Part shown: positions 1 through 64,000 of the stretch, piece by piece | Layout of the letters: each line of letters begins with the position of its first letter | How positions within the stretch are numbered: position 1 is the stretch's first letter | Origin: Halanaerobium hydrogeniformans | GTDB taxonomy: Bacteria; Bacillota; Halanaerobiia; Halanaerobiales; Halanaerobiaceae | Assembly: GCF_000166415.1 (NCBI RefSeq) | Contig: NC_014654.1 | Coordinates: forward strand, 682,001 to 746,000 | Reading direction: 5' to 3' | Length of the DNA stretch: 64,000 nucleotides | Notes under the pieces: generated by a model | The model's input: only the letters and a program-made list of their open reading frames with translations | Told to the model about the DNA's origin: nothing | Database searches by the model: none | Program-made: the position numbers and the translations under genes

Positions 1-2
1 GG

Positions 3-155
3 ATAAAAGACTATAATAACTCAGGTTCATTCAGCGCTAAAGATAATAGATCTGATAAAGAAAAAGAATTAATTAAATTACAAAAAGAAAACAAGCAGTT
101 AAAAATGGAGAATGATATTTTAAAGCAAGCGGCGCTGATAATGGGACGAAAGTAG
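3..155 (+). CDS. IS3-family transposase OrfA, 5' part missing
   Basis: This is the last 50 codons of the helix-turn-helix subunit OrfA, ending in a TAG. The peptide starts inside the WIKDYNN segment and continues into a lysine/glutamate-rich leucine-zipper-like tail ending IMGRK, identical to the end of the OrfA encoded by the complete copy near 33.6 kb. OrfA binds the element ends. OrfB follows in the -1 frame, as usual for IS3 elements, where a programmed frameshift makes the OrfAB transposase. Confidence 0.9.
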
Positions 156-196
156 CAGTTATTAAGGCAAACAGGGATAAATACAGTATTAGCGCC

Positions 197-994
197 ATGT
201 GCAGAGCACTCAATATATCAAGGGGTATGATCTATTATACCCCTAAAGAAAAACAGGTTGATGTTGAACTAGAAAGCGAAGTGATTTCCATTTACAAAGC
301 AAGTAGAAATCACTATGGAACCAGAAAAATCAAAAGAGAATTAGCTAAAAAAGGTTATCAGGTGTCCAAGCGAAGAATAGGTAAAATAATGAAAAAATAT
401 AATCTAGTTTCTACTTATACTAAAAAACAATACAAAGTTCATTCTCCAAGCTGTAATGAAGATAAAATTGCCAATATTGTAAACAGAGAATTTAACAAAG
501 AAGAAGCTCTAGACGTTGTTGTCAGTGATTTAACCTATGTTAATGTAAAAGGAAAATGGAACTATGTCTGTCTGATCATAGATCTCTTCAACCGTGAATT
601 TGTTGGTTATGCAGCAGGTAAAAAGAAAAATGCCGAATTAGTAACTGAGGCTTTTAAAAGTATTAAAAGACCACTAAATCAAATTAATATTTTACATACT
701 GATAGAGGTAATGAATTCAAAAATAAAGCTATCGATGATATTTTAGTCAGGTTTGATATTGAGCGTTCTTTAAGCAATAAAGGATGCCCATATGATAATG
801 CAGTGGCAGAAGCAGCCTTTAAAGTAGTTAAGACTGAATTTGCTTATGACAGAATATTTAACAGCTTTGAAGAGCTGGAATATGAGCTATTTGACTATGT
901 TAACTGGTATAATAACCACAGAATCCACGGGTCGTTAGATTACCTAACACCTGTTGAATATAGATATTTAATGTTCGATAAAAAATTGTTGTAA
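197..994 (+). CDS. IS3-family transposase OrfB (DDE integrase core)
   Basis: Catalytic part of an IS150-like transposase, 265 residues from the first ATG. The reading frame is open further upstream and overlaps orfA in the -1 frame, so the native product is probably an OrfAB fusion. An HTH_21-like region (HYGTRKIKRELAKKG) is followed by an rve integrase core. The acidic triad is visible as the D of VVSDLTYV, the D of LHTDRGNEF and the E of NAVAEAAFK. The gene is intact and the protein is the same as that of the inverted copy at 32662-33459. Confidence 0.93.
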   Translation: MCRALNISRGMIYYTPKEKQVDVELESEVISIYKASRNHYGTRKIKRELAKKGYQVSKRRIGKIMKKYNLVSTYTKKQYKVHSPSCNEDKIANIVNREFNKEEALDVVVSDLTYVNVKGKWNYVCLIIDLFNREFVGYAAGKKKNAELVTEAFKSIKRPLNQINILHTDRGNEFKNKAIDDILVRFDIERSLSNKGCPYDNAVAEAAFKVVKTEFAYDRIFNSFEELEYELFDYVNWYNNHRIHGSLDYLTPVEYRYLMFDKKLL

Positions 995-1000
995 AAAGTA

Positions 1001-1029
1001 TTGACAATCCATATATTAATAAATATAAT
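1001..1029 (+). promoter_or_regulatory. Hybrid IS/host promoter reading into the polysaccharide genes
   Basis: A consensus -35 TTGACA (1001-1006) lies in the last bases of the IS. It is separated by exactly 17 bases from TATAAT (1024-1029) in the interrupted host gene. The promoter faces the glycosyltransferase at 1136. The same IS end forms a similar promoter at its other copy (32626-32655). Both boxes are seen; promoter activity is inferred. Confidence 0.7.
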
Positions 1030-1146
1030 TTAGAATATTTAAACATTGATAATAATACTAAGTCAGACTTAAATGATAATATTGAATCTATAAATGAATT
1101 CATTAAAAATATGATGGAAACTCAGGAAGGTAATTATGAAAAATAA
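1012..1146 (+). pseudogene. 3' fragment of a gene cut by IS copy A
   Basis: An open frame without a start runs out of the IS end and encodes about 44 residues, rich in Asn, Asp and Glu, ending in GNYEK and TAA at 1144-1146. It overlaps the ATG of the next gene by 11 bases, a spacing typical of translationally coupled operon genes. This marks it as the tail of a polysaccharide-operon gene whose body lies beyond the IS. The fragment is too short to name. Confidence 0.6.
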
Positions 1147-2173
1147 ATTAGTAATAATCTCTAACATTTCAACTTCTCTTATAAATTTCAGAGGGGATTT
1201 AATAAAAAAATGGATTGATTTAGATTATGAGGTCTATACCTTTGCTCCTAAATATAAAGCTGATCATCAAGAAATTTTAGAGGGCTGGGGAGCAAAAACA
1301 GTAGAATATAAATTAAATAGAAGTGGATTAAACCCTTTTAAAGGTATTAGTTCAATAATTGATTTAAAAAATAAATTAAAAAATATTGAACCTGACTATA
1401 TTTTTGCCTACACAATTAAACCAGTCATATTTACATCCTTAATAAGTAAAAGTTTTAATTTAAAAGGCATGTATTCTCTGATGCCAGGTCTTGGTTATAC
1501 TTTTAATAGTGGTGGAATTAAAAATAAAATAGTAAATAAAATAGCAGTTTTTTTATATAAACTTTCATTAAAGAATAACGATAAAGTATTCTTTCAGAAT
1601 CCAGATGATCAAAATTTATTTATTGATCTAAATTTAATCGATAAAGAAAAAACAGTCGTTGTAAATGGTTCAGGAGTAGATATAGAAGAATTTTATAATT
1701 CTGATCCCCAAACTGGAAAAATTTCATTTTTAATTATGGCCAGGTTACTTAAAAGTAAAGGCATAAAACAGTATATAGAAGCAGCAAGTATAATTAATAA
1801 AGAATACCCAGAAGCAGAATTTAATATTTTAGGTTCTCCGGGTTCAGGACCTGATGCAGTTTCTTTAGATTATGTAAAAAAAGCAGATCAGGATAATATA
1901 ATAAATTATCTTGGGCGAGTAGAGGATGTAAAACCATTTATAGCTCAAAATAGTGTTTATGTATTACCTTCCTATTATAGAGAAGGTACACCAAGATCTA
2001 TATTAGAGGCTATGTCAATGGGGAAACCCATTATAACTACCGATAATCCTGGCTGTAGGGAAACTGTAGTTGATGGTCAAAATGGATTTTTAATACCGGT
2101 TAAAGATCATAAAATATGGGCAGAAAAAATGAGATATTTTATTAAGCTTAATTGTAAAATGAACTTGAACTAA
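1136..2173 (+). pseudogene. GT4-family glycosyltransferase, C-terminus removed by IS30 insertion
   Basis: Cytosolic or membrane-associated transferase that adds a sugar to a lipid-linked polysaccharide intermediate. It resembles the PglA/CapM/EpsD group: N-terminal MKNKLVIISNISTSLINFRG, then the GT4 donor site as REGTPRSILEAMSMGKPIITTD with a glutamate pair in the EX7E position. The last native codons are near 2143 (MRYFIK); the final nine residues to the stop at 2171-2173 are read from the IS30 end. The true C-terminus continues in the same frame at 3368-3487. The rebuilt protein would be about 372 residues, normal for the family. The truncated form lacks the C-terminal helix that crosses back to the N-domain, so activity is doubtful. 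Confidence 0.85.
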
Positions 2174-3367
2174 TTAAAAAAAACTAATAAAAAATGCCCA
2201 TAGTGGCACAAACTGTAATATAATTGAATTACTACAAACAATAAACATTACAGGAGGGTGCACACTATGGACTACTTATATGATACACCAAATTCTCGAA
2301 AAAATAAACACCTTAATGCTTATGATCGCGGTCAAATTGCTTTATTACATTCAGAAGGAATGTCACCTTATGCAATTGGTAAACGCTTAGGTAGAGCTTC
2401 AAATACAATTAGAAACGAGTTGAAACGTGGTACAGTTTCTCAAATAAAGGCCAATAAAAAGGTTGATATTTATTTCCCTGATGTTGGTCAAAGAGTTTAT
2501 GAAAATAATCGTAAAAATTGCGGACCTAAGTTTAAACTCCTAGAGTGCGAAGATTTCATAGAACATGTTTTAGATAAATTTTACAACTCAGATCATTCAA
2601 TTGATTCTATTTGTGGATCAGCTCAGGTGCATAATAAATTTCCAAATTCAAAGATGGTTTGCACCAAAACTCTCTATAATTACATAGATGCTGGACTACT
2701 TAAGATTAAAAATATTGATCTACCATTGAAATTAAAGCGTTCTACAAAACCAAAACGTATTAAGCAGAATAAAAAGAAACTGGGTACCAGCATTGATGAA
2801 CGCCCTGAAAGCGTTAATGATCGCAGCGAATTTGGCCACTGGGAAATTGATACTATTATTGGTAAAAAGACTAAAGATGAAGCAGCACTACTTACTATGA
2901 CAGAACGTACAACTCGCTCACAAATTATTCGCAAAATTGATGACAAAACATCTTGTTCTGTTCAGGAAGCTATGACAAAGCTAATCAAAGAAACTGGAGA
3001 TCTTTTTTCTACAGTCTTTAAAAGCATTACCAGTGACAATGGTTCTGAATTCTCAGAGCTAGCCAGTGTAGAAGAAATAGTTGGCACTAAAATTTATTAT
3101 ACTCATCCCTATTCAGCCTGGGAAAGAGGAACAAATGAACGTCACAATGGCTTGATAAGAAGGTTTATACCTAAAGGTAGAAGTATAAATGAATTTTCAA
3201 TTGAAGCTATTGCTAGAGTTCAAAATTGGTGTAATACTTTACCTAGAAAAATATTAGGATATTTAACTCCTGATGAAGCTTTTGAAGACCAACTAAAACT
3301 AATTCTATACAATTAAAATTATTACAGTTTGAAACTAGTTCAATTTAACATTGCAATTCAAGGATAA
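2146..3367 (+). mobile_element. IS30-family insertion sequence
   Basis: One transposase gene sits between imperfect inverted repeats. The left end from 2150 and the complement of the right end ending at about 3359 match at 18 of 23 bases, sharing AATTG at the outside and TTGAACTA at the inside. TTTATTAA occurs on both flanks (2138-2145 and 3368-3375). That is longer than the 2-3 bp duplication usual for IS30, and part of it may be AT coincidence, so the ends are good to a few bases only. Confidence 0.8.
2258..3316 (+). CDS. IS30-family transposase
   Basis: DDE transposase of 352 residues. An N-terminal HTH_38-type region (LNAYDRGQIALLHSEGMSPYAIGKRLGRA, in part) recognises the element ends. 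The rve core has D in GHWEIDTIIGK, D in SITSDNGSEF and E in TNERHNGLIRRF, the classical IS30 triad with the RRF-PKG tail. A strong RBS (AGGAGGG) precedes an ATG at 2267; the ATG at 2258 is in frame and three codons earlier, so the later start is preferred. The gene is intact. It interrupts the glycosyltransferase gene at 1136-3487. Confidence 0.95.
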   Translation: MHTMDYLYDTPNSRKNKHLNAYDRGQIALLHSEGMSPYAIGKRLGRASNTIRNELKRGTVSQIKANKKVDIYFPDVGQRVYENNRKNCGPKFKLLECEDFIEHVLDKFYNSDHSIDSICGSAQVHNKFPNSKMVCTKTLYNYIDAGLLKIKNIDLPLKLKRSTKPKRIKQNKKKLGTSIDERPESVNDRSEFGHWEIDTIIGKKTKDEAALLTMTERTTRSQIIRKIDDKTSCSVQEAMTKLIKETGDLFSTVFKSITSDNGSEFSELASVEEIVGTKIYYTHPYSAWERGTNERHNGLIRRFIPKGRSINEFSIEAIARVQNWCNTLPRKILGYLTPDEAFEDQLKLILYN

Positions 3368-3487
3368 TTTATTAAAAATAAAAATGAAATTATAAGAATG
3401 GGTAAAGAAAGCAGAAAGATTGCTGAAGAAAAGTATGATGTACATAAGGTAAATCAAAAAATTATAGAAGAGATGAATTTAGAATAG
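3368..3487 (+). pseudogene. C-terminal fragment of the GT4 glycosyltransferase
   Basis: Reads F-I-K-N-K-N-E-I-I-R-M-G-K-E-S-R-K-I-A-E and on to TAG at 3485-3487. MGKESRKIAEEKYD is the standard GT4 C-terminal motif. It lies in the frame that follows Ile at 2141-2143 if the IS30 is removed precisely. No start codon of its own is evident. Confidence 0.85.
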
Positions 3488-3500
3488 TTGGGGGATAACT

Positions 3501-4445
3501 ATGAAAACATTAGTAACAGGAGCAGCGGGATTTATAGGTTCAACATTAACAGAGAAATTACTTGAAGAAGGATATGAAGTTATAGGAGTAGATTGCTTTA
3601 TAGATTATTATGACCGTTCATTAAAAGAAAATAATATGAGTTCATTTATAGATCATGAAAACTTTACTCTAATAGAAGAAAACATAAATGATCTTGATTT
3701 AAAAGAATTACTTAAAGATGTAGACTACATATTTCATCAAGCAGCTCAGGCTGGAGTAAGATCAAGCTGGGGAGAAGATTTTGAAATTTATACTCATAAC
3801 AATATAATGGGGACTCAGAGACTATTAGAAGCAGCTAAAGAGAGTAATATTAAAAAGTTTGTTTATGCTTCTTCATCTTCAGTTTATGGAGATACAGATC
3901 AATTACCAATGCAAGAAACAAATAGATTACAGCCTGTTTCTCCTTATGGCGTATCTAAACTTGCCGGAGAAAACCTATGCTATTTATATTATAAAAATTT
4001 CAATGTACCAACAGTATCCTTAAGATATTTTACTGTCTTTGGAGAGAGACAGAGACCGGATATGGCTTTTCATATTTTTATTAAAGCTATTTTACAGGAT
4101 AAAAAACTAACTATTTTTGGTGATGGTAAGCAGTCAAGAAACTTTACCCATGTTCAGGATATAGTTAAAGCCAATATTCTGGCAGCAGAAAGTGATGCTG
4201 CAGGAGAAATATTTAATATTGGTGGCGATGGTAAAAGAGTAGTCTTAAATGATTCTATTGATTTAATGGAAGAAATAATAGGCAAGAAAGCCAATAGAGA
4301 GTATCAGAAGGTTGTTAAAGGCGATGTCAAACATACTTCTGCCGATACATCAAAAGCTAAAGAAATGCTCGGCTATGAGCCTGAAACTGATTTTGAAGAG
4401 GGTCTTGAACGTGAGGTTGAGTTTTTAAAAGATTTATATCTGTAA
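3501..4445 (+). CDS. NAD-dependent sugar-nucleotide epimerase (UDP-glucose/UDP-glucuronate 4-epimerase type)
   Basis: Extended short-chain dehydrogenase of 314 residues, likely converting a UDP-sugar at C4 to supply the polysaccharide operon. The Rossmann glycine motif GAAGFIGS is at residues 7-14. The catalytic Ser lies in SSSSVYG (124-130), and Tyr and Lys are in YGVSK (149-153). The RYFTVFGERQRPD segment is typical of the UDP-glucuronate/UDP-glucose epimerase branch. GGGG RBS precedes the ATG. It follows the interrupted glycosyltransferase and is 42 bases upstream of the guanylyltransferase, so it is probably in the same operon. Substrate is not fixed by sequence. Confidence 0.88.
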   Translation: MKTLVTGAAGFIGSTLTEKLLEEGYEVIGVDCFIDYYDRSLKENNMSSFIDHENFTLIEENINDLDLKELLKDVDYIFHQAAQAGVRSSWGEDFEIYTHNNIMGTQRLLEAAKESNIKKFVYASSSSVYGDTDQLPMQETNRLQPVSPYGVSKLAGENLCYLYYKNFNVPTVSLRYFTVFGERQRPDMAFHIFIKAILQDKKLTIFGDGKQSRNFTHVQDIVKANILAAESDAAGEIFNIGGDGKRVVLNDSIDLMEEIIGKKANREYQKVVKGDVKHTSADTSKAKEMLGYEPETDFEEGLEREVEFLKDLYL

Positions 4446-4487
4446 ATAAATTTTAATGTATACTTTTTTATCCGGAGTTGATTTCAA

Positions 4488-5564
4488 ATGCTAACAGCAC
4501 TAATAATGGCTGGAGGAGAAGGAACCAGATTCTGGCCTTTAAGCAGAAAAGATAATCCAAAACAATTTTTTAAATTAAATGATGACCAAAAAACAATGTT
4601 ACAGGAGACTGTAGCCAGAATAAAAGAACTTGTACCAATAGAACAGGTCTTTATAGCTACCAATGCAGCTTATCAGGAAGCCATTAAAAGGCAGCTTGAT
4701 GGAATACCTTCAGAAAATATAATAGTAGAACCAATGAAAAGAAATACAGCTGCCTGTATAGGTCTTTCTTCAGTAGTTATAGAAAATAAATATCCTGGTT
4801 CAGCAATGATTGTCTTACCTGCAGATCATTTAATAAAAGATGAAAAGAAATTTATTGATATTTTGTCTAAAGCAGTAATGACAGCTGCAACAGGTAAAAA
4901 TCTTGTTACTTTAGGTATTAAACCAACCCATCCAGAAACAGGTTACGGCTATATCCATTATGGTAATCACCTACATACAATTGATGGAGACCAGGTATTT
5001 GAAGTTCAAAACTTTACTGAAAAACCTGATTTAGATACAGCTAAAGAATTTTTAGAAGCTGGTAACTATCTCTGGAACAGCGGCATGTTTATCTGTCAGC
5101 TGGATAGTATCTTATATAATATAGAAAAACATCTACCTGAGATGTATAGTTCCTTATTAAAAATAAAAAAGGCTTTAGGAACAGATTTAGAAAAGAAAGT
5201 TATTAAAGAAGAATTTGAACAGATGGAAAGTGTATCTATCGACTATGGAATCATGAAAAGAGCAGATGATATCTTTGTTATTCCCTCCTCTTTTGGCTGG
5301 GATGATTTAGGCAGCTGGCCTGTTCTGGAGAGAGTTGAAAAAATAGATAATGATGGTAATGTGGTAATTGGTAAACATTACGGTATAGATACTACTAATC
5401 CTATTATTCACAGTCCGAATAAGGTAGTAACTACCATTGGACTTGATGATGTAGTTATTATGGATACAGAGGATGCTATTTTAATCTGTGATAAAAAAAG
5501 AGCTCAAGAAGTAAAAGAGATCAGAAATATTCTGGCAGCTGATGGGCTGGAGGATTGTTTGTAG
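4488..5564 (+). CDS. manC: Mannose-1-phosphate guanylyltransferase
   Basis: Makes GDP-mannose from mannose-1-phosphate and GTP in the cytosol, a precursor of cell-surface glycans. The nucleotide-binding signature MAGGEGTRFWPLSR is at residues 7-20. Further family motifs are EPMKRNTAACIG, VLPADHLI, TEKPD and GYGYIHYG. At 358 residues it is the short type without the C-terminal phosphomannose isomerase domain of bifunctional ManC/AlgA proteins, so a separate isomerase would be needed. It is the last gene of the left polysaccharide block, and accessory genes begin about 140 bases downstream. Confidence 0.93.
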   Translation: MLTALIMAGGEGTRFWPLSRKDNPKQFFKLNDDQKTMLQETVARIKELVPIEQVFIATNAAYQEAIKRQLDGIPSENIIVEPMKRNTAACIGLSSVVIENKYPGSAMIVLPADHLIKDEKKFIDILSKAVMTAATGKNLVTLGIKPTHPETGYGYIHYGNHLHTIDGDQVFEVQNFTEKPDLDTAKEFLEAGNYLWNSGMFICQLDSILYNIEKHLPEMYSSLLKIKKALGTDLEKKVIKEEFEQMESVSIDYGIMKRADDIFVIPSSFGWDDLGSWPVLERVEKIDNDGNVVIGKHYGIDTTNPIIHSPNKVVTTIGLDDVVIMDTEDAILICDKKRAQEVKEIRNILAADGLEDCL

Positions 5565-5703
5565 GAGTTTATTTTTCTTTATATTAATTAATACCTAAAT
5601 TAAACTTCAAAATTATTTTCAGAAAATTTAAAATAAACTTGCTTTTTGTGAACATCTGTTTTATAATGTTCTTATAAATTAGTTAATGTGAAGGAAATAT
5701 TAC

Positions 5704-5976
5704 ATGAAGCTAACTCATGAGATTAGAGACCCTATACATATTTTTATTAAACTTTCTTCGGAAGAAAGGAAAGTCTTAGATTCTCCGCAATTTCAGCGTT
5801 TACGCTATATTCACCAATTAGCATTAACATATCTAGTTTATCCAGGGGCAACCCATAATCGCTTTGAACATTCATTAGGTACAATGGAACTGGCAAGTAC
5901 TGAAGAATTAAACTGCCATAGAATTACAGTAAGTCGTGAAATTTCAAAAAAAGAAATAAAGCTTAAAAATAGATAA
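5704..5976 (+). pseudogene. HD-superfamily phosphohydrolase, N-terminal fragment
   Basis: The first ~65 residues are a recognisable start of a dGTPase/SAMHD1-like HD hydrolase: [46 protein letters not shown] in part, including the metal-binding His of NRFEHS. After GTMELAS the sequence departs from the family and stops at 90 residues, where relatives run to 300-450. The rest is absent, so this looks like a deletion remnant. About 130 bases of unassigned sequence separate it from the helicase. Confidence 0.65.
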
Positions 5977-6110
5977 AGATAATTTTATATATGAGACCTA
6001 AAAAGTTGAAAAAGATAAGGCTAAAGAAAGAGTAGCGCTACGAGACGCATAGAAGGTCAGACAATTAGAGATTGGCCTGAAGAAGCTGATACAAGTGGGA
6101 GGGTTTATTC

Positions 6111-7991
6111 ATGGATGAAATTGATTTTAATGAAGAACATTTTTTGATTTCTGATCCCCAAATGATTAATAATAATAATTTAAGAGAACCTCAAATTAGC
6201 GCATATCATAAAGTATACAATCATTTTGTTACCAAAAGTAAAACATCACATGCAATAATAGTCTTACCAACTGGAGTAGGAAAAACAGGTTTAATGGCAA
6301 TATTACCGTACCATATTTCTGAAGGCAGAGTATTAATTATAACTCCTGGTACAACAATAAGAGATTCTATTATTGATTCCTTAGATCCTGATAATTATGA
6401 CAATTTCTGGTTAAAAAGAAAAGTTTTTAAAGATGTTGAGAAGCTACCTAATTTAATTGAATATGAAGGAGACGATACTCCCTTAGAAATAATAAATAAC
6501 GCAAATATAGTTGTTTTAAATGTACATAAACTTCAAAATAGACTTGATTCATCACTATTAAAAAGAGTTAATGAAGATTTTTTTGATATGATATTAATTG
6601 ATGAAGCTCATCATTCTACAGCAGATACCTGGGTTGAAGCAGTAAACTATTTTTCTGATGCTAAAATAGTTAAATTAACCGGTACCCCTTTTAGAAGTGA
6701 TGGTAAACCAATTGTAGGGGAAGAAGTATTTAAATATAAGTTGAGTGCTGCTATGGCGAATAATTATGTAAAAAGTTTAGAAGATATTGTCCATGTACCT
6801 GGAAAATTATATTTAACTATTGATAACAAATATAAAAAAGAGTATACTGTAAAAAAAATATATGATATGGATTTAAAAGATGAAAATTGGATCAGTCGGT
6901 CTGTAGCATATTCTAAAAATTGTTCTGAAAAAGTTGTAGTTGAAAGTCTTAAACAGTTAGAAGAAAAAACTAATAAGAGTTCTGTTCCCCACAAAATTAT
7001 AGCAGTTACTTGTAGTATAGATCATGCGGAACAAATTAAAGAAATATATATAAACAAAGGATATGAAACTACAATTGTGCATAGTAAGATGAGTGATGAA
7101 AAGCTGCAAAAAGCTCATAGTGATATTGAAAATCATAGAGTTCAAGTTGTAGTTAATGTGGCAATGTTAGGAGAAGGTTTTGATCATAAGTACTTATCTG
7201 TTGCAGCTATTTTTCGACCTTTTAGGAGTAAATTACCATATGCACAATTTGTTGGTAGAATATTAAGAAGAATTCCTGAAGATGAAGTAGAGAGTGTAGA
7301 AGATAATATTGGTGTAATTGTATCTCATCAATACTTATACTTAAAGGATTTATGGGATTATTATAAAAAAGAAATTCAGGAAAGTGATACTATAAAATAT
7401 TTGAATGAATTAGAAATTTCGGATGATGAATCAGAAACTATAGATGGGAAAAGAGATCTAAGTATTGGTAATGCTAGAGAAGAGGGTGAAGGAAAGGTTA
7501 TAGTAGATCCCTATATTACTACAGAATTGCTCAAAAAAAGGAAAGAAGAAATAGCTAAAAGAAAAGAAGCAATTAAAAATTTACAAGATATGTTAGAAAT
7601 ACAAAAAGAAGAAGCAGCAAAGATTTATGATTCCAGTCAGACTAGTAAGTCTAAAATAAAAAGGCCGGATCAATATTTTAAAAACAGAAAAAAAGATATA
7701 GATCATTTGATAAAGTATGAAATTGTTCCAGAATTAATTAATGAATTTAATTTACAAAAAGATGGTGATGAAATAATTGGCTGTAGGCTTTTTAAAGATA
7801 AATTTTCTTGGATTAGAAAGATAGGTAATAATGCGGGGATGTTGTCGGCTTATTTTAGTGATGCATTAAGGCATAAGATTAGCAAAAAAAGAAAGGATTG
7901 GAATTTATCTGATTATGATATTGCATTTGAACAAATAGATGCAATTAAAGAGTATGCAGAAAATGTGCTTCATAGTTATTTGGAAGGTTAA
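6111..7991 (+). CDS. SF2 DEAD/DEAH-type helicase, likely defence or DNA-processing
   Basis: Superfamily 2 ATP-dependent nucleic-acid motor of 626 residues. Walker A is PTGVGKTG (53-60), the Walker B box is DEAH (164-167), motif III is TGTPFR (190-195), and motif VI is QFVGRILRR in the second RecA domain. The C-terminal ~200 residues are lysine/glutamate-rich, probably coiled coil, and match nothing I can name. No nuclease, methylase or HsdR domain is visible. RBS GGGAGG precedes the ATG. It sits between an HD-hydrolase scrap and a small unknown gene in an island rich in toxin-antitoxin genes, which suggests but does not prove an anti-phage role. Confidence 0.8.
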   Translation: MDEIDFNEEHFLISDPQMINNNNLREPQISAYHKVYNHFVTKSKTSHAIIVLPTGVGKTGLMAILPYHISEGRVLIITPGTTIRDSIIDSLDPDNYDNFWLKRKVFKDVEKLPNLIEYEGDDTPLEIINNANIVVLNVHKLQNRLDSSLLKRVNEDFFDMILIDEAHHSTADTWVEAVNYFSDAKIVKLTGTPFRSDGKPIVGEEVFKYKLSAAMANNYVKSLEDIVHVPGKLYLTIDNKYKKEYTVKKIYDMDLKDENWISRSVAYSKNCSEKVVVESLKQLEEKTNKSSVPHKIIAVTCSIDHAEQIKEIYINKGYETTIVHSKMSDEKLQKAHSDIENHRVQVVVNVAMLGEGFDHKYLSVAAIFRPFRSKLPYAQFVGRILRRIPEDEVESVEDNIGVIVSHQYLYLKDLWDYYKKEIQESDTIKYLNELEISDDESETIDGKRDLSIGNAREEGEGKVIVDPYITTELLKKRKEEIAKRKEAIKNLQDMLEIQKEEAAKIYDSSQTSKSKIKRPDQYFKNRKKDIDHLIKYEIVPELINEFNLQKDGDEIIGCRLFKDKFSWIRKIGNNAGMLSAYFSDALRHKISKKRKDWNLSDYDIAFEQIDAIKEYAENVLHSYLEG

Positions 7992-8039
7992 AAGTTTAAA
8001 GTTTTGAAACTTAATGATTAAAATGAAGGGTGTGATCAA

Positions 8040-8384
8040 ATGAAAGACGATATCAAAAATCTTTATGAGTTATTTTATTCTTCGGTGGTAACCCCCTATA
8101 ATTTACTAGAAAATGCAAAATTACCAAATTATAGTTATGTTAACTATTATATGGGTGATGATGGTTTAATTGCAGAAATGAAGTGTGAAATAGAAGATTA
8201 TCAGGGGCAGGTAATTTTTTATTATAATTTTGATAAAGAGGATAAGTTGGAACAAGTATTTATTGAAGAAAATGCAGCTGAAAAGAAGTTGATTTATGAT
8301 AGAAAAACAGAACAAAAATATCAAATCAATGATATTTTAAAGAAATGGATGGAAAACAGTGATAATATGGGTGAAGCAATTTAA
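8040..8384 (+). CDS. Small acidic protein of unknown function
   Basis: 114 residues, acidic, without signal peptide or membrane segment. It lies 48 bases after the helicase on the same strand with an acceptable RBS (GAAGGGTG), so the two may be co-transcribed. The alternation of short beta-like stretches (YVNYYMGDDGLIAEMK, GQVIFYYNFD) gives no recognised family. A 14-bp perfect hairpin follows at 8476-8517. No function can be assigned from sequence. Confidence 0.6.
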   Translation: MKDDIKNLYELFYSSVVTPYNLLENAKLPNYSYVNYYMGDDGLIAEMKCEIEDYQGQVIFYYNFDKEDKLEQVFIEENAAEKKLIYDRKTEQKYQINDILKKWMENSDNMGEAI

Positions 8385-8475
8385 ATAAAATAAATGGTTG
8401 TATAAAAGTAATTGTGTATTTTTAAAACTAACCAGAAATAAAAAAATACTTGGTTTTTAAGTTTTCAACTTTGGG

Positions 8476-8517
8476 AATAATAAAGTCAATTCTTTTGACA
8501 AATTTGACTTTATTATT
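8476..8517. terminator. Hairpin between the helicase genes and the ISL3 remnant
   Basis: Arms AATAATAAAGTCAA (8476-8489) and its exact complement (8504-8517) around a 14-base loop. The stem is AT-rich and flanked by A and T runs on both sides, so it may end transcription from either direction. It may instead be an end of the ISL3 remnant next to it. Confidence 0.45.
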
Positions 8518-8684
8518 TAAAGCGTGAATAGACTTTTTAAAATAAAGGTATACAGTAAGTTTCTAAACTCCTCTGTAAGCGCCCATGCTTTTTCTAAAGC
8601 GGGAGATAGTTCGAAAATTTCTATCAACCGCTGGTGTGCATCATCATTAAGTTTTTCATCGGTTATTAAAAGAGTGAGCTTGAT
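8517..8684 (-). pseudogene. ISL3-family transposase C-terminal fragment
   Basis: On the minus strand an open stretch reads LLITDEKLNDDAHQRLIEIF, then ELSPALEKAWALTEEFRNLL, ending in TAA. The pattern of a DEKL-type segment followed by L-SP-L--A-xLKE-FR is characteristic of the DDE domain of ISL3 transposases. Everything upstream and the element ends are missing or unrecognisable. A plus-strand frame across the same bases is a shadow. Confidence 0.55.
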
Positions 8685-8896
8685 TTATGGAATTTATTTC
8701 TATTATAAGCAGTTTGCTTTAAAAGATAGAGTTTGAAACGCTTAGATTTCCTAGAATATTTAGTGATACTCTGTATTTTTTTCGGTAGTGTTCTTTTGCC
8801 ACAGTGACCGTATGTGAATGTCAAATAACATTTTACACTTTTCGTTTATTAATAGTTCAATCTAAAATTTTTTATTTGTCATATCATTAAAGCTGA
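8685..8896. other. Non-coding stretch before the intron target
   Basis: No convincing gene. It may contain further decayed ISL3 sequence. The stretch ends at a Rho-independent terminator at 8897-8923, which is the landing site of the group II intron. Confidence 0.4.
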
Positions 8897-8923
8897 CTCT
8901 CACTGGAAGGTGGGAGTTTTTTT
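8897..8923 (+). terminator. Rho-independent terminator used as group IIC intron target
   Basis: Stem CTCTCAC / GTGGGAG around a six-base loop, followed by seven T (8917-8923). The intron starts two bases after the T-run. Class IIC introns are known to insert just behind such terminators. A closely similar stem-loop is at 14223-14259, after the DarG gene. Confidence 0.75.
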
Positions 8924-8925
8924 AT

Positions 8926-10841
8926 GTTTGCCTGGCATGGATATTTGCTAGTCAGTGAAAGTCTGATGTGGGGGTCAATAGTGCCAACCACTAGCTGAAG
9001 ACAAGGGTGTCCACCGTGAGGTGGAATCTGAAGGAAGTTGGAGGCAAAGCTTCGGTCTGAGGAATACGAACTGTATAAAAGGCACAATCTTGTGGGTAAG
9101 TTTGCATAACAAAACAAAGCCCAAAACTATTCGAGACGGGAAGTGTAAATACAGCAGATAGATGTAGTGAAAGCAAATATTCTTAACCAGGGAAGGTCTG
9201 ACAGTAGATTGTGGTGATGAATTTCTAAGCAATAAACTCTGCAGTAATGCAAGAGTTGAACTGTCAGAATGCAGCAGAAGTCATAGTAGATTGGTGGATA
9301 TATACACTAATTGAAGGATGAAACATTAGGAGGTTTCTTAAATTTGAACAACTCGACGGAAACACATAGAAAGCAGACAACTTCATATGAAGGCTGCTCT
9401 CAGGAGAAAAGGCTGGAAGCTGGAAGTAATGAGAGAGTGCAGAGTGTTTCTGCGGCGTTGCCGAAGGAAAGAAACGGTGAAAAGGCAGACTCCAGTAATC
9501 TGATGGAGAAAATTCTTGCAGCTCCAAACCTGAATAAGGCATATAAAAAGAGTTGTAGGAAATAAAGGCAGCCATGGTATTGATGGGATGAGTGTAGATG
9601 AACTTCTACCCCACCTTAAAAGAAACGGCAGTCAACTTCTGAAAGATATACTGGAAGGTAATTACAAACCACAGGCAGTAAGAAGGGTAGAAATACCTAA
9701 GCCTGGTGGTGGAGTAAGACTACTTGGTATTCCAACAGTAATAGATAGAATGATTCAACAGGCAATAACACAACAGCTGACGCCAATATTTGATCCGGGA
9801 TTTTCAGAGTACAGTTACGGATTCAGACCTGGAAGAAATGCACACCAGGCGGTAAATAAAGCCAGGGAATATATAAATGACGGTTATACATGGGTGGTCG
9901 ATATAGACCTTGAAAAGTATTTCGATACTGTTCAACATGATAAACTGATGTCTTTAGTAGCCAGGAAAGTGCAGGATAAGAGGGTGCTGAAGTTAATAAG
10001 AGCTTACCTTAACTCAGGAGTAATGATTGATGGTGTAATCAGTAAAGATGATAAAGGTTGCCCCCAGGGCGGCCCGTTAAGTCCGCTGCTCAGCAACATA
10101 ATGCTGGATGAACTGGATAAAGAACTGGAGAAACGCAATCATAAATTCTGTCGCTACGCTGATGATAGTCAGATCTATGTCAGAAGCAGAAAAGCGGCCA
10201 AGAGAGTTATGGAAAGCATAACTGTATTTGTTGAAAAGAAACTCAAACTTAAAGTCAATGCAAGGAAAAGTGCAGTCGGCAGACCCTGGAGAAGAAAATT
10301 CTTAGGGTTTTCATTCTATAGTAGGAAAGGTGAAGTAAGGGTTAGAATCCACCCGAAATCGATTAAGAAAATTAAAGGAAAGATAAAAGCACTCACATCA
10401 AGGAGTAAGCCATGGACAATGAAATATCGTTTTAAGAAATTAAAACAGATAATCACAGGCTGGGTCAGCTACTATAAAATAGCTGATATGAAAAGAAAGA
10501 TGAGGGAACTTGACCAGTGGGCAAGACGAAGAATAAGAATGTGCTACTGGAAGAGGTGGAAGAAAATTAGAACCCGCTTTAAGATGCTCAGGAAACTGGG
10601 TATCAAAGAAGCTAAGGCATGGAAATATGCTAACACAAGGAAAGGCTACTGGAGAATATCCAATAGCCCAATACTTGCAAGAACCTTTACCAACCAGTTA
10701 TTAAAGAAACTGGGATACTTCAGTTTTACGGAAAGATATGCACAAGCAACTAATACTTAATGAACCGCCCAGTACCGAACGGTACGCTGCGGTGGTGTGA
10801 GAGGACGGAAAATAAATTAATTATTTTCCTCCTACTCGATT
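8926..10841 (+). mobile_element. Group II intron, bacterial class C (GsI-IIC-like)
   Basis: The 5' end reads GTTTGCCTGGCATGG, close to the GTGTGCCCGGCATGG of the Geobacillus IIC intron. It continues with domain I landmarks such as CAAGGGTGTCC, GGAATCTGAAGGAAG, GGTCTGAGGAA and GTTTGCATAACAAAACAAAG. Domain V starts at 10762 (GAACCGCCCAGTACCGAACG) and ends in GGTGGTGTGAGAGG. A domain VI hairpin and the class C terminus CCTACTCGAT close the intron. The RNA seems structurally complete, but the encoded maturase has a frameshift. Ends are good to about two bases. Confidence 0.88.
9344..10760 (+). pseudogene. ltrA: Group II intron reverse transcriptase/maturase, frameshifted
   Basis: Reverse transcriptase and maturase that splices and mobilises its host intron. 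The best start is TTG at 9344 behind AGGAGGT. The N-terminal piece ends early in frame 2, while the rest (from about 9550, ATG at 9588) is in frame 0. One extra A in TATAAAAAGAG near 9545 explains this, since removing it gives NLNKAYKRVVGNKGSHGIDG. RT blocks are IPKPGGGVRLLGIP, YGFRPGRNAHQAV, the catalytic YADD, QGGPLSPLLSN and KFLGF. The maturase X domain follows and there is no endonuclease domain, as in class C. Without the shift the protein would have about 470 residues. Confidence 0.87.
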
Positions 10842-11090
10842 TCACTACAACACAATTTACACAGTGTTGAAGTGTATGGGTGTTTTTGTCCTGCAATAAT
10901 AGGGAATTTTAGTTTGCAACTTTTGGGAATGCTACTTTGCAATTCCCGGTAATTATATTATGCAAAAAATAAATAATAGGAGTTGCAGGAGTTGAGGACT
11001 GATTTTGCTGAGTCTGTAGATAAAAAGAAATTTGAGATTTAGAATTCAATTAAAATATAATATTTAACTTTATTTCCAAATTATTCTATG
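10842..11090. other. Intergenic stretch with IS-end-like repeats
   Basis: No gene seen. Around 10892-10955 the motif TTGCAA followed by GGGAAT recurs, twice direct and once inverted, like the internal repeats of IS21-type ends, but no transposase accompanies it. A short open frame near 10994-11042 ends SVDKKKFEI and may be a scrap of a lost gene. Confidence 0.35.
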
Positions 11091-11110
11091 TTATACTTTA
11101 AGTAGTATAA
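11091..11110 (+). promoter_or_regulatory. Inverted repeat in the darT promoter region
   Basis: TTATACT (11091-11097) and AGTATAA (11104-11110) form a perfect inverted repeat 21 bases before the darT start and overlap a plausible -10 box. This is the position expected of an operator for an autoregulated toxin-antitoxin operon. The binding protein is unknown. Confidence 0.45.
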
Positions 11111-12058
11111 ATATTATAAGGAGATGGGGTTATGTATAAAGATAATTATAAAAAATTAAAGGCTGCTATTAATAAACTCAAATCTAAATATGACTTTAAA
11201 GGTTTATATCATTTTACTGATTTCAAAAATTTAAAAAGCATTATTGAAACAGAGTGTTAAAAAAGCAGGGCTGAATGCCAGAATAGTGAGATTGATTTTT
11301 TAGATGCAGCCAATGAGGATGTTATTGAACATACTAAACAAGATATAAAAAAATGTGTAAGGTTTTATTATAAAGAAAAAACTCCTACTTTATACAAGAA
11401 TGAAGGAATTAAAGTAGATAATGCGAAACCTCATATTCCCCTGCCAGTGTATTTATTATTTGATTATGAGTTAATATTATTAGAAAATACAGTATTTGCG
11501 AGTTGTAATGCAGCATCCTCAAATGTTAATTTTGGAAAAGATTTTGAATTTTTTAAGACGATGGACTGGGATAAAATATTTCATCGAGGATCATTGCATA
11601 TCGAAGATACCCCATTAAAAAGAGAAATTATTAGTAAACGGCATGCTGAATTATTGGGGTTACAGGATATTTCACTGAATTATTTAAATAAGATATTTTT
11701 TAGAAGTAAGGCAGATTACAAAAGAGCAATTAATTTATTTGGAAAGGATGATAAATTAGAGCTTGACGCCAGCTTATTTAACTGCAATAATAATTATATA
11801 GAAGATTATAAACTAGAAATTCATAAACAGACTCAGAAAACTATTGATATTAACTTAGAATTTAACAAAAGAAATTATAAAAATTATACTCATACAATTA
11901 TAATTAAAGATTTGGAATCTGCTAATATAGTTTATGATAAAAATATTAATTTCACGAATGGAAATGATTTGAAACGTCATGGTAACTATATAGCCCCCTA
12001 ACAGAATTGGAGAAAAAGTTTGAAAGTGATATACTCTAATTACAAGGGGGAAACACCA

Positions 12059-12370
12059 ATGGCAAACAGAAAATATTCCGATGAAACTAAAGAACAAATT
12101 GTAAAAGAATGTCGCGAAATAGGTAACACAGCTCTTGTAGCAAGACGACATAATATTTCTAAGCATACTGTTTACAGCTGGGTCAAAAAAGCTAAAGAAA
12201 CAGGATCAGTTAGATCTCTTCCTAAAGATGAAAAAAAGCAAATGAAAGAGATAGAAAATAGATTAAGTAAAATGAGCGATGAAAATGATAAGCTCAAAAA
12301 AATTGTAGCAGAAAAAGAATTAGAATTGGCGATTTTAAGGGAGTTGAGAGATAAAGTAAACCCCCGATAG
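12059..12370 (+). CDS. IS3-family transposase OrfA (copy 1)
   Basis: 103-residue helix-turn-helix subunit. It starts at the ATG behind AAGGGGG, has the HTH region ALVARRHNISKHTVYSWVKK and ends in a coiled-coil leucine-zipper tail (IENRLSKMSDENDKLKKIV). OrfB lies in the -1 frame just after it. A promoter within the IS left end has TTGGAG and TATACT 17 bases apart. The protein is identical to those of copies 2 and 3. Confidence 0.92.
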   Translation: MANRKYSDETKEQIVKECREIGNTALVARRHNISKHTVYSWVKKAKETGSVRSLPKDEKKQMKEIENRLSKMSDENDKLKKIVAEKELELAILRELRDKVNPR

Positions 12371-13326
12371 CCCTCAAAGTTCAGATTGCATCAAAGTGGA
12401 TAAATAAAGGGTATAAAATCTCTATTGTTTTAGACTTTGTTGGGCTTAATTCTTCCACTTACTACAGTAATATAAATAGAAAAACTAGAGAGTGAAAGTA
12501 CTAATAGCAGCAATTCCAATAATCCTCAAGGAAGACCTGTCCCTGGGTATTCTCTAACTGAATCAGGTGAAAAATATCTGATGAACAGATTAAAGAATGG
12601 CTCTTAGAACTGGTTGCAGGAGATGGCTTCCCTTATGGTTACAGGAAACTTACAGTCTGTTTAAAAGAAGACTATAACTTGAAAATAAATAAGAAAAAAG
12701 TATACAGGTTATGCAAAGAACTGGATATATTAAGATCGCAAAGAAAAATCAAAAAATTTAGACCTAAAAAGATTGCAAAACAGGAAGAAATTACAGAACC
12801 AAATCAACTCTGGCAGATGGATTTAAAATACGGCTACATAAATGGAACAGATCAGTTCTTTTTCCAGATGTCAGTAATTGATGTCTTTGATAAGACTGTT
12901 ATAGATTATCACCTGGGACTAAGCTGTAAAGCTAAAGATACCTGCAGGGTATTAAAGGCTGCTTTAAATAAAAGAAAGCTGTATAAAGGCATGAATTTGC
13001 CTAAAATTAGAACAGATAATGGACCACAATTTGTCTCTAAATTATTTGGAGACACCTGTGAAAAACTGGGGGTAGAGCATCAGAGAATTCCAGTTAGAAC
13101 ACCTAATATGAATGCTCATATAGAATCATTTCATTCGGTTTTAGAAAAAGATTGTTATTCAATTAATGAATTCAGTAGTTTTATTGACGCCTATAAAAAA
13201 GTCAGTGAGTATATGAATTATTATAACAACAGATACCGTCATGGCAGTCTTAATGATATGCCTCCAGCAAAATTTTATAAACTGGCTAAAGCAGAAAAAA
13301 TAGTTGCTGAACCAGTACTCGCCTAA
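12370..13326 (+). pseudogene. IS3-family transposase OrfB (copy 1), frameshifted
   Basis: DDE integrase subunit with D in WQMDLKYGY, D in IRTDNGPQF and E in AHIESFHSV. The N-terminal third is out of frame: an extra base in AAACTAGAGAG near 12490 brings a TGA within a few codons, and a lost A near 12573 restores the frame. A clean frame remains only from about 12580 (first ATG 12679). Copy 2 has the uninterrupted version. Confidence 0.8.
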
Positions 13327-13491
13327 ATCAAAAAATGAGAAACTAAGAATGAGCGAGCTTAACAAACATATTTTCCATATTTAGGGGGTTGAACCGGTAA
13401 AATCAAAAATTTGCCTAATGAACAATTAAAGTTTGAATATTATATGAACGGAATACTAAGTATAGAGGCGACTATTTAGGATGGTGAAATT

Positions 13492-14187
13492 ATGATTAAA
13501 TACTATCAAGGAACAGTATTCAATGCTCCCGCTAAAACTATAGTTAATACAGTTAACTGCGTTGGAATAATGGGGGCAGGTATAGCCCTGGAATTCAAAC
13601 TCAGATTTCCCGAAATGTATAAAGATTATAAGGATAAATGCAATAAAAACTTAGTTAGAATAGGACGGCCTTATATCTACTGTCATAGTGATGATTTATG
13701 GATATTGAATTTCCCAACAAAAAAACACTGGCGAAATAAGTCAGAAATAGAATGGATTGAAGCAGGACTTAAATATTTTAATAAAAATCATTCTAAAGTT
13801 GAGATGGAATCAGTTGCTTTTCCCAAATTAGGTACAAACAATGGTGGTTTAGACTGGGAAGCAGTTAAAGATTTAATGGAGAAATATTTATCTGATTTGG
13901 ATATTGATATTTATATCTGCTTGAATGAGAAAAATGAAGCAGAGGGTATAGAAAAAAAGATGTTGGATCTAGTTAATAAAGTTGATCGTGAACATTTAAT
14001 TAAAGAGGTTGGTATAAACGCCAAGCAGGCTAAAAAAATAGTAGATAAGCAGCCGGTTCAGAGATTCTGGCAGATAAATAATTTTAAAGGAATAGGGAAG
14101 AAATCTTATGAAAAAATATTTAGATATTATTATCAACTGGCGAAAGGTAAAAAAAGAGAATTAGTTCAGATGGCTTTAGAGATGTAA
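13492..14187 (+). CDS. darG: DarG-like macrodomain antitoxin
   Basis: Removes ADP-ribose from thymidine in DNA and so reverses DarT. The macrodomain occupies about residues 1-150: YYQGTVFNAPAKTIVNTVNC, then the ADP-ribose loop VGIMGAGIALEFKLRFPEMY, then AFPKLGTNNGGLDW. The C-terminal ~80 residues (VQRFWQINNFKGIGKKSYEK in part) may be the short partner-binding region; at 231 residues it is shorter than many DarG proteins. It starts at ATG after GGATGGTG, 12 bases after darT. The gene is intact although its toxin gene is broken. Confidence 0.86.
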   Translation: MIKYYQGTVFNAPAKTIVNTVNCVGIMGAGIALEFKLRFPEMYKDYKDKCNKNLVRIGRPYIYCHSDDLWILNFPTKKHWRNKSEIEWIEAGLKYFNKNHSKVEMESVAFPKLGTNNGGLDWEAVKDLMEKYLSDLDIDIYICLNEKNEAEGIEKKMLDLVNKVDREHLIKEVGINAKQAKKIVDKQPVQRFWQINNFKGIGKKSYEKIFRYYYQLAKGKKRELVQMALEM

Positions 14188-14222
14188 ATTGAATCTAGAA
14201 AATAATTTTATCTGAAGATTAC

Positions 14223-14259
14223 TCTCACTGGAATTATTAAAATTCTGGTGGGATTTTTT
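14223..14259 (+). terminator. Rho-independent terminator after darG
   Basis: Stem CTCACTGGAATT / AATTCTGGTGGG with wobble pairs, followed by seven T. It closes the DarTG transcription unit. Confidence 0.8.
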
Positions 14260-14315
14260 TATTTCTTTGTAGCATATTTTAAATTATGTTACACTAATAA
14301 ATTAATATTGATAAA

Positions 14316-14335
14316 TTGTAACAATTATGTTACAA
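14316..14335 (+). promoter_or_regulatory. Operator-like inverted repeat upstream of the XRE gene
   Basis: TTGTAAC and GTTACAA in perfect inversion with a 6-base spacer. A third ATGTTACA lies 30 bases upstream. The position just before the regulator gene suggests autoregulation by the XRE protein at 14371. A degraded version is found upstream of the partial copy at 18196. Confidence 0.5.
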
Positions 14336-14370
14336 TAAATATACAATAATTTAAATGAAAGGGTGGTCTA

Positions 14371-14709
14371 ATGTTAGATTATGAAGTGATTGCAAAAAGG
14401 CTAAAAGCAGCTCGGAAAGAAATGAATTATTCACAGCAGGAAGTAGCTAATTTCATTGGCAAAAAAAGAAGTCAAATATCGTATTATGAAACTGGTGCCA
14501 GAAAAATTAATTTATCTTTGTTAAATCAATTTTCCAATTTATATGGTAAAAGTATTGAGTATTTCATTGGTGAAAGAGAGGAAGAGGATAAATTAGAAAT
14601 AGCTCACCGCTCGACTGATATTGCTCAGGATGATCTAGAAAAAATAAAGTGGGCTAAGAATTTTGTGAACAATTTATGTGAATTAAGAAATATGCTGGGG
14701 GTAAAATAA
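14371..14709 (+). CDS. XRE-family helix-turn-helix regulator
   Basis: 112 residues with an N-terminal HTH_3 domain (MLDYEVIAKRLKAARKE, then YSQQEVANFIGKKRSQISYYETG). The C-terminal tail is acidic and ends just before the start of the next gene. Such regulators pair with ImmA/IrrE proteases in mobile elements and toxin-antitoxin-like modules, where the protease or its partner counteracts repression. RBS AAAGGGTGG. A truncated near-copy of this gene and its leader lies at 18196-18324. Confidence 0.88.
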   Translation: MLDYEVIAKRLKAARKEMNYSQQEVANFIGKKRSQISYYETGARKINLSLLNQFSNLYGKSIEYFIGEREEEDKLEIAHRSTDIAQDDLEKIKWAKNFVNNLCELRNMLGVK

Positions 14710-15441
14710 ATGAGTAAAGCAAATAATCCTCTTGCTGAAACAAGAGCTATAGAAACCAGAAATGAATTTGGATTGAGCAATACAGAAGCTATAAATATTT
14801 TTGAAGTATTAAAATACAATGCTAATGTCAGTATTATCAAAATGCAAATTGATAGTGGTTTATATGGGCTTTTTCTTAAAAAAGGTGAAGTCCAGGCAAT
14901 ATTAATTAATGTGAATACCTCATTAGGCCGGCAATACTTTACTGCTGCTCATGAATATTATCATTTAAAATATAATGTAAATTTAAATGGAAAGCAAAAA
15001 TACCTGGAAAAAGAAGCTGATACTTTTGCCTCTTATCTATTAATGCCTCGTGAAGCTTTAAACTTTCATCTAAAGAAAAGATTAACCCAAAAAAATAGAA
15101 ATAAGGTAGATATTTCAGATTGTCTTTATTTAGAAAACTATTTTAAGATCAGTCATCAGGCTCTAATTTTAAGGCTTAAACTAGACAGGCATATCAATAA
15201 CAAAAGATATAAAGAATTGAAAGAGATTAATGTTATTAAAAAAGCAAGAAAATATGGATATTCAACAGAATTATATACTAAGCCCAAAGTAGAGGATGAT
15301 GTAATTGTTGAGTCTGATTATGCAGAATTAGCCGAAGAGGCTTTAGAAAAAAACAAAATCTCAGAAAGTAGATATAATGAATATCTAATTGAAGGTGGAT
15401 ATGGTTATTTAGTCTTTGGAGATGAAAACGATGAGGGCTGA
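14710..15441 (+). CDS. ImmA/IrrE-family metallopeptidase
   Basis: 243-residue protein with the zinc-protease motif HEYYH at residues 81-85 and the downstream glutamate in [14 protein letters not shown], the standard ImmA/IrrE pattern. In known systems (ICEBs1 ImmA, Deinococcus IrrE) it cleaves the cognate XRE repressor. The start codon directly follows the stop of the XRE gene, and its end overlaps the PIN gene by 11 bases, so the three genes form one coupled operon. Confidence 0.86.
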
Positions 15442-15718
15442 TAAATTAGTATATAAAACTGATATTAAATTAGTTTTTGATAATGATTGTCTTGCCTCTT
15501 TTATTTGGATTAAAAGAATAGATATTCTCGTTGACTTATATCGAGATAGGATATTTGTTCCCCAGGTAGTAGTTGATGAATTTAGTTTTATGAAAAGATA
15601 TAGTAAATACAGCTGGGTTTATAAAGATGAAATTGAGGCAATTGATGTAGGTCTGTTTAAAGTCATTGAAATAGATAGTGAGTATCAAGCTTTTATTGAA
15701 TATAACAAGCTTATAAAA

Positions 15719-15724
<6 letters not shown>
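15431..15724 (+). pseudogene. PIN-domain protein, truncated by an IS3 remnant
   Basis: Starts at ATG 15431 inside the end of the ImmA gene. Residues read [20 protein letters not shown] and [11 protein letters not shown], typical for a PIN-type RNase with its first metal-binding Asp, up to YNKLIKMGK. There the frame passes into transposase sequence and continues to 15967 as a chimera. Bases 16330-16400 past the IS remnant hold a short frame ending DKKSIKYVGK, possibly the old C-terminus. The remaining protein would lack the later acidic residues and is probably inactive. Confidence 0.62.
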
Positions 15725-16335
<611 letters not shown>

Positions 16336-16491
16336 AGTATAGTTACAGAGATGCAATTGATTCACTCTTTAGATAAAAAATCCATAAAGTATGTAGGGAA
16401 ATAACGAGATATGAAGAAGTAATTAAGTAGGATTAATTTACATTCAATATATATTAAAGTATAATGTAAATATAAGAAGGGTAATTTAAAT

Positions 16492-17368
16492 ATGAATAAA
16501 AATCAAAAATATAAAATTGTAGATGTAAGTGACTGGGAATTAATAAAAGAAGGAAAAGGTTATAGTAATTCTTATTGGCTTCGTGACACAGAATCTAGAA
16601 ATAGAGCTTTATTTAAAATGCCAAAATATAATGAACATTATGATTGGTATGGTGGAGGGCACTGGGCAGAAAAAATTGTTTCAGAAATAGGGGAAGAACT
16701 AAATTTAAAAGTTCCAAAAAGTAGATTTAGCTCTTTATAATAACAGTCAGGGTTGTATTAGTTATAGGTTTTTAGATAAAGATGAAATCCTGAAAGAAGG
16801 CGTAGACCTAATGAGCTATGAAATCACTGAGACTAATAGACAAAATTATACTCTGAATAATATTTTGAGTGATCTAAAAGAATATGATTTAATTGAAGAT
16901 TTTATTGAAATACTGCTTTTTGATGGCTTTATTGGTCAAACTGACAGACATGAAGAAAATTGGGGGATAATAGTTTCTGAAAAAAAAGATATAACTCCAA
17001 AATTAGCTCCAATTTATGATAATGCTTCTTCTTTAGCAAGAGAAAGATTACCACATCATGTTGAGAAGCTTCTTAAAGATGAGAACTTTTTAAAGTCCTA
17101 TTTAAGAAAATGCAAATCTTGTATTAGACTAAACGGTAATGAAAAAATTACACAATATGATATGCTCTGCTATTTAAATCAGTGTTATTCGGATATATAT
17201 AAAGCATTTATTATTAAATTAAAATTACTGCAAGAAGATATTATTCGAGAGATTATTTTTAAAGTACCTGAAAATTTCATAAGTGCTAACCAAAAGAGAT
17301 TAGTGCTTAAGATATTAATGGAACGCAGAAGTTGGATGTTAGATTTAGTGGAGAAAGAAGGTGATTGA
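16492..17368 (+). pseudogene. HipA-like Ser/Thr kinase, frameshifted
   Basis: Two frames make one protein. 16492-16740 reads WELIKEGKGYSNSYWLRDTE through LFKMPKY (ATP-loop region) and stops. From about 16730 the next frame reads ALYNNSQGCISYRFLDKDEI and continues to 17368. It contains GQTDRHEENWG (catalytic loop) and PIYDNASSLA (Mg-binding DNG-like motif), both typical of HipA C-terminal kinases. One extra base near 16725-16732 accounts for the break. The native length would be about 290 residues, lacking the usual HipA N-subdomain. The overlapping next gene encodes an HIRAN protein that could supply a partner subunit. Confidence 0.75.
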
Positions 17369-18072
17369 TTGTGGTAATTGCTAAACACAAAAATGAGCTT
17401 TTAGTTGTCTGGAAGGATCCAGATACCAGAGAAAGAATTGTAATCGGTAGATTATGGAAAGAAGATGGATTGTTTCAATTTAAATATATTAGAGAAGACG
17501 AAAATGAGCATGGGAGTATTGAATATGCACTTAAGATGGGATATAAAACGATTAAGATTTTTGAAGATATTGACCAAAAATATACTTCTGAAAAATTATT
17601 TGCTCCATTCCTTAATAGATTAAATGGTAAAGATAGAAAAAATAAGCCATTTGAGGCACTGAAACGAACTGGAGGAAGATTGAATACAGATACATTAGAA
17701 TTCATGGAGCCTATTGATGAAGAAAAGAAATGTAGAACAGTTAAATTCAATATTGCAGGTTGGAGACATTATGATGGAGATAAAGCTTTAGAAAACTTAG
17801 ATTCAGGACAGGAAATTCATTTAGAAATTGAAGAGGATAATATTTATGATATGCATGCAATTGAAATCTGGACTAAAGATAAAGAGTACAAACTTGGTTA
17901 TGTTCCAGCTGTTTACAGTAGGTATATTGATAAGCTGGTAGAAGATGGAGAATATGATGCTGTAATTGCTGAGGTTAATCCTAAAGCTGACCCCTATCAA
18001 ATTTTAGAGATTAGATTTAGAGGTGAGATGGTTAATCCCAAGGTGGAAGAAACTAAATTTTCTATCGCTTAG
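17365..18072 (+). CDS. HIRAN-domain protein, probable partner of the HipA-like kinase
   Basis: 235 residues. Residues 1-80 begin VVIAKHKNELLVVWKDPDTR and continue IVIGRLWKEDGLFQFKYI, resembling the small N-terminal subdomain of HipA. Residues ~128-220 form an HIRAN domain (FNIAGWRHYDGDKAL, EEDNIYDMHAIEIW, LGYVPAVYSRYI), a fold that binds DNA ends in helicases and occurs beside HipA-like kinases. It starts at TTG 17365 (or GTG 17371), overlapping the kinase stop by four bases, so translation is coupled. It ends at a terminator at 18106. Role inferred from pairing: regulator or antitoxin of the kinase. Confidence 0.68.
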   Translation: MIVVIAKHKNELLVVWKDPDTRERIVIGRLWKEDGLFQFKYIREDENEHGSIEYALKMGYKTIKIFEDIDQKYTSEKLFAPFLNRLNGKDRKNKPFEALKRTGGRLNTDTLEFMEPIDEEKKCRTVKFNIAGWRHYDGDKALENLDSGQEIHLEIEEDNIYDMHAIEIWTKDKEYKLGYVPAVYSRYIDKLVEDGEYDAVIAEVNPKADPYQILEIRFRGEMVNPKVEETKFSIA

Positions 18073-18105
18073 GAAATATCAAAATATAATATGAATTAAC
18101 TTAAT

Positions 18106-18136
18106 GCCGTTACTTTCATTTGTAGCGGCTATTTTT
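18106..18136 (+). terminator. Rho-independent terminator after the HIRAN gene
   Basis: Stem GCCGTTAC / GTAGCGGC with one wobble and an eight-base loop, followed by TATTTTT. Confidence 0.75.
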
Positions 18137-18142
18137 AATATT

Positions 18143-18324
18143 TCACACTTTATGTTCCAATAAATATATTATAATTTAAATGAAAGGGTGGTCTAATGTT
18201 AGATTATGAAGTGATTGCAAAAAGGCTAAAAGAAGCCCGGAAAGAAAGGAATTATTCACAGCAGGAAGTAGCTAATTTCATTGGCAAAAAAAGAAGTCAA
18301 ATATCCTATTATGCAAGAAATTAG
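18143..18324 (+). pseudogene. Truncated duplicate of the XRE regulator and its leader
   Basis: From about 18160 the sequence repeats the leader, RBS and first ~37 codons of the gene at 14371 with few changes (MLDYEVIAKRLKEARKER, then QQEVANFIGKKRSQISYY). It then ends at TAG 18322-18324 after 42 codons. The upstream inverted repeat is degraded. It marks a duplication that brackets the ImmA, PIN and HipA-like genes. Confidence 0.8.
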
Positions 18325-18376
18325 TTTGTAGATAATTAATTAAAAATGTGATGAATATAAAATGGTTAGATAGGGT

Positions 18377-18430
18377 AAAAAAAAAGTATCAGATCACTGG
18401 ATTTTCTTACCATCAATTCATCTGATACTT
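18377..18430 (-). terminator. Terminator of the RelE/AbrB operon
   Basis: On the minus strand, just after the RelE stop, AAGTATCAGAT (11 bp) pairs with its complement 25 bases on. A run of T follows (the A-run at 18377-18385 on the plus strand). Confidence 0.75.
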
Positions 18431-18432
18431 CA

Positions 18433-18747
18433 CTAGATTAATACCTGTTTTTTTAGAGATTTAACTCTTCGTTTGGCTTCTAAATAGATATTTTGTCTGC
18501 TGCCGATAATGATTAGCAGGTATACTTTATTATCTTCTAAAATTTTAAAGATTGCTCTATATTGTCCATCAGCTAAAGTGAATTGAAAACTTCTTAATCC
18601 TTTGAGAATTCCAGATAGAGATTTACTTTTTTTAACTGGGTTATTTTCTAAAGAAATAATCTGATTAATGGCATCTTCTTTTTGATGTTTAAGTTTTTTT
18701 AAGTCGTTTTTAATTAAGTGAATAATCTCAATTGAATAATCACTCAT
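18433..18747 (-). CDS. RelE/ParE-family toxin
   Basis: 104-residue basic protein of the RelE/ParE fold: KKLKHQKEDAINQIISLENN for the first helices, then LKGLRSFQFTLADGQYRAIFKI for the central sheet with the conserved arginines. RelE-type toxins cut mRNA on the ribosome, while ParE types poison gyrase; sequence alone does not separate them here. It overlaps the upstream antitoxin gene by eight bases, typical for a toxin-antitoxin pair, and is followed by a terminator. Intact. Confidence 0.83.
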   Translation of the reverse strand: MSDYSIEIIHLIKNDLKKLKHQKEDAINQIISLENNPVKKSKSLSGILKGLRSFQFTLADGQYRAIFKILEDNKVYLLIIIGSRQNIYLEAKRRVKSLKKQVLI

Positions 18748-18994
18748 CTAGTTTAATCCCTTCTTCTTTAGCAAAATCTCTCAAATTTTGTGTATTACCT
18801 TTTTTATATTCACTTTCCGCATATGCTGCTAATTCTACAATTGGATCCTCAATAGCTCTTGTCAATTCTACTCTTCCAGGACTAAGATTCATAAAAAGAG
18901 CATCTCCTGATTCAATATCTGCAGCCTCTCTAGCTTCTTTGGGGATTGTTATCCTGCCTCTTGAGTCAACTTTAACAACTAATTTGTCATTCAT
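18740..18994 (-). CDS. AbrB/MazE-family antitoxin
   Basis: 84 residues with an N-terminal SpoVT/AbrB swapped-hairpin DNA-binding domain (VVKVDSRGRITIPKEAREAA). The acidic C-terminal tail (SEYKKGNTQNLRDFAKEEG) presumably wraps the RelE-like toxin. RBS AGGTGGTG precedes the ATG. The promoter carries a perfect 7-bp inverted repeat at 19017-19033, the likely operator for autoregulation by this protein with its toxin. Confidence 0.85.
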   Translation of the reverse strand: MNDKLVVKVDSRGRITIPKEAREAADIESGDALFMNLSPGRVELTRAIEDPIVELAAYAESEYKKGNTQNLRDFAKEEGIKLDE

Positions 18995-19016
18995 TTTATC
19001 ACCACCTATTGTATTT

Positions 19017-19033
19017 TGTGGGTTTTACCCACA
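19017..19033 (-). promoter_or_regulatory. Operator of the AbrB/RelE operon
   Basis: TGTGGGT-TTT-ACCCACA is a perfect palindrome about 23 bases before the antitoxin start. On the minus strand a TATAAT box lies just upstream of it (within 19037-19047), so a protein bound here would block the polymerase. Confidence 0.65.
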
Positions 19034-19200
19034 CTTATATTATATAATGGGTAGAATTTTATAGCAAATAATCAATCAAATTTGCAAAATTTTTCTATAT
19101 AATTTGAAAGAGTTGACTTTATAGAGTATAATTAAAATGGTGTATTTTAATTTTTAAGAGAAGGGAATAATGACTATTGATTAGGGCAGGAGGACTTTAA

Positions 19201-19530
19201 TTGTTTTTTAAAAGATTGTTTGATTTTATACTATCAATTTTTTTAATTATTTGTTTAGCTCCATTTCTAATTATAATTGCCATTTTAATTAGACTGGAGT
19301 CAAAGGGGAGCCCAATCTTTGCCCAGGAACGAGTTGGTCAGGATAGCAATCCATTTACCATTTATAAGTTTAGAACTATGAGGATCGATACTCCTGATGT
19401 ACCTACAAATGAATTTAATGATCGTGACAAATACATAACTAAGATGGGTAAGTTTCTCAGGGTGACCAGCCTTGATGAACTACCACAACTATTTAATATT
19501 TTAAAAGGTGAGATCTATATAGCCCCCTAA
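19201..19530 (+). pseudogene. Undecaprenyl-phosphate sugar transferase, N-terminal part cut by IS
   Basis: Initiates glycan assembly by moving a sugar-1-phosphate to the lipid carrier. A TTG start behind AGGAGGA is followed by one membrane helix (FDFILSIFLIICLAPFLIII), then IFAQERVGQ, YKFRTM and the DELPQLFNILKGE motif. The IS3 copy 2 interrupts it at 19515 and leaves the duplication AGAT. The last codons before the stop come from the IS. The rest, beginning MSFVGPRPP, is at 20928-21188; joined, the protein would have about 192 residues, normal for the small members of the family. Confidence 0.88.
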
Positions 19531-19587
19531 CAGAATTGGAGAAAAAGTTTGAAAGTGATATACTCTAATTACAAGGGGGAAACACCA

Positions 19588-19899
19588 ATGGCAAACAGAA
19601 AATATTCCGATGAAACTAAAGAACAAATTGTAAAAGAATGTCGCGAAATAGGTAACACAGCTCTTGTAGCAAGACGACATAATATTTCTAAGCATACTGT
19701 TTACAGCTGGGTCAAAAAAGCTAAAGAAACAGGATCAGTTAGATCTCTTCCTAAAGATGAAAAAAAGCAAATGAAAGAGATAGAAAATAGATTAAGTAAA
19801 ATGAGCGATGAAAATGATAAGCTCAAAAAAATTGTAGCAGAAAAAGAATTAGAATTAGCGATTTTAAGGGAGTTGAGAGATAAAGTAAACCCCCGATAG
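19588..19899 (+). CDS. IS3-family transposase OrfA (copy 2)
   Basis: 103 residues, identical to OrfA of copies 1 and 3: HTH in ALVARRHNISKHTVYSWVKK, then a leucine-zipper tail ending LRDKVNPR. The stop overlaps the beginning of the orfB frame (-1), with AAACCCCCG as a possible slippery stretch for the programmed frameshift. Confidence 0.92.
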   Translation: MANRKYSDETKEQIVKECREIGNTALVARRHNISKHTVYSWVKKAKETGSVRSLPKDEKKQMKEIENRLSKMSDENDKLKKIVAEKELELAILRELRDKVNPR

Positions 19900-20855
19900 C
19901 CCTCAAAGTTCAGATTGCATCAAAGTGGATAAATAAAGGGTATAAAATCTCTATTGTTTTAGACTTTGTTGGGCTTAATTCTTCCACTTACTACAGTAAT
20001 ATAAATAGAAAAACTGAGAGTGAAAGTACTAATAGCAGCAATTCCAATAATCCTCAAGGAAGACCTGTCCCTGGGTATTCTCTAACTGAATCAGGTGAAA
20101 AAATATCTGATGAACAGATTAAAGAATGGCTCTTAGAACTGGTTGCAGGAGATGGCTTCCCTTATGGTTACAGGAAACTTACAGTCTGTTTAAAAGAAGA
20201 CTATAACTTGAAAATAAATAAGAAAAAAGTATACAGGTTATGCAAAGAACTGGATATATTAAGATCGCAAAGAAAAATCAAAAAATTTAGACCTAAAAAG
20301 ATTGCAAAACAGGAAGAAATTACAGAACCAAATCAACTCTGGCAGATGGATTTAAAATACGGCTACATAAATGGAACAGATCAGTTCTTTTTCCAGATGT
20401 CAGTAATTGATGTCTTTGATAAGACTGTTATAGATTATCACCTGGGACTAAGCTGTAAAGCTAAAGATACCTGCAGGGTATTAAAGGCTGCTTTAAATAA
20501 AAGAAAGCTGTATAAAGGCATGAATTTGCCTAAAATTAGAACAGATAATGGACCACAATTTGTCTCTAAATTATTTGGAGACACCTGTGAAAAACTGGGG
20601 GTAGAGCATCAGAGAATTCCAGTTAGAACACCTAATATGAATGCTCATATAGAATCATTTCATTCGGTTTTAGAAAAAGATTGTTATTCAATTAATGAAT
20701 TCAGTAGTTTTATTGACGCCTATAAAAAAGTCAGTGAGTATATGAATTATTATAACAACAGATACCGTCATGGCAGTCTTAATGATATGCCTCCAGCAAA
20801 ATTTTATAAACTGGCTAAAGCAGAAAAAATAGTTGCTGAACCAGTACTCGCCTAA
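19899..20855 (+). CDS. IS3-family transposase OrfB (copy 2)
   Basis: About 318 residues read without a break from the end of orfA. The N-terminal region (ALKVQIASKWINKGYKISIV, FPYGYRKLTVCLKEDY) is the HTH_21-like part. The DDE core has D in WQMDLKYGY, D in IRTDNGPQF and E in AHIESFHSV. The first ATG in frame is at 20208, but the frame is open and conserved before it, so a frameshifted OrfAB product is expected rather than a separate start. Confidence 0.9.
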   Translation, partial: ALKVQIASKWINKGYKISIVLDFVGLNSSTYYSNINRKTESESTNSSNSNNPQGRPVPGYSLTESGEKISDEQIKEWLLELVAGDGFPYGYRKLTVCLKEDYNLKINKKKVYRLCKELDILRSQRKIKKFRPKKIAKQEEITEPNQLWQMDLKYGYINGTDQFFFQMSVIDVFDKTVIDYHLGLSCKAKDTCRVLKAALNKRKLYKGMNLPKIRTDNGPQFVSKLFGDTCEKLGVEHQRIPVRTPNMNAHIESFHSVLEKDCYSINEFSSFIDAYKKVSEYMNYYNNRYRHGSLNDMPPAKFYKLAKAEKIVAEPVLA

Positions 20856-20927
20856 ATCAAAAAATGAGAAACTAAGAATGAGCGAGCTTAACAAACATAT
20901 TTTCCATATTTAGGGGGTTGAACCGAG

Positions 20928-21188
20928 ATGAGTTTTGTTGGGCCAAGACCACCACTTTTTTCTCAAAAGCAGCTGGTAAAAAATCGCAAGCAGTATAAAA
21001 TAGATCAATTTAAGCCAGGAATTACCGGCTGGGCTCAAATCAATGGACGAGATGATATTGATGATCAGGTAAAGTTTGAATATGATCTGTATTATAAGAA
21101 AAATTATTCTTTTCTGCTTGACCTTAAAATAATAATGATAACTTTTCTACAGGTCATTAAGCAAGAGGGATTAATTGAGCACAAGTAG
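20928..21188 (+). pseudogene. Sugar transferase, C-terminal part
   Basis: Begins at the ATG of MSFVGPRPP, the catalytic-site motif of the bacterial sugar transferase family. It continues with KPGITGWAQINGRDD and the helix-rich end YSFLLDLKIIMITF. It is the direct continuation of 19201-19514. The ATG follows the IS right end at five bases without a good RBS, and lacking the YKFRTM half it would not be active. Confidence 0.88.
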
Positions 21189-21253
21189 AGATATCAAAAC
21201 ATATAATAAATTAAATAAATACAATAATAAATCTAACACTCACTATAACACTA

Positions 21254-21305
21254 CTCCTACTAAAATTTATTTGTCTTATTGACAGTAGGGGCCTTTTTAT
21301 TTTTA
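21254..21305 (+). terminator. Possible terminator after the sugar transferase
   Basis: CTCCTACT and AGTAGGGG pair around a 22-base loop, followed by CCTTTTTATTTTT. The loop is long, so this is a weaker call. Confidence 0.5.
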
Positions 21306-21387
21306 GATAATTGAATTTGTAATAAAAATTCACTATAATTGAGTTAGAATAACAGGGAGAAATTTAAACTTTGGGGAGTTGAAATTT

Positions 21388-23262
21388 ATGCTCGAATATT
21401 TATTAAAATTGTATAAAAAACCACGTTTAATAATCATAGATTTATTATTGATTAATTTTGCCTTAATATTTTCTTTTATGCTTCGTTTTGATGAAAATTG
21501 GCTGCAGTATTTTAGATTCAGCTATTTTATTGCAATTACTATAATTAGTTTTGTAATCCTATATTTCTCATCTCTATATAACAAGATGTGGCAGTATGCC
21601 AGCATGTCAGAACTATACTCCATTTTTAAAGCTGCTCTAGCGATTAATTTTGTTTTTGTGATCTACCTATATTTCTTTAGAGTTGCTTTTCCCCGCAGTA
21701 TAATAGCAATTAATCTGATGTCAAATATCTTTTTGCTGGGTGGATTTAGATTTTCTTTGCGGCTGCTCAAGGACTTTTTGAACCGCAACCAAAACAAAAA
21801 ATCTAAAAGTAGAGTTTTGATTATTGGTGCCGGTGATGCAGCAGAAATAATCATTAGAGAAATGCACAAACATCCAGAATTAGGCAAAAAAATAGTTGGT
21901 TTGGTAGATGATGATCCTGACAAACAATCACTGGAAATTCATGGTTATGAAGTACTTGGAAAAACCAAAAAGATACCCCAACTTATAGAAGAATATGATG
22001 TAGATGAAGTTATTATAGCAATACCTTCTGCAGAAGGTAAGACAATTAAAAGGCTATATAAACTCAGTAATAAAAAAGATGTAAAGGTCAAAATAGTACC
22101 TGGAGTTTATGAAATACTCAAAGGTGATGTTTCCTTAAATCAGATTAGGGAAGTTAAAGTAGAAGACCTTTTAAGAAGAGATCAGGTCGACTTAATTACT
22201 GATGAAATATCTGACTATCTGGAAGAAAAAACTATTTTAGTAACAGGTGGTGGAGGTTCAATCGGTTCTGAACTCTGCCGACAGTTAGCAAAATTTAATC
22301 CAAAAGAAATAATTATTTTTGATATTAATGAAAACAATACATACTTTTTAGAACGCGATTTAGAAGATGAATATCCTGATTTAAAGATAACATCTATTAT
22401 CGGTAGTATTAGAGATAAGAATAAACTACAGAATTTATTTAGAGAATTTGAAATTGATGTAGCCTTTCATGCAGCTGCTCACAAACATGTTCCCTTAATG
22501 GAAACAAGCCCAGAAGAGGCTGTTAAAAATAATATTCTAGGAAGTAGAAATGTAGCTGAAGTTGCTGCTGAATTTAAGATTGATCGTTTTGTTTTAATTT
22601 CCACCGATAAAGCGGTAAATCCAACCAATGTTATGGGGGCTTCTAAAAGAGCTGCCGAAATGATAGTCCAGTCAATTAATAAAAAGTCTGAAACGAAATT
22701 TATGGCAGTTCGCTTTGGCAATGTTTTAGGCAGCCAGGGAAGTGTAATTCCTTTATTTAAGAAGCAGATTGCCAATGGTGGGCCTTTAACGGTAACCCAC
22801 AAAGATATAACCCGCTATTTTATGACCATCCCTGAGGCTTCTCAGCTTGTTATACAGGCCGGAGCATTAGGTGAAGGGGGAGAGGTCTTTGTGCTCGATA
22901 TGGGTGAACCGGTTAAAATTATGGAATTAGCAGAGGATTTAATTAATCTTTCTGGTTTAACTCCCTATGAAGATATTGATATCGATGTAGTTGGGTTAAG
23001 ACCGGGAGAAAAGCTTTATGAAGAACTGCTCTGTAATACAGAAGATAATATTGCGACAAAACATCAAAGGATCTTTATCAATAATCTGGAGGCTGTGGAT
23101 GGAGAGTTTTTAAATATGCATCTAAGTAAATTGGAAAGATTAGCTGAGCAAGCTGATGCTTTAGAGATCATCTCTGCTTTAGTTAATCTTGTTGATAGTT
23201 ATCAACCGAGGCGAGATAATGTAAAAAAGATCGATTTTAAAAATAAACAGAAATCATCTTAG
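21388..23262 (+). CDS. CapD/PglF-type nucleotide-sugar 4,6-dehydratase (membrane)
   Basis: Polysaccharide biosynthesis protein of about 624 residues. The first ~115 residues hold four membrane helices. A CoA-binding-like Rossmann region follows (SRVLIIGAGDAAEIIIREM), then the SDR domain with TGGGGSIGSELCRQ, VFIS-type strand FVLISTDKAVNPTNVMGASK (a Thr-Asp-Lys variant of the active site seen in PglF/FlaA1 relatives) and LRPGEKLYEELL. The family converts UDP-GlcNAc to the 4-keto-6-deoxy sugar. The ATG at 21388 is preferred to the TTG at 21379 because GGGGAG lies nine bases before it. It follows the cut sugar transferase in the same direction. Confidence 0.9.
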   Translation: MLEYLLKLYKKPRLIIIDLLLINFALIFSFMLRFDENWLQYFRFSYFIAITIISFVILYFSSLYNKMWQYASMSELYSIFKAALAINFVFVIYLYFFRVAFPRSIIAINLMSNIFLLGGFRFSLRLLKDFLNRNQNKKSKSRVLIIGAGDAAEIIIREMHKHPELGKKIVGLVDDDPDKQSLEIHGYEVLGKTKKIPQLIEEYDVDEVIIAIPSAEGKTIKRLYKLSNKKDVKVKIVPGVYEILKGDVSLNQIREVKVEDLLRRDQVDLITDEISDYLEEKTILVTGGGGSIGSELCRQLAKFNPKEIIIFDINENNTYFLERDLEDEYPDLKITSIIGSIRDKNKLQNLFREFEIDVAFHAAAHKHVPLMETSPEEAVKNNILGSRNVAEVAAEFKIDRFVLISTDKAVNPTNVMGASKRAAEMIVQSINKKSETKFMAVRFGNVLGSQGSVIPLFKKQIANGGPLTVTHKDITRYFMTIPEASQLVIQAGALGEGGEVFVLDMGEPVKIMELAEDLINLSGLTPYEDIDIDVVGLRPGEKLYEELLCNTEDNIATKHQRIFINNLEAVDGEFLNMHLSKLERLAEQADALEIISALVNLVDSYQPRRDNVKKIDFKNKQKSS

Positions 23263-23327
23263 CTTTTCATAAGGCTTTCTTTTCCTTTTTTGAACTAAAA
23301 TGCTAAAATTAAATAACTTTCGATATC

Positions 23328-23360
23328 TCCTGCTATTTAAAAGATGGCAGGATTTTTTTA
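23328..23360 (+). terminator. Rho-independent terminator after the dehydratase
   Basis: TCCTGC pairs with GCAGGA around a 13-base loop, followed by seven T. It ends the polysaccharide block that begins at 19201. Confidence 0.75.
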
Positions 23361-23429
23361 TTTCAACTGCAACATAATGCTCACTGTGTTGAATAATGAA
23401 TTTTTAATATTAATGAGGTTAAAAAATAT

Positions 23430-23462
23430 TATTTGCTAATTAATAGCAAAATAATGTATAAT
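23430..23462 (+). promoter_or_regulatory. Promoter with palindrome before the first coiled-coil gene
   Basis: TTGCTA (23433-23438) and TATAAT (23457-23462) are 18 bases apart. The -35 lies in an inverted repeat, TTTGCTA-ATTAA-TAGCAAA, which may be an operator. Confidence 0.5.
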
Positions 23463-23502
23463 AATTGTATATGGAGAATACGAGGGAAGGCAGGTGAAAC
23501 AG

Positions 23503-23973
23503 ATGTCAGAACCTAAATTTTTAGAGAAACTTATGAGTCGCTTTGATGAAATAGACAGCCGCTTTGATGATATAGACAGCCGTTTTGATAAGGTTGACAG
23601 TCGCTTTGATGAGCTAGAAAAAAATACAGACGATCGTTTTGATAAGGTTGACAGTCGCTTTGATGAGCTAGAAAAAAATACAGACGATCGTTTCGATAAG
23701 GTTGACAGTCGCTTTGATGAGCTAGAAAAAAATACAGACGATCGTTTTGATAAGGTTGATAAAGTTCTTGAAGAACAAAGTATTGAACTTTACAATGTTA
23801 AAAATATACTTAAAAAACATAGTAGCCAATTTGATGAAATAAATTATACTACTAAGATGATTCATAATCAGACTGTTCGCCTCAGCCTTGAACAGGCTAA
23901 CTTAAATATGAAAATTGATAAAATCACAAAATCTGATGATCAAAAAGAGAGCAAAAATATTAACAGCATATAA
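23503..23973 (+). CDS. Coiled-coil protein with tandem 18-residue repeats
   Basis: About 156 residues, cytosolic and highly charged. After an N-terminal run of FDEIDSRFDDIDSRFDKVD heptad-like units, three nearly identical 54-bp units (23581-23742, differing at one base) encode DRFDKVDSRFDELEKNTD. A partial fourth unit and a non-repetitive C-terminal helix follow. It resembles uncharacterised phage- and plasmid-borne coiled-coil proteins; no function is known to me. GTG at 23494 or ATG at 23503 could start it. A related but distinct protein is at 30713-31063. Confidence 0.7.
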   Translation: MSEPKFLEKLMSRFDEIDSRFDDIDSRFDKVDSRFDELEKNTDDRFDKVDSRFDELEKNTDDRFDKVDSRFDELEKNTDDRFDKVDKVLEEQSIELYNVKNILKKHSSQFDEINYTTKMIHNQTVRLSLEQANLNMKIDKITKSDDQKESKNINSI

Positions 23974-23997
23974 TTTTGCTACAAATTAAAATATTTT

Positions 23998-24036
23998 AGA
24001 GCAGTTCTTAAGGTTTTTTAATGAACTGCTCTTTTT
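23998..24036 (+). terminator. Rho-independent terminator
   Basis: AGAGCAGTTC and GAACTGCTCT form a perfect 10-bp stem around a 15-base loop and are followed by a T-run. Confidence 0.85.
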
Positions 24037-24146
24037 AAATTGGGTTATTTTTTACTTGCAATTACATATTTAATATTTTGTAGAGGATTTAAAGCTGTGC
24101 TATAATTAAAATAGAAATGATAATATAAACGGACCGGAGGGATACA

Positions 24147-24632
24147 ATGAATATTGGTGTTATCGGCAGCAGTGTTTGTTCCAACCAAACCTATGAGACA
24201 GCAGTAGAAATAGGTAGTTTAATTGCTGAACAGGGAGCTGTCCTTGTTTGTGGCGGCAGAAGCGGAGTAATGGAAGGGGCAGCTGAAGGTGCTTTAAAAA
24301 AAGATGGTACAACTGTCGGTATTTTACCGGGAATGGATCGGCAGCAAGCTAACGAGTTTGTCAAATATCCAGTTGCTACAGGTATTGGCCAGGCTAGAAA
24401 TTTAATTGTTGTTCTCAATTCAGATGTAGTGATTGCTGTAGAAGGTAAATATGGGACACTTTCAGAAATAGCTTTAGCTTTAAAGCATGGGATTTCTGTT
24501 GTTAGTCTTAATAGCTGGGATTTAAGTAAAATTACTTTAGATAATAGTATTAATAAGTTTTTCTTCAAGGTTGAAACAGCAGAAGAGGCGGTTGGAAAAG
24601 CCTGTCAGCTAGGAGAAAAAAGAAAAAGATAA
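24147..24632 (+). CDS. TIGR00725/SLOG-family protein
   Basis: 161 residues with a Rossmann-like LOG/SLOG fold: MNIGVIGSSVCSNQTYE at the start, VCGGRSGVMEGAAEGA (nucleotide or nucleoside-phosphate binding) and EGKYGTLSEIALALKHG (the GGxGTxxE-like motif, here with K in place of the second G). The family is annotated as a possible cofactor carrier or nucleotide-binding protein; the substrate is unknown. RBS CGGAGGG precedes the ATG. It stands alone, between a terminator and a nested transposon. Confidence 0.8.
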   Translation: MNIGVIGSSVCSNQTYETAVEIGSLIAEQGAVLVCGGRSGVMEGAAEGALKKDGTTVGILPGMDRQQANEFVKYPVATGIGQARNLIVVLNSDVVIAVEGKYGTLSEIALALKHGISVVSLNSWDLSKITLDNSINKFFFKVETAEEAVGKACQLGEKRKR

Positions 24633-24668
24633 AAAGAGAATTAAAAATGAAAAATATCTTTTAAATGA

Positions 24669-24708
24669 CAAACATATGTTTGACTTGCATAAATCTTTAT
24701 GATATAAT
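24669..24708 (+). promoter_or_regulatory. Strong promoter with palindrome, orphaned from the second coiled-coil gene
   Basis: TTGACT (24680-24685) and TATAAT (24703-24708) are exactly 17 bases apart. CAAACATATGTTTG, a perfect palindrome, overlaps the -35. The next host gene downstream is the coiled-coil gene at 30713, now about 6 kb away because the nested transposon lies between. Confidence 0.6.
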
Positions 24709-24784
24709 TTAATAAATGAGAGTATTTTTTTACTTTCAGTCATTAAAGCCTGAACTAAAATTTTAATTTAGGGGGAGATGAATT

Positions 24785-24850
24785 TCAACGGTCTTGATTT
24801 TCTATATATTTCTTTACAGCATCAATACTAGCTCCACCTGTAGACACAAT
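24785..24850 (-). pseudogene. tnpA: IS200-type TnpA, C-terminal fragment
   Basis: Reads IVSTGGASIDAVKKYIENQD and ends in TGA (complement of 24785-24787). This is the alpha-D helix region that carries the catalytic Tyr or ends the fold in Y1 transposases. It continues the gene cut at 27368. The CACAAT at 24845-24850 is one copy of the IS21 target duplication. Confidence 0.8.
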
Positions 24851-24951
24851 TGTATATGATAATCTAAAAGTGACCCAGGATAATAATTTAAAATTGACCC
24901 GTTTAAATAGATAATATAAACTGTCCATAATAAAATAAAAATTATGGGCAG

Positions 24952-26538
24952 GTGAAAAAGGTGATAAAATTGAATGAAAAAGCCGATATTCTAATTAAAC
25001 ATTTTGTCGAGGGTCAATCAATTAGAAAAATAGCTAGAGAGTCAGAATTTTCAAGAAATACTATCCGCAAATATATCCGAGATCATGAAGAAAAACTTCA
25101 GAATCTGGATAAAGCAAAATCCAGAGATGAAATATTAACCTTAATTGAATCTCTAGTAGAAACTCCTGAGTATGACAGCTCTAACCGTAATAAATATAAA
25201 ATGAATGAAGCTATCAAAAAAGATATTGATTACTGCATTAAAGAAAACAAAAAACGGCGAGCAACAGGTATGCGTAAGCTGCAGCGTAAAAAGATTGATA
25301 TTCATGAATATCTGCTCGGTAAAGGTCATGATATTAGTTACTCAACAGTCTGCAACTACATCAGAAACACCTATGAAAATGCAGCCAAAGAAGCATATAT
25401 AAAACAGCTCTATCATGAAGGAGAATCCCTTCAGTTCGACTATGGTGAAGCCAATTTAGAAATTGCAGGTAAAAACAAAACCCTTAATATGGCTCTATTC
25501 ACAACTGGTTTTGGTTTTCATCACTATGGTAAATTTTATGCTAATAAAAAGATGACTTCATTTTTAGATGCTCATGTTAAAGCATTTAAGAACTTCAATG
25601 GAGTATATCATGAAGTAGTTTATGATAATTTAAAACAGGCTGTAAAAAGATTCGTTGGTCCTTCTGAAAAAGAAGCTACTGAGGATCTAGTTAAGCTTTC
25701 CCTCTACTATGGCTTTAAATACCGCTTTTGTAACGCATATCGCGGGAACGAAAAAGGCAAAGTTGAGAAAGGCGTTGATTTCGTCAGGCGGCGGATCTTC
25801 TCCCAGAAAACAAGTTTTGAATCCATAGAAGAAGCAAATGAGTATCTTGCTGCAGGACTAAAAAGGCTTAACTCAATGAAAAAAGCTGAATTAGATAACA
25901 GATCACCATATGAGCTCTGGCAGCAGGAAATACCATATCTACTGCCTTTAAAACCTCCATATGAGGCCTGCAGAGAAAAAGAATGTAGAGTCAATAAATA
26001 CAGCTTTGTAACCTTTGAGCAGAATAAATATTCTGTACCTGATCATCTTGTTGGAAGATTTGTTAACAGCAGAATTTACTCAGATTATATAAAAATATAC
26101 TACAACGATGAGCTGGTAGCAAAGCATCAGAGAATATATGAAGTTCATAAATGCAGTATTGAAATAGAACATTATCTTCTAACTCTAAAAAGAAAGCCTG
26201 GTGCATTGAAAAAATCCCTAGCTTTTCATCAAATGGCACCAGACCTCAAAGAGATATATAAATTATACTACGATAATTATACCAGAAAAACTAAAGAATT
26301 CATAGAGCTTTTAGAACTGGTAAGTGAGAAAGGTCTGGATGAAATTAAGGGTGCTATAGAAACTCTTTCTAAAAACAAAAAGTCAATGGTAACAACTGCT
26401 AATATCAAAGTGTTAGTTCAAAAGGAGAATACTCCTGATTTTACAATTTCCAGTGAAATAAATGAGAATTCTCTGGAACTATTAAAAAAATGGGATACTA
26501 TGTTTAGTCTCCAAAATCATCAGGAGGTGATCCAGTAA
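24952..26538 (+). CDS. istA: IS21-family transposase IstA
   Basis: About 528 residues. An N-terminal Hin-like HTH (LIKHFVEGQSIRKIARESEF) recognises the ends. The DDE core shows FDYGEANLE and the DNLKQAVKRF region, and a C-terminal Mu-like segment follows. GTG at 24952 or, with better spacing behind GGCAGG, GTG at 24961 starts translation. The stop overlaps the istB start by one base (TAATG), so the two are coupled. Intact. Confidence 0.93.
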   Translation: MKKVIKLNEKADILIKHFVEGQSIRKIARESEFSRNTIRKYIRDHEEKLQNLDKAKSRDEILTLIESLVETPEYDSSNRNKYKMNEAIKKDIDYCIKENKKRRATGMRKLQRKKIDIHEYLLGKGHDISYSTVCNYIRNTYENAAKEAYIKQLYHEGESLQFDYGEANLEIAGKNKTLNMALFTTGFGFHHYGKFYANKKMTSFLDAHVKAFKNFNGVYHEVVYDNLKQAVKRFVGPSEKEATEDLVKLSLYYGFKYRFCNAYRGNEKGKVEKGVDFVRRRIFSQKTSFESIEEANEYLAAGLKRLNSMKKAELDNRSPYELWQQEIPYLLPLKPPYEACREKECRVNKYSFVTFEQNKYSVPDHLVGRFVNSRIYSDYIKIYYNDELVAKHQRIYEVHKCSIEIEHYLLTLKRKPGALKKSLAFHQMAPDLKEIYKLYYDNYTRKTKEFIELLELVSEKGLDEIKGAIETLSKNKKSMVTTANIKVLVQKENTPDFTISSEINENSLELLKKWDTMFSLQNHQEVIQ

Positions 26539-27293
26539 TGAATAAAGAAATAATACTGGAAACTAAAAATTACATCAAAGAACTAAAGATTGCTGGTATT
26601 AGAAACGACTTAAATCAAAAACTGGCTGAAGCTTATCGCAACAATACACCTTACGAAGAACTATTAAGAGATCTATTTCGAGATGCATATGATATGCGTA
26701 AAGAAAATGGCCGTAAAAATAGGATTAAAAATGCTAAATTCCCATACAAAAAATATTTGGATACCCTAATTGTAGACTATCTACCTGAGAGTGCTCAAGC
26801 TAAGTTTAAAGAGTTAAAGTCGCTTAAATTTATTGAAGAAAATAGAAACATAATTTTCTCAGGAAATCCTGGGACTGGAAAAAGTCATTTGTCTATAGGC
26901 CTTGGTATCAAGGCCTGTAACGAGGGCTATAAAGTCTTCTTTGCCACAGTACCACAGTTTATCAACCAATTGAAAGAAACCCAGAGCGAAAGAAGATTAA
27001 CTAATTTTGAATCTAAATTCCAAAAATATGACTTAATAATTTTAGATGAATTGGGCTACATCTCTTTTGACCAGAAAGGAAGCGAACTTTTATTCTCCTT
27101 TCTTTCACTAAGAGCAGAACGCAAATCTACTATCATAACTTCCAATCTCTCATTTGAGAGGTGGAATGAGGTGTTTAATGATCCAGCATTAACTGCAGCT
27201 ATGGTAGATAGATTGACCCACAAATCATATGTAATTAATATGAATGGTAATTCTTACCGAATGAAAGAAACTGAAGAGTGGCTGGGTCAATAA
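26538..27293 (+). CDS. istB: IS21-family helper ATPase IstB
   Basis: DnaC/AAA+-like ATPase of 251 residues that assists IstA in target selection. Walker A is GNPGTGKSHLS, Walker B is DLIILDELGYI, and sensor I is TIITSNLSFERW. The N-terminal helical region (LKIAGIRNDLNQKLAEA) is the IS21 helper domain. RBS GGAGGTG lies within the end of istA. Intact. Confidence 0.95.
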   Translation: MNKEIILETKNYIKELKIAGIRNDLNQKLAEAYRNNTPYEELLRDLFRDAYDMRKENGRKNRIKNAKFPYKKYLDTLIVDYLPESAQAKFKELKSLKFIEENRNIIFSGNPGTGKSHLSIGLGIKACNEGYKVFFATVPQFINQLKETQSERRLTNFESKFQKYDLIILDELGYISFDQKGSELLFSFLSLRAERKSTIITSNLSFERWNEVFNDPALTAAMVDRLTHKSYVINMNGNSYRMKETEEWLGQ

Positions 27294-27367
27294 AATTAAT
27301 ATTATTTTTTGCTTACCCGGGTCAATTTTCAATTAATAAAAGGGTCAAATTTCACTTGACAAAAACA

Positions 27368-27711
27368 CACAATACAATAACTTCTTGACCAGAAATATTT
27401 TTTAGATAAAAATCTTTCAGATAATCACCATAGTCTCTTCTAATCAACCTAGATGTACTAGTCTTTAAACTATTAAGCACTTTTGATAATTGAACTTGTG
27501 GTGGTGTACTAAACATGACATGAATATGATCTTTTTCACCACCAAATTCTAACAAGTTACAGTTTTTACCTTCCAATAATCTCTTGAAATGCTTGTTCAA
27601 ATCACTATACATATTATCACTGATACATTCTTTCCTAAATTTAGTTACTACAACTAAATGATAAATTAAATTATATTTAGCGTGTCTATTACTATCAAGT
27701 TGGTTGCTCAT
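27368..27711 (-). pseudogene. tnpA: IS200-type TnpA (Y1 transposase), N-terminal part
   Basis: Y1 single-strand transposase fragment: MSNQLDSNRHAKYNLIYHLV, then VVTKFRKECI and the HUH motif as DHIHVMFSTPP. It ends at the IS21 insertion (27368). In addition the frame slips near 27405: the six-A run in CTAAAAAATATTTC should have seven A to read YLKKYFWSRSYCIV and reach the C-terminal piece at 24785-24850. So both an insertion and a 1-bp loss inactivate it. Confidence 0.85.
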
Positions 27712-27830
27712 ATATATCCTCTCCTATAAAATATTAGTTTACAACTAAGTTATATCATAATATAAATATACTATAATATAACAATAGAGTCAATAATTTC
27801 AAATAAAGGGGGGTGAAACAATAAATAAAA

Positions 27831-27898
27831 TTGTCTTTTAAATTTAAGCCAGCTATTAACCATAAGAATTTAAATATTATCAGAACATTAAGTTTTCA
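27831..27898 (+). pseudogene. tnpB: TnpB, N-terminal fragment before the IS3 insertion
   Basis: Reads LSFKFKPAINHKNLNIIRTL and breaks at SF-His, where the IS3 copy 3 enters. The match to the start of the TnpB at 37248 (RLSFKFKPKLSHKQLVIIN) fixes the frame. No ATG is present; TTG at 27831 is the best start. GGGGGG lies about 18 bases upstream. Confidence 0.75.
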
Positions 27899-28048
27899 CT
27901 ATATAGCCCCCTAACAGAATTGGAGAAAAAGTTTGAAAGTGATATACTCTAATTACAAGGGGGAAACACCAATCTATATAGCCCCCTAACAGAATTGGAG
28001 AAAAAGTTTGAAAGTGATATACTCTAATTACAAGGGGGAAACACCAAT
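27899..28048 (+). repeat. Tandem duplication of the IS left end (2 x 75 bp)
   Basis: Two identical 75-bp units, each with the terminal repeat, the TTGGAG/TATACT promoter and the AAGGGGG ribosome site, ending at ACACCAAT. Only the second unit is followed by the OrfA coding sequence. Confidence 0.95.
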
Positions 28049-28358
28049 GGCAAACAGAAAATATTCCGATGAAACTAAAGAACAAATTGTAAAAGAATGT
28101 CGCGAAATAGGTAACACAGCTCTTGTAGCAAGACGACATAATATTTCTAAGCATACTGTTTACAGCTGGGTCAAAAAAGCTAAAGAAACAGGATCAGTTA
28201 GATCTCTTCCTAAAGATGAAAAAAAGCAAATGAAAGAGATAGAAAATAGATTAAGTAAAATGAGCGATGAAAATGATAAGCTCAAAAAAATTGTAGCAGA
28301 AAAAGAATTAGAATTAGCGATTTTAAGGGAGTTGAGAGATAAAGTAAACCCCCGATAG
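28047..28358 (+). CDS. IS3-family transposase OrfA (copy 3)
   Basis: Identical 103-residue HTH subunit as in copies 1 and 2, starting at the ATG right after the second unit of the 75-bp tandem duplication. Two copies of the promoter now lie upstream, which could raise its expression. OrfB in this copy is frameshifted, so only OrfA is complete. Confidence 0.9.
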   Translation: MANRKYSDETKEQIVKECREIGNTALVARRHNISKHTVYSWVKKAKETGSVRSLPKDEKKQMKEIENRLSKMSDENDKLKKIVAEKELELAILRELRDKVNPR

Positions 28359-29313
28359 CCCTCAAAGTTCAGATTGCATCAAAGTGGATAAATAAAGGGT
28401 ATAAAATCTCTATTGTTTTAGACTTTGTTGGGCTTAATTCTTCCACTTACTACAGTAATATAAATAGAAAAACTGAGAGTGAAAGTACTAATAGCAGCAA
28501 TTCCAATAATCCTCAAGGAAGACCTGTCCCTGGGTATTCTCTAACTGAATCAGGTGAAAAAATATCTGATGAACAGATTAAAGAATGGCTCTTAGAACTG
28601 GTTGCAGGAGATGGCTTCCCTTATGGTTACAGGAAACTTACAGTCTGTTTAAAAGAAGACTATAACTTGAAAATAAATAAGAAAAAGTATACAGGTTATG
28701 CAAAGAACTGGATATATTAAGATCGCAAAGAAAAATCAAAAAATTTAGACCTAAAAAGATTGCAAAACAGGAAGAAATTACAGAACCAAATCAACTCTGG
28801 CAGATGGATTTAAAATACGGCTACATAAATGGAACAGATCAGTTCTTTTTCCAGATGTCAGTAATTGATGTCTTTGATAAGACTGTTATAGATTATCACC
28901 TGGGACTAAGCTGTAAAGCTAAAGATACCTGCAGGGTATTAAAGGCTGCTTTAAATAAAAGAAAGCTGTATAAAGGCATGAATTTGCCTAAAATTAGAAC
29001 AGATAATGGACCACAATTTGTCTCTAAATTATTTGGAGACACCTGTGAAAAACTGGGGGTAGAGCATCAGAGAATTCCAGTTAGAACACCTAATATGAAT
29101 GCTCATATAGAATCATTTCATTCGGTTTTAGAAAAAGATTGTTATTCAATTAATGAATTCAGTAGTTTTATTGACGCCTATAAAAAAGTCAGTGAGTATA
29201 TGAATTATTATAACAACAGATACCGTCATGGCAGTCTTAATGATATGCCTCCAGCAAAATTTTATAAACTGGCTAAAGCAGAAAAAATAGTTGCTGAACC
29301 AGTACTCGCCTAA
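28358..29313 (+). pseudogene. IS3-family transposase OrfB (copy 3), frameshifted
   Basis: In AATAAGAAAAAGTAT (near 28682) this copy has five A where copy 2 has six. The N-terminal third is therefore out of frame with the DDE core. The longest ATG-initiated frame is 28804-29313, which keeps all three catalytic acids but lacks the HTH_21 region. Confidence 0.85.
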
Positions 29314-29383
29314 ATCAAAAAATGAGAAACTAAGAATGAGCGAGCTTAACAAACATATTTTCCATATTTAGGGGGTTGAACCG

Positions 29384-30558
29384 TTCATACATCTAAACTA
29401 TATAATATTGTTAATTATTCTATTCACAATGGAGAAAATAAACCTGTATATACTAAATTAGATAAAAAATTTAGAGGTAACTGGCATTGTGATTATTTAC
29501 ATTCACATAATAGACAACATTGTCTAAAATTATTAGCTCAAAATTGGAAATCATATTTCAGAAGTTTAAATGATTATAAAAATAATCCTTCTAAATACAA
29601 TGCCATACCTAAACCTCCTAGATATAAATATTTAGATTCTAATCCCAATGAGATTATTTTTACCAACCAAGCTATTAGAATTAAAAACGGTAATCTTTTA
29701 TTATCTTTATCTAAAAAGATAAGATCTGATTATAAAGTGGACAATCTTAAATTTGAGCTTTCTGATAAAGTTCAAAGCTTTATAAACATGGATTCTATCC
29801 AACAGGTAAAGATCAAAAGAAAATCCGGTTCCAATAGATGGTATTTAATTGTTTTTTATAACAAAGAGTGTAAAAACAACGATGGTAAAAATGTAATGAG
29901 TATTGATCCTGGATTAGATAATTTAGCTGCTATAACATTTAAAGACAGTAATAAAAATTATTTAATTAATGGTAAACCTCTTAAATCTAAAAACTCTTAT
30001 TACAATAAAGAAATTGCAAGACTGTCATCTATTAGAATGAAACAGGTTGGTAGTAGGAAATTTAAAAACACCAATAAGATTAAAGCCCTTAGAGTTGATA
30101 GGAATAATTATGTTTTAAACTACCTGCATAAAGCAAGCAGGCGGGTAATTGATATAGCATTAGATAACAAGGTGGGTACTATTGTTATTGGTAATATTAA
30201 AAACATCAAACAAAATTCTACTATTAAATCTTTTGTTCAAATACCAGTACAGCGATTCATTAATATGATTGAGTATAAGGCTGAATTAGGAGGTATTAAT
30301 GTTGTTAGACTTAATGAAGCATATACTAGTGGATGTAGTGCTATTGAGTTAGAAAAAATTAATAAATCTAATTATAATAAGTCTCGTAGAGTATATAGGG
30401 GTTTGTTTAAAAATAAAAAGACCAACATTAATAGTGATATTAACGGTAGTCTCAATATATTAAGGAAATATTTGAAAGATAAATGTATTCCTGAACTCAT
30501 TAATGGAGCTAGGGATAATGGAGTTGTGTACCCTCCGAGACGAATAAGTGTTGCTTAA
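29384..30558 (+). pseudogene. tnpB: TnpB RNA-guided nuclease, main part after IS3 insertion
   Basis: About 391 codons, open from the IS boundary: HTSKLYNIVNYSIHNGENKP onward. The RuvC-like acids are D in SIDPGLDN, a probable E in LNEAYTSGCS and D in NSDINGSLNIL. Zn-finger cysteines are largely missing, as in its relative at 37248. TnpB proteins are RNA-guided nucleases using a right-end RNA. Joined to 27831-27898 the frame would give about 414 residues. An internal GTG at 29737 opens a 273-residue frame, which would lack the N-terminal RNA/DNA-binding part. Confidence 0.87.
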
Positions 30559-30561
30559 TAG

Positions 30562-30683
30562 GTGGAAACTTAATTACAAAACTTCGTCTAAATCTATCTA
30601 GTAGCATATAGCCACTGTGGTTTATGTGAAGTAATAGAAGCTCCTTCCAAATCTTGTTTTTGATTTGGTGGGAGAGGTTCACG
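30562..30683 (+). ncRNA. Right end of IS605-type element, candidate omega RNA scaffold (copy 1)
   Basis: Non-coding tail of tnpB ending in a hairpin (arms near CTCCTTCCAAATC and GATTTGGTGGGAG around TTGTTTTT) and GGTTCAC. In the family, an RNA from this region is the TnpB guide scaffold, and bases beyond the end act as guide. Compared with the end at 38505-38634, stem changes are partly compensatory. Its transcription is not shown by sequence. Confidence 0.55.
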
Positions 30684-30712
30684 GAGACCTTGAGGGAAGG
30701 AAGGTGAATAAA

Positions 30713-31063
30713 ATGACTGAAGATAACAAACTTAATAAAATACTTTCGAAAATTGAAGCAGTAGATACAAAAGTTACTAATTTGGATACTAAAGTTACTA
30801 ATTTAGATACAAAAGTTACTAACTTAGATGGTAGAGTAGCTAAGCTTGAAGACAAATTCGATAAGCGTGCTGAACAGGTCGATAGAAGGTTTGATAAAGT
30901 TGATAATAAACTGAACAAAATGGATAAAACCTTAACTGTGACATATAAGCAAACTGGTCATTTAACCGAGTTTGAAAATGTAACTCTTTCGAAACTAAAC
31001 AGTATACAATATGACCTTTCTTATTTAATTAAAAAAGATAAAAAAGCTGTTAAGAATGATTAA
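30713..31063 (+). CDS. Coiled-coil protein with tandem heptads
   Basis: 116 residues from ATG 30713, behind GGGAAGGAAGG. Three consecutive 21-bp units encode the heptad DTKVTNL, followed by GRVAKLEDKFDKRAEQVDRR and FDKVDNKLNKMDK. The C-terminal part (TLSKLNSIQYDLSYLIKK) resembles that of the protein at 23503. Both look like trimeric or dimeric coiled coils of unknown role. The right end of the IS605-type element lies 30 bases upstream and has moved this gene away from the promoter at 24680-24708. Confidence 0.68.
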   Translation: MTEDNKLNKILSKIEAVDTKVTNLDTKVTNLDTKVTNLDGRVAKLEDKFDKRAEQVDRRFDKVDNKLNKMDKTLTVTYKQTGHLTEFENVTLSKLNSIQYDLSYLIKKDKKAVKND

Positions 31064-31082
31064 TTAAATATAGTAAAAATTT

Positions 31083-31110
31083 AGAGCCTCTTAAATATTT
31101 AAGAGGCTCT
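31083..31110. terminator. Bidirectional terminator
   Basis: A perfect 28-base palindrome beginning AGAGCCTCTTAAAT lies between the convergent coiled-coil gene and the cstA gene, with A/T runs on both sides. Confidence 0.8.
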
Positions 31111-31148
31111 CATAAGTTCTTTTTAATTATTTTTTAAATTAAATGACT

Positions 31149-32587
31149 TTAAACTGCTTCTTTTTGTTGTTGAGGATACTCTATAAAATCAGCTTTTGAT
31201 ATTTTGTATAAAAATAACAGCATTGTAGTTACAGCTGTGATTATTCCTATAGGAACTGAAATATTATAGGCTAGTTGAAATCCTTCAGGAGCATAAAGAA
31301 TATATGTAGCAGAAACTCCAGTCATAAAGAATGCTGGTAAAGAAGCAATCCAGTGATTTTTGTCGTTCTTAGCAAGCCAGACTGCTCCAGCCCATAATAC
31401 TACCATAGCTACTGTTTGATTTGACCAGGCAAAATAGCGCCAGAGAATATCGAAGTTAATTTGAGACAGGCTGCCACCAATTATAAAAATAGGAATTGCC
31501 AGCATCAGTCTATTTTTAATAGATTTTTGTTCAAGATCAAAAATATCAGAAAGAGCTAATCTAACACTTCTAAATGCAGTATCTCCAGAAGTTATTGGTG
31601 CTGCAACAACTCCTAACATTGCCAGCAATCCACCAACAACACCCATCATTGAGCCAGTAATCTCATGAACGATTCCAGCTGGACCACCAAGTTCAACTAA
31701 AGCTGTATTCAAACCACCAGTGCTTTGGAAAAATGTCATAGCTGCAGCTGCCCAAATTAAAGCAACTATTCCTTCTGCTACCATAGCTCCATAGAAAATT
31801 TTACGCCCTTCTTTTTCATTTGTCGTACAGCGAGCCATAATAGGAGACTGGGTAGAGTGAAAACCACTAATAGCTCCACAGGCAATGGTAACAAACATCA
31901 AGGGCCAGATTGGCAGAGATTCAGGATGTAAATTATTTAAAGCTATGTTCGGAATATCATAACTTCCAAAAATCAAGCCACCACCAACACCTAAAGCCAT
32001 TACCAAAAGCGCAAGTCCAAAAATCGGATAAAGCTTGCCGATTATTTTATCTACAGGTAAAAATGTTGCCACAAAATAATAAGCTAAAATAATTATTAGC
32101 CAGCTGTTTACACCCATAAATGCAGGGGTTAAGTTAGCAAGTAACAGGGCCGGTCCTGTCATAAAAACTGTACCTACTAATATTAAGAGAAGAATAGTAA
32201 ATACTCTCATCGCTTGTCTAACTTTATTACCGAGATTTTCGCCGATAATCTCAGCTATAGAAGCTCCGTTAGAACGAATTGAAAGCATACCAGATAAATA
32301 ATCATGTACGCCTCCTGCAAAAATTGTTCCCAAAACTATCCAGATAAAAGCACTTGGTCCCCAAAGAGCTCCAGCAATTGCCCCAAAGATTGGTCCTAAA
32401 CCAGCTATATTCAAAAACTGAATTAAAAAGCTTTTTTCCAATCCATTGCAACATAATCTACACCATCAGCATTCGTAACAGCAGGAGTTTCTCTATCTAA
32501 TTCTGAACCAAAAATGTGATCAACGATCTTTCCATAAGTAAAATACCCTAAAATTAAAACTGCTAAAGAAATAAGAAATGAAGCCAT
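31149..32587 (-). pseudogene. cstA: CstA-family peptide/pyruvate carrier, frameshifted
   Basis: Multi-span membrane carrier of the CstA/BtsT family (uptake of pyruvate or peptides). The best start is the ATG at 32587, behind AGGAGG; an ATG at 32605 contains that RBS. The first frame ends YVAMDWKKAF-stop near 32425. The remaining 430-codon frame (from 32441) begins in another frame with SFLIQFLNIAGLGPIFGAIAG. One T lost from the T-run at 32424-32430 explains it, because with one more T it reads WKKAFLIQFLN. FHSTQSPIMARC and GDTAFRSVRLAL are family motifs. Intact length would be about 479 residues. Confidence 0.86.
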
Positions 32588-32625
32588 ATATGCATTCCTC
32601 CTCATAAGTTTTTATTACATATACA

Positions 32626-32655
32626 ATTATACACTTATAAGGATTGGATTGTCAA
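32626..32655 (-). promoter_or_regulatory. Hybrid IS/host promoter in front of cstA
   Basis: On the minus strand TTGACA (complement of 32650-32655), in the IS end, and TATAAT (complement of 32626-32631), in host DNA, are 18 bases apart and direct transcription into cstA. Confidence 0.68.
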
Positions 32656-32661
32656 TACTTT

Positions 32662-33459
32662 TTACAACAATTTTTTATCGAACATTAAATATCTATATTC
32701 AACAGGTGTTAGGTAATCTAACGACCCGTGGATTCTGTGGTTATTATACCAGTTAACATAGTCAAATAGCTCATATTCCAGCTCTTCAAAGCTGTTAAAT
32801 ATTCTGTCATAAGCAAATTCAGTCTTAACTACTTTAAAGGCTGCTTCTGCCACTGCATTATCATATGGGCATCCTTTATTGCTTAAAGAACGCTCAATAT
32901 CAAACCTGACTAAAATATCATCGATAGCTTTATTTTTGAATTCATTACCTCTATCAGTATGTAAAATATTAATTTGATTTAGTGGTCTTTTAATACTTTT
33001 AAAAGCCTCAGTTACTAATTCGGCATTTTTCTTTTTACCTGCTGCATAACCAACAAATTCACGGTTGAAGAGATCTATGATCAGACAGACATAGTTCCAT
33101 TTTCCTTTTACATTAACATAGGTTAAATCACTGACAACAACGTCTAGAGCTTCTTCTTTGTTAAATTCTCTGTTTACAATATTGGCAATTTTATCTTCAT
33201 TACAGCTTGGAGAATGAACTTTGTATTGTTTTTTAGTATAAGTAGAAACTAGATTATATTTTTTCATTATTTTACCTATTCTTCGCTTGGACACCTGATA
33301 ACCTTTTTTAGCTAATTCTCTTTTGATTTTTCTGGTTCCATAGTGATTTCTACTTGCTTTGTAAATGGAAATCACTTCGCTTTCTAGTTCAACATCAACC
33401 TGTTTTTCTTTAGGGGTATAATAGATCATACCCCTTGATATATTGAGTGCTCTGCACAT
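32662..33459 (-). CDS. IS3-family transposase OrfB (copy B)
   Basis: 265 residues, identical to OrfB of copy A: DDE triad in VVSDLTYV, LHTDRGNEF and NAVAEAAFK. The frame is open upstream of the first ATG into the orfA overlap, as expected for a -1 frameshift product. Intact. Confidence 0.93.
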   Translation of the reverse strand: MCRALNISRGMIYYTPKEKQVDVELESEVISIYKASRNHYGTRKIKRELAKKGYQVSKRRIGKIMKKYNLVSTYTKKQYKVHSPSCNEDKIANIVNREFNKEEALDVVVSDLTYVNVKGKWNYVCLIIDLFNREFVGYAAGKKKNAELVTEAFKSIKRPLNQINILHTDRGNEFKNKAIDDILVRFDIERSLSNKGCPYDNAVAEAAFKVVKTEFAYDRIFNSFEELEYELFDYVNWYNNHRIHGSLDYLTPVEYRYLMFDKKLL

Positions 33460-33500
33460 GGCGCTAATACTGTATTTATCCCTGTTTGCCTTAATAACTG

Positions 33501-33773
33501 CTACTTTCGTCCCATTATCAGCGCCGCTTGCTTTAAAATATCATTCTCCATTTTTAACTGCTTGTTTTCTTTTTGTAATTTAATTAATTCTTTTTCTTTA
33601 TCAGATCTATTATCTTTAGCGCTGAATGAACCTGAGTTATTATAGTCTTTTATCCATTTATGAAGTGTGGACCTTGCCATTCCATATTCATTGAGTATTT
33701 CAGTTTGATTTTTACCATTATTGGCCAGAGCAACAACTTTTCTTTTGATTTCTTCAGGATATTTTGTAGGCAT
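33501..33773 (-). CDS. IS3-family transposase OrfA (copy B)
   Basis: 90 residues from the ATG at 33773, which has GGAGG ten bases upstream (an earlier in-frame ATG at 33788 overlaps that RBS). HTH_Tnp_1 domain: YPEEIKRKVVALANNGKNQT, then YGMARSTLHKWIKDYN. A charged zipper tail ends IMGRK. Confidence 0.92.
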   Translation of the reverse strand: MPTKYPEEIKRKVVALANNGKNQTEILNEYGMARSTLHKWIKDYNNSGSFSAKDNRSDKEKELIKLQKENKQLKMENDILKQAALIMGRK

Positions 33774-33909
33774 GATATTTTCCTCCATTTTAGTTTGTTA
33801 TTATCTTATTATATCATGTCCGAGAAAAAACTGTTTAATTAATTATACCCGATCCAGATATTAACAAAGAATATTTAACTGAAAAGTAAAAATATTATAC
33901 TGAAATGCA

Positions 33910-34680
33910 TTATTTAAGATTCAAAAGTTTGTTAATCTCATCAACTCGACTGCGGCTGACAGAAATTTCACTTTCTGAATAGTTTTCCATTCTAATCTGA
34001 TACTTGCCTTTAAACCATGGAATTACCGCTTTAATATTCTTAAGATTTACAATATAGCTTTTATGAATTCTATAAAAATAATCAGGTAATATTTCTTCTA
34101 AGTCTTTAAGCTGGAATTGAGTCATATATGATTTTTTATAACTGTGTGCCCAAACTTTTTTATCTTTAGTAGAAAAATAGTAAATATCTTGAAAGTTAAG
34201 CATCAAAAAACAGTCTCCATCTACTACGGCAATTTTATTGATCTCCTCTTTATTTTCATTAGCTTCAAGTATATTTAAAAGATTTTCCATCTTTTTTTGA
34301 TAATTACCTTGATCTAAAATTCTTTCTTTAGCTTTTAATAGGCTTTTATGAAGCCTTTGCTCAGAAATAGGCTTGAGCAGATAATCAACAGCAGATAATT
34401 TAAAAGCTTCAACAGCATGCTCATCAAAAGCAGTGGTAAATATTATATAAGGAGGATTATCTCGATTTTGCAGCTGTTGAGCAATTTCAATGCCAGTTTT
34501 ACCAGGTAATTGAATATCCAGCATTATAAGATCCAAGTCATTTTTTTCTAAAATTTTTAATGCTTCACTGCCATCAACAGCTAAAAATAAAAGCTCAAAG
34601 TCATCTTCTTGTTTTAATAAATATTTAAGTTCAACTCTAGCTGGCCGCTCGTCTTCTACAATCATTGTCCGGATTTTCAA
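33910..34680 (-). CDS. lytT: LytTR-family response regulator
   Basis: 256 residues. REC domain with the acidic pocket VEDERPARVEL and the phospho-acceptor Asp in DLIMLDIQLPG, plus the TTAFDEHAVEAF and DYLLKP motifs. The C-terminal LytTR DNA-binding domain contains YFYRIHKSYIVNLKNIKAVI and ends near ISVSRSRVDEINKLL. It follows the sensor kinase by one base, so the two are co-transcribed. In BtsSR/LytSR-type systems such pairs switch on pyruvate carriers; the CstA-type gene on the other side of the IS is the likely target. Confidence 0.92.
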   Translation of the reverse strand: MKIRTMIVEDERPARVELKYLLKQEDDFELLFLAVDGSEALKILEKNDLDLIMLDIQLPGKTGIEIAQQLQNRDNPPYIIFTTAFDEHAVEAFKLSAVDYLLKPISEQRLHKSLLKAKERILDQGNYQKKMENLLNILEANENKEEINKIAVVDGDCFLMLNFQDIYYFSTKDKKVWAHSYKKSYMTQFQLKDLEEILPDYFYRIHKSYIVNLKNIKAVIPWFKGKYQIRMENYSESEISVSRSRVDEINKLLNLK

Positions 34681-34681
34681 T

Positions 34682-36382
34682 TTATTCTTCTCCTTTCATA
34701 AGTGGTGTTAAAGGGATTTTAATTATATTTTTAAAACTATAATCAGAATTCGAGCTGATTTTTAGTTTTGCACTATTACCATAGACAGACTGCAGGCGCT
34801 CTTTAATATTTTTTAAACCAATAGAGTTATTATCAGAATTAAAAATATCATCCATATCTTTTTCTGAAACACCAATCCCATTATCGCTAATTACAATTTT
34901 TAGACTATCATTTTCTTTAATTATAGATGTTTCAACTTTCCCACCTTCTTTAAGTGGATAAATACCATGTTTGATTGAGTTTTCAATCAGAGGCTGAATA
35001 ATAAATGGAGGTATTTTATAATCCATTAAATCAGCTTCAATATTCCATTCTACTTCAAGTCTTGACCCCAGTCGAGCTTTTTCTATACTCAAATAATCTT
35101 TAGAAAAATCTATTTCCTGTTTTAAAGTTATTTGGTGAATATCACGTTTTAAAGTTCTACGGAAAATACCGGCTAATTTAATCAAAAGATTTCTTGCTTT
35201 TTTCGGTTTGTTTCTGCATAGAGCAGAAATCGTATTCATTGAGTTAAATAGAAAGTGAGGGTTAATCTGTGTCTGAAGTGCTTTTAATTCTGCTTCGCTT
35301 TTGAGTTCTGCCTGTTTGGAAAGGCGAAACAATTTAATCTGAGTTGCTAAAAGATTAGCAATACCTTCCGCCATTTTAATATCTAAAACAGATATCTTTT
35401 TATTAATTCTATATAATTTAAGCAAACCATATACACTATTTTCGATTTTCAAGGGGGTAATTACAACATTGGCAAGTGGACATTTATTATTAGCACAATT
35501 AATTTCTCCTTTTTCATCAATAACTATAGTTGTCTCTTCTTTAAGTGCTTTTTTACTGGCTTCAGTTTTAATCTTTTCTCCTTCAAAATGATGATCATCT
35601 CCACTACCAACAAAAGCAAGAACCTGTTTTTTATCAGTTATTGCTACTGCATCAGCACCACTTTCTTCTTTTATCATCTTAATAATTTCAGCAGCTGATT
35701 CTGAATCAAGTCCACTTTGAATGATAGGAAGTGAGCGGTCAGCAATAGAGAGAACTTTTTCTGCCTGAAGGGCTCGTATTTTTTGATGCTCTTCTTTAAC
35801 ATTGTTTAAAATACTGATGAAAATAGCAATACCTAAAGCATTGCTAAATACCATTGGTATAGCAATAATCTGGACAAGGTCTACAGCTAGAGCAAATGGT
35901 CTGCTAAAAATCAAAACTATAATCATTTCTATAACTAAAGCAAAGCCTCCAATAAGAAAACCGTTTTTAAAATTTATTTCGTCATTTAAATATTTTTGGT
36001 GAAAATAGCCACCTATTAAACCGGTTAAAGTTGTACCAACAGCACAGGCTAAAGCTGTAAAGCCACCTAATGAAAAGCGGTGTAAGCCAGAAGTTAAGCC
36101 AACTGCAAAACCAATTAAAGGCCCGCCAACTAAACCACCTACTAAAGCACCAATACCTCTGATATTAGCATAAGCATCCATTATTATAATACCCATATAT
36201 GTACCTAAAATACTTAAGATAGAGAAAAAGACAAACAAAAAAGTTTTTTCATATTTATTAAATTTTTTTTTGAAAATATATTTAACACCATTAATTCGGC
36301 TCAAAACATAAGCGAATGTTACTATAACACTCATGCTGCGAAATAAATTAAATAATAATACAAAAACTCTACTATAATCCAT
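34682..36382 (-). CDS. lytS: LytS-family sensor histidine kinase
   Basis: 566 residues. The N-terminal ~190 residues form the 5TMR-LYT membrane sensor (GIGALVGGLVGGPLIGFAVG is typical). A GAF-like cytosolic domain follows (EESGADAVAITDKKQVLAFV), with a Cys pair in CANNKCPLANV that may bind metal or sense redox state. The His_kinase domain shows NPHFLFNSMNTISALCR, and the HATPase has VISDNGIGV. The LytS/BtsS branch senses extracellular pyruvate or related metabolites. Confidence 0.92.
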   Translation of the reverse strand: MDYSRVFVLLFNLFRSMSVIVTFAYVLSRINGVKYIFKKKFNKYEKTFLFVFFSILSILGTYMGIIIMDAYANIRGIGALVGGLVGGPLIGFAVGLTSGLHRFSLGGFTALACAVGTTLTGLIGGYFHQKYLNDEINFKNGFLIGGFALVIEMIIVLIFSRPFALAVDLVQIIAIPMVFSNALGIAIFISILNNVKEEHQKIRALQAEKVLSIADRSLPIIQSGLDSESAAEIIKMIKEESGADAVAITDKKQVLAFVGSGDDHHFEGEKIKTEASKKALKEETTIVIDEKGEINCANNKCPLANVVITPLKIENSVYGLLKLYRINKKISVLDIKMAEGIANLLATQIKLFRLSKQAELKSEAELKALQTQINPHFLFNSMNTISALCRNKPKKARNLLIKLAGIFRRTLKRDIHQITLKQEIDFSKDYLSIEKARLGSRLEVEWNIEADLMDYKIPPFIIQPLIENSIKHGIYPLKEGGKVETSIIKENDSLKIVISDNGIGVSEKDMDDIFNSDNNSIGLKNIKERLQSVYGNSAKLKISSNSDYSFKNIIKIPLTPLMKGEE

Positions 36383-36472
36383 TTTTTAACCCCTTTATAA
36401 TTTTTAAAAAAATTCCAAAACTTGACATCTATTTTTATTATATAACATAAATTTTAATAAGTGAAATAAAAT

Positions 36473-36501
36473 TTGTTCTCAGCCTGAATTAGCTATATAA
36501 T
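36473..36501 (+). promoter_or_regulatory. Promoter of the TIM-barrel sigma-54 activator gene
   Basis: TTGTTC (36473-36478) and TATAAT (36496-36501) are 17 bases apart, 60 bases before the start codon. GAGGAGCAAGAG supplies the ribosome site. Confidence 0.55.
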
Positions 36502-36561
36502 TAATATAGATTAACCTATTATCTTAAAAGTTAATTATACTTTAATGAGGAGCAAGAGAAA

Positions 36562-36996
36562 ATGGATATCAAAACTCGCATTGCTAAAAGTATTAAAGAA
36601 AATCATCCTGTCATAGGAGTTGCTGTAGGCAGTGGATTATCAGCGAAACAGGTTGCAGAAGGTGGAGCTGATTTTATACTTGCTTTAAGTGCAGGTAAAT
36701 TCAGAAATGCTGGTGTGTCTTCAATGGGATGTATGCTTCCCTTTGCCAATAGCAATGATATGAACCTGGAATTTGCTAAAAAAGAGATTTTGCCGAGGGT
36801 TAAAAACATTCCGGTGGTTTTTGGTGCTTTTGCAGCAGATATTACTAAATCTAACGATACATTATTGGCTGATATTATAGAGGCTGGCTTTGTAGGAGTT
36901 AATAACTTTCCAACGGTAGCTTTAATCGATGGAAATTATAGAAAGGCTCTTGAAAAAAGTGGACTGGGCTTTCAAAGAGAAGTAGAATTTATCTAA
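36562..36996 (+). pseudogene. Sigma-54 activator with TIM-barrel sensor, N-terminal half of sensor
   Basis: 144 codons equal to the first half of the PEP-hydrolase-like TIM barrel: VIGVAVGSGLSAKQVAEGGA, ALSAGKFRNAGVSSMGCMLP and GFVGVNNFPTVALIDGNYRK. It aligns throughout with the stand-alone protein at 41506. After EVEFI the reading passes into the left end of an IS200/IS605-type element and stops. The protein resumes at 38635 (KKAVEKGLYTIAFVF). On its own this half-barrel is unlikely to fold. Confidence 0.88.
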
Positions 36997-37047
36997 AACT
37001 GCCAAGAAAACTCCATCCAAGCTATGCATTGGGTGGAGATGAATTGG

Positions 37048-37168
37048 CTATTTATTCTGATTTTCAATATACTTTTTAATTGTCTCAATAGTAGCACCAC
37101 CAGAAGATACAATAATGATATTGTAGACTATAAACAGAATGATAATTGTTATTTAAGTCTCTATTCAT
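37048..37168 (-). pseudogene. tnpA: TnpA remnant with large internal deletion
   Basis: The first ~20 codons (MNRDLNNNYHSVYSLQYH) are joined out of frame to the last ~20 (IVSSGGATIETIKKYIENQN, ending NK and TAG). The HUH motif and most of the protein, roughly 90 codons, are gone. The element can no longer move by itself. Confidence 0.85.
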
Positions 37169-37247
37169 AAAAATCAAACCTCCATGTTTTCTTTTACAAG
37201 CAAACATATGTATGATATAATTATAGTAGGATGGAGGTGAAAAATCA

Positions 37248-38501
37248 ATGCGATTATCATTTAAATTCAAGCCTAAATTAAGCCATAAGCAATTAGTAAT
37301 AATTAATGAATTAGCCTGGCATTGCTCTAAATTATATAATATAGTCAATTATCAGATTAAAAATAATAAAGATGTAAAAGCTGTCTATACTGAATTAGAA
37401 ACTAGATATAAAAATAACTGGCATAATGACTACCTTCACTCCCATAACAGACAACAGGCATTAAAGCAGTTAGCTCAGGACTGGAAAAGTTTTTTTAATT
37501 CTCTCAAAGATTATAAAAAGAATCCTCAAAAATATAAGGGGCAGCCAGGGTCACCTAATTTTAAACATATGAACAGTAATCCCTGTGAAATAATTTTTAC
37601 CAATTTAGCTGTTAGGATTAGAGATAACAAATTACTCTTATCCTTATCTAAAAAGATACAATCTAAATATAATGTGAAGGCTCTTAATTTTGAGCTGCCT
37701 GAAGCAGTTCAAAGCATTATAGATTTAGATGCTGTCCAGCAGATAAAGATTAAGCAGGACCGTATTTCTAAAAGATGGTATCTACTAATCATCTATAAGA
37801 CCGAGGAAATAAAAGAAAATAATAACCCTAACATAATGGCAGTTGATCTAGGTCTTGATAATTTGGCTACTTTAACATTTAAAAACAATTCTGATTGTTA
37901 TATTATCAATGGTAAAACTATTAAATCCAAAAATTCTTATTTTAATAAAGAAATTGCCAGACTACAAAGCATTAGAATGAGGCAGTTAGCTACCAGTAAA
38001 ATTAGAGATACTAAACGAATAAAATATCTGAGATTAAAGAGAAGAAATTATATTAGAGATTATATCCATAAAGCTAGCTGCAAAATAGTTGATTTAGCAA
38101 TTGAAAATCAAGTAGAAACTATTGTAATTGGAGATATAAAAAATATTAAACAATGCAGCAATCTTAAATCTTTTGTCCAAATACCGATCCAGAGATTAAA
38201 AAAATTAATTGAATACAAAGCTAAACTAAAAGGTATCAAAGTTGTTGAAATTGATGAAAGCTATACTTCTGGATGTAGTTCAGTAGATCTGGAAAAAATA
38301 AATAAAAGTAACTATGATAAATCCAGAAGAATTACTAGAGGTCTCTTTAAAACTAACGAGGGCCTATTAATTAATGCTGATCAGAATGGTAGCTTTAATA
38401 TACTTCGTAAATACCATAACGATAAATGTATTCTCAGACCTATCAAAGAGGCGAGAGATAATGGATTTGTGGACAATCCTTCAAGATTAAGGGTATCCTA
38501 A
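37248..38501 (+). CDS. tnpB: TnpB RNA-guided nuclease (OMEGA), intact
   Basis: 417 residues. The N-terminal region begins MRLSFKFKPKLSHKQ. The OrfB_IS605 domain follows with RuvC-like acids D in AVDLGLDNLATLTF, E in VVEIDESYTSGCSS and D in NADQNGSFNIL. Only one cysteine of the usual four-Cys finger is evident (SGCSS), so the zinc finger is atypical. RBS GGAGGTG is nine bases before the ATG. TnpB cleaves DNA guided by an RNA from the element's right end and helps the element persist. Similar to the broken TnpB at 27831-30558, with many substitutions. Confidence 0.92.
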   Translation: MRLSFKFKPKLSHKQLVIINELAWHCSKLYNIVNYQIKNNKDVKAVYTELETRYKNNWHNDYLHSHNRQQALKQLAQDWKSFFNSLKDYKKNPQKYKGQPGSPNFKHMNSNPCEIIFTNLAVRIRDNKLLLSLSKKIQSKYNVKALNFELPEAVQSIIDLDAVQQIKIKQDRISKRWYLLIIYKTEEIKENNNPNIMAVDLGLDNLATLTFKNNSDCYIINGKTIKSKNSYFNKEIARLQSIRMRQLATSKIRDTKRIKYLRLKRRNYIRDYIHKASCKIVDLAIENQVETIVIGDIKNIKQCSNLKSFVQIPIQRLKKLIEYKAKLKGIKVVEIDESYTSGCSSVDLEKINKSNYDKSRRITRGLFKTNEGLLINADQNGSFNILRKYHNDKCILRPIKEARDNGFVDNPSRLRVS

Positions 38502-38504
38502 ACT

Positions 38505-38634
38505 ATTAGGAGCAAAACTTAAAAGCCAAACATCTTGTAAACTGACCTAGTAATATAGGTTGAACTTTAATCTATATGAAGCAGTTAGAAGCTCCATCTA
38601 AATCTTGGTTTTGATTTAGATGGAGAGGTTCACG
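38505..38634 (+). ncRNA. Right end of IS605-type element, candidate omega RNA scaffold (copy 2)
   Basis: The tail ends in a near-perfect 13-bp hairpin, CTCCATCTAAATC / GATTTAGATGGAG, around TTGGTTTT, then AGGTTCACG. The scaffold-guide junction would be at about 38634, so the guide would come from the activator gene (GAAAAAAGCTGTAGAAAA). It matches the copy-1 end in layout with partly compensatory stem changes. Predicted from family knowledge. Confidence 0.6.
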
Positions 38635-40017
38635 AAAAAAGCTGTAGAAAAAGGTCTTTATACTATTGCTTTTGTGTTCAACAAAAAACAGGCCAGGGCC
38701 ATGGCAGAAGCAAAAGTGGATATGGTTTGTGCTCATCTTGGCTGGACTGCAGGGGGAGAAAAAGGAATAAAAACCAGGGAAGATATTTCAGAAAAAATTA
38801 AATTAGTTAAAGATATCTTTTCTACAGTTGAAGCAATAAATCCTGATATATTACATATGATTTATGGAGGAGGAGACATACAGAATCCCATTAAAGCCAA
38901 TGAATTCTATAAAGAGACTGATACATTAGGCTATATTGGTGGCTCAACTTTTGAGCGAATACCAGTTGAAAGCTCTATCAAAGATACTGTCAGCAGTTTT
39001 AAAAATTTTTATAAATTACAGAAAGAAAATATTAAATTAAAAGAAGAATTAAACAAGAAAAAGAGCTTTGATAATCTGGTCGGTCACAGTTTAATCATGC
39101 AGCAGATGTATGAATTAATCGATAAGGTAGCTAATAAAAATGTCAATGTTTTAGTTTTTGGAGAAAGTGGAACAGGTAAGGAGTTAGTTACCAGGGCCAT
39201 CCATTACAGCAGCCAGAGAACAGATAAAGCCTTTGTTAAAATAAACTGTGCGACAATACCAGAAAAGCTCTTAGAAAGTGAACTTTTTGGTCATGAAAAA
39301 GGATCGTTTACAGGAGCAGCAAAACAGCGAATCGGCAAATTTGAATTAGCAGATGGAGGCACTCTTTTTCTAGATGAAGTTGGAGAAATAGATATTAATC
39401 TACAGTCAAAACTTTTAAGGGTATTACAGGAAAAAGAATTTGAAAGAGTTGGCAGCAATAAAACAATTAAAGTAGATGTGAGAGTTATTTCGGCTACAAA
39501 CAAAGATCTCTGGCAGGCCGTAGCAGAAGGCAAGTTTAGAGAAGATCTTTTTTACCGTTTAAATGTTGTTTCAATAAACACCCCACCTCTTCGTAAACAT
39601 AAAGAGGATATACCTCTGCTTGTTAATAGCTTTATCAAACAGATTAAAGAAAAGTTTGATATCAAAATACTAAAAATAGAGCCCAGAGTTTTTGATGTTT
39701 TAATGGAATATGATTGGCCAGGTAATGTACGAGAATTAAAAAACAATATAGAAAGAGCAGCAATACTATCTGAAGATAAAACAATCAAGCTTGAAAATCT
39801 ACCCCAATATTTTAAAAAATTTACTAAGCAGCAGGATTATTTTAATCCGAGCAAGGAAAATGATGATTTAGCTGCTCATTTAGCAACCTTTGAAAAACAG
39901 ATAATACTTAATGCTTTAGAAGAGCAGCAGTGGAATCAAACAAAAACTGCAGAAATGCTGGGTATCAGCAGAAAAACACTCTATAATAAAATACAAAAAT
40001 ATAATCTAAATAATTGA
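38620..40017 (+). CDS. Sigma-54 activator, truncated sensor + AAA+ + Fis-type HTH
   Basis: 465 codons from an ATG inside the IS right end (MERFT), so the native N-terminal half of the sensor is missing. Residues ~6-135 are the second half of the TIM barrel (KVDMVCAHLGWTAGGEKG, MIYGGGDI, GYIGGSTFERIPVE). The sigma-54 AAA+ domain has Walker A GESGTGKE, the sigma-54 contact loop GSFTGA (usually GAFTGA), Walker B GGTLFLDEVGEI and an R-finger region. The C-terminal Fis-like HTH reads WNQTKTAEMLGISRKTLYNK. If translated from this start it might be an unregulated activator of the genes at 40275. Native length would be about 600 residues. Confidence 0.87.
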   Translation: MERFTKKAVEKGLYTIAFVFNKKQARAMAEAKVDMVCAHLGWTAGGEKGIKTREDISEKIKLVKDIFSTVEAINPDILHMIYGGGDIQNPIKANEFYKETDTLGYIGGSTFERIPVESSIKDTVSSFKNFYKLQKENIKLKEELNKKKSFDNLVGHSLIMQQMYELIDKVANKNVNVLVFGESGTGKELVTRAIHYSSQRTDKAFVKINCATIPEKLLESELFGHEKGSFTGAAKQRIGKFELADGGTLFLDEVGEIDINLQSKLLRVLQEKEFERVGSNKTIKVDVRVISATNKDLWQAVAEGKFREDLFYRLNVVSINTPPLRKHKEDIPLLVNSFIKQIKEKFDIKILKIEPRVFDVLMEYDWPGNVRELKNNIERAAILSEDKTIKLENLPQYFKKFTKQQDYFNPSKENDDLAAHLATFEKQIILNALEEQQWNQTKTAEMLGISRKTLYNKIQKYNLNN

Positions 40018-40029
40018 GATGATCAGTGG

Positions 40030-40093
40030 GTAATTAATTACACAAAAGCATTTTTTGGGGTTTTAGCAGCTTATTATTTGTGTAAATAATTAC
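40030..40093 (+). promoter_or_regulatory. Long inverted repeat, candidate upstream activator site or terminator
   Basis: Arms of 17 bases (GTAATTAATTACACAAA and TTTGTGTAAATAATTAC, 16 matching) enclose a 30-base spacer. It lies about 110-170 bases upstream of the sigma-54 promoter, the normal distance of an enhancer for an AAA+ activator. It could also fold as a terminator after the activator gene, though no T-run follows. Confidence 0.5.
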
Positions 40094-40201
40094 TCACTTT
40101 TAATTTTAACTAAAAACTATTTTTTAAAAATCGGCTCAATTTAGTCTCAAATTATCTAAAAATAAACAAAATTTAGTATATTGTTGGCTTTTTAATCTAT
40201 T

Positions 40202-40217
40202 TGGCATAGATAATGCA
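40202..40217 (+). promoter_or_regulatory. Sigma-54 (-24/-12) promoter
   Basis: TGGCATAGATAATGCA has GG (40203-40204) and GC (40215-40216) at the required distance and matches the TGGCAC-N5-TTGCA consensus at most positions. It is 58 bases before the Tm-1-like gene and just after a gene for a sigma-54 activator. Confidence 0.75.
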
Positions 40218-40274
40218 TTTATATATTAGTGAAGAGAATATATTTAAGCAAATAATAAGTAAAGGGGTGGTTTT

Positions 40275-41489
40275 TTGTCTAAAGTAGCTGTTCTAGGAAC
40301 CCTTGACACAAAAGGTGAAGAATTTCTTTATGTCAAAGAAATAATCGAAGGTGAAGGTTTAGAAACGATAGTAATTGATGCTGGAGTAATGGGTGAACCC
40401 TATTTTGAAGCTGAGATAAAAAAAGATATGGTTGCAAAAGCAGGTGGAGAGTCGATTGAAAATTTAATCGAAAAATCTGACCGAGGTTATTCAATGGAAG
40501 TGATGTCTAATGGTGCAGCCAAAGTAGTAGAAGAATTATATGAAGCTGGCGACATAGCTGGAATAATATCATTAGGAGGCTCAGCAGGAACAACAATTGG
40601 AACTACAGCCATGAAGAAGCTTCCGGTCGGTATTCCTAAAGTTATGGTTTCTACTCTAGCTTCAGGTGACACAAGACCTTATGTAGGAACAAAAGACATA
40701 ACGATGATGTATTCAGTAGTAGATATACTTGGAGCAAATAGCTTATCAGCTAATATACTGGCTAATGCTGCCTTTGCAGTTGCCGGGATGGTAAAAGGTA
40801 AAAAGCCTGAGCCTAAAGAAAAAAGACCTTTAATTGCTGCTACAATGTTCGGGGTAACAACTCCCTGTGTAGAAAAAGCAAGAGAATATTTAGAAGAAAA
40901 CGGTTATGAGGTTATCGTTTTTCATGCTACAGGTACAGGTGGAAAGGCAATGGAGAATTTAATAGAAGAAGGCTTTATAGCAGGTGTTTTAGATCTTACC
41001 ACAACAGAATTATGTGATGAACTGGTAGGAGGAGTGCTTTCGGCAGGACCTGATCGTTTAGAAGCTGCTGCAAAAAATTCTGTTCCTCAGGTAGTTTCTA
41101 CCGGTGCTCTGGATATGGTTAACTTTGGCCCTATTGACTCATTGCCAGAAGAATTCAAAGCTAGAAATATTTACAAACACAATCCAACAGTTACACTGAT
41201 GAGAACTAATTTAGAAGAGAACAAAGAATTAGCTGAGATCATGGCAAAAAAATTAAATCAAAGCACAGGCAAAACAGCACTAGTACTACCATTAAAAGGT
41301 GTATCGATGATCGATGCAGAAGGACAGCCTTTTCACGGAGCGGAAGAAGATCAAGTCCTTTTTGATACTTTAAGAGAAAAAATTGATCAAGATAAGGTAG
41401 AATTAATCGAAAAAGAGCTGCATATAAATGATGAAGAATTTGCTTTATCAGTTGCTAAAAAATTAATTGAATTAATGGAAAATAATTAA
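40275..41489 (+). CDS. Tm-1-like ATP-binding domain protein (UPF0261)
   Basis: 404 residues, cytosolic. The N-terminal region shows VAVLGTLDTKGEEFLYVKEI, then ISLGGSAGTTIGTTAMKKLP (nucleotide-binding loop) and VSTLASGDTRPYVGTKDITMMYSVVD. The C-terminal domain has VFHATGTGGKAMENLIEEGF and DLTTTELCDELVGG. The family is named after the tomato Tm-1 resistance protein and binds ATP, but its bacterial reaction is unknown. It starts at TTG 40275 behind AAAGGGGTGG. It is probably driven by the sigma-54 promoter at 40202 together with the TIM-barrel gene 16 bases downstream. Confidence 0.9.
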   Translation: MSKVAVLGTLDTKGEEFLYVKEIIEGEGLETIVIDAGVMGEPYFEAEIKKDMVAKAGGESIENLIEKSDRGYSMEVMSNGAAKVVEELYEAGDIAGIISLGGSAGTTIGTTAMKKLPVGIPKVMVSTLASGDTRPYVGTKDITMMYSVVDILGANSLSANILANAAFAVAGMVKGKKPEPKEKRPLIAATMFGVTTPCVEKAREYLEENGYEVIVFHATGTGGKAMENLIEEGFIAGVLDLTTTELCDELVGGVLSAGPDRLEAAAKNSVPQVVSTGALDMVNFGPIDSLPEEFKARNIYKHNPTVTLMRTNLEENKELAEIMAKKLNQSTGKTALVLPLKGVSMIDAEGQPFHGAEEDQVLFDTLREKIDQDKVELIEKELHINDEEFALSVAKKLIELMENN

Positions 41490-41505
41490 AGGGGGAAGAT
41501 AAAAA

Positions 41506-42336
41506 ATGGCATTTACTCGTCAAGAGGTTAGAGAAAAATTACTGGCTGAAGTTGAAAAAGGAAATAGTGTTGTTGGAGCAGGGGCTGGAACAGGTATTTC
41601 TGCTAAATTTGCCCAACAGGGTGGAGTAGACTTAATAATTATCTATAATTCAGGCCGCTATAGAATGGCAGGTAGAGGTTCATTGGCCGGTCTGCTTCCC
41701 TATGGAGATGCAAACGGGATCGTTGTAGAAATGGCAGATGAAGTTTTACCCGTAGCAAAAGAAACTCCTGTTTTAGCAGGTGTCTGTGGAACAGATCCCT
41801 TCAGATTAATGGATAAGTTTCTGGCAAAACTTAAGGAGATAGGTTTTTCAGGAGTACAGAATTTTCCTACAGTTGGTTTGATCGATGGAGTCTTTAGACA
41901 AAATCTGGAAGAAACAGGTATGGGCTATGATCTGGAAGTAGAAATGATCAGAAAAGCTCATCAGCTGGATATGTTCACCGCACCATATGTCTTTAGTGAA
42001 GAAGATGCAGCAGCTATGGCCGAAGCAGGTGCAGATGTCTTAGTAGCTCATATGGGACTAACAACAAGCGGCAGCATTGGTGCAGAAACAGCATTAACCT
42101 TAGAAGAAAGTGCTAAAAAAGTTCAAAGAATTGCAGATGCCGGTAAAAAAGTAAATCCTGATGTCATGGTTATCTGTCATGGTGGGCCAATTGCAATGCC
42201 TGATGATGCAAAATATGTACTTGAGAACACTGAAAACGTGATCGGTTTCTTTGGTGCTTCAAGTATAGAAAGACTCCCAACTGAAAAAGCAATTAGAGAA
42301 CAGACCGAAGACTTTAAAAATATTAAAATAAAGTAA
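41506..42336 (+). CDS. PEP-hydrolase-like TIM-barrel protein (PF09370 type)
   Basis: 276-residue TIM barrel related to phosphoenolpyruvate mutase/hydrolase-like proteins. Motifs: [67 protein letters not shown] and [11 protein letters not shown]. The reaction is not established. UPF0261 and PF09370 proteins commonly lie side by side, and some are fused, which points to one enzyme or complex. The same barrel is the sensor of the activator at 36562-40017. RBS GGGGGAAG; followed by a terminator at 42386. Confidence 0.88.
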
Positions 42337-42385
42337 ATATCAAACATTTATCTAAAAATAAAATTTCACAATAAATTGTTTAATC

Positions 42386-42417
42386 AAGCCCTCTTAAAAA
42401 TAATAAGAGGGCTTTTT
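42386..42417 (+). terminator. Rho-independent terminator
   Basis: AAGCCCTCTTA and TAAGAGGGCTT form a perfect 11-bp stem followed by a T-run. It closes the Tm-1-like/TIM-barrel operon. Confidence 0.88.
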
Positions 42418-42599
42418 AAAATTAATAGTAATTGAACTTCAGCTTTTCAAGCAGTTTAAGTATTTTAACTTAGCTGAGCCAGAGCAGAAAATCAGATAGC
42501 TTGTTATTATTCTCTTAAAGTAATATAATTAAATTAATTCATGTTGTCTTTTCACAATTGAATGATTATTTATAGTTTTTATTTTAGGAGGTTATTGCT

Positions 42600-43982
42600 A
42601 TTAAATACATAAAAAGTATTATAAAATACACGGGTATAATTCTCTTTATATTATTATTAGTCCTGCCAACTTTTGAGGGCTTAAGTATTGAAGGGCAGCG
42701 AGCTTTAGCAGTATTTGTGTTAGTTATGACCTTCTGGTTAACTAATATTATACCACTGGCTATTACAGCTTTGCTGGGAATGGTTTTAATGCCATTATTA
42801 AATATTATGTCAGTTGACCATACATTTGCATTATTTGGTAATAAAGCTATATTTTTTATATTAGGTGCTTTAATTATTTCTGCTGCTCTTTACTATACCG
42901 GTCTGGGAAGCAGAATGGCTTTTTCTATAATTAAGCTTTTTGGCAATAGCCCTCGCAATCTCCTGGTGGGTATATTGTTAACTGCAGCTTCTATGGCCTG
43001 TTTAATGCCTGAGCATGCAGTAGCAGCTCTTTTATTTCCGATAGTTATGGAAATAGCTTTAAGTTTGGAACTAAAACCATTAGAAAGCATTTATGCTAAA
43101 CTTCTTTTTCTATCGATGGCCTGGGGAGCTATTATAGGTGGTATAACTACTTATCTTGGTGGTTCACGTAATTTACTTGCTGTTGAGATATTAGAACAAA
43201 AATATAATATGAGTATTGGTTTTTTTGAATGGATCAAATATTCCTGGCCTATTCCTACTTTAATGCTGATATTTTTTATGTTATTGATCTGGAAGTACTT
43301 TAAGATTGATATCAATAATATAGATAAGGCATATAGTGTTCTAGAAGATAAGCTGGCTCAAAAGGGTGGTTTAAGTTTTGCTGAAAAAAAATTAATTGGT
43401 GTTTTAATAATAATAATCTTTAGCTGGCTTTTTTTAGCTCAAATTATTCATATTTCTGTCACCGCAGTAGCAGGTGCTGTGTTAATTTTTATTTTAAAAA
43501 TAGTGGTCTGGCGGGAAATAGAGGAATATGTTAACTGGGGAATAATTATAATGTGTGGAGGTGCAATAGTAGTTGCCAGTTCACTGGTAGAAACTGGAGC
43601 AACCTCCTGGTTATCCAATCAAATTTTTGCAGAGCTTGACCTTTCAATATTCTGGTTTTTATCACTTTTAGCTCTATTTACTATTTTATTAACTGAGGGA
43701 GTTAGTAATGTTGCAGCAGTAGCTGTAGTTTTACCGATCGCCTTTAGTATTAGTGATATTTATCAGTTAAACCCAATAATTATTACCCTTTCTGTTGCTT
43801 TACCAGGTGGGCTTGCTTTTATGTTTCCCATGGGAAGTCCTCCAAATGCTATAGCTTTTTCTTCCGGCTATTATAAAATAGAAGATTCAGTTAAATTAGG
43901 AATAATTTTAAATATAGCAGGCTGGTTAATTTATATGCTGGTACTCAAATTTTATTGGCCACTTTTAGGATTAAGATTTTAA
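42600..43982 (+). CDS. DASS/SLC13-type anion (dicarboxylate) sodium symporter
   Basis: Membrane carrier with about eleven helices and family motifs TYLGGSRNLLAVEIL, MCGGAIVVASSLVETGA, EGVSNVAAVAVVLP (SNT-like sodium site) and MGSPPNAIAFSSG. The frame is open from the AGGAGG at 42585, and the codon at the right distance is ATT (42600), giving IKYIKSIIKYTGIILFILLL as first helix and 460 residues in all, the normal family length. The first conventional starts in frame (GTG 42717, ATG 42726) would lose that helix. Monocistronic between a terminator and an unrelated gene. Confidence 0.82.
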   Translation: MKYIKSIIKYTGIILFILLLVLPTFEGLSIEGQRALAVFVLVMTFWLTNIIPLAITALLGMVLMPLLNIMSVDHTFALFGNKAIFFILGALIISAALYYTGLGSRMAFSIIKLFGNSPRNLLVGILLTAASMACLMPEHAVAALLFPIVMEIALSLELKPLESIYAKLLFLSMAWGAIIGGITTYLGGSRNLLAVEILEQKYNMSIGFFEWIKYSWPIPTLMLIFFMLLIWKYFKIDINNIDKAYSVLEDKLAQKGGLSFAEKKLIGVLIIIIFSWLFLAQIIHISVTAVAGAVLIFILKIVVWREIEEYVNWGIIIMCGGAIVVASSLVETGATSWLSNQIFAELDLSIFWFLSLLALFTILLTEGVSNVAAVAVVLPIAFSISDIYQLNPIIITLSVALPGGLAFMFPMGSPPNAIAFSSGYYKIEDSVKLGIILNIAGWLIYMLVLKFYWPLLGLRF

Positions 43983-44077
43983 AACAAATTAATTATCTAA
44001 TATAGGTTGCAATCGCTATTTCCTCCAACTATAATATGAATATAGAAAGATAATCTAATTAATTAAGGATTGATAAT

Positions 44078-44551
44078 ATGAAAAAATATCTACTCATTCT
44101 TTTCAGCTATGCTGGTTTAGAAGGTTTAAATAAAGTTCTCTTTAACAAGCTCAAAAGTGGTGACAGGCTATTTGTTAGAGCAGTTATTTTAGAGGGTGTA
44201 CCCAAATTATACAATCACCTAACTTCTGATCTTGGCTTTTTAGGGGATAAGGTAGCAAATGATATAGAAGAATCAGTGCTGGAAGGCCATCAATGCATTA
44301 CTGATAATTATTTAAAAAATTTAGAAGAAACTGCTGCAGAAAATAATATTGATTTTACTAAACACTTAATTGATCATCATCAGCTAGATAAGATGAAAAA
44401 AGATATTTTGGAAAAAGACTTAGATGCAGTATTTATAAACTTTTCTAAGAATGAATTTATCTCAGATCAAGTTAAAGAAAAAGAAATAAAAGATTTTTTA
44501 AAAAAAGCTGGGCTTAAACATTACAGTTTTTATGATGGAAAATTAGAATAG
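44078..44551 (+). CDS. Conserved protein of unknown function, possibly Usp-like
   Basis: 157 residues, soluble. The start KKYLLILFSYAGLEGLNKVL and the later LEKDLDAVFINFSKNEF fit an alpha/beta sandwich like universal stress proteins, but no ATP-loop signature is clear. RBS AAGGATTG before ATG; a terminator follows at 44566. It stands between the DASS carrier and the polysaccharide flippase without evident partner. Function not assigned. Confidence 0.6.
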   Translation: MKKYLLILFSYAGLEGLNKVLFNKLKSGDRLFVRAVILEGVPKLYNHLTSDLGFLGDKVANDIEESVLEGHQCITDNYLKNLEETAAENNIDFTKHLIDHHQLDKMKKDILEKDLDAVFINFSKNEFISDQVKEKEIKDFLKKAGLKHYSFYDGKLE

Positions 44552-44565
44552 GCCTGGCAAGATCA

Positions 44566-44596
44566 CCTTCCTTAAAAGGAGGGCTTTTTCTTTTTA
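44566..44596 (+). terminator. Rho-independent terminator
   Basis: CCTTCCTT pairs with AAGGAGGG (one wobble) and is followed by CTTTTTCTTTTT. Confidence 0.7.
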
Positions 44597-44666
44597 GGCA
44601 GGATTTTATCTAAAGATGTTTAACTATAACAATAATAATTATTAATTTGCAGGAGCTGAAAAAGAG

Positions 44667-46475
44667 ATGCAGCAGACATTAAAAAAATTATGGGAGTTAT
44701 TTAATAAAAAAGAGAAAAAACAAATATTAATTCTATTTATAGCTGTTTTAACCATGGCTTTAGCTCAAATTATTGGTATAGCCTCAATAATGCCCTTTAT
44801 GGATTTGGTCATGAGCCCTGATATGATAGAGGAAAGTCGAGCATTACAAAGCATTTATAACTTTTTAGGCTTTCAATCAATCACTGCTTTTACCATTTTT
44901 ATCGGGACAGTAATGTTTTCTCTAATCCTCTTATCGAACGCGATTTCTACTTTTGCTAGCTGGTATAAACTAAAATTTGTCTGGGAAAATAATCACCGCC
45001 TTTCCAGAAGACTATTAAAAAAATATATGTCAAAACCATACAGCTATTTTTTGATGCACAACACTGCTGATCTAGGCAAAAATGTTCTGCATGAAGTTTA
45101 TGCTCTGACGATAAATTATTTAATTCAGCTGATCGATTTAATAACTTATTCTATAGTAGCCTTAGCAATTATAATTTTATTATTTCTTACAGATCTTTTA
45201 ATAACTTCAGCAGCAATTATTATATTAGGCAGCAGCTATATTTTAATCTACCTGGCCACAAAAAACAAAATGAAAACTGCTGGAGAAAAAAGATTAGAAG
45301 CCAACATGAACCGTTATAAAACAGCATATGAAGCCTTTAATGGAATCAAAGAAATTAAAGTCAACAGTCGAGAAAATGAATTTTTAAATAGATATACCCA
45401 TTATTCAGCCAAAAATGCTAAATTACAGGCCTGGAATCAGATAATCAGGCAGATGCCCCGCTATGTTATGGAGGCACTAGCCTTTGGCTCAGTAGTTTTG
45501 CTTGTCCTATACTTTGTCATAAGAGGAGAAGACAGCACTCAGCTGATTTCTAAGGTAAGTCTTTTTGCCTTTGCCGGTTACAGATTGTTGCCTGCTCTGC
45601 AGAGTATTTTTAATTCAGCCAGTTCAATGGTCTTTAATACTGCAATTTTAGATAGAATACATGAAGATATTTTTGAAGCAGGTAAGTTTGCCGCTCAAAA
45701 ATGGCCTGATAGCTTACCAGAACCGATGGAATTCAGGGAATCCCTCAAACTAAAAAATATAACATTTAGTTATCATGAACAGGGTGAAAAAATATTAAAA
45801 AATATAAATATAGAGATCAGAAAAGATAGCCAGATCGGTCTGGCAGGGGAAACAGGCTCCGGTAAATCAACCCTGGTTAATATCATTTTAGGTCTATTAG
45901 AATCAGATCAGGGTAAAATAATAGTTGATGGTAGAGAACTTAACAGAGATAATATACGGAACTGGCAGCGTAATATAGGGTATGTACCCCAGGATATCTA
46001 TCTTTGTGATAATACTATTGTAAAAAACATTGCCTTTGGGGTTCCCGAAGCAGAAATAGATTTTAAGGCTGTAAAAAGAGCTGCTCAGATTGCAAATATC
46101 GCAGATTTTATAGAAAATGAATTAGAAAAAGGCTATCAATCTATAGTTGGAGAGAGGGGCATCAGGATCAGTGGTGGTCAAAAACAGCGGCTTGGTCTGG
46201 CCAGAGCTCTTTATCATGACCCTGAGATATTGATCTTAGATGAAGCCACAAGTTCTCTAGATGAAGCAACTCAAAAAGCAGTAATGGAGGCAATAGATAA
46301 AATAGCTGAAGTTAAAACAATGATAATTATTGCCCACCGGCTGAGTACTGTGCAAAACTGTGATAAGATTTATTTAATCGAAAAAGGTCAAATAATAGAT
46401 TCAGGTAATTATGCTGAATTGGCTAATAACAGTCAGAAATTTAGAAAACTGGCTGATATAAACAGCCAGTTATAA
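44667..46475 (+). CDS. ABC transporter, fused permease-ATPase, PglK/MsbA-like flippase
   Basis: 602 residues. Six membrane helices lie in residues 1-310 (LILFIAVLTMALAQIIGIAS the first). The ATPase domain has Walker A GETGSGKST, Q-loop YVPQDIYL, signature RISGGQKQRLGLARAL, Walker B EILILDEATSSLD and H-loop AHRLST. The closest known role is PglK-type flipping of undecaprenyl-linked glycans; no Wzx gene is present in the cluster, so this is the likely flippase. RBS AGGAGCTG. Its last 14 codons and stop are repeated exactly at 61278-61322. Confidence 0.88.
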   Translation: MQQTLKKLWELFNKKEKKQILILFIAVLTMALAQIIGIASIMPFMDLVMSPDMIEESRALQSIYNFLGFQSITAFTIFIGTVMFSLILLSNAISTFASWYKLKFVWENNHRLSRRLLKKYMSKPYSYFLMHNTADLGKNVLHEVYALTINYLIQLIDLITYSIVALAIIILLFLTDLLITSAAIIILGSSYILIYLATKNKMKTAGEKRLEANMNRYKTAYEAFNGIKEIKVNSRENEFLNRYTHYSAKNAKLQAWNQIIRQMPRYVMEALAFGSVVLLVLYFVIRGEDSTQLISKVSLFAFAGYRLLPALQSIFNSASSMVFNTAILDRIHEDIFEAGKFAAQKWPDSLPEPMEFRESLKLKNITFSYHEQGEKILKNINIEIRKDSQIGLAGETGSGKSTLVNIILGLLESDQGKIIVDGRELNRDNIRNWQRNIGYVPQDIYLCDNTIVKNIAFGVPEAEIDFKAVKRAAQIANIADFIENELEKGYQSIVGERGIRISGGQKQRLGLARALYHDPEILILDEATSSLDEATQKAVMEAIDKIAEVKTMIIIAHRLSTVQNCDKIYLIEKGQIIDSGNYAELANNSQKFRKLADINSQL

Positions 46476-46476
46476 T
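46432..46476 (+). repeat. 45-bp direct repeat, left copy (3' end of ABC gene)
   Basis: Runs from GTCAGAAATTTAG to CCAGTTATAAT, including the last 14 codons and the TAA of the ABC transporter gene. The identical 45 bases recur at 61278-61322, right of the polysaccharide cluster. Confidence 0.95.
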
Positions 46477-46526
46477 AGATGATTATTGTTTAATCTTCAT
46501 TAAATATAGTTTGGAAAGGAAATACA

Positions 46527-47672
46527 ATGAAAATAGCAATTGATGCATCTGCTTTAACTTTACCTATTACAGGAATAGGACGGTATACTCAGCAGTTAAT
46601 TAAACAACTAAATAAAATTAAAAAATCTAAAGATGAAATAATATATTTTTGGGGTGCAGGCTATAAAGAAAGTGATTTTATTAGAGATGATATACAAACT
46701 TCTAAACATACTCACCGCAACAAAATAAAAGGTTTTCAAACTTTATGGGAACAATTTGTTTTACCATATAAAATCTCTAAATATAAATTTGACCTTTATC
46801 ATACACCAAGAGATAAAAACATTCCTTATTTAAAAATAAATAACACTTTGATCTTTGTGACAATGCATGACACACTAGTTTTTTCTCATCGTTCTAATTC
46901 TATTTCTAATTCTATAAATAAATTGAGATGGCATAGAGCAGCAAAAATTGCTGATAAAATTATTACTGTATCTAATAACTCTAAAAAAGATTTATTAGAA
47001 CAATTTCAATTTTTAAATAAGGAACAGGTTTTTGTAAATTACTGTGGAGTTGATGATAAATTTTTAAAGAAAAATATAAATATTAAATTATTAGCTAAAA
47101 TAAAAGCTAAATATGGAATAAAGAAAAAATATTTTTTAGCGACTGGCAGTACAGAACCAGTAAAAAATAATAAATTATTACTAGAAGTAATGAAATTAGC
47201 AAATAAATATTTTGAAAAAATGTTTGAAAATTATGAATTAATTATAGTAGGTCCAGAATGGCCAGGTGAAAAAGAACCTAGAAAATTGGCCAAAAATATT
47301 AAATTTACTGGCTATGTTGAAGAAGAAGACCTGCCAGTTTTAATGTCCGGAGCGGAAATTTTCCTTTTTCCTTCTCTTTATGAAGGATTTGGTTTACCAA
47401 GCTTAGAAGCAATGGCAGCTGAAACTGTGGTTATTACTAGTAATAGCTCTTCCTTACCGGAAGTTATTGGAGAAGCAGGCATCATGCTTGATCCAAATTC
47501 ACCTCAAATTTGGCTGGATTCAATTATAAATATATTAAAAAATAATGTAAAAAGGCAAAAATATATTAATTTAGGAAAAAAAAGAATAGGTAAATTTTCC
47601 TGGCAGCACAGTGTAGAAGAATTATATTTATTATATGAGAAAGCAGTTTGGAGAGCTGATTCAAACAAATAA
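46527..47672 (+). CDS. GT4-family glycosyltransferase (mannosyl/rhamnosyltransferase-like)
   Basis: 381 residues. The N-domain start MKIAIDASALTLPITGIGRY is typical of GT4 enzymes that act on lipid-linked oligosaccharides. The C-domain has ATGSTEPVKNNKLLLEVM and the donor-site LFPSLYEGFGLPSLEAMAAE with the EX7E glutamates. Cytosolic face of the membrane. RBS GGAAAGG. It is the first gene after the ABC flippase and starts the run of tightly spaced cluster genes; the sugar it adds cannot be read from sequence. Confidence 0.87.
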   Translation: MKIAIDASALTLPITGIGRYTQQLIKQLNKIKKSKDEIIYFWGAGYKESDFIRDDIQTSKHTHRNKIKGFQTLWEQFVLPYKISKYKFDLYHTPRDKNIPYLKINNTLIFVTMHDTLVFSHRSNSISNSINKLRWHRAAKIADKIITVSNNSKKDLLEQFQFLNKEQVFVNYCGVDDKFLKKNINIKLLAKIKAKYGIKKKYFLATGSTEPVKNNKLLLEVMKLANKYFEKMFENYELIIVGPEWPGEKEPRKLAKNIKFTGYVEEEDLPVLMSGAEIFLFPSLYEGFGLPSLEAMAAETVVITSNSSSLPEVIGEAGIMLDPNSPQIWLDSIINILKNNVKRQKYINLGKKRIGKFSWQHSVEELYLLYEKAVWRADSNK

Positions 47673-47701
47673 TTTTAGAAAGCTAGGAGTTGCAATTAAA
47701 A

Positions 47702-48889
47702 GTGAAAATTGTCTATATTTCTTCTTTAAAAATAAAAGGAATAAGTGGTGGCAGTATCGAAGCTGCAAAGATTCATTTATCTTTAAAAAAACTTGCCCAA
47801 AAAGACCAAAATATTGATTATCAAGTTATTTCCTTAGATAAAAATATTTCTTTTAAATCAGACATTAATATTTCAAAAAGCCAAGCAAAGAACTTTTTAA
47901 CAAGATTTTTTTTACATAGTAATTATATTTATATTGAGTGGTTAAAAATACGCAAAAAAGTATTGAATTTAGATGCAGATATTATAATATTGGGTAATTC
48001 AAGAATGGGTTTTATAGCTAAAGAGATTAAAAAGAATAATGATGAGATCTTTATAATTGGGCATTTTGATAATATTGAATTAGATTACTTAAAAGCATAT
48101 TCTTTAGCTTATAATTCATTTAAAGCAAAATTATTTAAATTTATAGAAAGCAAGGCAGTAAGAAGAGATGAAAAAATGTTCAATGATAATATTGACTTAG
48201 GGTTATTTTTAACTGAAAGAGATTTAATTAGAGCTAAAAAATTATATGATTTTAAAGGAGATTATAGAATATTAGGAGTTTGTTTAAATAAAATTGACTA
48301 CAGCTTAAAAGCTGCAAATAATTATGATCTTAATCTAATATTTTTAGCATCTTTGTGGTATGGAAGCAATATTGAAGCAATAAAATGGTTTTTAAATAAT
48401 GTCTGGTCTGAAATAAATAAATTAGATTATGATCTTCAGCTGATCATAGGAGGTAGTAATCCCAGTCATAATTTCTTGAAATATTTAGGTGCTGTTAAGA
48501 ATGTTAAAGTTTATCCTAATTTCAAAAACAAAGAAAATATTATACCTAAAAATTCTGTTTTTATATCACCAATACAAACTGGATCTGGAATGAAAGTTAA
48601 AGTAGCTGAAGCATTGTCCATGGGCTTAGCTGTTATTGCTTCCCAAGAAAGTCTAATTGGTTATGAAGAGGCAATAAATGATCAGGAAAACAAAGCAATA
48701 ATAAATGAGGTTAGAACTGCTTCTGAATATATAGATAAGATAAAAAAACAAATAGATTTAAATAATATTAAGCAAATTAGAAAAAGAGCAAAATTACTAT
48801 TTAATAAATATTATTCTATGCAAAGAGCTGCTGCAGCAATTGAAAGTATTATAAATAATATAAAAATAGAAAAATATCAAAGTAGGTGA
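47702..48889 (+). CDS. Glycosyltransferase, GT4-like (GT-B fold)
   Basis: About 395 residues. The N-terminal VKIVYISSLKIKGISGGSIE and the C-terminal SPIQTGSGMKVKVAEALSMG indicate a GT-B glycosyltransferase of the Glyco_trans_1_4/GT4 group. GTG at 47702 (12 bases after AGGAG) fits better than TTG 47690. The stop overlaps the next gene's GTG by four bases (GTGA), so translation is coupled. Acceptor and donor are unknown. Confidence 0.8.
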   Translation: MKIVYISSLKIKGISGGSIEAAKIHLSLKKLAQKDQNIDYQVISLDKNISFKSDINISKSQAKNFLTRFFLHSNYIYIEWLKIRKKVLNLDADIIILGNSRMGFIAKEIKKNNDEIFIIGHFDNIELDYLKAYSLAYNSFKAKLFKFIESKAVRRDEKMFNDNIDLGLFLTERDLIRAKKLYDFKGDYRILGVCLNKIDYSLKAANNYDLNLIFLASLWYGSNIEAIKWFLNNVWSEINKLDYDLQLIIGGSNPSHNFLKYLGAVKNVKVYPNFKNKENIIPKNSVFISPIQTGSGMKVKVAEALSMGLAVIASQESLIGYEEAINDQENKAIINEVRTASEYIDKIKKQIDLNNIKQIRKRAKLLFNKYYSMQRAAAAIESIINNIKIEKYQSR

Positions 48890-49782
48890 TTATAATTTAT
48901 CACACTAAAAAAGGTATAATTTTAGCAGGTGGAAAAGGTACAAGACTCTATCCTCTTACATTGGTGACTAACAAACATCTTTTAGCTGTATATGACAAAC
49001 CAATGATATTTTATCCATTGGCAGTTTTAATGTTGGCGGGTATACAAGATATTTTAATTATTTCAACATCAAAAGCTTTGCCTGCTTACAGAAGGCTATT
49101 AGGAGATGGAAGAAAATATGGAATTAACTTATTCTATAAAGCGCAAAAATCTCCAGATGGATTACCACAGGCATTTATTATCGGTGAAGATTTTATAGCT
49201 AATGATTCTGTAGCTATGATATTAGGTGACAATATTTTTTATGGAAATAATTTAGACAAATTATTGAAAAAAGCTGGCTCTAGAAAAATTAAATCTACAA
49301 TTTTCGCTTATTATGTTAATAATCCTAAAAATTATGGAATAGTTGATTTTGACCAAAAAAATCGAGTTAAATCTATTGAAGAAAAACCTGATAATCCAAA
49401 ATCAAATTATGCAGTAACAGGTTTATATTTTTATGATAATAGAGTAGTGGATTATGCAAAAAAATTAAAACCCAGTCACAGAGGAGAATTAGAAATAACT
49501 GATTTAAATAATTTATATCTTGGTCAAGAAGATTTAGAGGTTGAAATATTGGGTAGTGATTTTACCTGGTTTGATATGGGAACGGTTAACAATTTAATTG
49601 AAGCTTCAAAATTTGTTAAAAATATTGAGCAAAGAACAGGGACTAAGATTTGCGTTTTAGAAGAAATAGCTTATAGAAATAATTGGATTGACAAAAAAAA
49701 GATCTTAAATGTATTAGATAAATATGAAAATTCTCCATATGCTAAGTTCTTACAAAAAGTAGCGAAAGATAAAATAAGATAA
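48886..49782 (+). CDS. rfbA: Glucose-1-phosphate thymidylyltransferase
   Basis: 298 residues; makes dTDP-glucose, the first step to dTDP-L-rhamnose. Motifs: KKGIILAGGKGTRLYPLTLV, KPMIFYPLAVLMLAGI, QKSPDGLPQAFIIGEDFI and LGDNIFYG. A short N-terminal extension comes from the overlapping GTG start at 48886; no internal start with a better RBS is seen before KKGIILAGG. First of four rhamnose genes scattered through the cluster. Confidence 0.94.
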   Translation: MIIIYHTKKGIILAGGKGTRLYPLTLVTNKHLLAVYDKPMIFYPLAVLMLAGIQDILIISTSKALPAYRRLLGDGRKYGINLFYKAQKSPDGLPQAFIIGEDFIANDSVAMILGDNIFYGNNLDKLLKKAGSRKIKSTIFAYYVNNPKNYGIVDFDQKNRVKSIEEKPDNPKSNYAVTGLYFYDNRVVDYAKKLKPSHRGELEITDLNNLYLGQEDLEVEILGSDFTWFDMGTVNNLIEASKFVKNIEQRTGTKICVLEEIAYRNNWIDKKKILNVLDKYENSPYAKFLQKVAKDKIR

Positions 49783-49805
49783 CTTAATTGAAAGGAATAA
49801 TTTTT

Positions 49806-50744
49806 ATGAGAAAAAAAGAGAAAATTCTTATTACAGGTGGAGCTGGCTTCATAGGGGCAAATTTAACAAAAAAGCTATTGGCTTCTGGTTTTTATGTTAT
49901 CTGTATGGATAATTTATATTCTTCTAAAAAAAATAATATTGAAGAATTTTTAAATAATAAAAATTATGAATTTATAGAACATAATATTATTGAACCTTTT
50001 TATTTAGATGTTGATAAAATATATAATTTGGCTTGTCCAGCTAGTCCTGATTTTTATCAAAAAGACCCTATTTATACAATGAAAACTTCTATTTTTGGAG
50101 CATTGAATGTGCTTGAAAATGCAATTAAAACAAATGCAGTAGTTTTGCAGGCTTCTACATCAGAAATTTATGGTTCGCCTACACTACATCCACAAACAGA
50201 AAACTATTGGGGAAATGTAAATCCAGTTGGGTTCAGAAGTTGTTATTCTGAAGGGAAAAGAGCTGCAGAGACAATCTTTTATGATTACTTGAGAAATTAT
50301 GACTTAGATATAAAAATAGCTAGAATATTTAATTCTTATGGACCAAAGATGAGAGAAGATGACGGGAGAGCAATTCCAAATTTCATTGTCAATGCACTGA
50401 AAAATAATAAGATTGAAATTTTTGGTAACGGTAATCATACAAGATCTTTTTGTTATATTAGTGATCTTGTTGATGCTCTCATAAAGATGATGAACAGTGA
50501 TCTGAGTGGTCCAATAAATTTAGGTAAACCTGAAGAAATAACTATCCAAAAACTTGCCAAAAAAATAGTTAGTTTAGGTGATTCTAAATCTAAAATAATT
50601 TATAAGAAGTCACGCTGTAATGATCCGAAACACAGAAAGCCAGATATAAGTCTTGCTAAAAATAAATTAAACTGGGACCCCAAACATAATCTTTTAGACG
50701 GCTTAATTAAAACTATTGATTATTTTAAAAAAGTATTAAAATAA
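49806..50744 (+). CDS. UDP-glucuronate decarboxylase (UDP-xylose synthase) type SDR
   Basis: 312 residues from ATG 49806 (behind GAAAGGAA). GGAGFIGANLTKKL is the NAD-binding loop. The UXS signature YNLACPASPDFYQKDPIYTM is clear. The active site has ASTSEIYG and the Tyr-Lys pair as YSEGKRAAE, with RIFNSYGPKMREDDGRAIPN after it. It converts UDP-glucuronate to UDP-xylose, suggesting xylose (or a derivative) in the glycan. No UDP-glucose dehydrogenase is in the window, so UDP-glucuronate must come from elsewhere. Confidence 0.88.
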   Translation: MRKKEKILITGGAGFIGANLTKKLLASGFYVICMDNLYSSKKNNIEEFLNNKNYEFIEHNIIEPFYLDVDKIYNLACPASPDFYQKDPIYTMKTSIFGALNVLENAIKTNAVVLQASTSEIYGSPTLHPQTENYWGNVNPVGFRSCYSEGKRAAETIFYDYLRNYDLDIKIARIFNSYGPKMREDDGRAIPNFIVNALKNNKIEIFGNGNHTRSFCYISDLVDALIKMMNSDLSGPINLGKPEEITIQKLAKKIVSLGDSKSKIIYKKSRCNDPKHRKPDISLAKNKLNWDPKHNLLDGLIKTIDYFKKVLK

Positions 50745-50768
50745 AATTTTAAGTTAGGTGTTATTATA

Positions 50769-51623
50769 ATGTATTCTATAAATAAAAAAGTAAAAATAAT
50801 AAATGTTTTTCATAAAAAATATTATCAATTTGATAATGATTTATACTTCAAAATTCAGGCTGGGTCAGCTCTTTCAAAAGAAAATTTGGCTATGTATAAA
50901 GACAATTCAGGAGATAATATTTCTAATAAAAACCCATATTATAGTGAATTGACAGCACAATATTGGTTTTGGAAAAATTATAATTATAGTAATTTAGATT
51001 ATATTGGATTATGTCATTATCGAAGGTATTTTGCTTTTTTAAATGCAAAAAATAAAATTAAAAAAAACATCAAATATTTAAAGTTTATTGTAAAAAAATA
51101 TTTTTTGAAAAACAATTTAACATTTAGTTATTTTCCAACCTTATATTTAAATTATGATGAAGCGGATAAAGAATTAGAAAATTTCAATGACCAAATCATT
51201 GATCAATTACCTACATTTGATATATTTTTGCCTTATAAAGTTATTTTCAGCAATTTTAATATTGAAGAGCAATATATATACTCTCATATTTATCAAGACT
51301 TTGAAATAATTAAAGAAGTTTTATTGAGAAAAAATAAAAATTATCAGGAGAGTATGGAGACTGTTCTTAATCAAAATAAGTTTTTAGCATATAACATGTT
51401 TATTATGCGCAAAGATATTTTTGTTGAATATAATAAATGGCTTTTTAATATATTGTTTGAAATAGAAAAGAAAGCTAAAATAAGCAAATATAATTATCAG
51501 GCCAGGTTATTAGCTTTTGCTGCTGAAAGATTATTTAATATATATATTCATAAATTAAAGCAGGATAAAACAATAAAAATTAAGTATCTTGATACGATTT
51601 TTATAAAGGAAAAAAATAAGTAA
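50769..51623 (+). CDS. DUF4422 glycosyltransferase-like protein
   Basis: 284 residues. The pattern YYSELTAQYWFWKNYNYSNL followed by DYIGLCHYRRYF is diagnostic of DUF4422 proteins, found in capsule and exopolysaccharide loci and regarded as GT-A-like transferases. Near the C-terminus YNMFIMRKDIFVEYNKWLF is also conserved. RBS TTAGGTG before ATG. It lies between the UXS gene and rfbC; donor sugar unknown. Confidence 0.84.
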   Translation: MYSINKKVKIINVFHKKYYQFDNDLYFKIQAGSALSKENLAMYKDNSGDNISNKNPYYSELTAQYWFWKNYNYSNLDYIGLCHYRRYFAFLNAKNKIKKNIKYLKFIVKKYFLKNNLTFSYFPTLYLNYDEADKELENFNDQIIDQLPTFDIFLPYKVIFSNFNIEEQYIYSHIYQDFEIIKEVLLRKNKNYQESMETVLNQNKFLAYNMFIMRKDIFVEYNKWLFNILFEIEKKAKISKYNYQARLLAFAAERLFNIYIHKLKQDKTIKIKYLDTIFIKEKNK

Positions 51624-51676
51624 AATAATTTGATGACTTTAAAGTTTTTAAAATATCAAAATTATGGGGTGGCAAA

Positions 51677-52228
51677 ATGAATTTACTAAAAACTAAAATA
51701 CAGGGCCTATATATTTTAAGTGCAGATGTTTTCGCTGATCAAAGGGGCTGGTTCATGGAGTCATATTCTTTGAAAAAGTTTAGGGAGTTAGGAATAGATA
51801 TTAATTTTATTCAGGATAATTATTCTTATTCAAAAAAAAGAGGAGTTTTGAGAGGCTTACATTTTCAAACTGAACCTAAAGCACAAAGCAAGTTAGTGAG
51901 ATGTATTAAAGGTAGAATTCTAGATATAGCAGTTGATTTAAGAAAAGAATCACTTACATATAAAAAACATTGTAAAGTTTTATTAAGTCAAAAAAACAAA
52001 AAACAGTTATTAATTCCAAAAGGCTTTGCTCATGGTTTTATTTGTTTAGAGGATGAGACAGAAGTTTATTATAAAGTTGACGAATATTATTTCCCTGAAC
52101 ATGAAAAAAGTATTTTTTATAATGATCCAGAATTAAATATAGACTGGGAAATAGAAAATGTTATTCTATCAAATAAAGATAAAAATGCTCCATTATTAAA
52201 AGACCTAGAACTTGATAAAAGTATCTAA
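51677..52228 (+). CDS. rfbC: dTDP-4-dehydrorhamnose 3,5-epimerase
   Basis: 183 residues, cupin fold. FADQRGWFMESYSLKKF, FIQDNYSYSKKRGVLRGLHF (with the catalytic-site His after RGL) and PKGFAHGFICLEDETEVYYK are family hallmarks. Third step of dTDP-rhamnose synthesis. RBS GGGGTGG. Complete. Confidence 0.94.
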   Translation: MNLLKTKIQGLYILSADVFADQRGWFMESYSLKKFRELGIDINFIQDNYSYSKKRGVLRGLHFQTEPKAQSKLVRCIKGRILDIAVDLRKESLTYKKHCKVLLSQKNKKQLLIPKGFAHGFICLEDETEVYYKVDEYYFPEHEKSIFYNDPELNIDWEIENVILSNKDKNAPLLKDLELDKSI

Positions 52229-52250
52229 GCAAAGGATGTTGTGAATAAAA

Positions 52251-53108
52251 ATGAAAATTGCAGGAGTAGTAGTTTTATATAATCCTGATGAAGATATAAT
52301 AAACAATATATTATCTTATTATAATAATTTAGAGTTGTTATATATAGTTGATAATTCAAGTTTTGCTAAAGAAGAATTAATTGCTAAATTAATTTCTTTT
52401 GACAAAATCTCTTATTTTAAAAAAGAAGATAATATTGGTATTGCTGCAGCCTTAAATTTTGCTGCTGAAAAAGCCATAAAAGCAAGATTTGATTGGTTGC
52501 TAACTATGGATCAGGACAGTAAATTTTCAAGTAACGGATTACCATATATGAAAAATTTTATTAAGGTTAATGATACTGAAAAAATTGCTTTAATAACTCC
52601 TTTTCATAAGATTAGATCTAGAAAAGCGCCTAAAAGTTCAGAAAATGAATATGTTTTACATGCAATGACTTCAGGTAATTTAGTGAATTTAGATATCTTT
52701 CAAATTATAGGGGGATTCAATGAAAAACTTTTTATTGACTCTGTCGATCATGATTATTGTTTAAAAGCTAATTCTAAGGGTTACAAAATACTCAGAATGA
52801 ATTCTGTGATTTTAAATCACAATCTTGGCAATATATCAATCGAATTAAATATTTTAGGCAAAAAAATCATTACGACTAACCACAATTATATACGTCGCTA
52901 CTATATTTATAGGAACTCATTTTATATAATAAAAACATATGGCAGAAAATTTCCTCAAATAGTAATATTATTTGTTAGAATTAGAATCTTGGAATTAATA
53001 AAAATAATATTTTTTGAAGACAATAAATTTAAAAAAATAAAATACATTTTAAAAGCTATAATTGATTTTAAAAATAATAATTTTTATAAAATTAATAAAA
53101 AAGATTAA
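52251..53108 (+). CDS. GT2-family rhamnosyltransferase-like glycosyltransferase
   Basis: 285 residues. The GT-A start MKIAGVVVLYNPDEDIINNI is followed by DNSS, NIGIAAALNFAAE and WLLTMDQDSKFS, the pattern of WbbL/RfbF-type rhamnosyltransferases with the DXD-like DQD metal site. The C-terminus has helical, basic segments likely to bind the membrane. RBS AAGGATG. Given the rhamnose genes around it, dTDP-rhamnose is the best guess for the donor. Confidence 0.85.
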   Translation: MKIAGVVVLYNPDEDIINNILSYYNNLELLYIVDNSSFAKEELIAKLISFDKISYFKKEDNIGIAAALNFAAEKAIKARFDWLLTMDQDSKFSSNGLPYMKNFIKVNDTEKIALITPFHKIRSRKAPKSSENEYVLHAMTSGNLVNLDIFQIIGGFNEKLFIDSVDHDYCLKANSKGYKILRMNSVILNHNLGNISIELNILGKKIITTNHNYIRRYYIYRNSFYIIKTYGRKFPQIVILFVRIRILELIKIIFFEDNKFKKIKYILKAIIDFKNNNFYKINKKD

Positions 53109-53118
53109 GGTGATTAAA

Positions 53119-53961
53119 ATGAAAGTTTTTTTAACAGGTGGAACAGGGCAACTTGGGAGTGCTCTAATAAATTTACTTAGAGATAAAAATATTGAATATT
53201 CTGCTCCAACAAGAAAAGAATTAGACTTAAAGAATAAAGAAAAAATAAAATGTTCTATTAGCAAATATAAACCTGATATTATTATACATTCCGCAGCCTA
53301 TACAAATGTTGAAAAAGCAGAATTAGAAAAAGACTTAGCTTATAAGGTCAATGTGGAGAGTACAAAATGGATTGCTAAATCTGTTAAAGAAATTGATGCA
53401 AAATTATTATATATAAGCAGTGATTATGTTTTTGATGGTAAAAAGGAGGAAGCATATGAGAATTATGATCTTCCTAATCCTATTAACTATTATGGTTTAA
53501 CAAAATATTTAGGTGAAAAGCAAATAAAAACAATAACTGATAAAGCTTTTATTATAAGAACCTCATGGCTTTATGGAAAAAATGGAAATAATTTCGTGAA
53601 AAATATTCTTAAGTTAACTAAATCAAATCAAAAAATTAAAGTTATTGATGATCAAATTGGGTCACCTACTTATACAAATGATTTAGCAGAACTAATATTA
53701 AATATAATGAAAACTAAAAAATATGGTATTTATCATGCTGTTAACGAAGGTTTTTGTAGCTGGTATCACTTTGCTCTAGAAATAGTTAGGGCGAAGAATA
53801 TCAAGGTAAATGTTAAAGCAATTAAAAGTGAAAAGTTTATCAGTAATATAAAAAGACCAAAAAACTCACGATTATCCACGAAGTCTTTAGAAAATAATGG
53901 TTTTAATTTATTAAGAAATTATAAAAAAGCTCTAAAAGAATATCTAGATTGTGAGGTTTAA
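53119..53961 (+). CDS. rfbD: dTDP-4-dehydrorhamnose reductase
   Basis: 280 residues from ATG 53119, which has AAGGTG nine bases upstream; an earlier in-frame ATG (53062) lies inside the previous gene and has no RBS. NADPH loop MKVFLTGGTGQLGSALINLL, then SAAYTNVEKAE, YISSDYVFDG and the active-site YYGLTKYLGE. It makes dTDP-L-rhamnose, the last step of the pathway. The stop overlaps the region of the next gene's start. Confidence 0.93.
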   Translation: MKVFLTGGTGQLGSALINLLRDKNIEYSAPTRKELDLKNKEKIKCSISKYKPDIIIHSAAYTNVEKAELEKDLAYKVNVESTKWIAKSVKEIDAKLLYISSDYVFDGKKEEAYENYDLPNPINYYGLTKYLGEKQIKTITDKAFIIRTSWLYGKNGNNFVKNILKLTKSNQKIKVIDDQIGSPTYTNDLAELILNIMKTKKYGIYHAVNEGFCSWYHFALEIVRAKNIKVNVKAIKSEKFISNIKRPKNSRLSTKSLENNGFNLLRNYKKALKEYLDCEV

Positions 53962-53965
53962 TAAT

Positions 53966-54988
53966 ATGATTGTATATTTTAAAGAAAATAGAAGAGAGCT
54001 AATTTATAATTTATCCTTCGTATTATTTTTTATTATTTTATTTAGCATTGCTGCTTCTAGAGAAATTGGTTTTGATCGAGATTCAATTGTTTTTGCTGAA
54101 GTTATTTATGATTTTTTAAATGGAGAAATAAACATAAATTTGATTGATAAAGAGCCAACTTTCTGGTTGATAATTTTAATTTCTGATTATCTTTTTTCAG
54201 ATCCTGTATCTGGAGTATTTATTATATATTCTGCTATAAGTATCTCTATAAAACTATATGTAATTAAAAAATTATCTTTATCACCATTTTTAAGCATTAT
54301 TGTTTATATTTCTTTATATTATATTCTGCATGAACTGACTCAATTTAGAATAGGTGTTGCAGCGGCTTTTTTCTTACTTAGTATAGATGATATTTATAAA
54401 AAAAATTTTAAGGGGTTTTTATTAAAATATTTTTTAGCAATTTTATTTCATTACTCAGCTGTTATTATCTTCCCCCTATATTTTATTAATCAGAAAAAGA
54501 AACACTTAAATTATTATTATTTTCTTCCTGTTTTAGCTTTGTTAATTTCTTTATATCCAAACTTTCTAATGAATTTTATTAAATTATTAATCCCAATTTT
54601 ACCGATTTTTTTGGGAGATAAATTGGATTTATATTTTCAAATTTATGAGCAAGGAGTTCATACAGACATTAATTTATTTAATTTTTATATTTTATCTTTA
54701 ATTTTTATATATTATTTTGCTCTTTATTTTTCTGGAAATTTTAAGTCTGATTACGATATAATTCATTTAAAAATTATGGGTATTATGATTTTTTCCTTTT
54801 ATACTTTTGCTTTTTTGCCTGTTTTATCATTTAGGATTTCAGAATTTTTAGGAGTAATTCTGATAATTTTTTTAGCAAACTTAACTCATATCTTTGATAA
54901 TATAATTCTTGCTAAAATATTATTAATTTTATATTCTTCAACAATGCTATATAATTATCTCTTTATTCAAAATATGTTAAGATTTTAA
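53966..54988 (+). CDS. EpsG-like polysaccharide polymerase (membrane)
   Basis: About 340 residues with ten or so membrane helices; aromatic- and Ile/Leu-rich. REIGFDRDSIVFAEV in the first external loop and YYILHELTQFRIGVAAAFFL with the conserved Gln-Arg are typical for EpsG/Wzy-type proteins that join repeat units outside the membrane. ATG 53966 is chosen because GAGGT lies upstream; a GTG at 53951 is also in frame. Confidence 0.8.
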   Translation: MIVYFKENRRELIYNLSFVLFFIILFSIAASREIGFDRDSIVFAEVIYDFLNGEININLIDKEPTFWLIILISDYLFSDPVSGVFIIYSAISISIKLYVIKKLSLSPFLSIIVYISLYYILHELTQFRIGVAAAFFLLSIDDIYKKNFKGFLLKYFLAILFHYSAVIIFPLYFINQKKKHLNYYYFLPVLALLISLYPNFLMNFIKLLIPILPIFLGDKLDLYFQIYEQGVHTDINLFNFYILSLIFIYYFALYFSGNFKSDYDIIHLKIMGIMIFSFYTFAFLPVLSFRISEFLGVILIIFLANLTHIFDNIILAKILLILYSSTMLYNYLFIQNMLRF

Positions 54989-55007
54989 TTTAATGGAGTT
55001 GAATATT

Positions 55008-55928
55008 ATGCATCAAAAAATAGATATTCTTCTGGCTGTATATAATGGAGAAAAATTTTTAGCAGAACAGTTAGAATCCATAATAAACCAGAGCTATAAA
55101 AACTGGAACTTGTTAATTCGTGATGATAACTCTAAAGATGATAGTTTAAGAATTATTAATAAATTTCAAAAAAGAGATCAAAGAATTACTGTAATTAAAG
55201 ATGAAATTGGAAATTTAGGTGTTAATAAAAACTTTCAAGTTTTACTAAATAATTCAAAAGCAGAATATATAGCTTTTGCAGATCAAGATGATTACTGGTT
55301 AGAAGAGAAAATAGAAATGCTATATAATAAAATTAAAGAAATAGAGACCAAAAAAACTCAGCCTTCTTTAGTACATTCTGATGCATTTGTTGCAGATGCA
55401 AATTTAAATATTATTGCTAATGAATTTATAGGAGCAAGAGCTCTTGAAAAGGGATTAAACAAAATTATTTTTTCTCCTTTTGTTCAGGGAGCTTCAATGC
55501 TGATAAACAAGAGTCTTAAAAAAGAAGTTATAGATTATTTAGGAGATTTTAAACTTTATGATTATTATATTTCTCTAATAAACGAGGCTATTGGTAAAAG
55601 AGCTTACATTAATCAGCCTTTAATGTATTATAGGCAGCATCAAAATAACCTAATTGGTGCTTCTCCACATATTTTAGTAAAATTATGGCAAAAAATAATT
55701 GGCGGTTATAATTCTATTAGTAATGATCAATATCAGATGTTAAATATCATTTTTAATGACTTCTATGATTTAATAAAGTATGAAAACAAAAAATATTTAG
55801 AAGCATATTTTAGAATTATTAATTCCAATAATATTTTAGAAATGTTTAATCTGATAAGAAAATATAAATTTAGTTATTGTTATGGGTCAATACCCTTAAT
55901 GATAAAAATCTTAATTGAAAAAAAATAA
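55008..55928 (+). CDS. GT2-family glycosyltransferase
   Basis: 306 residues from ATG 55008 (GGAG upstream; an ATG at 54993 carries that RBS). GT-A domain: IDILLAVYNGEKFLAEQLES, IRDDNSKDDSL and AFADQDDYWLEEKIE with the DQDD metal site. C-terminal half: FVQGASMLINKSLKKEV and PLMYYRQHQNNLIG. It resembles rhamnosyl- or galactosyltransferases of O-antigen clusters. Soluble or peripheral. Confidence 0.86.
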   Translation: MHQKIDILLAVYNGEKFLAEQLESIINQSYKNWNLLIRDDNSKDDSLRIINKFQKRDQRITVIKDEIGNLGVNKNFQVLLNNSKAEYIAFADQDDYWLEEKIEMLYNKIKEIETKKTQPSLVHSDAFVADANLNIIANEFIGARALEKGLNKIIFSPFVQGASMLINKSLKKEVIDYLGDFKLYDYYISLINEAIGKRAYINQPLMYYRQHQNNLIGASPHILVKLWQKIIGGYNSISNDQYQMLNIIFNDFYDLIKYENKKYLEAYFRIINSNNILEMFNLIRKYKFSYCYGSIPLMIKILIEKK

Positions 55929-55978
55929 TCTAAAATTAAATTTTTATAATCTGTTTTATGATTTAACTGGAGGACAAA

Positions 55979-56749
55979 ATGAATAAAATAACAGTTTCTA
56001 TTGTCACATATAATAGCCAAGATTTTATAGAAAGAGCAGTCAAAAGCCTGATTAAAAACTTATTATTTATTAAATATAAAATATTTTTGATTGATAATGC
56101 TTCTCAAGATAATACATTATCAATAGTTAAATATTTAGCTAAATTAGATAATAATATAGAAATAATAAAAAATGATTATAACATTGGCTTTGGAGCTGCA
56201 CATAATAAAGTATTAAATTTTATTGATTCAGATTATCATATTGTAATGAACCCAGATATTGTAATAACAACAAATGTAATTAAAGAATTGATAGATTATA
56301 TAAAAAATGATAAAAAAATAGGGTTAGTAGTCCCTATGCTCAAATATCCAAATGGAAAAATACAATATACTGCTCGACGCGAAATTACTTTTCTTGATCT
56401 ATTAATTAGGAGATTTTTTCCTAATCAATTTAAGCAAAGGCAGAATTATCATAAAAGATTAAATCAAATCAAAAAGCCAATAAAAATTGAATTTGCCTCT
56501 GGAGCTTTTCAATTATTTAGAACTGACATTTTTAAACAAATTAATGGTTTTGATGAGAATTTTTTTATCTATTTAGAAGATGCTGATATTACAAAGAGAG
56601 TAAACAAAGTTTCTAATACAATTTTTTATCCACATAATTATGTTATACACCACTGGAATAAAGAATCTTACAAAGAAATTAATGCTTTTATTTATCATTT
56701 AAAATCAATGTATTATTATTTTAAAAAATGGGGATTTAAGTTATATTAA
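55979..56749 (+). CDS. GT2-family glycosyltransferase (rhamnosyltransferase-like)
   Basis: 256 residues. GT-A start KITVSIVTYNSQDFIERAVK, then IDNASQDNTLSI, NIGFGAAHNKVL and IVMNPDIVITTNVI, the NPD metal-binding site of the rhamnosyltransferase group. FASGAFQLFRTDIFKQINGF and FFIYLEDADITKRV complete the domain. RBS GGAGGAC before ATG. One of three GT2 proteins in the cluster, consistent with a repeat unit of several sugars. Confidence 0.87.
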   Translation: MNKITVSIVTYNSQDFIERAVKSLIKNLLFIKYKIFLIDNASQDNTLSIVKYLAKLDNNIEIIKNDYNIGFGAAHNKVLNFIDSDYHIVMNPDIVITTNVIKELIDYIKNDKKIGLVVPMLKYPNGKIQYTARREITFLDLLIRRFFPNQFKQRQNYHKRLNQIKKPIKIEFASGAFQLFRTDIFKQINGFDENFFIYLEDADITKRVNKVSNTIFYPHNYVIHHWNKESYKEINAFIYHLKSMYYYFKKWGFKLY

Positions 56750-56778
56750 ATTAGAATGATATGAAAGGAGCGAGGAAT

Positions 56779-57744
56779 GTGAGAATTTTAATTGCAGGAG
56801 GAGCAGGTTTTATTGGCAGCAATTTCATATATTATATGAATGATAATTATCCTGAGTATAAATTATTTTGTCTTGATGCTTTAACTTATGCTGGAAATTT
56901 AAATAATTTAAAGCACATTATAGGTAAAAAAAACTTCAGTTTTTATAAAGGGAATATTTGTGATCGCAATTTTGTTTACAGATTTTTTAGAGAAATGGAA
57001 TTTGAATTAGTTATTAATTTCGCTGCTGAATCTCATGTTGACAAGTCAATAACAGAACCAGTAATTTTTTTAGAAAGTAATGTTAAAGGTACCCAGGTTT
57101 TATTAGATGCTTGTAAAAAGTTTGGTGTGAAAAAATTTCATCAGATTTCAACAGATGAAGTATATGGTTCTTTACCATTAGAAAAAAAAGAACTAAAGTT
57201 TACTGAACAATCAGTACTAAATCCATCATCACCTTATTCTGCCTCTAAAGCAGCAGCTGATCTTTTGGTTAAGTCTTATTATAAAACTTACAATCTAGCA
57301 ATTACAATTTCGCGTTGTTCTAATAATTATGGTCCTTATCAACTTTCTGAGAAGCTTATTCCCCTTATGATTATCAAAGCTTTAAAAAACGAGAAGCTAC
57401 CTATTTATGGAGATGGAAAAAATATTAGAGATTGGATTCATGTGAAAGACCATTGTCAAGCCATAGATTTAATCGTTCATAAAAGCAAGCCTGGAGAAGT
57501 TTATAATATCGGTGGTGGGTATGAAAAAAACAATTTGCAGGTAGTAAAAACAATTTTAAAAGAATTAAAAAAGCCATTATCTTTAATTTCTTTTGTCAAA
57601 GATAGAAAAGGTCATGATTTAAGATATGCAGTTGATATAAGAAAGATGAATTATGAATTTGATTGGCAGCCTCAAATTGATTTCAAAAATGGATTAAAAC
57701 AAACAATAAAGTGGTATTTAGAAAATCAAAATTGGTGGGAGTAA
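56779..57744 (+). CDS. rfbB: dTDP-glucose 4,6-dehydratase
   Basis: 321 residues from GTG 56779, behind GGAGCGAGG; an ATG at 56761 would include the RBS. RILIAGGAGFIGSNFIYYMN, LTYAGNLNNLKHI, NFAAESHVDKSI, STDEVYGSL and YSASKAAADLLVKSYYKTY are all classical RmlB motifs, with the catalytic Asp-Glu and Tyr-Lys in place. It completes the dTDP-rhamnose set (rfbA 48886, rfbC 51677, rfbD 53119). Confidence 0.94.
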   Translation: MRILIAGGAGFIGSNFIYYMNDNYPEYKLFCLDALTYAGNLNNLKHIIGKKNFSFYKGNICDRNFVYRFFREMEFELVINFAAESHVDKSITEPVIFLESNVKGTQVLLDACKKFGVKKFHQISTDEVYGSLPLEKKELKFTEQSVLNPSSPYSASKAAADLLVKSYYKTYNLAITISRCSNNYGPYQLSEKLIPLMIIKALKNEKLPIYGDGKNIRDWIHVKDHCQAIDLIVHKSKPGEVYNIGGGYEKNNLQVVKTILKELKKPLSLISFVKDRKGHDLRYAVDIRKMNYEFDWQPQIDFKNGLKQTIKWYLENQNWWE

Positions 57745-57798
57745 ATATAAGATTATTGAATATAAAATTTAAATTACTTAAGTTTGGTGGGATATAAA

Positions 57799-59127
57799 AT
57801 GAAGGAAAAATCAAATATTTTAACAGCAGCTCTCATAATAGCATTATTATCTGTGCTGATTGATATAGAGTTATTTTCTTTTATTACTTTAAATATTTCA
57901 ACTGCAGAGTTGGGCTTATTATTTTTTATTTTGATTTCAATTTATATAATGGATTATAAAAAGATAATTATGAGCTATTCTGATAAGTTTGTCTCATTAA
58001 AAATGGGAGAAAAATTAATTATAATAATTACTCTGATTATTCTAATTATAACTTCGGTTTTCAGTCCTTATTTTATTGAAGCACTTAAAGCAAACCTGAG
58101 ACTAACTGCTGTTTCTATTTTTGCTTTATTATTTGTTTATAGCTGGAAAAATAAATATCTAAAAAAAAGACTGCTCAAAAAATTCTTGTTAATTATTTCT
58201 TTTATTTCAACTTTATTAGTTGGCTTACAGTACATTTTCCCACGTTTAAACCTGCTAATGATCAATCTTTTCGCAGATGGATTTGCTAATTATGGAAATA
58301 GTTTGGCAAGACCTATAGGAACTACCCATCATCCTAATTTAATTGCCTGGTTTTTAATGGCCGCATTTATATACATATTAAGTGACAAATTCTTTTCAAA
58401 TTATCTCAATAATAATTTTCTCCTGGCTTTAATGTTAATATTTTTCTTTTCTTTTTCTATAGCAACCACACAGTCGCGCAATGCATGGTTAGTTTTTATT
58501 TTTGCAATGGGATTTATTATTTTATTCTTTCCTTTAAAAAGAATAAAATTATATGCTTTATCAGCTATTTTAATTCTAATTATGAGTATTTTTCTATTTT
58601 TTCCTGCTAGAACTGATATTTATTCTGAAGTTTCAGCTTTTTTAAATAGTATAGGTTTAGAAAATATTGAAATCACAAGAGATGAAAATATTAATAAAAA
58701 ACTTAGAAATTGGCAGGCAGAAGCTTCTCGCTTGGCTCTGTGGGAAGCAGCTTATAATATTGGCTTAGAAAATCCCTGGACAGGTGTAGGTAGAGGAGTA
58801 TTTAAAAATGTTTTTCCCGAATATATATCAGAAAAAAATGATACAGAATGGGCTGAATCGAATCTAGGCAACTTTTATTCTCATAATCTATTACTATCCT
58901 CGTGGGCTGAGTTTGGTATCATTGCCACCCTTTTTATTATGATATTTTCAATTTATTTATTTGTAAATATTATAACTTTAAGTTCAATTAATTTATTAGC
59001 TTTTTTTATAGTTGTTTTAGCTTCGGGAATATTTGATGATTTTTCTTATTTTTATATTTATTTAGTTTATACCTTTGTTTTTGCATTTATATTATTTGAA
59101 AATCATAAAAAATATAATCTGAATTAA
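57799..59127 (+). CDS. O-antigen ligase-like membrane protein (Wzy_C)
   Basis: About 442 residues with 11-12 membrane helices. The large external loop near the end of the middle third holds WTGVGRGVFKNVFPEYISEK and FYSHNLLLSSWAEFG, the signature of the O-antigen ligase/polymerase domain; GTTHHPNLIAWFLMA and TTQSRNAWLV are also typical. It ligates or polymerises lipid-linked glycan at the outer face. ATG 57799 follows GGTGGGA. With the EpsG-like gene it leaves two candidates for polymerase. Confidence 0.85.
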   Translation: MKEKSNILTAALIIALLSVLIDIELFSFITLNISTAELGLLFFILISIYIMDYKKIIMSYSDKFVSLKMGEKLIIIITLIILIITSVFSPYFIEALKANLRLTAVSIFALLFVYSWKNKYLKKRLLKKFLLIISFISTLLVGLQYIFPRLNLLMINLFADGFANYGNSLARPIGTTHHPNLIAWFLMAAFIYILSDKFFSNYLNNNFLLALMLIFFFSFSIATTQSRNAWLVFIFAMGFIILFFPLKRIKLYALSAILILIMSIFLFFPARTDIYSEVSAFLNSIGLENIEITRDENINKKLRNWQAEASRLALWEAAYNIGLENPWTGVGRGVFKNVFPEYISEKNDTEWAESNLGNFYSHNLLLSSWAEFGIIATLFIMIFSIYLFVNIITLSSINLLAFFIVVLASGIFDDFSYFYIYLVYTFVFAFILFENHKKYNLN

Positions 59128-59163
59128 GAATTTCAAAACTATAATTGAATTAGGGAGATATAT

Positions 59164-60969
59164 ATGAAGATATTATTTTTATTAAGCTTATTTATAATCA
59201 TATATGGTTATTTTGTTTATCCGTTATTATTATTTATCACTGTTAAATTTATAAAAAAGGATGAGATTAATTTTGATGGAAATGAAGAATTGCCGACGAT
59301 AACTATGATTACTGCTGCTTATAATGAAGAAAACATAATAGAAGAAAAAATAAAAAACTTTTATAAGCTTAAATATCCTGAGGATAAATTAGAAATTTTA
59401 CTTGCTTCAGATGGAAGCACTGATCTTAGTAGTAAAATAATTGCTGCTAATAAAGGCAAAAAAATTAAATTTTTCGATTATAATTTTCGTAGGGGAAAAT
59501 CAGCTGTTATTAACTCATTGATTAAAGAAGCTAAGGGAGAAATTTTAGTTTTTTCAGATGCAAACACGATTTTAGAATCTGATATTTTAATAAAGTTAGT
59601 TAGACCTTTTAATAATACGCAAATTGGAGGAGTTAGCGGCAATTTAATCTTTGAAAATCCTAATTCTAATCCTGGTGGTGAAGGAGAAAAGCTTTATAGT
59701 ATTTACAAAAATTATCTCAAAGAGCTTGAAAGTAAATTCAAGACAATAATTTCGGTAGAAGGAGCTATATATGCTATTCGGAAAAAATTGTTTTCTCCAA
59801 TACCCGAAAATACAATTGTTGATGATTTTATAATTGCAATTTTAATAATAACTAAGGGATACAAAATACATTATCAAAAGTCTGCTAGAGCATATGAAAA
59901 TACAGCTTTATCTTTGAGTGATGAATTCAAGAGAAGAATCAGAATTGGAACAGGTAATCTGCAGTCAATATCTTTGCTAAAAGATATATTTTCTTTTAAA
60001 AATTATAAAATATTATTTATGTTTTCGTCTCATAAGATAAGTAGATGGTTAGTTCCTTTTGCAATCATCACAACTTTTATTAGCAATTATTTTCTTTATG
60101 GCAATCACATTTTTTATCAGATAGCTTTTTATTTACAAATATTATCTTACTTTATTATAATTTTTGTCCATTTTCTAAATAGATTAAATATTCCTATTGG
60201 GAAATTATATATACCCTATTATTTTTTGGCGATGAATATAGCTCTACTTTACGGTTATATTAATTTCATTTTTAAAGCAAAAGATGCTAAATGGGAAAAA
60301 ATAGCTAGACAAAATAAAGTGGCTAAAAATAGCAAGCAAAAACAAGCACGTAGAGAATATGATTTTATTAAGCGGATAATGGATCTCATATTATCACTAT
60401 TAGCATTAATCCTGCTATTGCCGTTATTTTTTATCATCGCTTTTTTGATAAAAAAAGAAGATGGAGGTCCAGTAATTTTTAGCCAAAATAGGATCGGAAA
60501 AAATAAAACAGAATTTAAATTATATAAATTTAGAACCATGGTGGTTGATGCTGAAGAAAAATTGAATAAAATGATTTCAGAAAATGAAAAAATCAAAGGA
60601 GAATATTTATCTAATTATAAATTAAAGAATGACCCTAGAATAACTGAGATCGGGAAAATTTTAAGAAAATTACGTTTAGATGAGTTACCACAAATTATTA
60701 ATATTCTTAAAGGTGAGATGAGTATAGTTGGTCCTAGGCCGGTATTAGAAAAAGAACTAAAAAGACATTATGGGAAAATTGGGGAAAAAGTCTTTTCTAT
60801 AAAACCGGGTTTGACAGGTTATTGGCAATCAGAAGCGATCAAAAATGAAATAGATTATCAGCAGCGAATAACTTTAGATCTTAAATATTTAAAAGAAAGA
60901 AATATTTTATTAGACTTAAAACTGATTATTAAAACTCTTAAAGATATTATAGTTTTTGAAGAATTCTAA
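59164..60969 (+). CDS. Fusion of GT2 glycosyltransferase and initiating sugar transferase
   Basis: 601 residues. The N-terminal half is a processive-type GT2: PTITMITAAYNEENIIEEKI, LASDGSTDLSS, FSDANTILES, EGAIYAIRKKLF and RRIRIGTGNLQS (in place of QXXRW), followed by three to four helices. From about residue 395 a bacterial sugar transferase begins: YDFIKRIMDLILSLLALILL, FSQNRIGKNKTEF, YKFRTMVVDAE, LDELPQIINILKGEMSIVGP and KPGLTGYWQ. So one polypeptide may both load the first sugar on undecaprenyl phosphate and add another. It ends the cluster. Confidence 0.87.
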   Translation: MKILFLLSLFIIIYGYFVYPLLLFITVKFIKKDEINFDGNEELPTITMITAAYNEENIIEEKIKNFYKLKYPEDKLEILLASDGSTDLSSKIIAANKGKKIKFFDYNFRRGKSAVINSLIKEAKGEILVFSDANTILESDILIKLVRPFNNTQIGGVSGNLIFENPNSNPGGEGEKLYSIYKNYLKELESKFKTIISVEGAIYAIRKKLFSPIPENTIVDDFIIAILIITKGYKIHYQKSARAYENTALSLSDEFKRRIRIGTGNLQSISLLKDIFSFKNYKILFMFSSHKISRWLVPFAIITTFISNYFLYGNHIFYQIAFYLQILSYFIIIFVHFLNRLNIPIGKLYIPYYFLAMNIALLYGYINFIFKAKDAKWEKIARQNKVAKNSKQKQARREYDFIKRIMDLILSLLALILLLPLFFIIAFLIKKEDGGPVIFSQNRIGKNKTEFKLYKFRTMVVDAEEKLNKMISENEKIKGEYLSNYKLKNDPRITEIGKILRKLRLDELPQIINILKGEMSIVGPRPVLEKELKRHYGKIGEKVFSIKPGLTGYWQSEAIKNEIDYQQRITLDLKYLKERNILLDLKLIIKTLKDIIVFEEF

Positions 60970-61068
60970 TTGCTCTAAAAGAAATCCTATACTATTCTAT
61001 TAGTGCTGTAAGTATCTCACAATAATTTAATTGAATAGAGCCGTATATTTTAATATAATCAAGTCTAG

Positions 61069-61233
61069 GCAAGAGTTTCTCGAGCATACAAAGATAATTC
61101 TAATGTTTTAGTACAGGTAGTTAATGTAACTGCCAGAATAATTTTTGCTGAAGAATTATTTGTTATTCAGGAAAATGGTCTGATTAATATTGATGTTCCA
61201 GATGATATATACGTTAATAATGTTGATATTTAA
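61069..61233 (+). pseudogene. Short orphan 3' gene fragment
   Basis: Open frame without start: ARVSRAYKDNSNVLVQVVNV, then TARIIFAEELFVIQENGL and VPDDIYVNNVDI, ending in TAA at 61231-61233. It begins directly after a TAG and has no RBS. It looks like the tail of a beta-rich protein lost when the cluster was exchanged. No family recognised. The rest of 60970-61277 holds nothing I can identify. Confidence 0.35.
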
Positions 61234-61277
61234 ATCTATTTAAAAGCACTATTTAATAAATCAAAATTTCACTTAAG

Positions 61278-61322
61278 GTCAGAAATTTAGAAAACTGGCT
61301 GATATAAACAGCCAGTTATAAT
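61278..61322 (+). repeat. 45-bp direct repeat, right copy
   Basis: Identical to 46432-46476. Here the bases still spell the last 14 codons and stop of the ABC transporter (ending DINSQL) but no gene body precedes them. It lies 20 bases before the DUF2905 gene. Confidence 0.95.
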
Positions 61323-61342
61323 TTAAAAAGGAGTTAACTAAG

Positions 61343-61573
61343 ATGATATTTAGGAATATTGGATTTTTAATGATAGTTGTTGGTCTTATAATGGTAGTTT
61401 TAGGTGCCCTCTTTTTTATTTCTGGAGATCATTTTTCCTGGCTGGGCAATCTACCCGGTGATCTTAGAATAGAGAGGGATAATTTCACCCTCTATTTTCC
61501 GATAACCACCATGATAATAATTTCGATTCTTTTAAATATCATCGTCAGGATCTTTCTTTATTTTTTTAGATAA
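61343..61573 (+). CDS. DUF2905 family small membrane protein
   Basis: 76 residues with two membrane helices (IGFLMIVVGLIMVVLGALFF and TTMIIISILLNIIVRIF) joined by a short loop, LGNLPGDLRIERDNFTLYFP, the DUF2905 signature. Family members are often found near ruvB/queA or as single genes; function unknown. RBS AAAGGAG before ATG. The 45-bp repeat just upstream suggests it was once the direct neighbour of the ABC gene. Confidence 0.87.
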   Translation: MIFRNIGFLMIVVGLIMVVLGALFFISGDHFSWLGNLPGDLRIERDNFTLYFPITTMIIISILLNIIVRIFLYFFR

Positions 61574-61575
61574 GA

Positions 61576-61920
61576 CTATTCTTCTTCTTGAGATTTATAA
61601 GTTATAATTTCTATTTCTTCTACTGTTACCAGGCCATCTTTGACCATTTCTTCAACCATAGGAATTACAGCTTCTATTTTTTCTGCCTTATCGACAACTT
61701 CAACTATAATAGGTAAGTCTTCAGAAAGCTCCCAGATATGAGAACTTTTAATTTTTGTGCTGAGACCAAAACCTTCAATACCGGCAATTGCTGTTGCACC
61801 TGCAAGACCCTTTTCCTTGAACTTCATTATTAATTGTTCATAGAGTGGTTCACCCTGCCATTGATCAGTTTCACCAATATAAATTTTTAAGATTTTTCCT
61901 TCACCAATCATTTTATTCAC
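61576..61920 (-). CDS. DUF190 family PII-like protein
   Basis: 114 residues with a ferredoxin-like PII fold: ILKIYIGETDQWQGEPLYEQ, then KGLAGATAIAGIEGFG and LPIIVEVVDKAEKI. DUF190 proteins often accompany ion channels or carriers and may regulate them by binding nucleotides. It is ten bases downstream of the antiporter gene on the same strand, supporting such a role. RBS AGGGGTG. Confidence 0.88.
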   Translation of the reverse strand: MNKMIGEGKILKIYIGETDQWQGEPLYEQLIMKFKEKGLAGATAIAGIEGFGLSTKIKSSHIWELSEDLPIIVEVVDKAEKIEAVIPMVEEMVKDGLVTVEEIEIITYKSQEEE

Positions 61921-61929
61921 CCCTTTAAT

Positions 61930-63114
61930 TTATTTTTTACTGAGCCATCTTTCACCACTAAATTTAATCCCTACAGCACCCAGGGGAGCAGTTATAATAA
62001 TAGCTAATACTGCTATAGCTAGGATCAGTTCTCCTGATTCAACACCTGCTGCCAGTGGAACAGCACCAATTGCCGCCTGAACAGTTGCTTTGGGAGTATA
62101 GGCAATAACAGCAAAAAATCTTTCTTTCCAGTTAAAATCTGTACCTGCTACAGAAAGGAGAACCCCTGCCGATCTTGCCAGAAGTCCAGCTGTAATAATT
62201 ATAAGTCCCAGTATACCAGATTCAAAAGCAAGATAAATATTTACTTCTGCACCTACCAACACAAAAAGCATAATTTCTGCAAAGACCCAGATTTTATTAA
62301 ATTTCGAAGATAATCTTTTCCCCAGAATTTTATATCTTTCCTGAAGAACAAAACCAATTGTCATCACTCCAAGTAGAGCTGCAATAGGTATTATACCTTC
62401 TAGAACCTCTTCAAAACCTGTCAGCAAAATAGCAGAACTTAAGATTAAGAGAGCCTTTTTAGTATCACGCATATGATATTTTTTAAACAAATAGACGAGA
62501 ATAAAGCCAGCAATTATACCCAAAATTATACCGATAATTATTGAGACAGGAACATTAAATATTTGCTGTCCAATACTAAGGTGACTTCCTCCATACATAC
62601 CTAAAAAGGTAGAAAAAATGGTAATTGCAATAACATCATCAATTGAAGCACCTGTTAAGATTAAAGTTGGAATACCTTTTTCAGCTCCGCGATTATCATT
62701 AATTAAAGATAACATCTGGGGAACAACCACTGCAGGGGAGACAGCTGCAACAATAAAAGCAAGCATCCCTGCTTCAATAATCGAAAGAGAAAATATGTAG
62801 CGGGAAATAAATAAGATGGTTATTCCTTCCATAACACCCGGAATAAAGCTAAGTTTTACTGCAGGTAAACCTACTTTTTTTAAGGTATCTTTTTCTATAC
62901 CAAGACCTGCTCTTATTAAAATTATTATTAAAGCTATTTTCCTTAAATCAGCTGAAATATTTAAAATATCACCACTAATTAAAGAAAATCCATAAGGACC
63001 AATCAAAACTCCTAAAATCAACATTCCCAATAAACTGGGTAGTTTTATTTTTTCAAAAATTTTATTTATCAATAATGCTAAAATCAAAATTAATGCAAGG
63101 CTAAATGCCATCAA
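61930..63114 (-). CDS. Cation/proton antiporter (CPA family)
   Basis: 394 residues with about twelve helices. LGMLILGVLIGPYGFSLISG is the N-terminal Na/H exchanger signature. The ASIDDVIAITIF segment carries the Asp pair of CPA transport sites, and VVAVSP-like AAVSPAVVVPQM precedes it. It exchanges Na+ or K+ for protons across the membrane. There is no C-terminal TrkA domain; the following DUF190 protein may take the regulatory part. The start directly follows the stop of the upstream coiled-coil gene. Confidence 0.88.
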   Translation of the reverse strand: MMAFSLALILILALLINKIFEKIKLPSLLGMLILGVLIGPYGFSLISGDILNISADLRKIALIIILIRAGLGIEKDTLKKVGLPAVKLSFIPGVMEGITILFISRYIFSLSIIEAGMLAFIVAAVSPAVVVPQMLSLINDNRGAEKGIPTLILTGASIDDVIAITIFSTFLGMYGGSHLSIGQQIFNVPVSIIIGIILGIIAGFILVYLFKKYHMRDTKKALLILSSAILLTGFEEVLEGIIPIAALLGVMTIGFVLQERYKILGKRLSSKFNKIWVFAEIMLFVLVGAEVNIYLAFESGILGLIIITAGLLARSAGVLLSVAGTDFNWKERFFAVIAYTPKATVQAAIGAVPLAAGVESGELILAIAVLAIIITAPLGAVGIKFSGERWLSKK

Positions 63115-64000
63115 CTAACACCTCATTATAAAATTATTTAAGTTATTTAGGTCTTTTTCCAATTTTTTTAGATGTTTATTCTGTTCTTCTAAACCTTTAG
63201 TCTTTTTTTCTCTACTGTTTTCAATTATTTTATTTATCTTTTCGATTAATTCATTAATTTCTTCTTCCCAGTGAGAAATGAATCCAGCAGCAGTTTTATT
63301 TATTCTTTTATCGAAGTCATAGCGGATCCGACCACAATTTTTATCAACCTGATGTTTTACCTCCTCTTCAATTTTGTTTTTAATAATCTTATCTTTAAAT
63401 ATAGCAGGTAGGAATTTTAAGAATTTGCTGGCTTCAATTTTGGTATAGAAAGTTTCTTCTTCTTTAAAATGGTAAGAAAAATCCCAGCTTTCAACGATTT
63501 GATCAGGTTCCTGAATTTGCACTCTTAGTTCAAATTGTTCTGTTAAAACCTGATTAATTTCTTTTATAACTGACTTGATTTCTTCAACAAATTTTTGACC
63601 CTGCTTTTTAATCATTTCACTTATTTTTTCTTTTTCTTCCTGCCGCCATTTTTCGAAACTTTCTTCAATTTCTTTGCTCAAAAATTTTTCTAATTCTTCA
63701 ACAAAATTTGAACTATTACTTGCATTTATTTTTTCTTGAGCAGCTTTAATAAGTCTTTTTTCTTCCTTCTTTTTAAAATTATCTATATCGTCTGCAAGTG
63801 TTTTTATAATATTTTCTATTTCAGCTTTAAAAAGATAGATTTTATTTTTTTTCTTTTCCCTGATTATTTCAAGTTTTTCATCAATAATTTTGATCTTTTC
63901 CTGCAGTGTTTCCAGTGGTTCCAGCATTATCTTCTTTTCTAATTTTAGTTTAAAAAGCAGTTCTTCAATAATATAGTTCAACTTTCTTTCAACAGAATCA
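63115..64000 (-). CDS. Coiled-coil protein, possibly dynamin-family C-terminal part, incomplete
   Basis: At least 295 residues. The frame is open to the window edge (DSVERKLNYIIEELLFKLKL at the start of what is visible), so the N-terminus is missing; a TTG at 63981 is possible but has no RBS. Long charged helices (EKIKIIDEKLEIIREKKKNK, KKEEKRLIKAAQEKI, KLEKDLNNLNNFI) flank a middle region, SYHFKEEETFYTKIEASKFL. This is similar in character to the stalk part of bacterial dynamin-like GTPases, but no GTPase motif is in the window, so this stays tentative. The antiporter gene follows at once. Confidence 0.55.
   Translation of the reverse strand, partial: DSVERKLNYIIEELLFKLKLEKKIMLEPLETLQEKIKIIDEKLEIIREKKKNKIYLFKAEIENIIKTLADDIDNFKKKEEKRLIKAAQEKINASNSSNFVEELEKFLSKEIEESFEKWRQEEKEKISEMIKKQGQKFVEEIKSVIKEINQVLTEQFELRVQIQEPDQIVESWDFSYHFKEEETFYTKIEASKFLKFLPAIFKDKIIKNKIEEEVKHQVDKNCGRIRYDFDKRINKTAAGFISHWEEEINELIEKINKIIENSREKKTKGLEEQNKHLKKLEKDLNNLNNFIMRC

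Follow-up and report, generated by a model that had tools for sequence, protein, structure and literature searches.

The helicase gene at positions 6111..7991 and the small gene behind it at positions 8040..8384, both on the + strand, almost certainly form one unit. We read this pair, with a probability of about 0.6, as a mobile two-gene anti-phage module in which the helicase would be the active arm and the small protein would restrain it. The window, i.e. the whole stretch of DNA that was analysed, is 64,000 nucleotides long and corresponds to positions 682001-746000 of the 2,613,117-base genome of Halanaerobium hydrogeniformans. A preliminary description had singled out in it a 626-aa DEAH helicase without nuclease or methylase and a 114-aa acidic neighbour, and had proposed the two as an undescribed defence unit. 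Both ORFs were found as described; the unit itself stood, and the defence part of the proposal, well supported by genomic position, is kept here as putative.

The preliminary description had also suggested looking for the small gene behind homologous helicases in other genomes. The 168 loci that were fetched (overlaps counted) contained 101 full-length helicases (63 distinct, 56 clusters at 90%), and a homologue of the partner was directly downstream of 94 of the 101, which is far above chance; this count, made on loci obtained mostly with helicase queries, tests whether the helicase has the partner, not the reverse. The helicases without a partner homologue had a different small gene (five cases) or were at a contig edge (two cases: in L036 the first partner codons are visible, and L113 continues for 158 bases past the helicase, with no partner visible therein). 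The distance between the two genes varied from -47 to +55 bases; it was of 20 bases or less in 44 of the 56 clusters, and a 4-base overlap was present in 19 of them. Helicase and partner diverge together: their distances are correlated (Mantel r 0.81, 0/2000 permutations).

Among 101 related genomes, clear relatives of the helicase were found in five and the small protein in three, each time right behind the helicase. The helicase of genome G022 is followed by a divergent 139-aa partner, which was missed by the single-sequence search and reached by the partner profile (E 9e-6); searched against 59 genomes, this profile gave matches in three, all of which adjoin the helicase. When 299 genomes of the phylum were drawn without selection, four of them matched the helicase profile, with the partner present in 4/4. 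The partner profile also gave four matches in this draw: three adjoin the helicase, and the fourth is a decayed fragment near an integrase-like ORF. Starting from the partner, a sample of 11 loci had the helicase upstream in 10 (L073 being without it). Of 5426 complete E. coli genomes, 129 contained the small gene, and the count for the whole pair was also 129/5426; the species holds in addition a second, more divergent lineage of the pair. Further pairs were found by scans in genome contigs, viral contigs and plasmids, and the pair moves between phyla. The L065 helicase has a large internal deletion, and in three loci (G070, L054 and L129) a broken helicase is combined with an intact partner, the reverse being not seen. 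This asymmetry proves little because the helicase is 5.5 times longer than the partner; such loci fit weakly with a partner acting as an antidote.

A putative ribosome-binding-like site, GGGAGGG, was read in front of the helicase gene (6097..6103, + strand) and another, GAAGGG, in front of the partner gene (8025..8030, + strand); in a promoter and terminator scan, sites were no more frequent than in shuffles. From its ORF, Pfam matches, motifs and AF2 model, the 626-aa protein is an SF2 (DEAH) helicase/translocase with a RadD/XPB-like core. The Pfam search gave ResIII and Helicase_C and no nuclease or methylase domain. The protein has all the core motifs, and the Walker A, DE[AGS]HH, T[GA]TP and Q..GR..R motifs were present in 56 of 56 non-redundant relatives. 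In the AF2 model (pLDDT 83) the core is two-lobed. Its closest solved structure is RadD (Z 24.0, rmsd 3.8 over 334 residues, 20% identity), the match spanning residues 16-420, and XPB and FANCM are also near. RadD, XPB and FANCM act on DNA, so the helicase is, on the basis of the model, likely a DNA translocase. The remainder, residues 412-626 (7344..7988, + strand), has no Pfam match above cut-off and is predicted to be all helical, save for short gaps and the poorly predicted stretch 439-470. No effector nuclease is visible, which counts against the anti-phage reading.

With such a RadD-type core, one could think of a housekeeping helicase with a chance neighbour. This reading is refuted: the RadD model gives the helicase 64.2 bits versus a cut-off of 720 for the NCBIfam RadD equivalog, clear relatives are limited to 5/101 related genomes and 4/299 genomes of the phylum, and the partner is constant. 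Membership of a housekeeping family, which the preliminary description had named as a way for its proposal to fail, is thus not what was found. The RadD (YejH) repair helicase differs from that of the window in its C-terminal region, the helicase of the window being moreover mobile and paired.

The partner (114 aa) was characterized from its ORF, a profile match and an AF2 model. Its net charge is -10 and its pI 4.4; acidity is not universal among partners, the pI being below 6 in 48 of 65. Partners are 104 to 150 aa long, and the closest relatives are 46-55% identical. It is a member of PHROG 12848, a family of unknown function (E 1.9e-23, residues 1-96/114 against positions 2-95/100 of the profile). 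There was no Pfam match at E<=1 and no PADLOC match, and no fitting name is available in Pfam, PADLOC or NCBIfam. The AF2 model (pLDDT 83.5) shows a helix-helix-five strands-helix arrangement, with no significant structural match in the PDB. Three candidate likenesses were set aside. DNA mimicry of the Ugi type (uracil-DNA glycosylase inhibitor) is a lead only, the Foldseek E values (0.56-0.95) being tied with unrelated rows and the VIA Z scores (4.8-5.1) being likewise level with them. A TIGR00296 match (E 0.0015, 18 bits versus a cut-off of 91) was judged to be due to chance, and the YD/Rhs repeats matched by PDB profiles (best E 0.003) were taken to reflect a common beta-hairpin pattern.

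Once the core is taken into account, partner divergence still tracks that of the helicase C-terminal region (partial r 0.39, 0/1000 permutations; 0.19 for the reverse). Since the partner covaries with this region beyond the core, residues 412-626 are likely to be its docking site; the partial correlation could be in part a saturation effect, as the C-terminal domain and the partner both evolve fast.

The different small gene found behind five helicases (L043, L044, L045, L060 and L061) codes for 76-86 aa and is mostly cysteine-bearing; the cysteine-bearing products are perhaps zinc-binding. These helicases are more distant relatives of the same kind. The L155 and L156 helicases are likewise followed by a replacement gene, the overall size range being 68-86 aa, and one case is on a 5.9-kb Klebsiella plasmid. 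By eye, the L060 and L061 helicases have an extra N-terminus resembling an excisionase/MerR-type helix-turn-helix. A third helicase branch (bits 440-450) comprises L126, L127 and L128; there, the partners are of 93-105 aa (L126:6999-7316, L127:6999-7316 and L128:7006-7287) and beyond the reach of the partner profile.

The case for defence comes from where the pair is found. In the six E. coli loci examined (6/6), it is located between the tyrosine integrase gene (int) and psu of a P4-like satellite, the site of the satellite being the tRNA-Sec gene for five of them. The accessible part of the study of Rousset et al. (2022, PMC9122126) presents the int-psu slot of these satellites as a proven anti-phage hotspot, with 79 groups, which elsewhere is filled with unrelated defence systems; in the assays given there, 18 systems plus P4 genes were tested and 7 conferred resistance. 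As far as that part goes, the E. coli form of the pair may be among the int-psu systems cloned without effect, which would count against defence. Over the clusters, the upstream neighbour (n=55) was a Peptidase_S24 protein (CI/LexA type) in nine and an HTH_3 protein in seven, and the downstream neighbour (n=49) contained a Resolvase (serine recombinase) domain in five and was Psu in three. These counts include the E. coli satellites; an upstream ORF was available for 55 of the 56 clusters, and 49 of 50 downstream ORFs were used, that of L041, which overlaps the partner, being left out. A 221-aa repressor-like ORF ends 11 bases ahead of the helicase start in L087. In Halanaerobium saccharolyticum, the pair comes directly behind three ORFs resembling HsdM, HsdS and HsdR, an operon that is probably a type I R-M system judging from gene order, size and sequence. 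In Leptospira, the pair follows a caspase-like gene, and Shedu is encoded nearby; on two Pseudomonas plasmids the pair is near a Tn7-like TnsD, and in G022 it is inserted among genes that by eye are of the flagellin type. Another observation concerns L047, where a DUF4062 gene (8406-9620) adjoins a prophage copy of the pair; DUF4062 proteins are called antiphage NADases in the accessible part of a 2026 preprint (PMC13174449).

In the phages collection, tblastn gave no record covering 80% of the helicase (58 records had partial matches), nothing for the class-2 helicase (E<=1e-30), and nothing for a partner (E<=0.001) or for an orphan of the kind described below (E<=0.01); the evidence for a prophage location therefore rests on IMG/VR contigs and on annotated plasmids and chromosomes. 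Because it occupies both cargo and defence slots, we call the pair a defence candidate, and a role in defence is, from these positions, likely.

PsyrTA and RqlHI are helicase toxin systems, PsyrT being the helicase and PsyrA the antitoxin. By analogy with them, the pair might be a toxin-antitoxin module, with the helicase as toxin and the partner as antitoxin, serving chiefly to stabilize mobile elements. An operon with frequent overlap, carriage on plasmids and phage satellites, and the existence of loci where the helicase is broken but the partner intact, without the reverse, all agree with it. Against it stand the int-psu slot and the repressor neighbours, settings where cargo counters rival phages, as well as the chromosomal copies, and we hold it to be improbable. 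PsyrT itself gave a weak match to the core of four helicase homologues (E 3e-7 to 0.003) and none, in PADLOC, to the helicase of the window. A role apart from defence, that of a helper by which a prophage or satellite would replicate or recombine its own DNA or maintain lysogeny, is very improbable: it would suit the many prophage copies near a repressor or integrase gene and the resemblance of the core to the repair helicase RadD, but the pair is optional cargo (129/5426 E. coli genomes), copies exist outside prophages in R-M-like settings, and the same slot is filled in other elements by unrelated defence systems (PMC9122126, accessible part).

The small gene can also be found alone. When the small protein of the window was compared with plasmids by tblastn, 11 records were obtained; the helicase adjoins in seven, and in the other four, all from L. 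interrogans, the small gene is without helicase (a second match place in NZ_CP092671.1 and NZ_CP092159.1 falls outside this tally). The Leptospira plasmid orphans are 100-102 aa long. They share 63% identity with the small protein of the Leptospira pair and are recognized by the partner profile (E about 1e-30), and their surroundings contain no remnant of a helicase; in the two with wide flanks, the gene has a cytosine methylase gene on one side and a terminase gene on the other. The same orphan gene was found in eight viral contigs (77-100% identical), none of which has a helicase in the stretch examined. The stand-alone homologues of Leptospira phage-plasmids and prophages are at L170:4983-5285, L171:3983-4291, L173:1483-1791, L175:1483-1791 and in L178-L185, the L180 copy having an in-frame stop close to its start. 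On another prophage, an orphan is beside a repressor-like gene (L073:4980-5306). According to the preliminary description, homologues of the small protein away from helicases would refute its proposal; to a limited extent such homologues exist, namely those of the Leptospira phage-plasmids and prophages and that of L073. The dN/dS values were 0.47 and 0.43 for the two more divergent comparisons and 0.76 and 0.17 for those with few changes; the former (0.43-0.47) point to mild constraint on the orphans. Strains FMAS_PD1 and FMAS_AP6 each have the orphan on one plasmid and a full pair on another, and L108, which shares its IMG genome number with L073, is a full pair on another prophage; for FMAS_KG1 and Langkawi, no pair was seen on the plasmids. 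This co-occurrence is suggestive, the strains being related.

Our preferred reading, the anti-phage module with a restraining partner, can be put as follows. The helicase, a DNA translocase, would act on phage or other foreign DNA. The partner, as antidote or adaptor, would bind the C-terminal helical domain and restrain or steer the helicase, holding it in check until infection. On this view, the system would be blunted by the orphans of Leptospira prophages, acting as captured antidotes or as decoys. That the partner restrains the helicase is a tentative hypothesis, favoured by the orphans and by the covariation of the partner with the C-terminal domain beyond the core, to which we give somewhat less than even odds. 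In its widest form, with a widespread undescribed system whose nuclease-free translocase is held off by a small protein and from which temperate phages of Leptospira have captured a stand-alone antidote, the proposal is doubtful. It is unlikely, in our view, that the pair serves defence with the partner as a required activator or substrate adaptor in place of a brake, the orphan phage copies then being dominant-negative decoys. An obligate subunit would indeed adjoin nearly every full-length relative, as the partner does; its replacement by another small gene in the distant helicases L043-L045, L060 and L061 and its covariation with the C-terminal domain agree as well. However, the orphans are nearly full length and not fragments, and sequence alone cannot part an adaptor from a brake.

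Should the preferred reading be correct, the lack of a family name for either gene has caused a common two-gene defence to be missed; the pair is present in 129/5426 complete E. coli genomes, in many temperate phages and on plasmids of distant bacteria. It would also add a helicase defence without visible nuclease, whose control the stand-alone partners make testable, with one inhibitor candidate and one defined target domain.

Helicase+DUF2290, Hachiman, Hna, R-M and RadD were each considered as the family of the pair and are excluded. Among known systems, Hachiman (HamAB) and AbpAB also combine an SF2 helicase with one smaller protein. For both, the accessible part of PMC10952713 (Table 1) lists PF08878 (CAP4-SAVED), which the partner lacks (no Pfam match above cut-off and no PADLOC match). 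Helicase+DUF2290 (Rst_HelicaseDUF2290) is similar in consisting of a helicase and a protein of unknown function and in its location in P4-like satellites and prophage hotspots, according to the available part of Rousset et al. (2022, PMC9122126). Its helicase is of the UvrD type (PF00580/PF13361; PMC10952713, Table 1), whereas that of the window is ResIII+Helicase_C and not UvrD/SF1. PF10053 is absent from the partner (E<=1) and from six other partners, four homologous and two replacement (E<=0.05). The DUF2290 proteins that we found are of 226-236 aa, without match to the 114-aa partner, and the genes adjoining all three matches look SF1-like by eye, with a DEAQD-type motif. Hna is another SF2 helicase in defence, described in the accessible part of PMC13381803 as a single protein of 845 aa that carries a PD-(D/E)XK nuclease at its C-terminus; the 626-aa helicase has no Pfam nuclease, and its residues 412-626 are predicted to be all helical. 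Type I and type III restriction were set aside, the endonuclease and methylase domains being absent from both proteins (Pfam). The best PADLOC matches, to PbeA and to type IV mREase helicase subunits (E 6e-12 and 2e-20), concern the helicase core only; these profiles are longer (672-953 positions) and matched in their helicase part alone. No description of the pair was found in the literature searched, and the supplementary tables of PMC9122126 may list it; we lean towards an undescribed helicase-centred two-gene defence candidate.

The HD hydrolase gene in front of the helicase, which the preliminary description had considered as a possible third part, has to be dropped: it is cut by an IS remnant and is not part of the unit. 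What is left is a 90-aa ORF (5704-5976), in which the HD gene is truncated after residue 66 and followed by a transposase-like piece. Over residues 1-66 this ORF shares 94% identity with an HD protein that, in G012 and G013, has an open frame of 438-440 aa. Over residues 66-89 it matches a 360-aa frame, of which the genome has six other copies and which, from its copy number and IS30-like helix-turn-helix sequence, is probably a transposase. When all ORFs of 136 loci were searched, the HD sequence of the scrap was found in the window's own locus only.

Several other features of the window were noted. A group II intron occupies positions 9010-10760, with Rfam matches to D1-D4 at 9010-9181 and 9233-9319 and a maturase ORF at 9588-10760. 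The DarT and DarG pair (11447-12001, 13492-14187) looks decayed: the DarT match is limited to the C-terminal half of the profile (89-185/201), DarG consists of a macro domain and a short tail, and transposase-type ORFs split one from the other. Further on, a SLOG cluster 4 protein (LDcluster4; 24147-24632) is encoded amid polysaccharide genes and insertion sequences, and an IS605 OrfB/TnpB-like gene with a Cas12f1-like TNB domain is present at 29737-30558.
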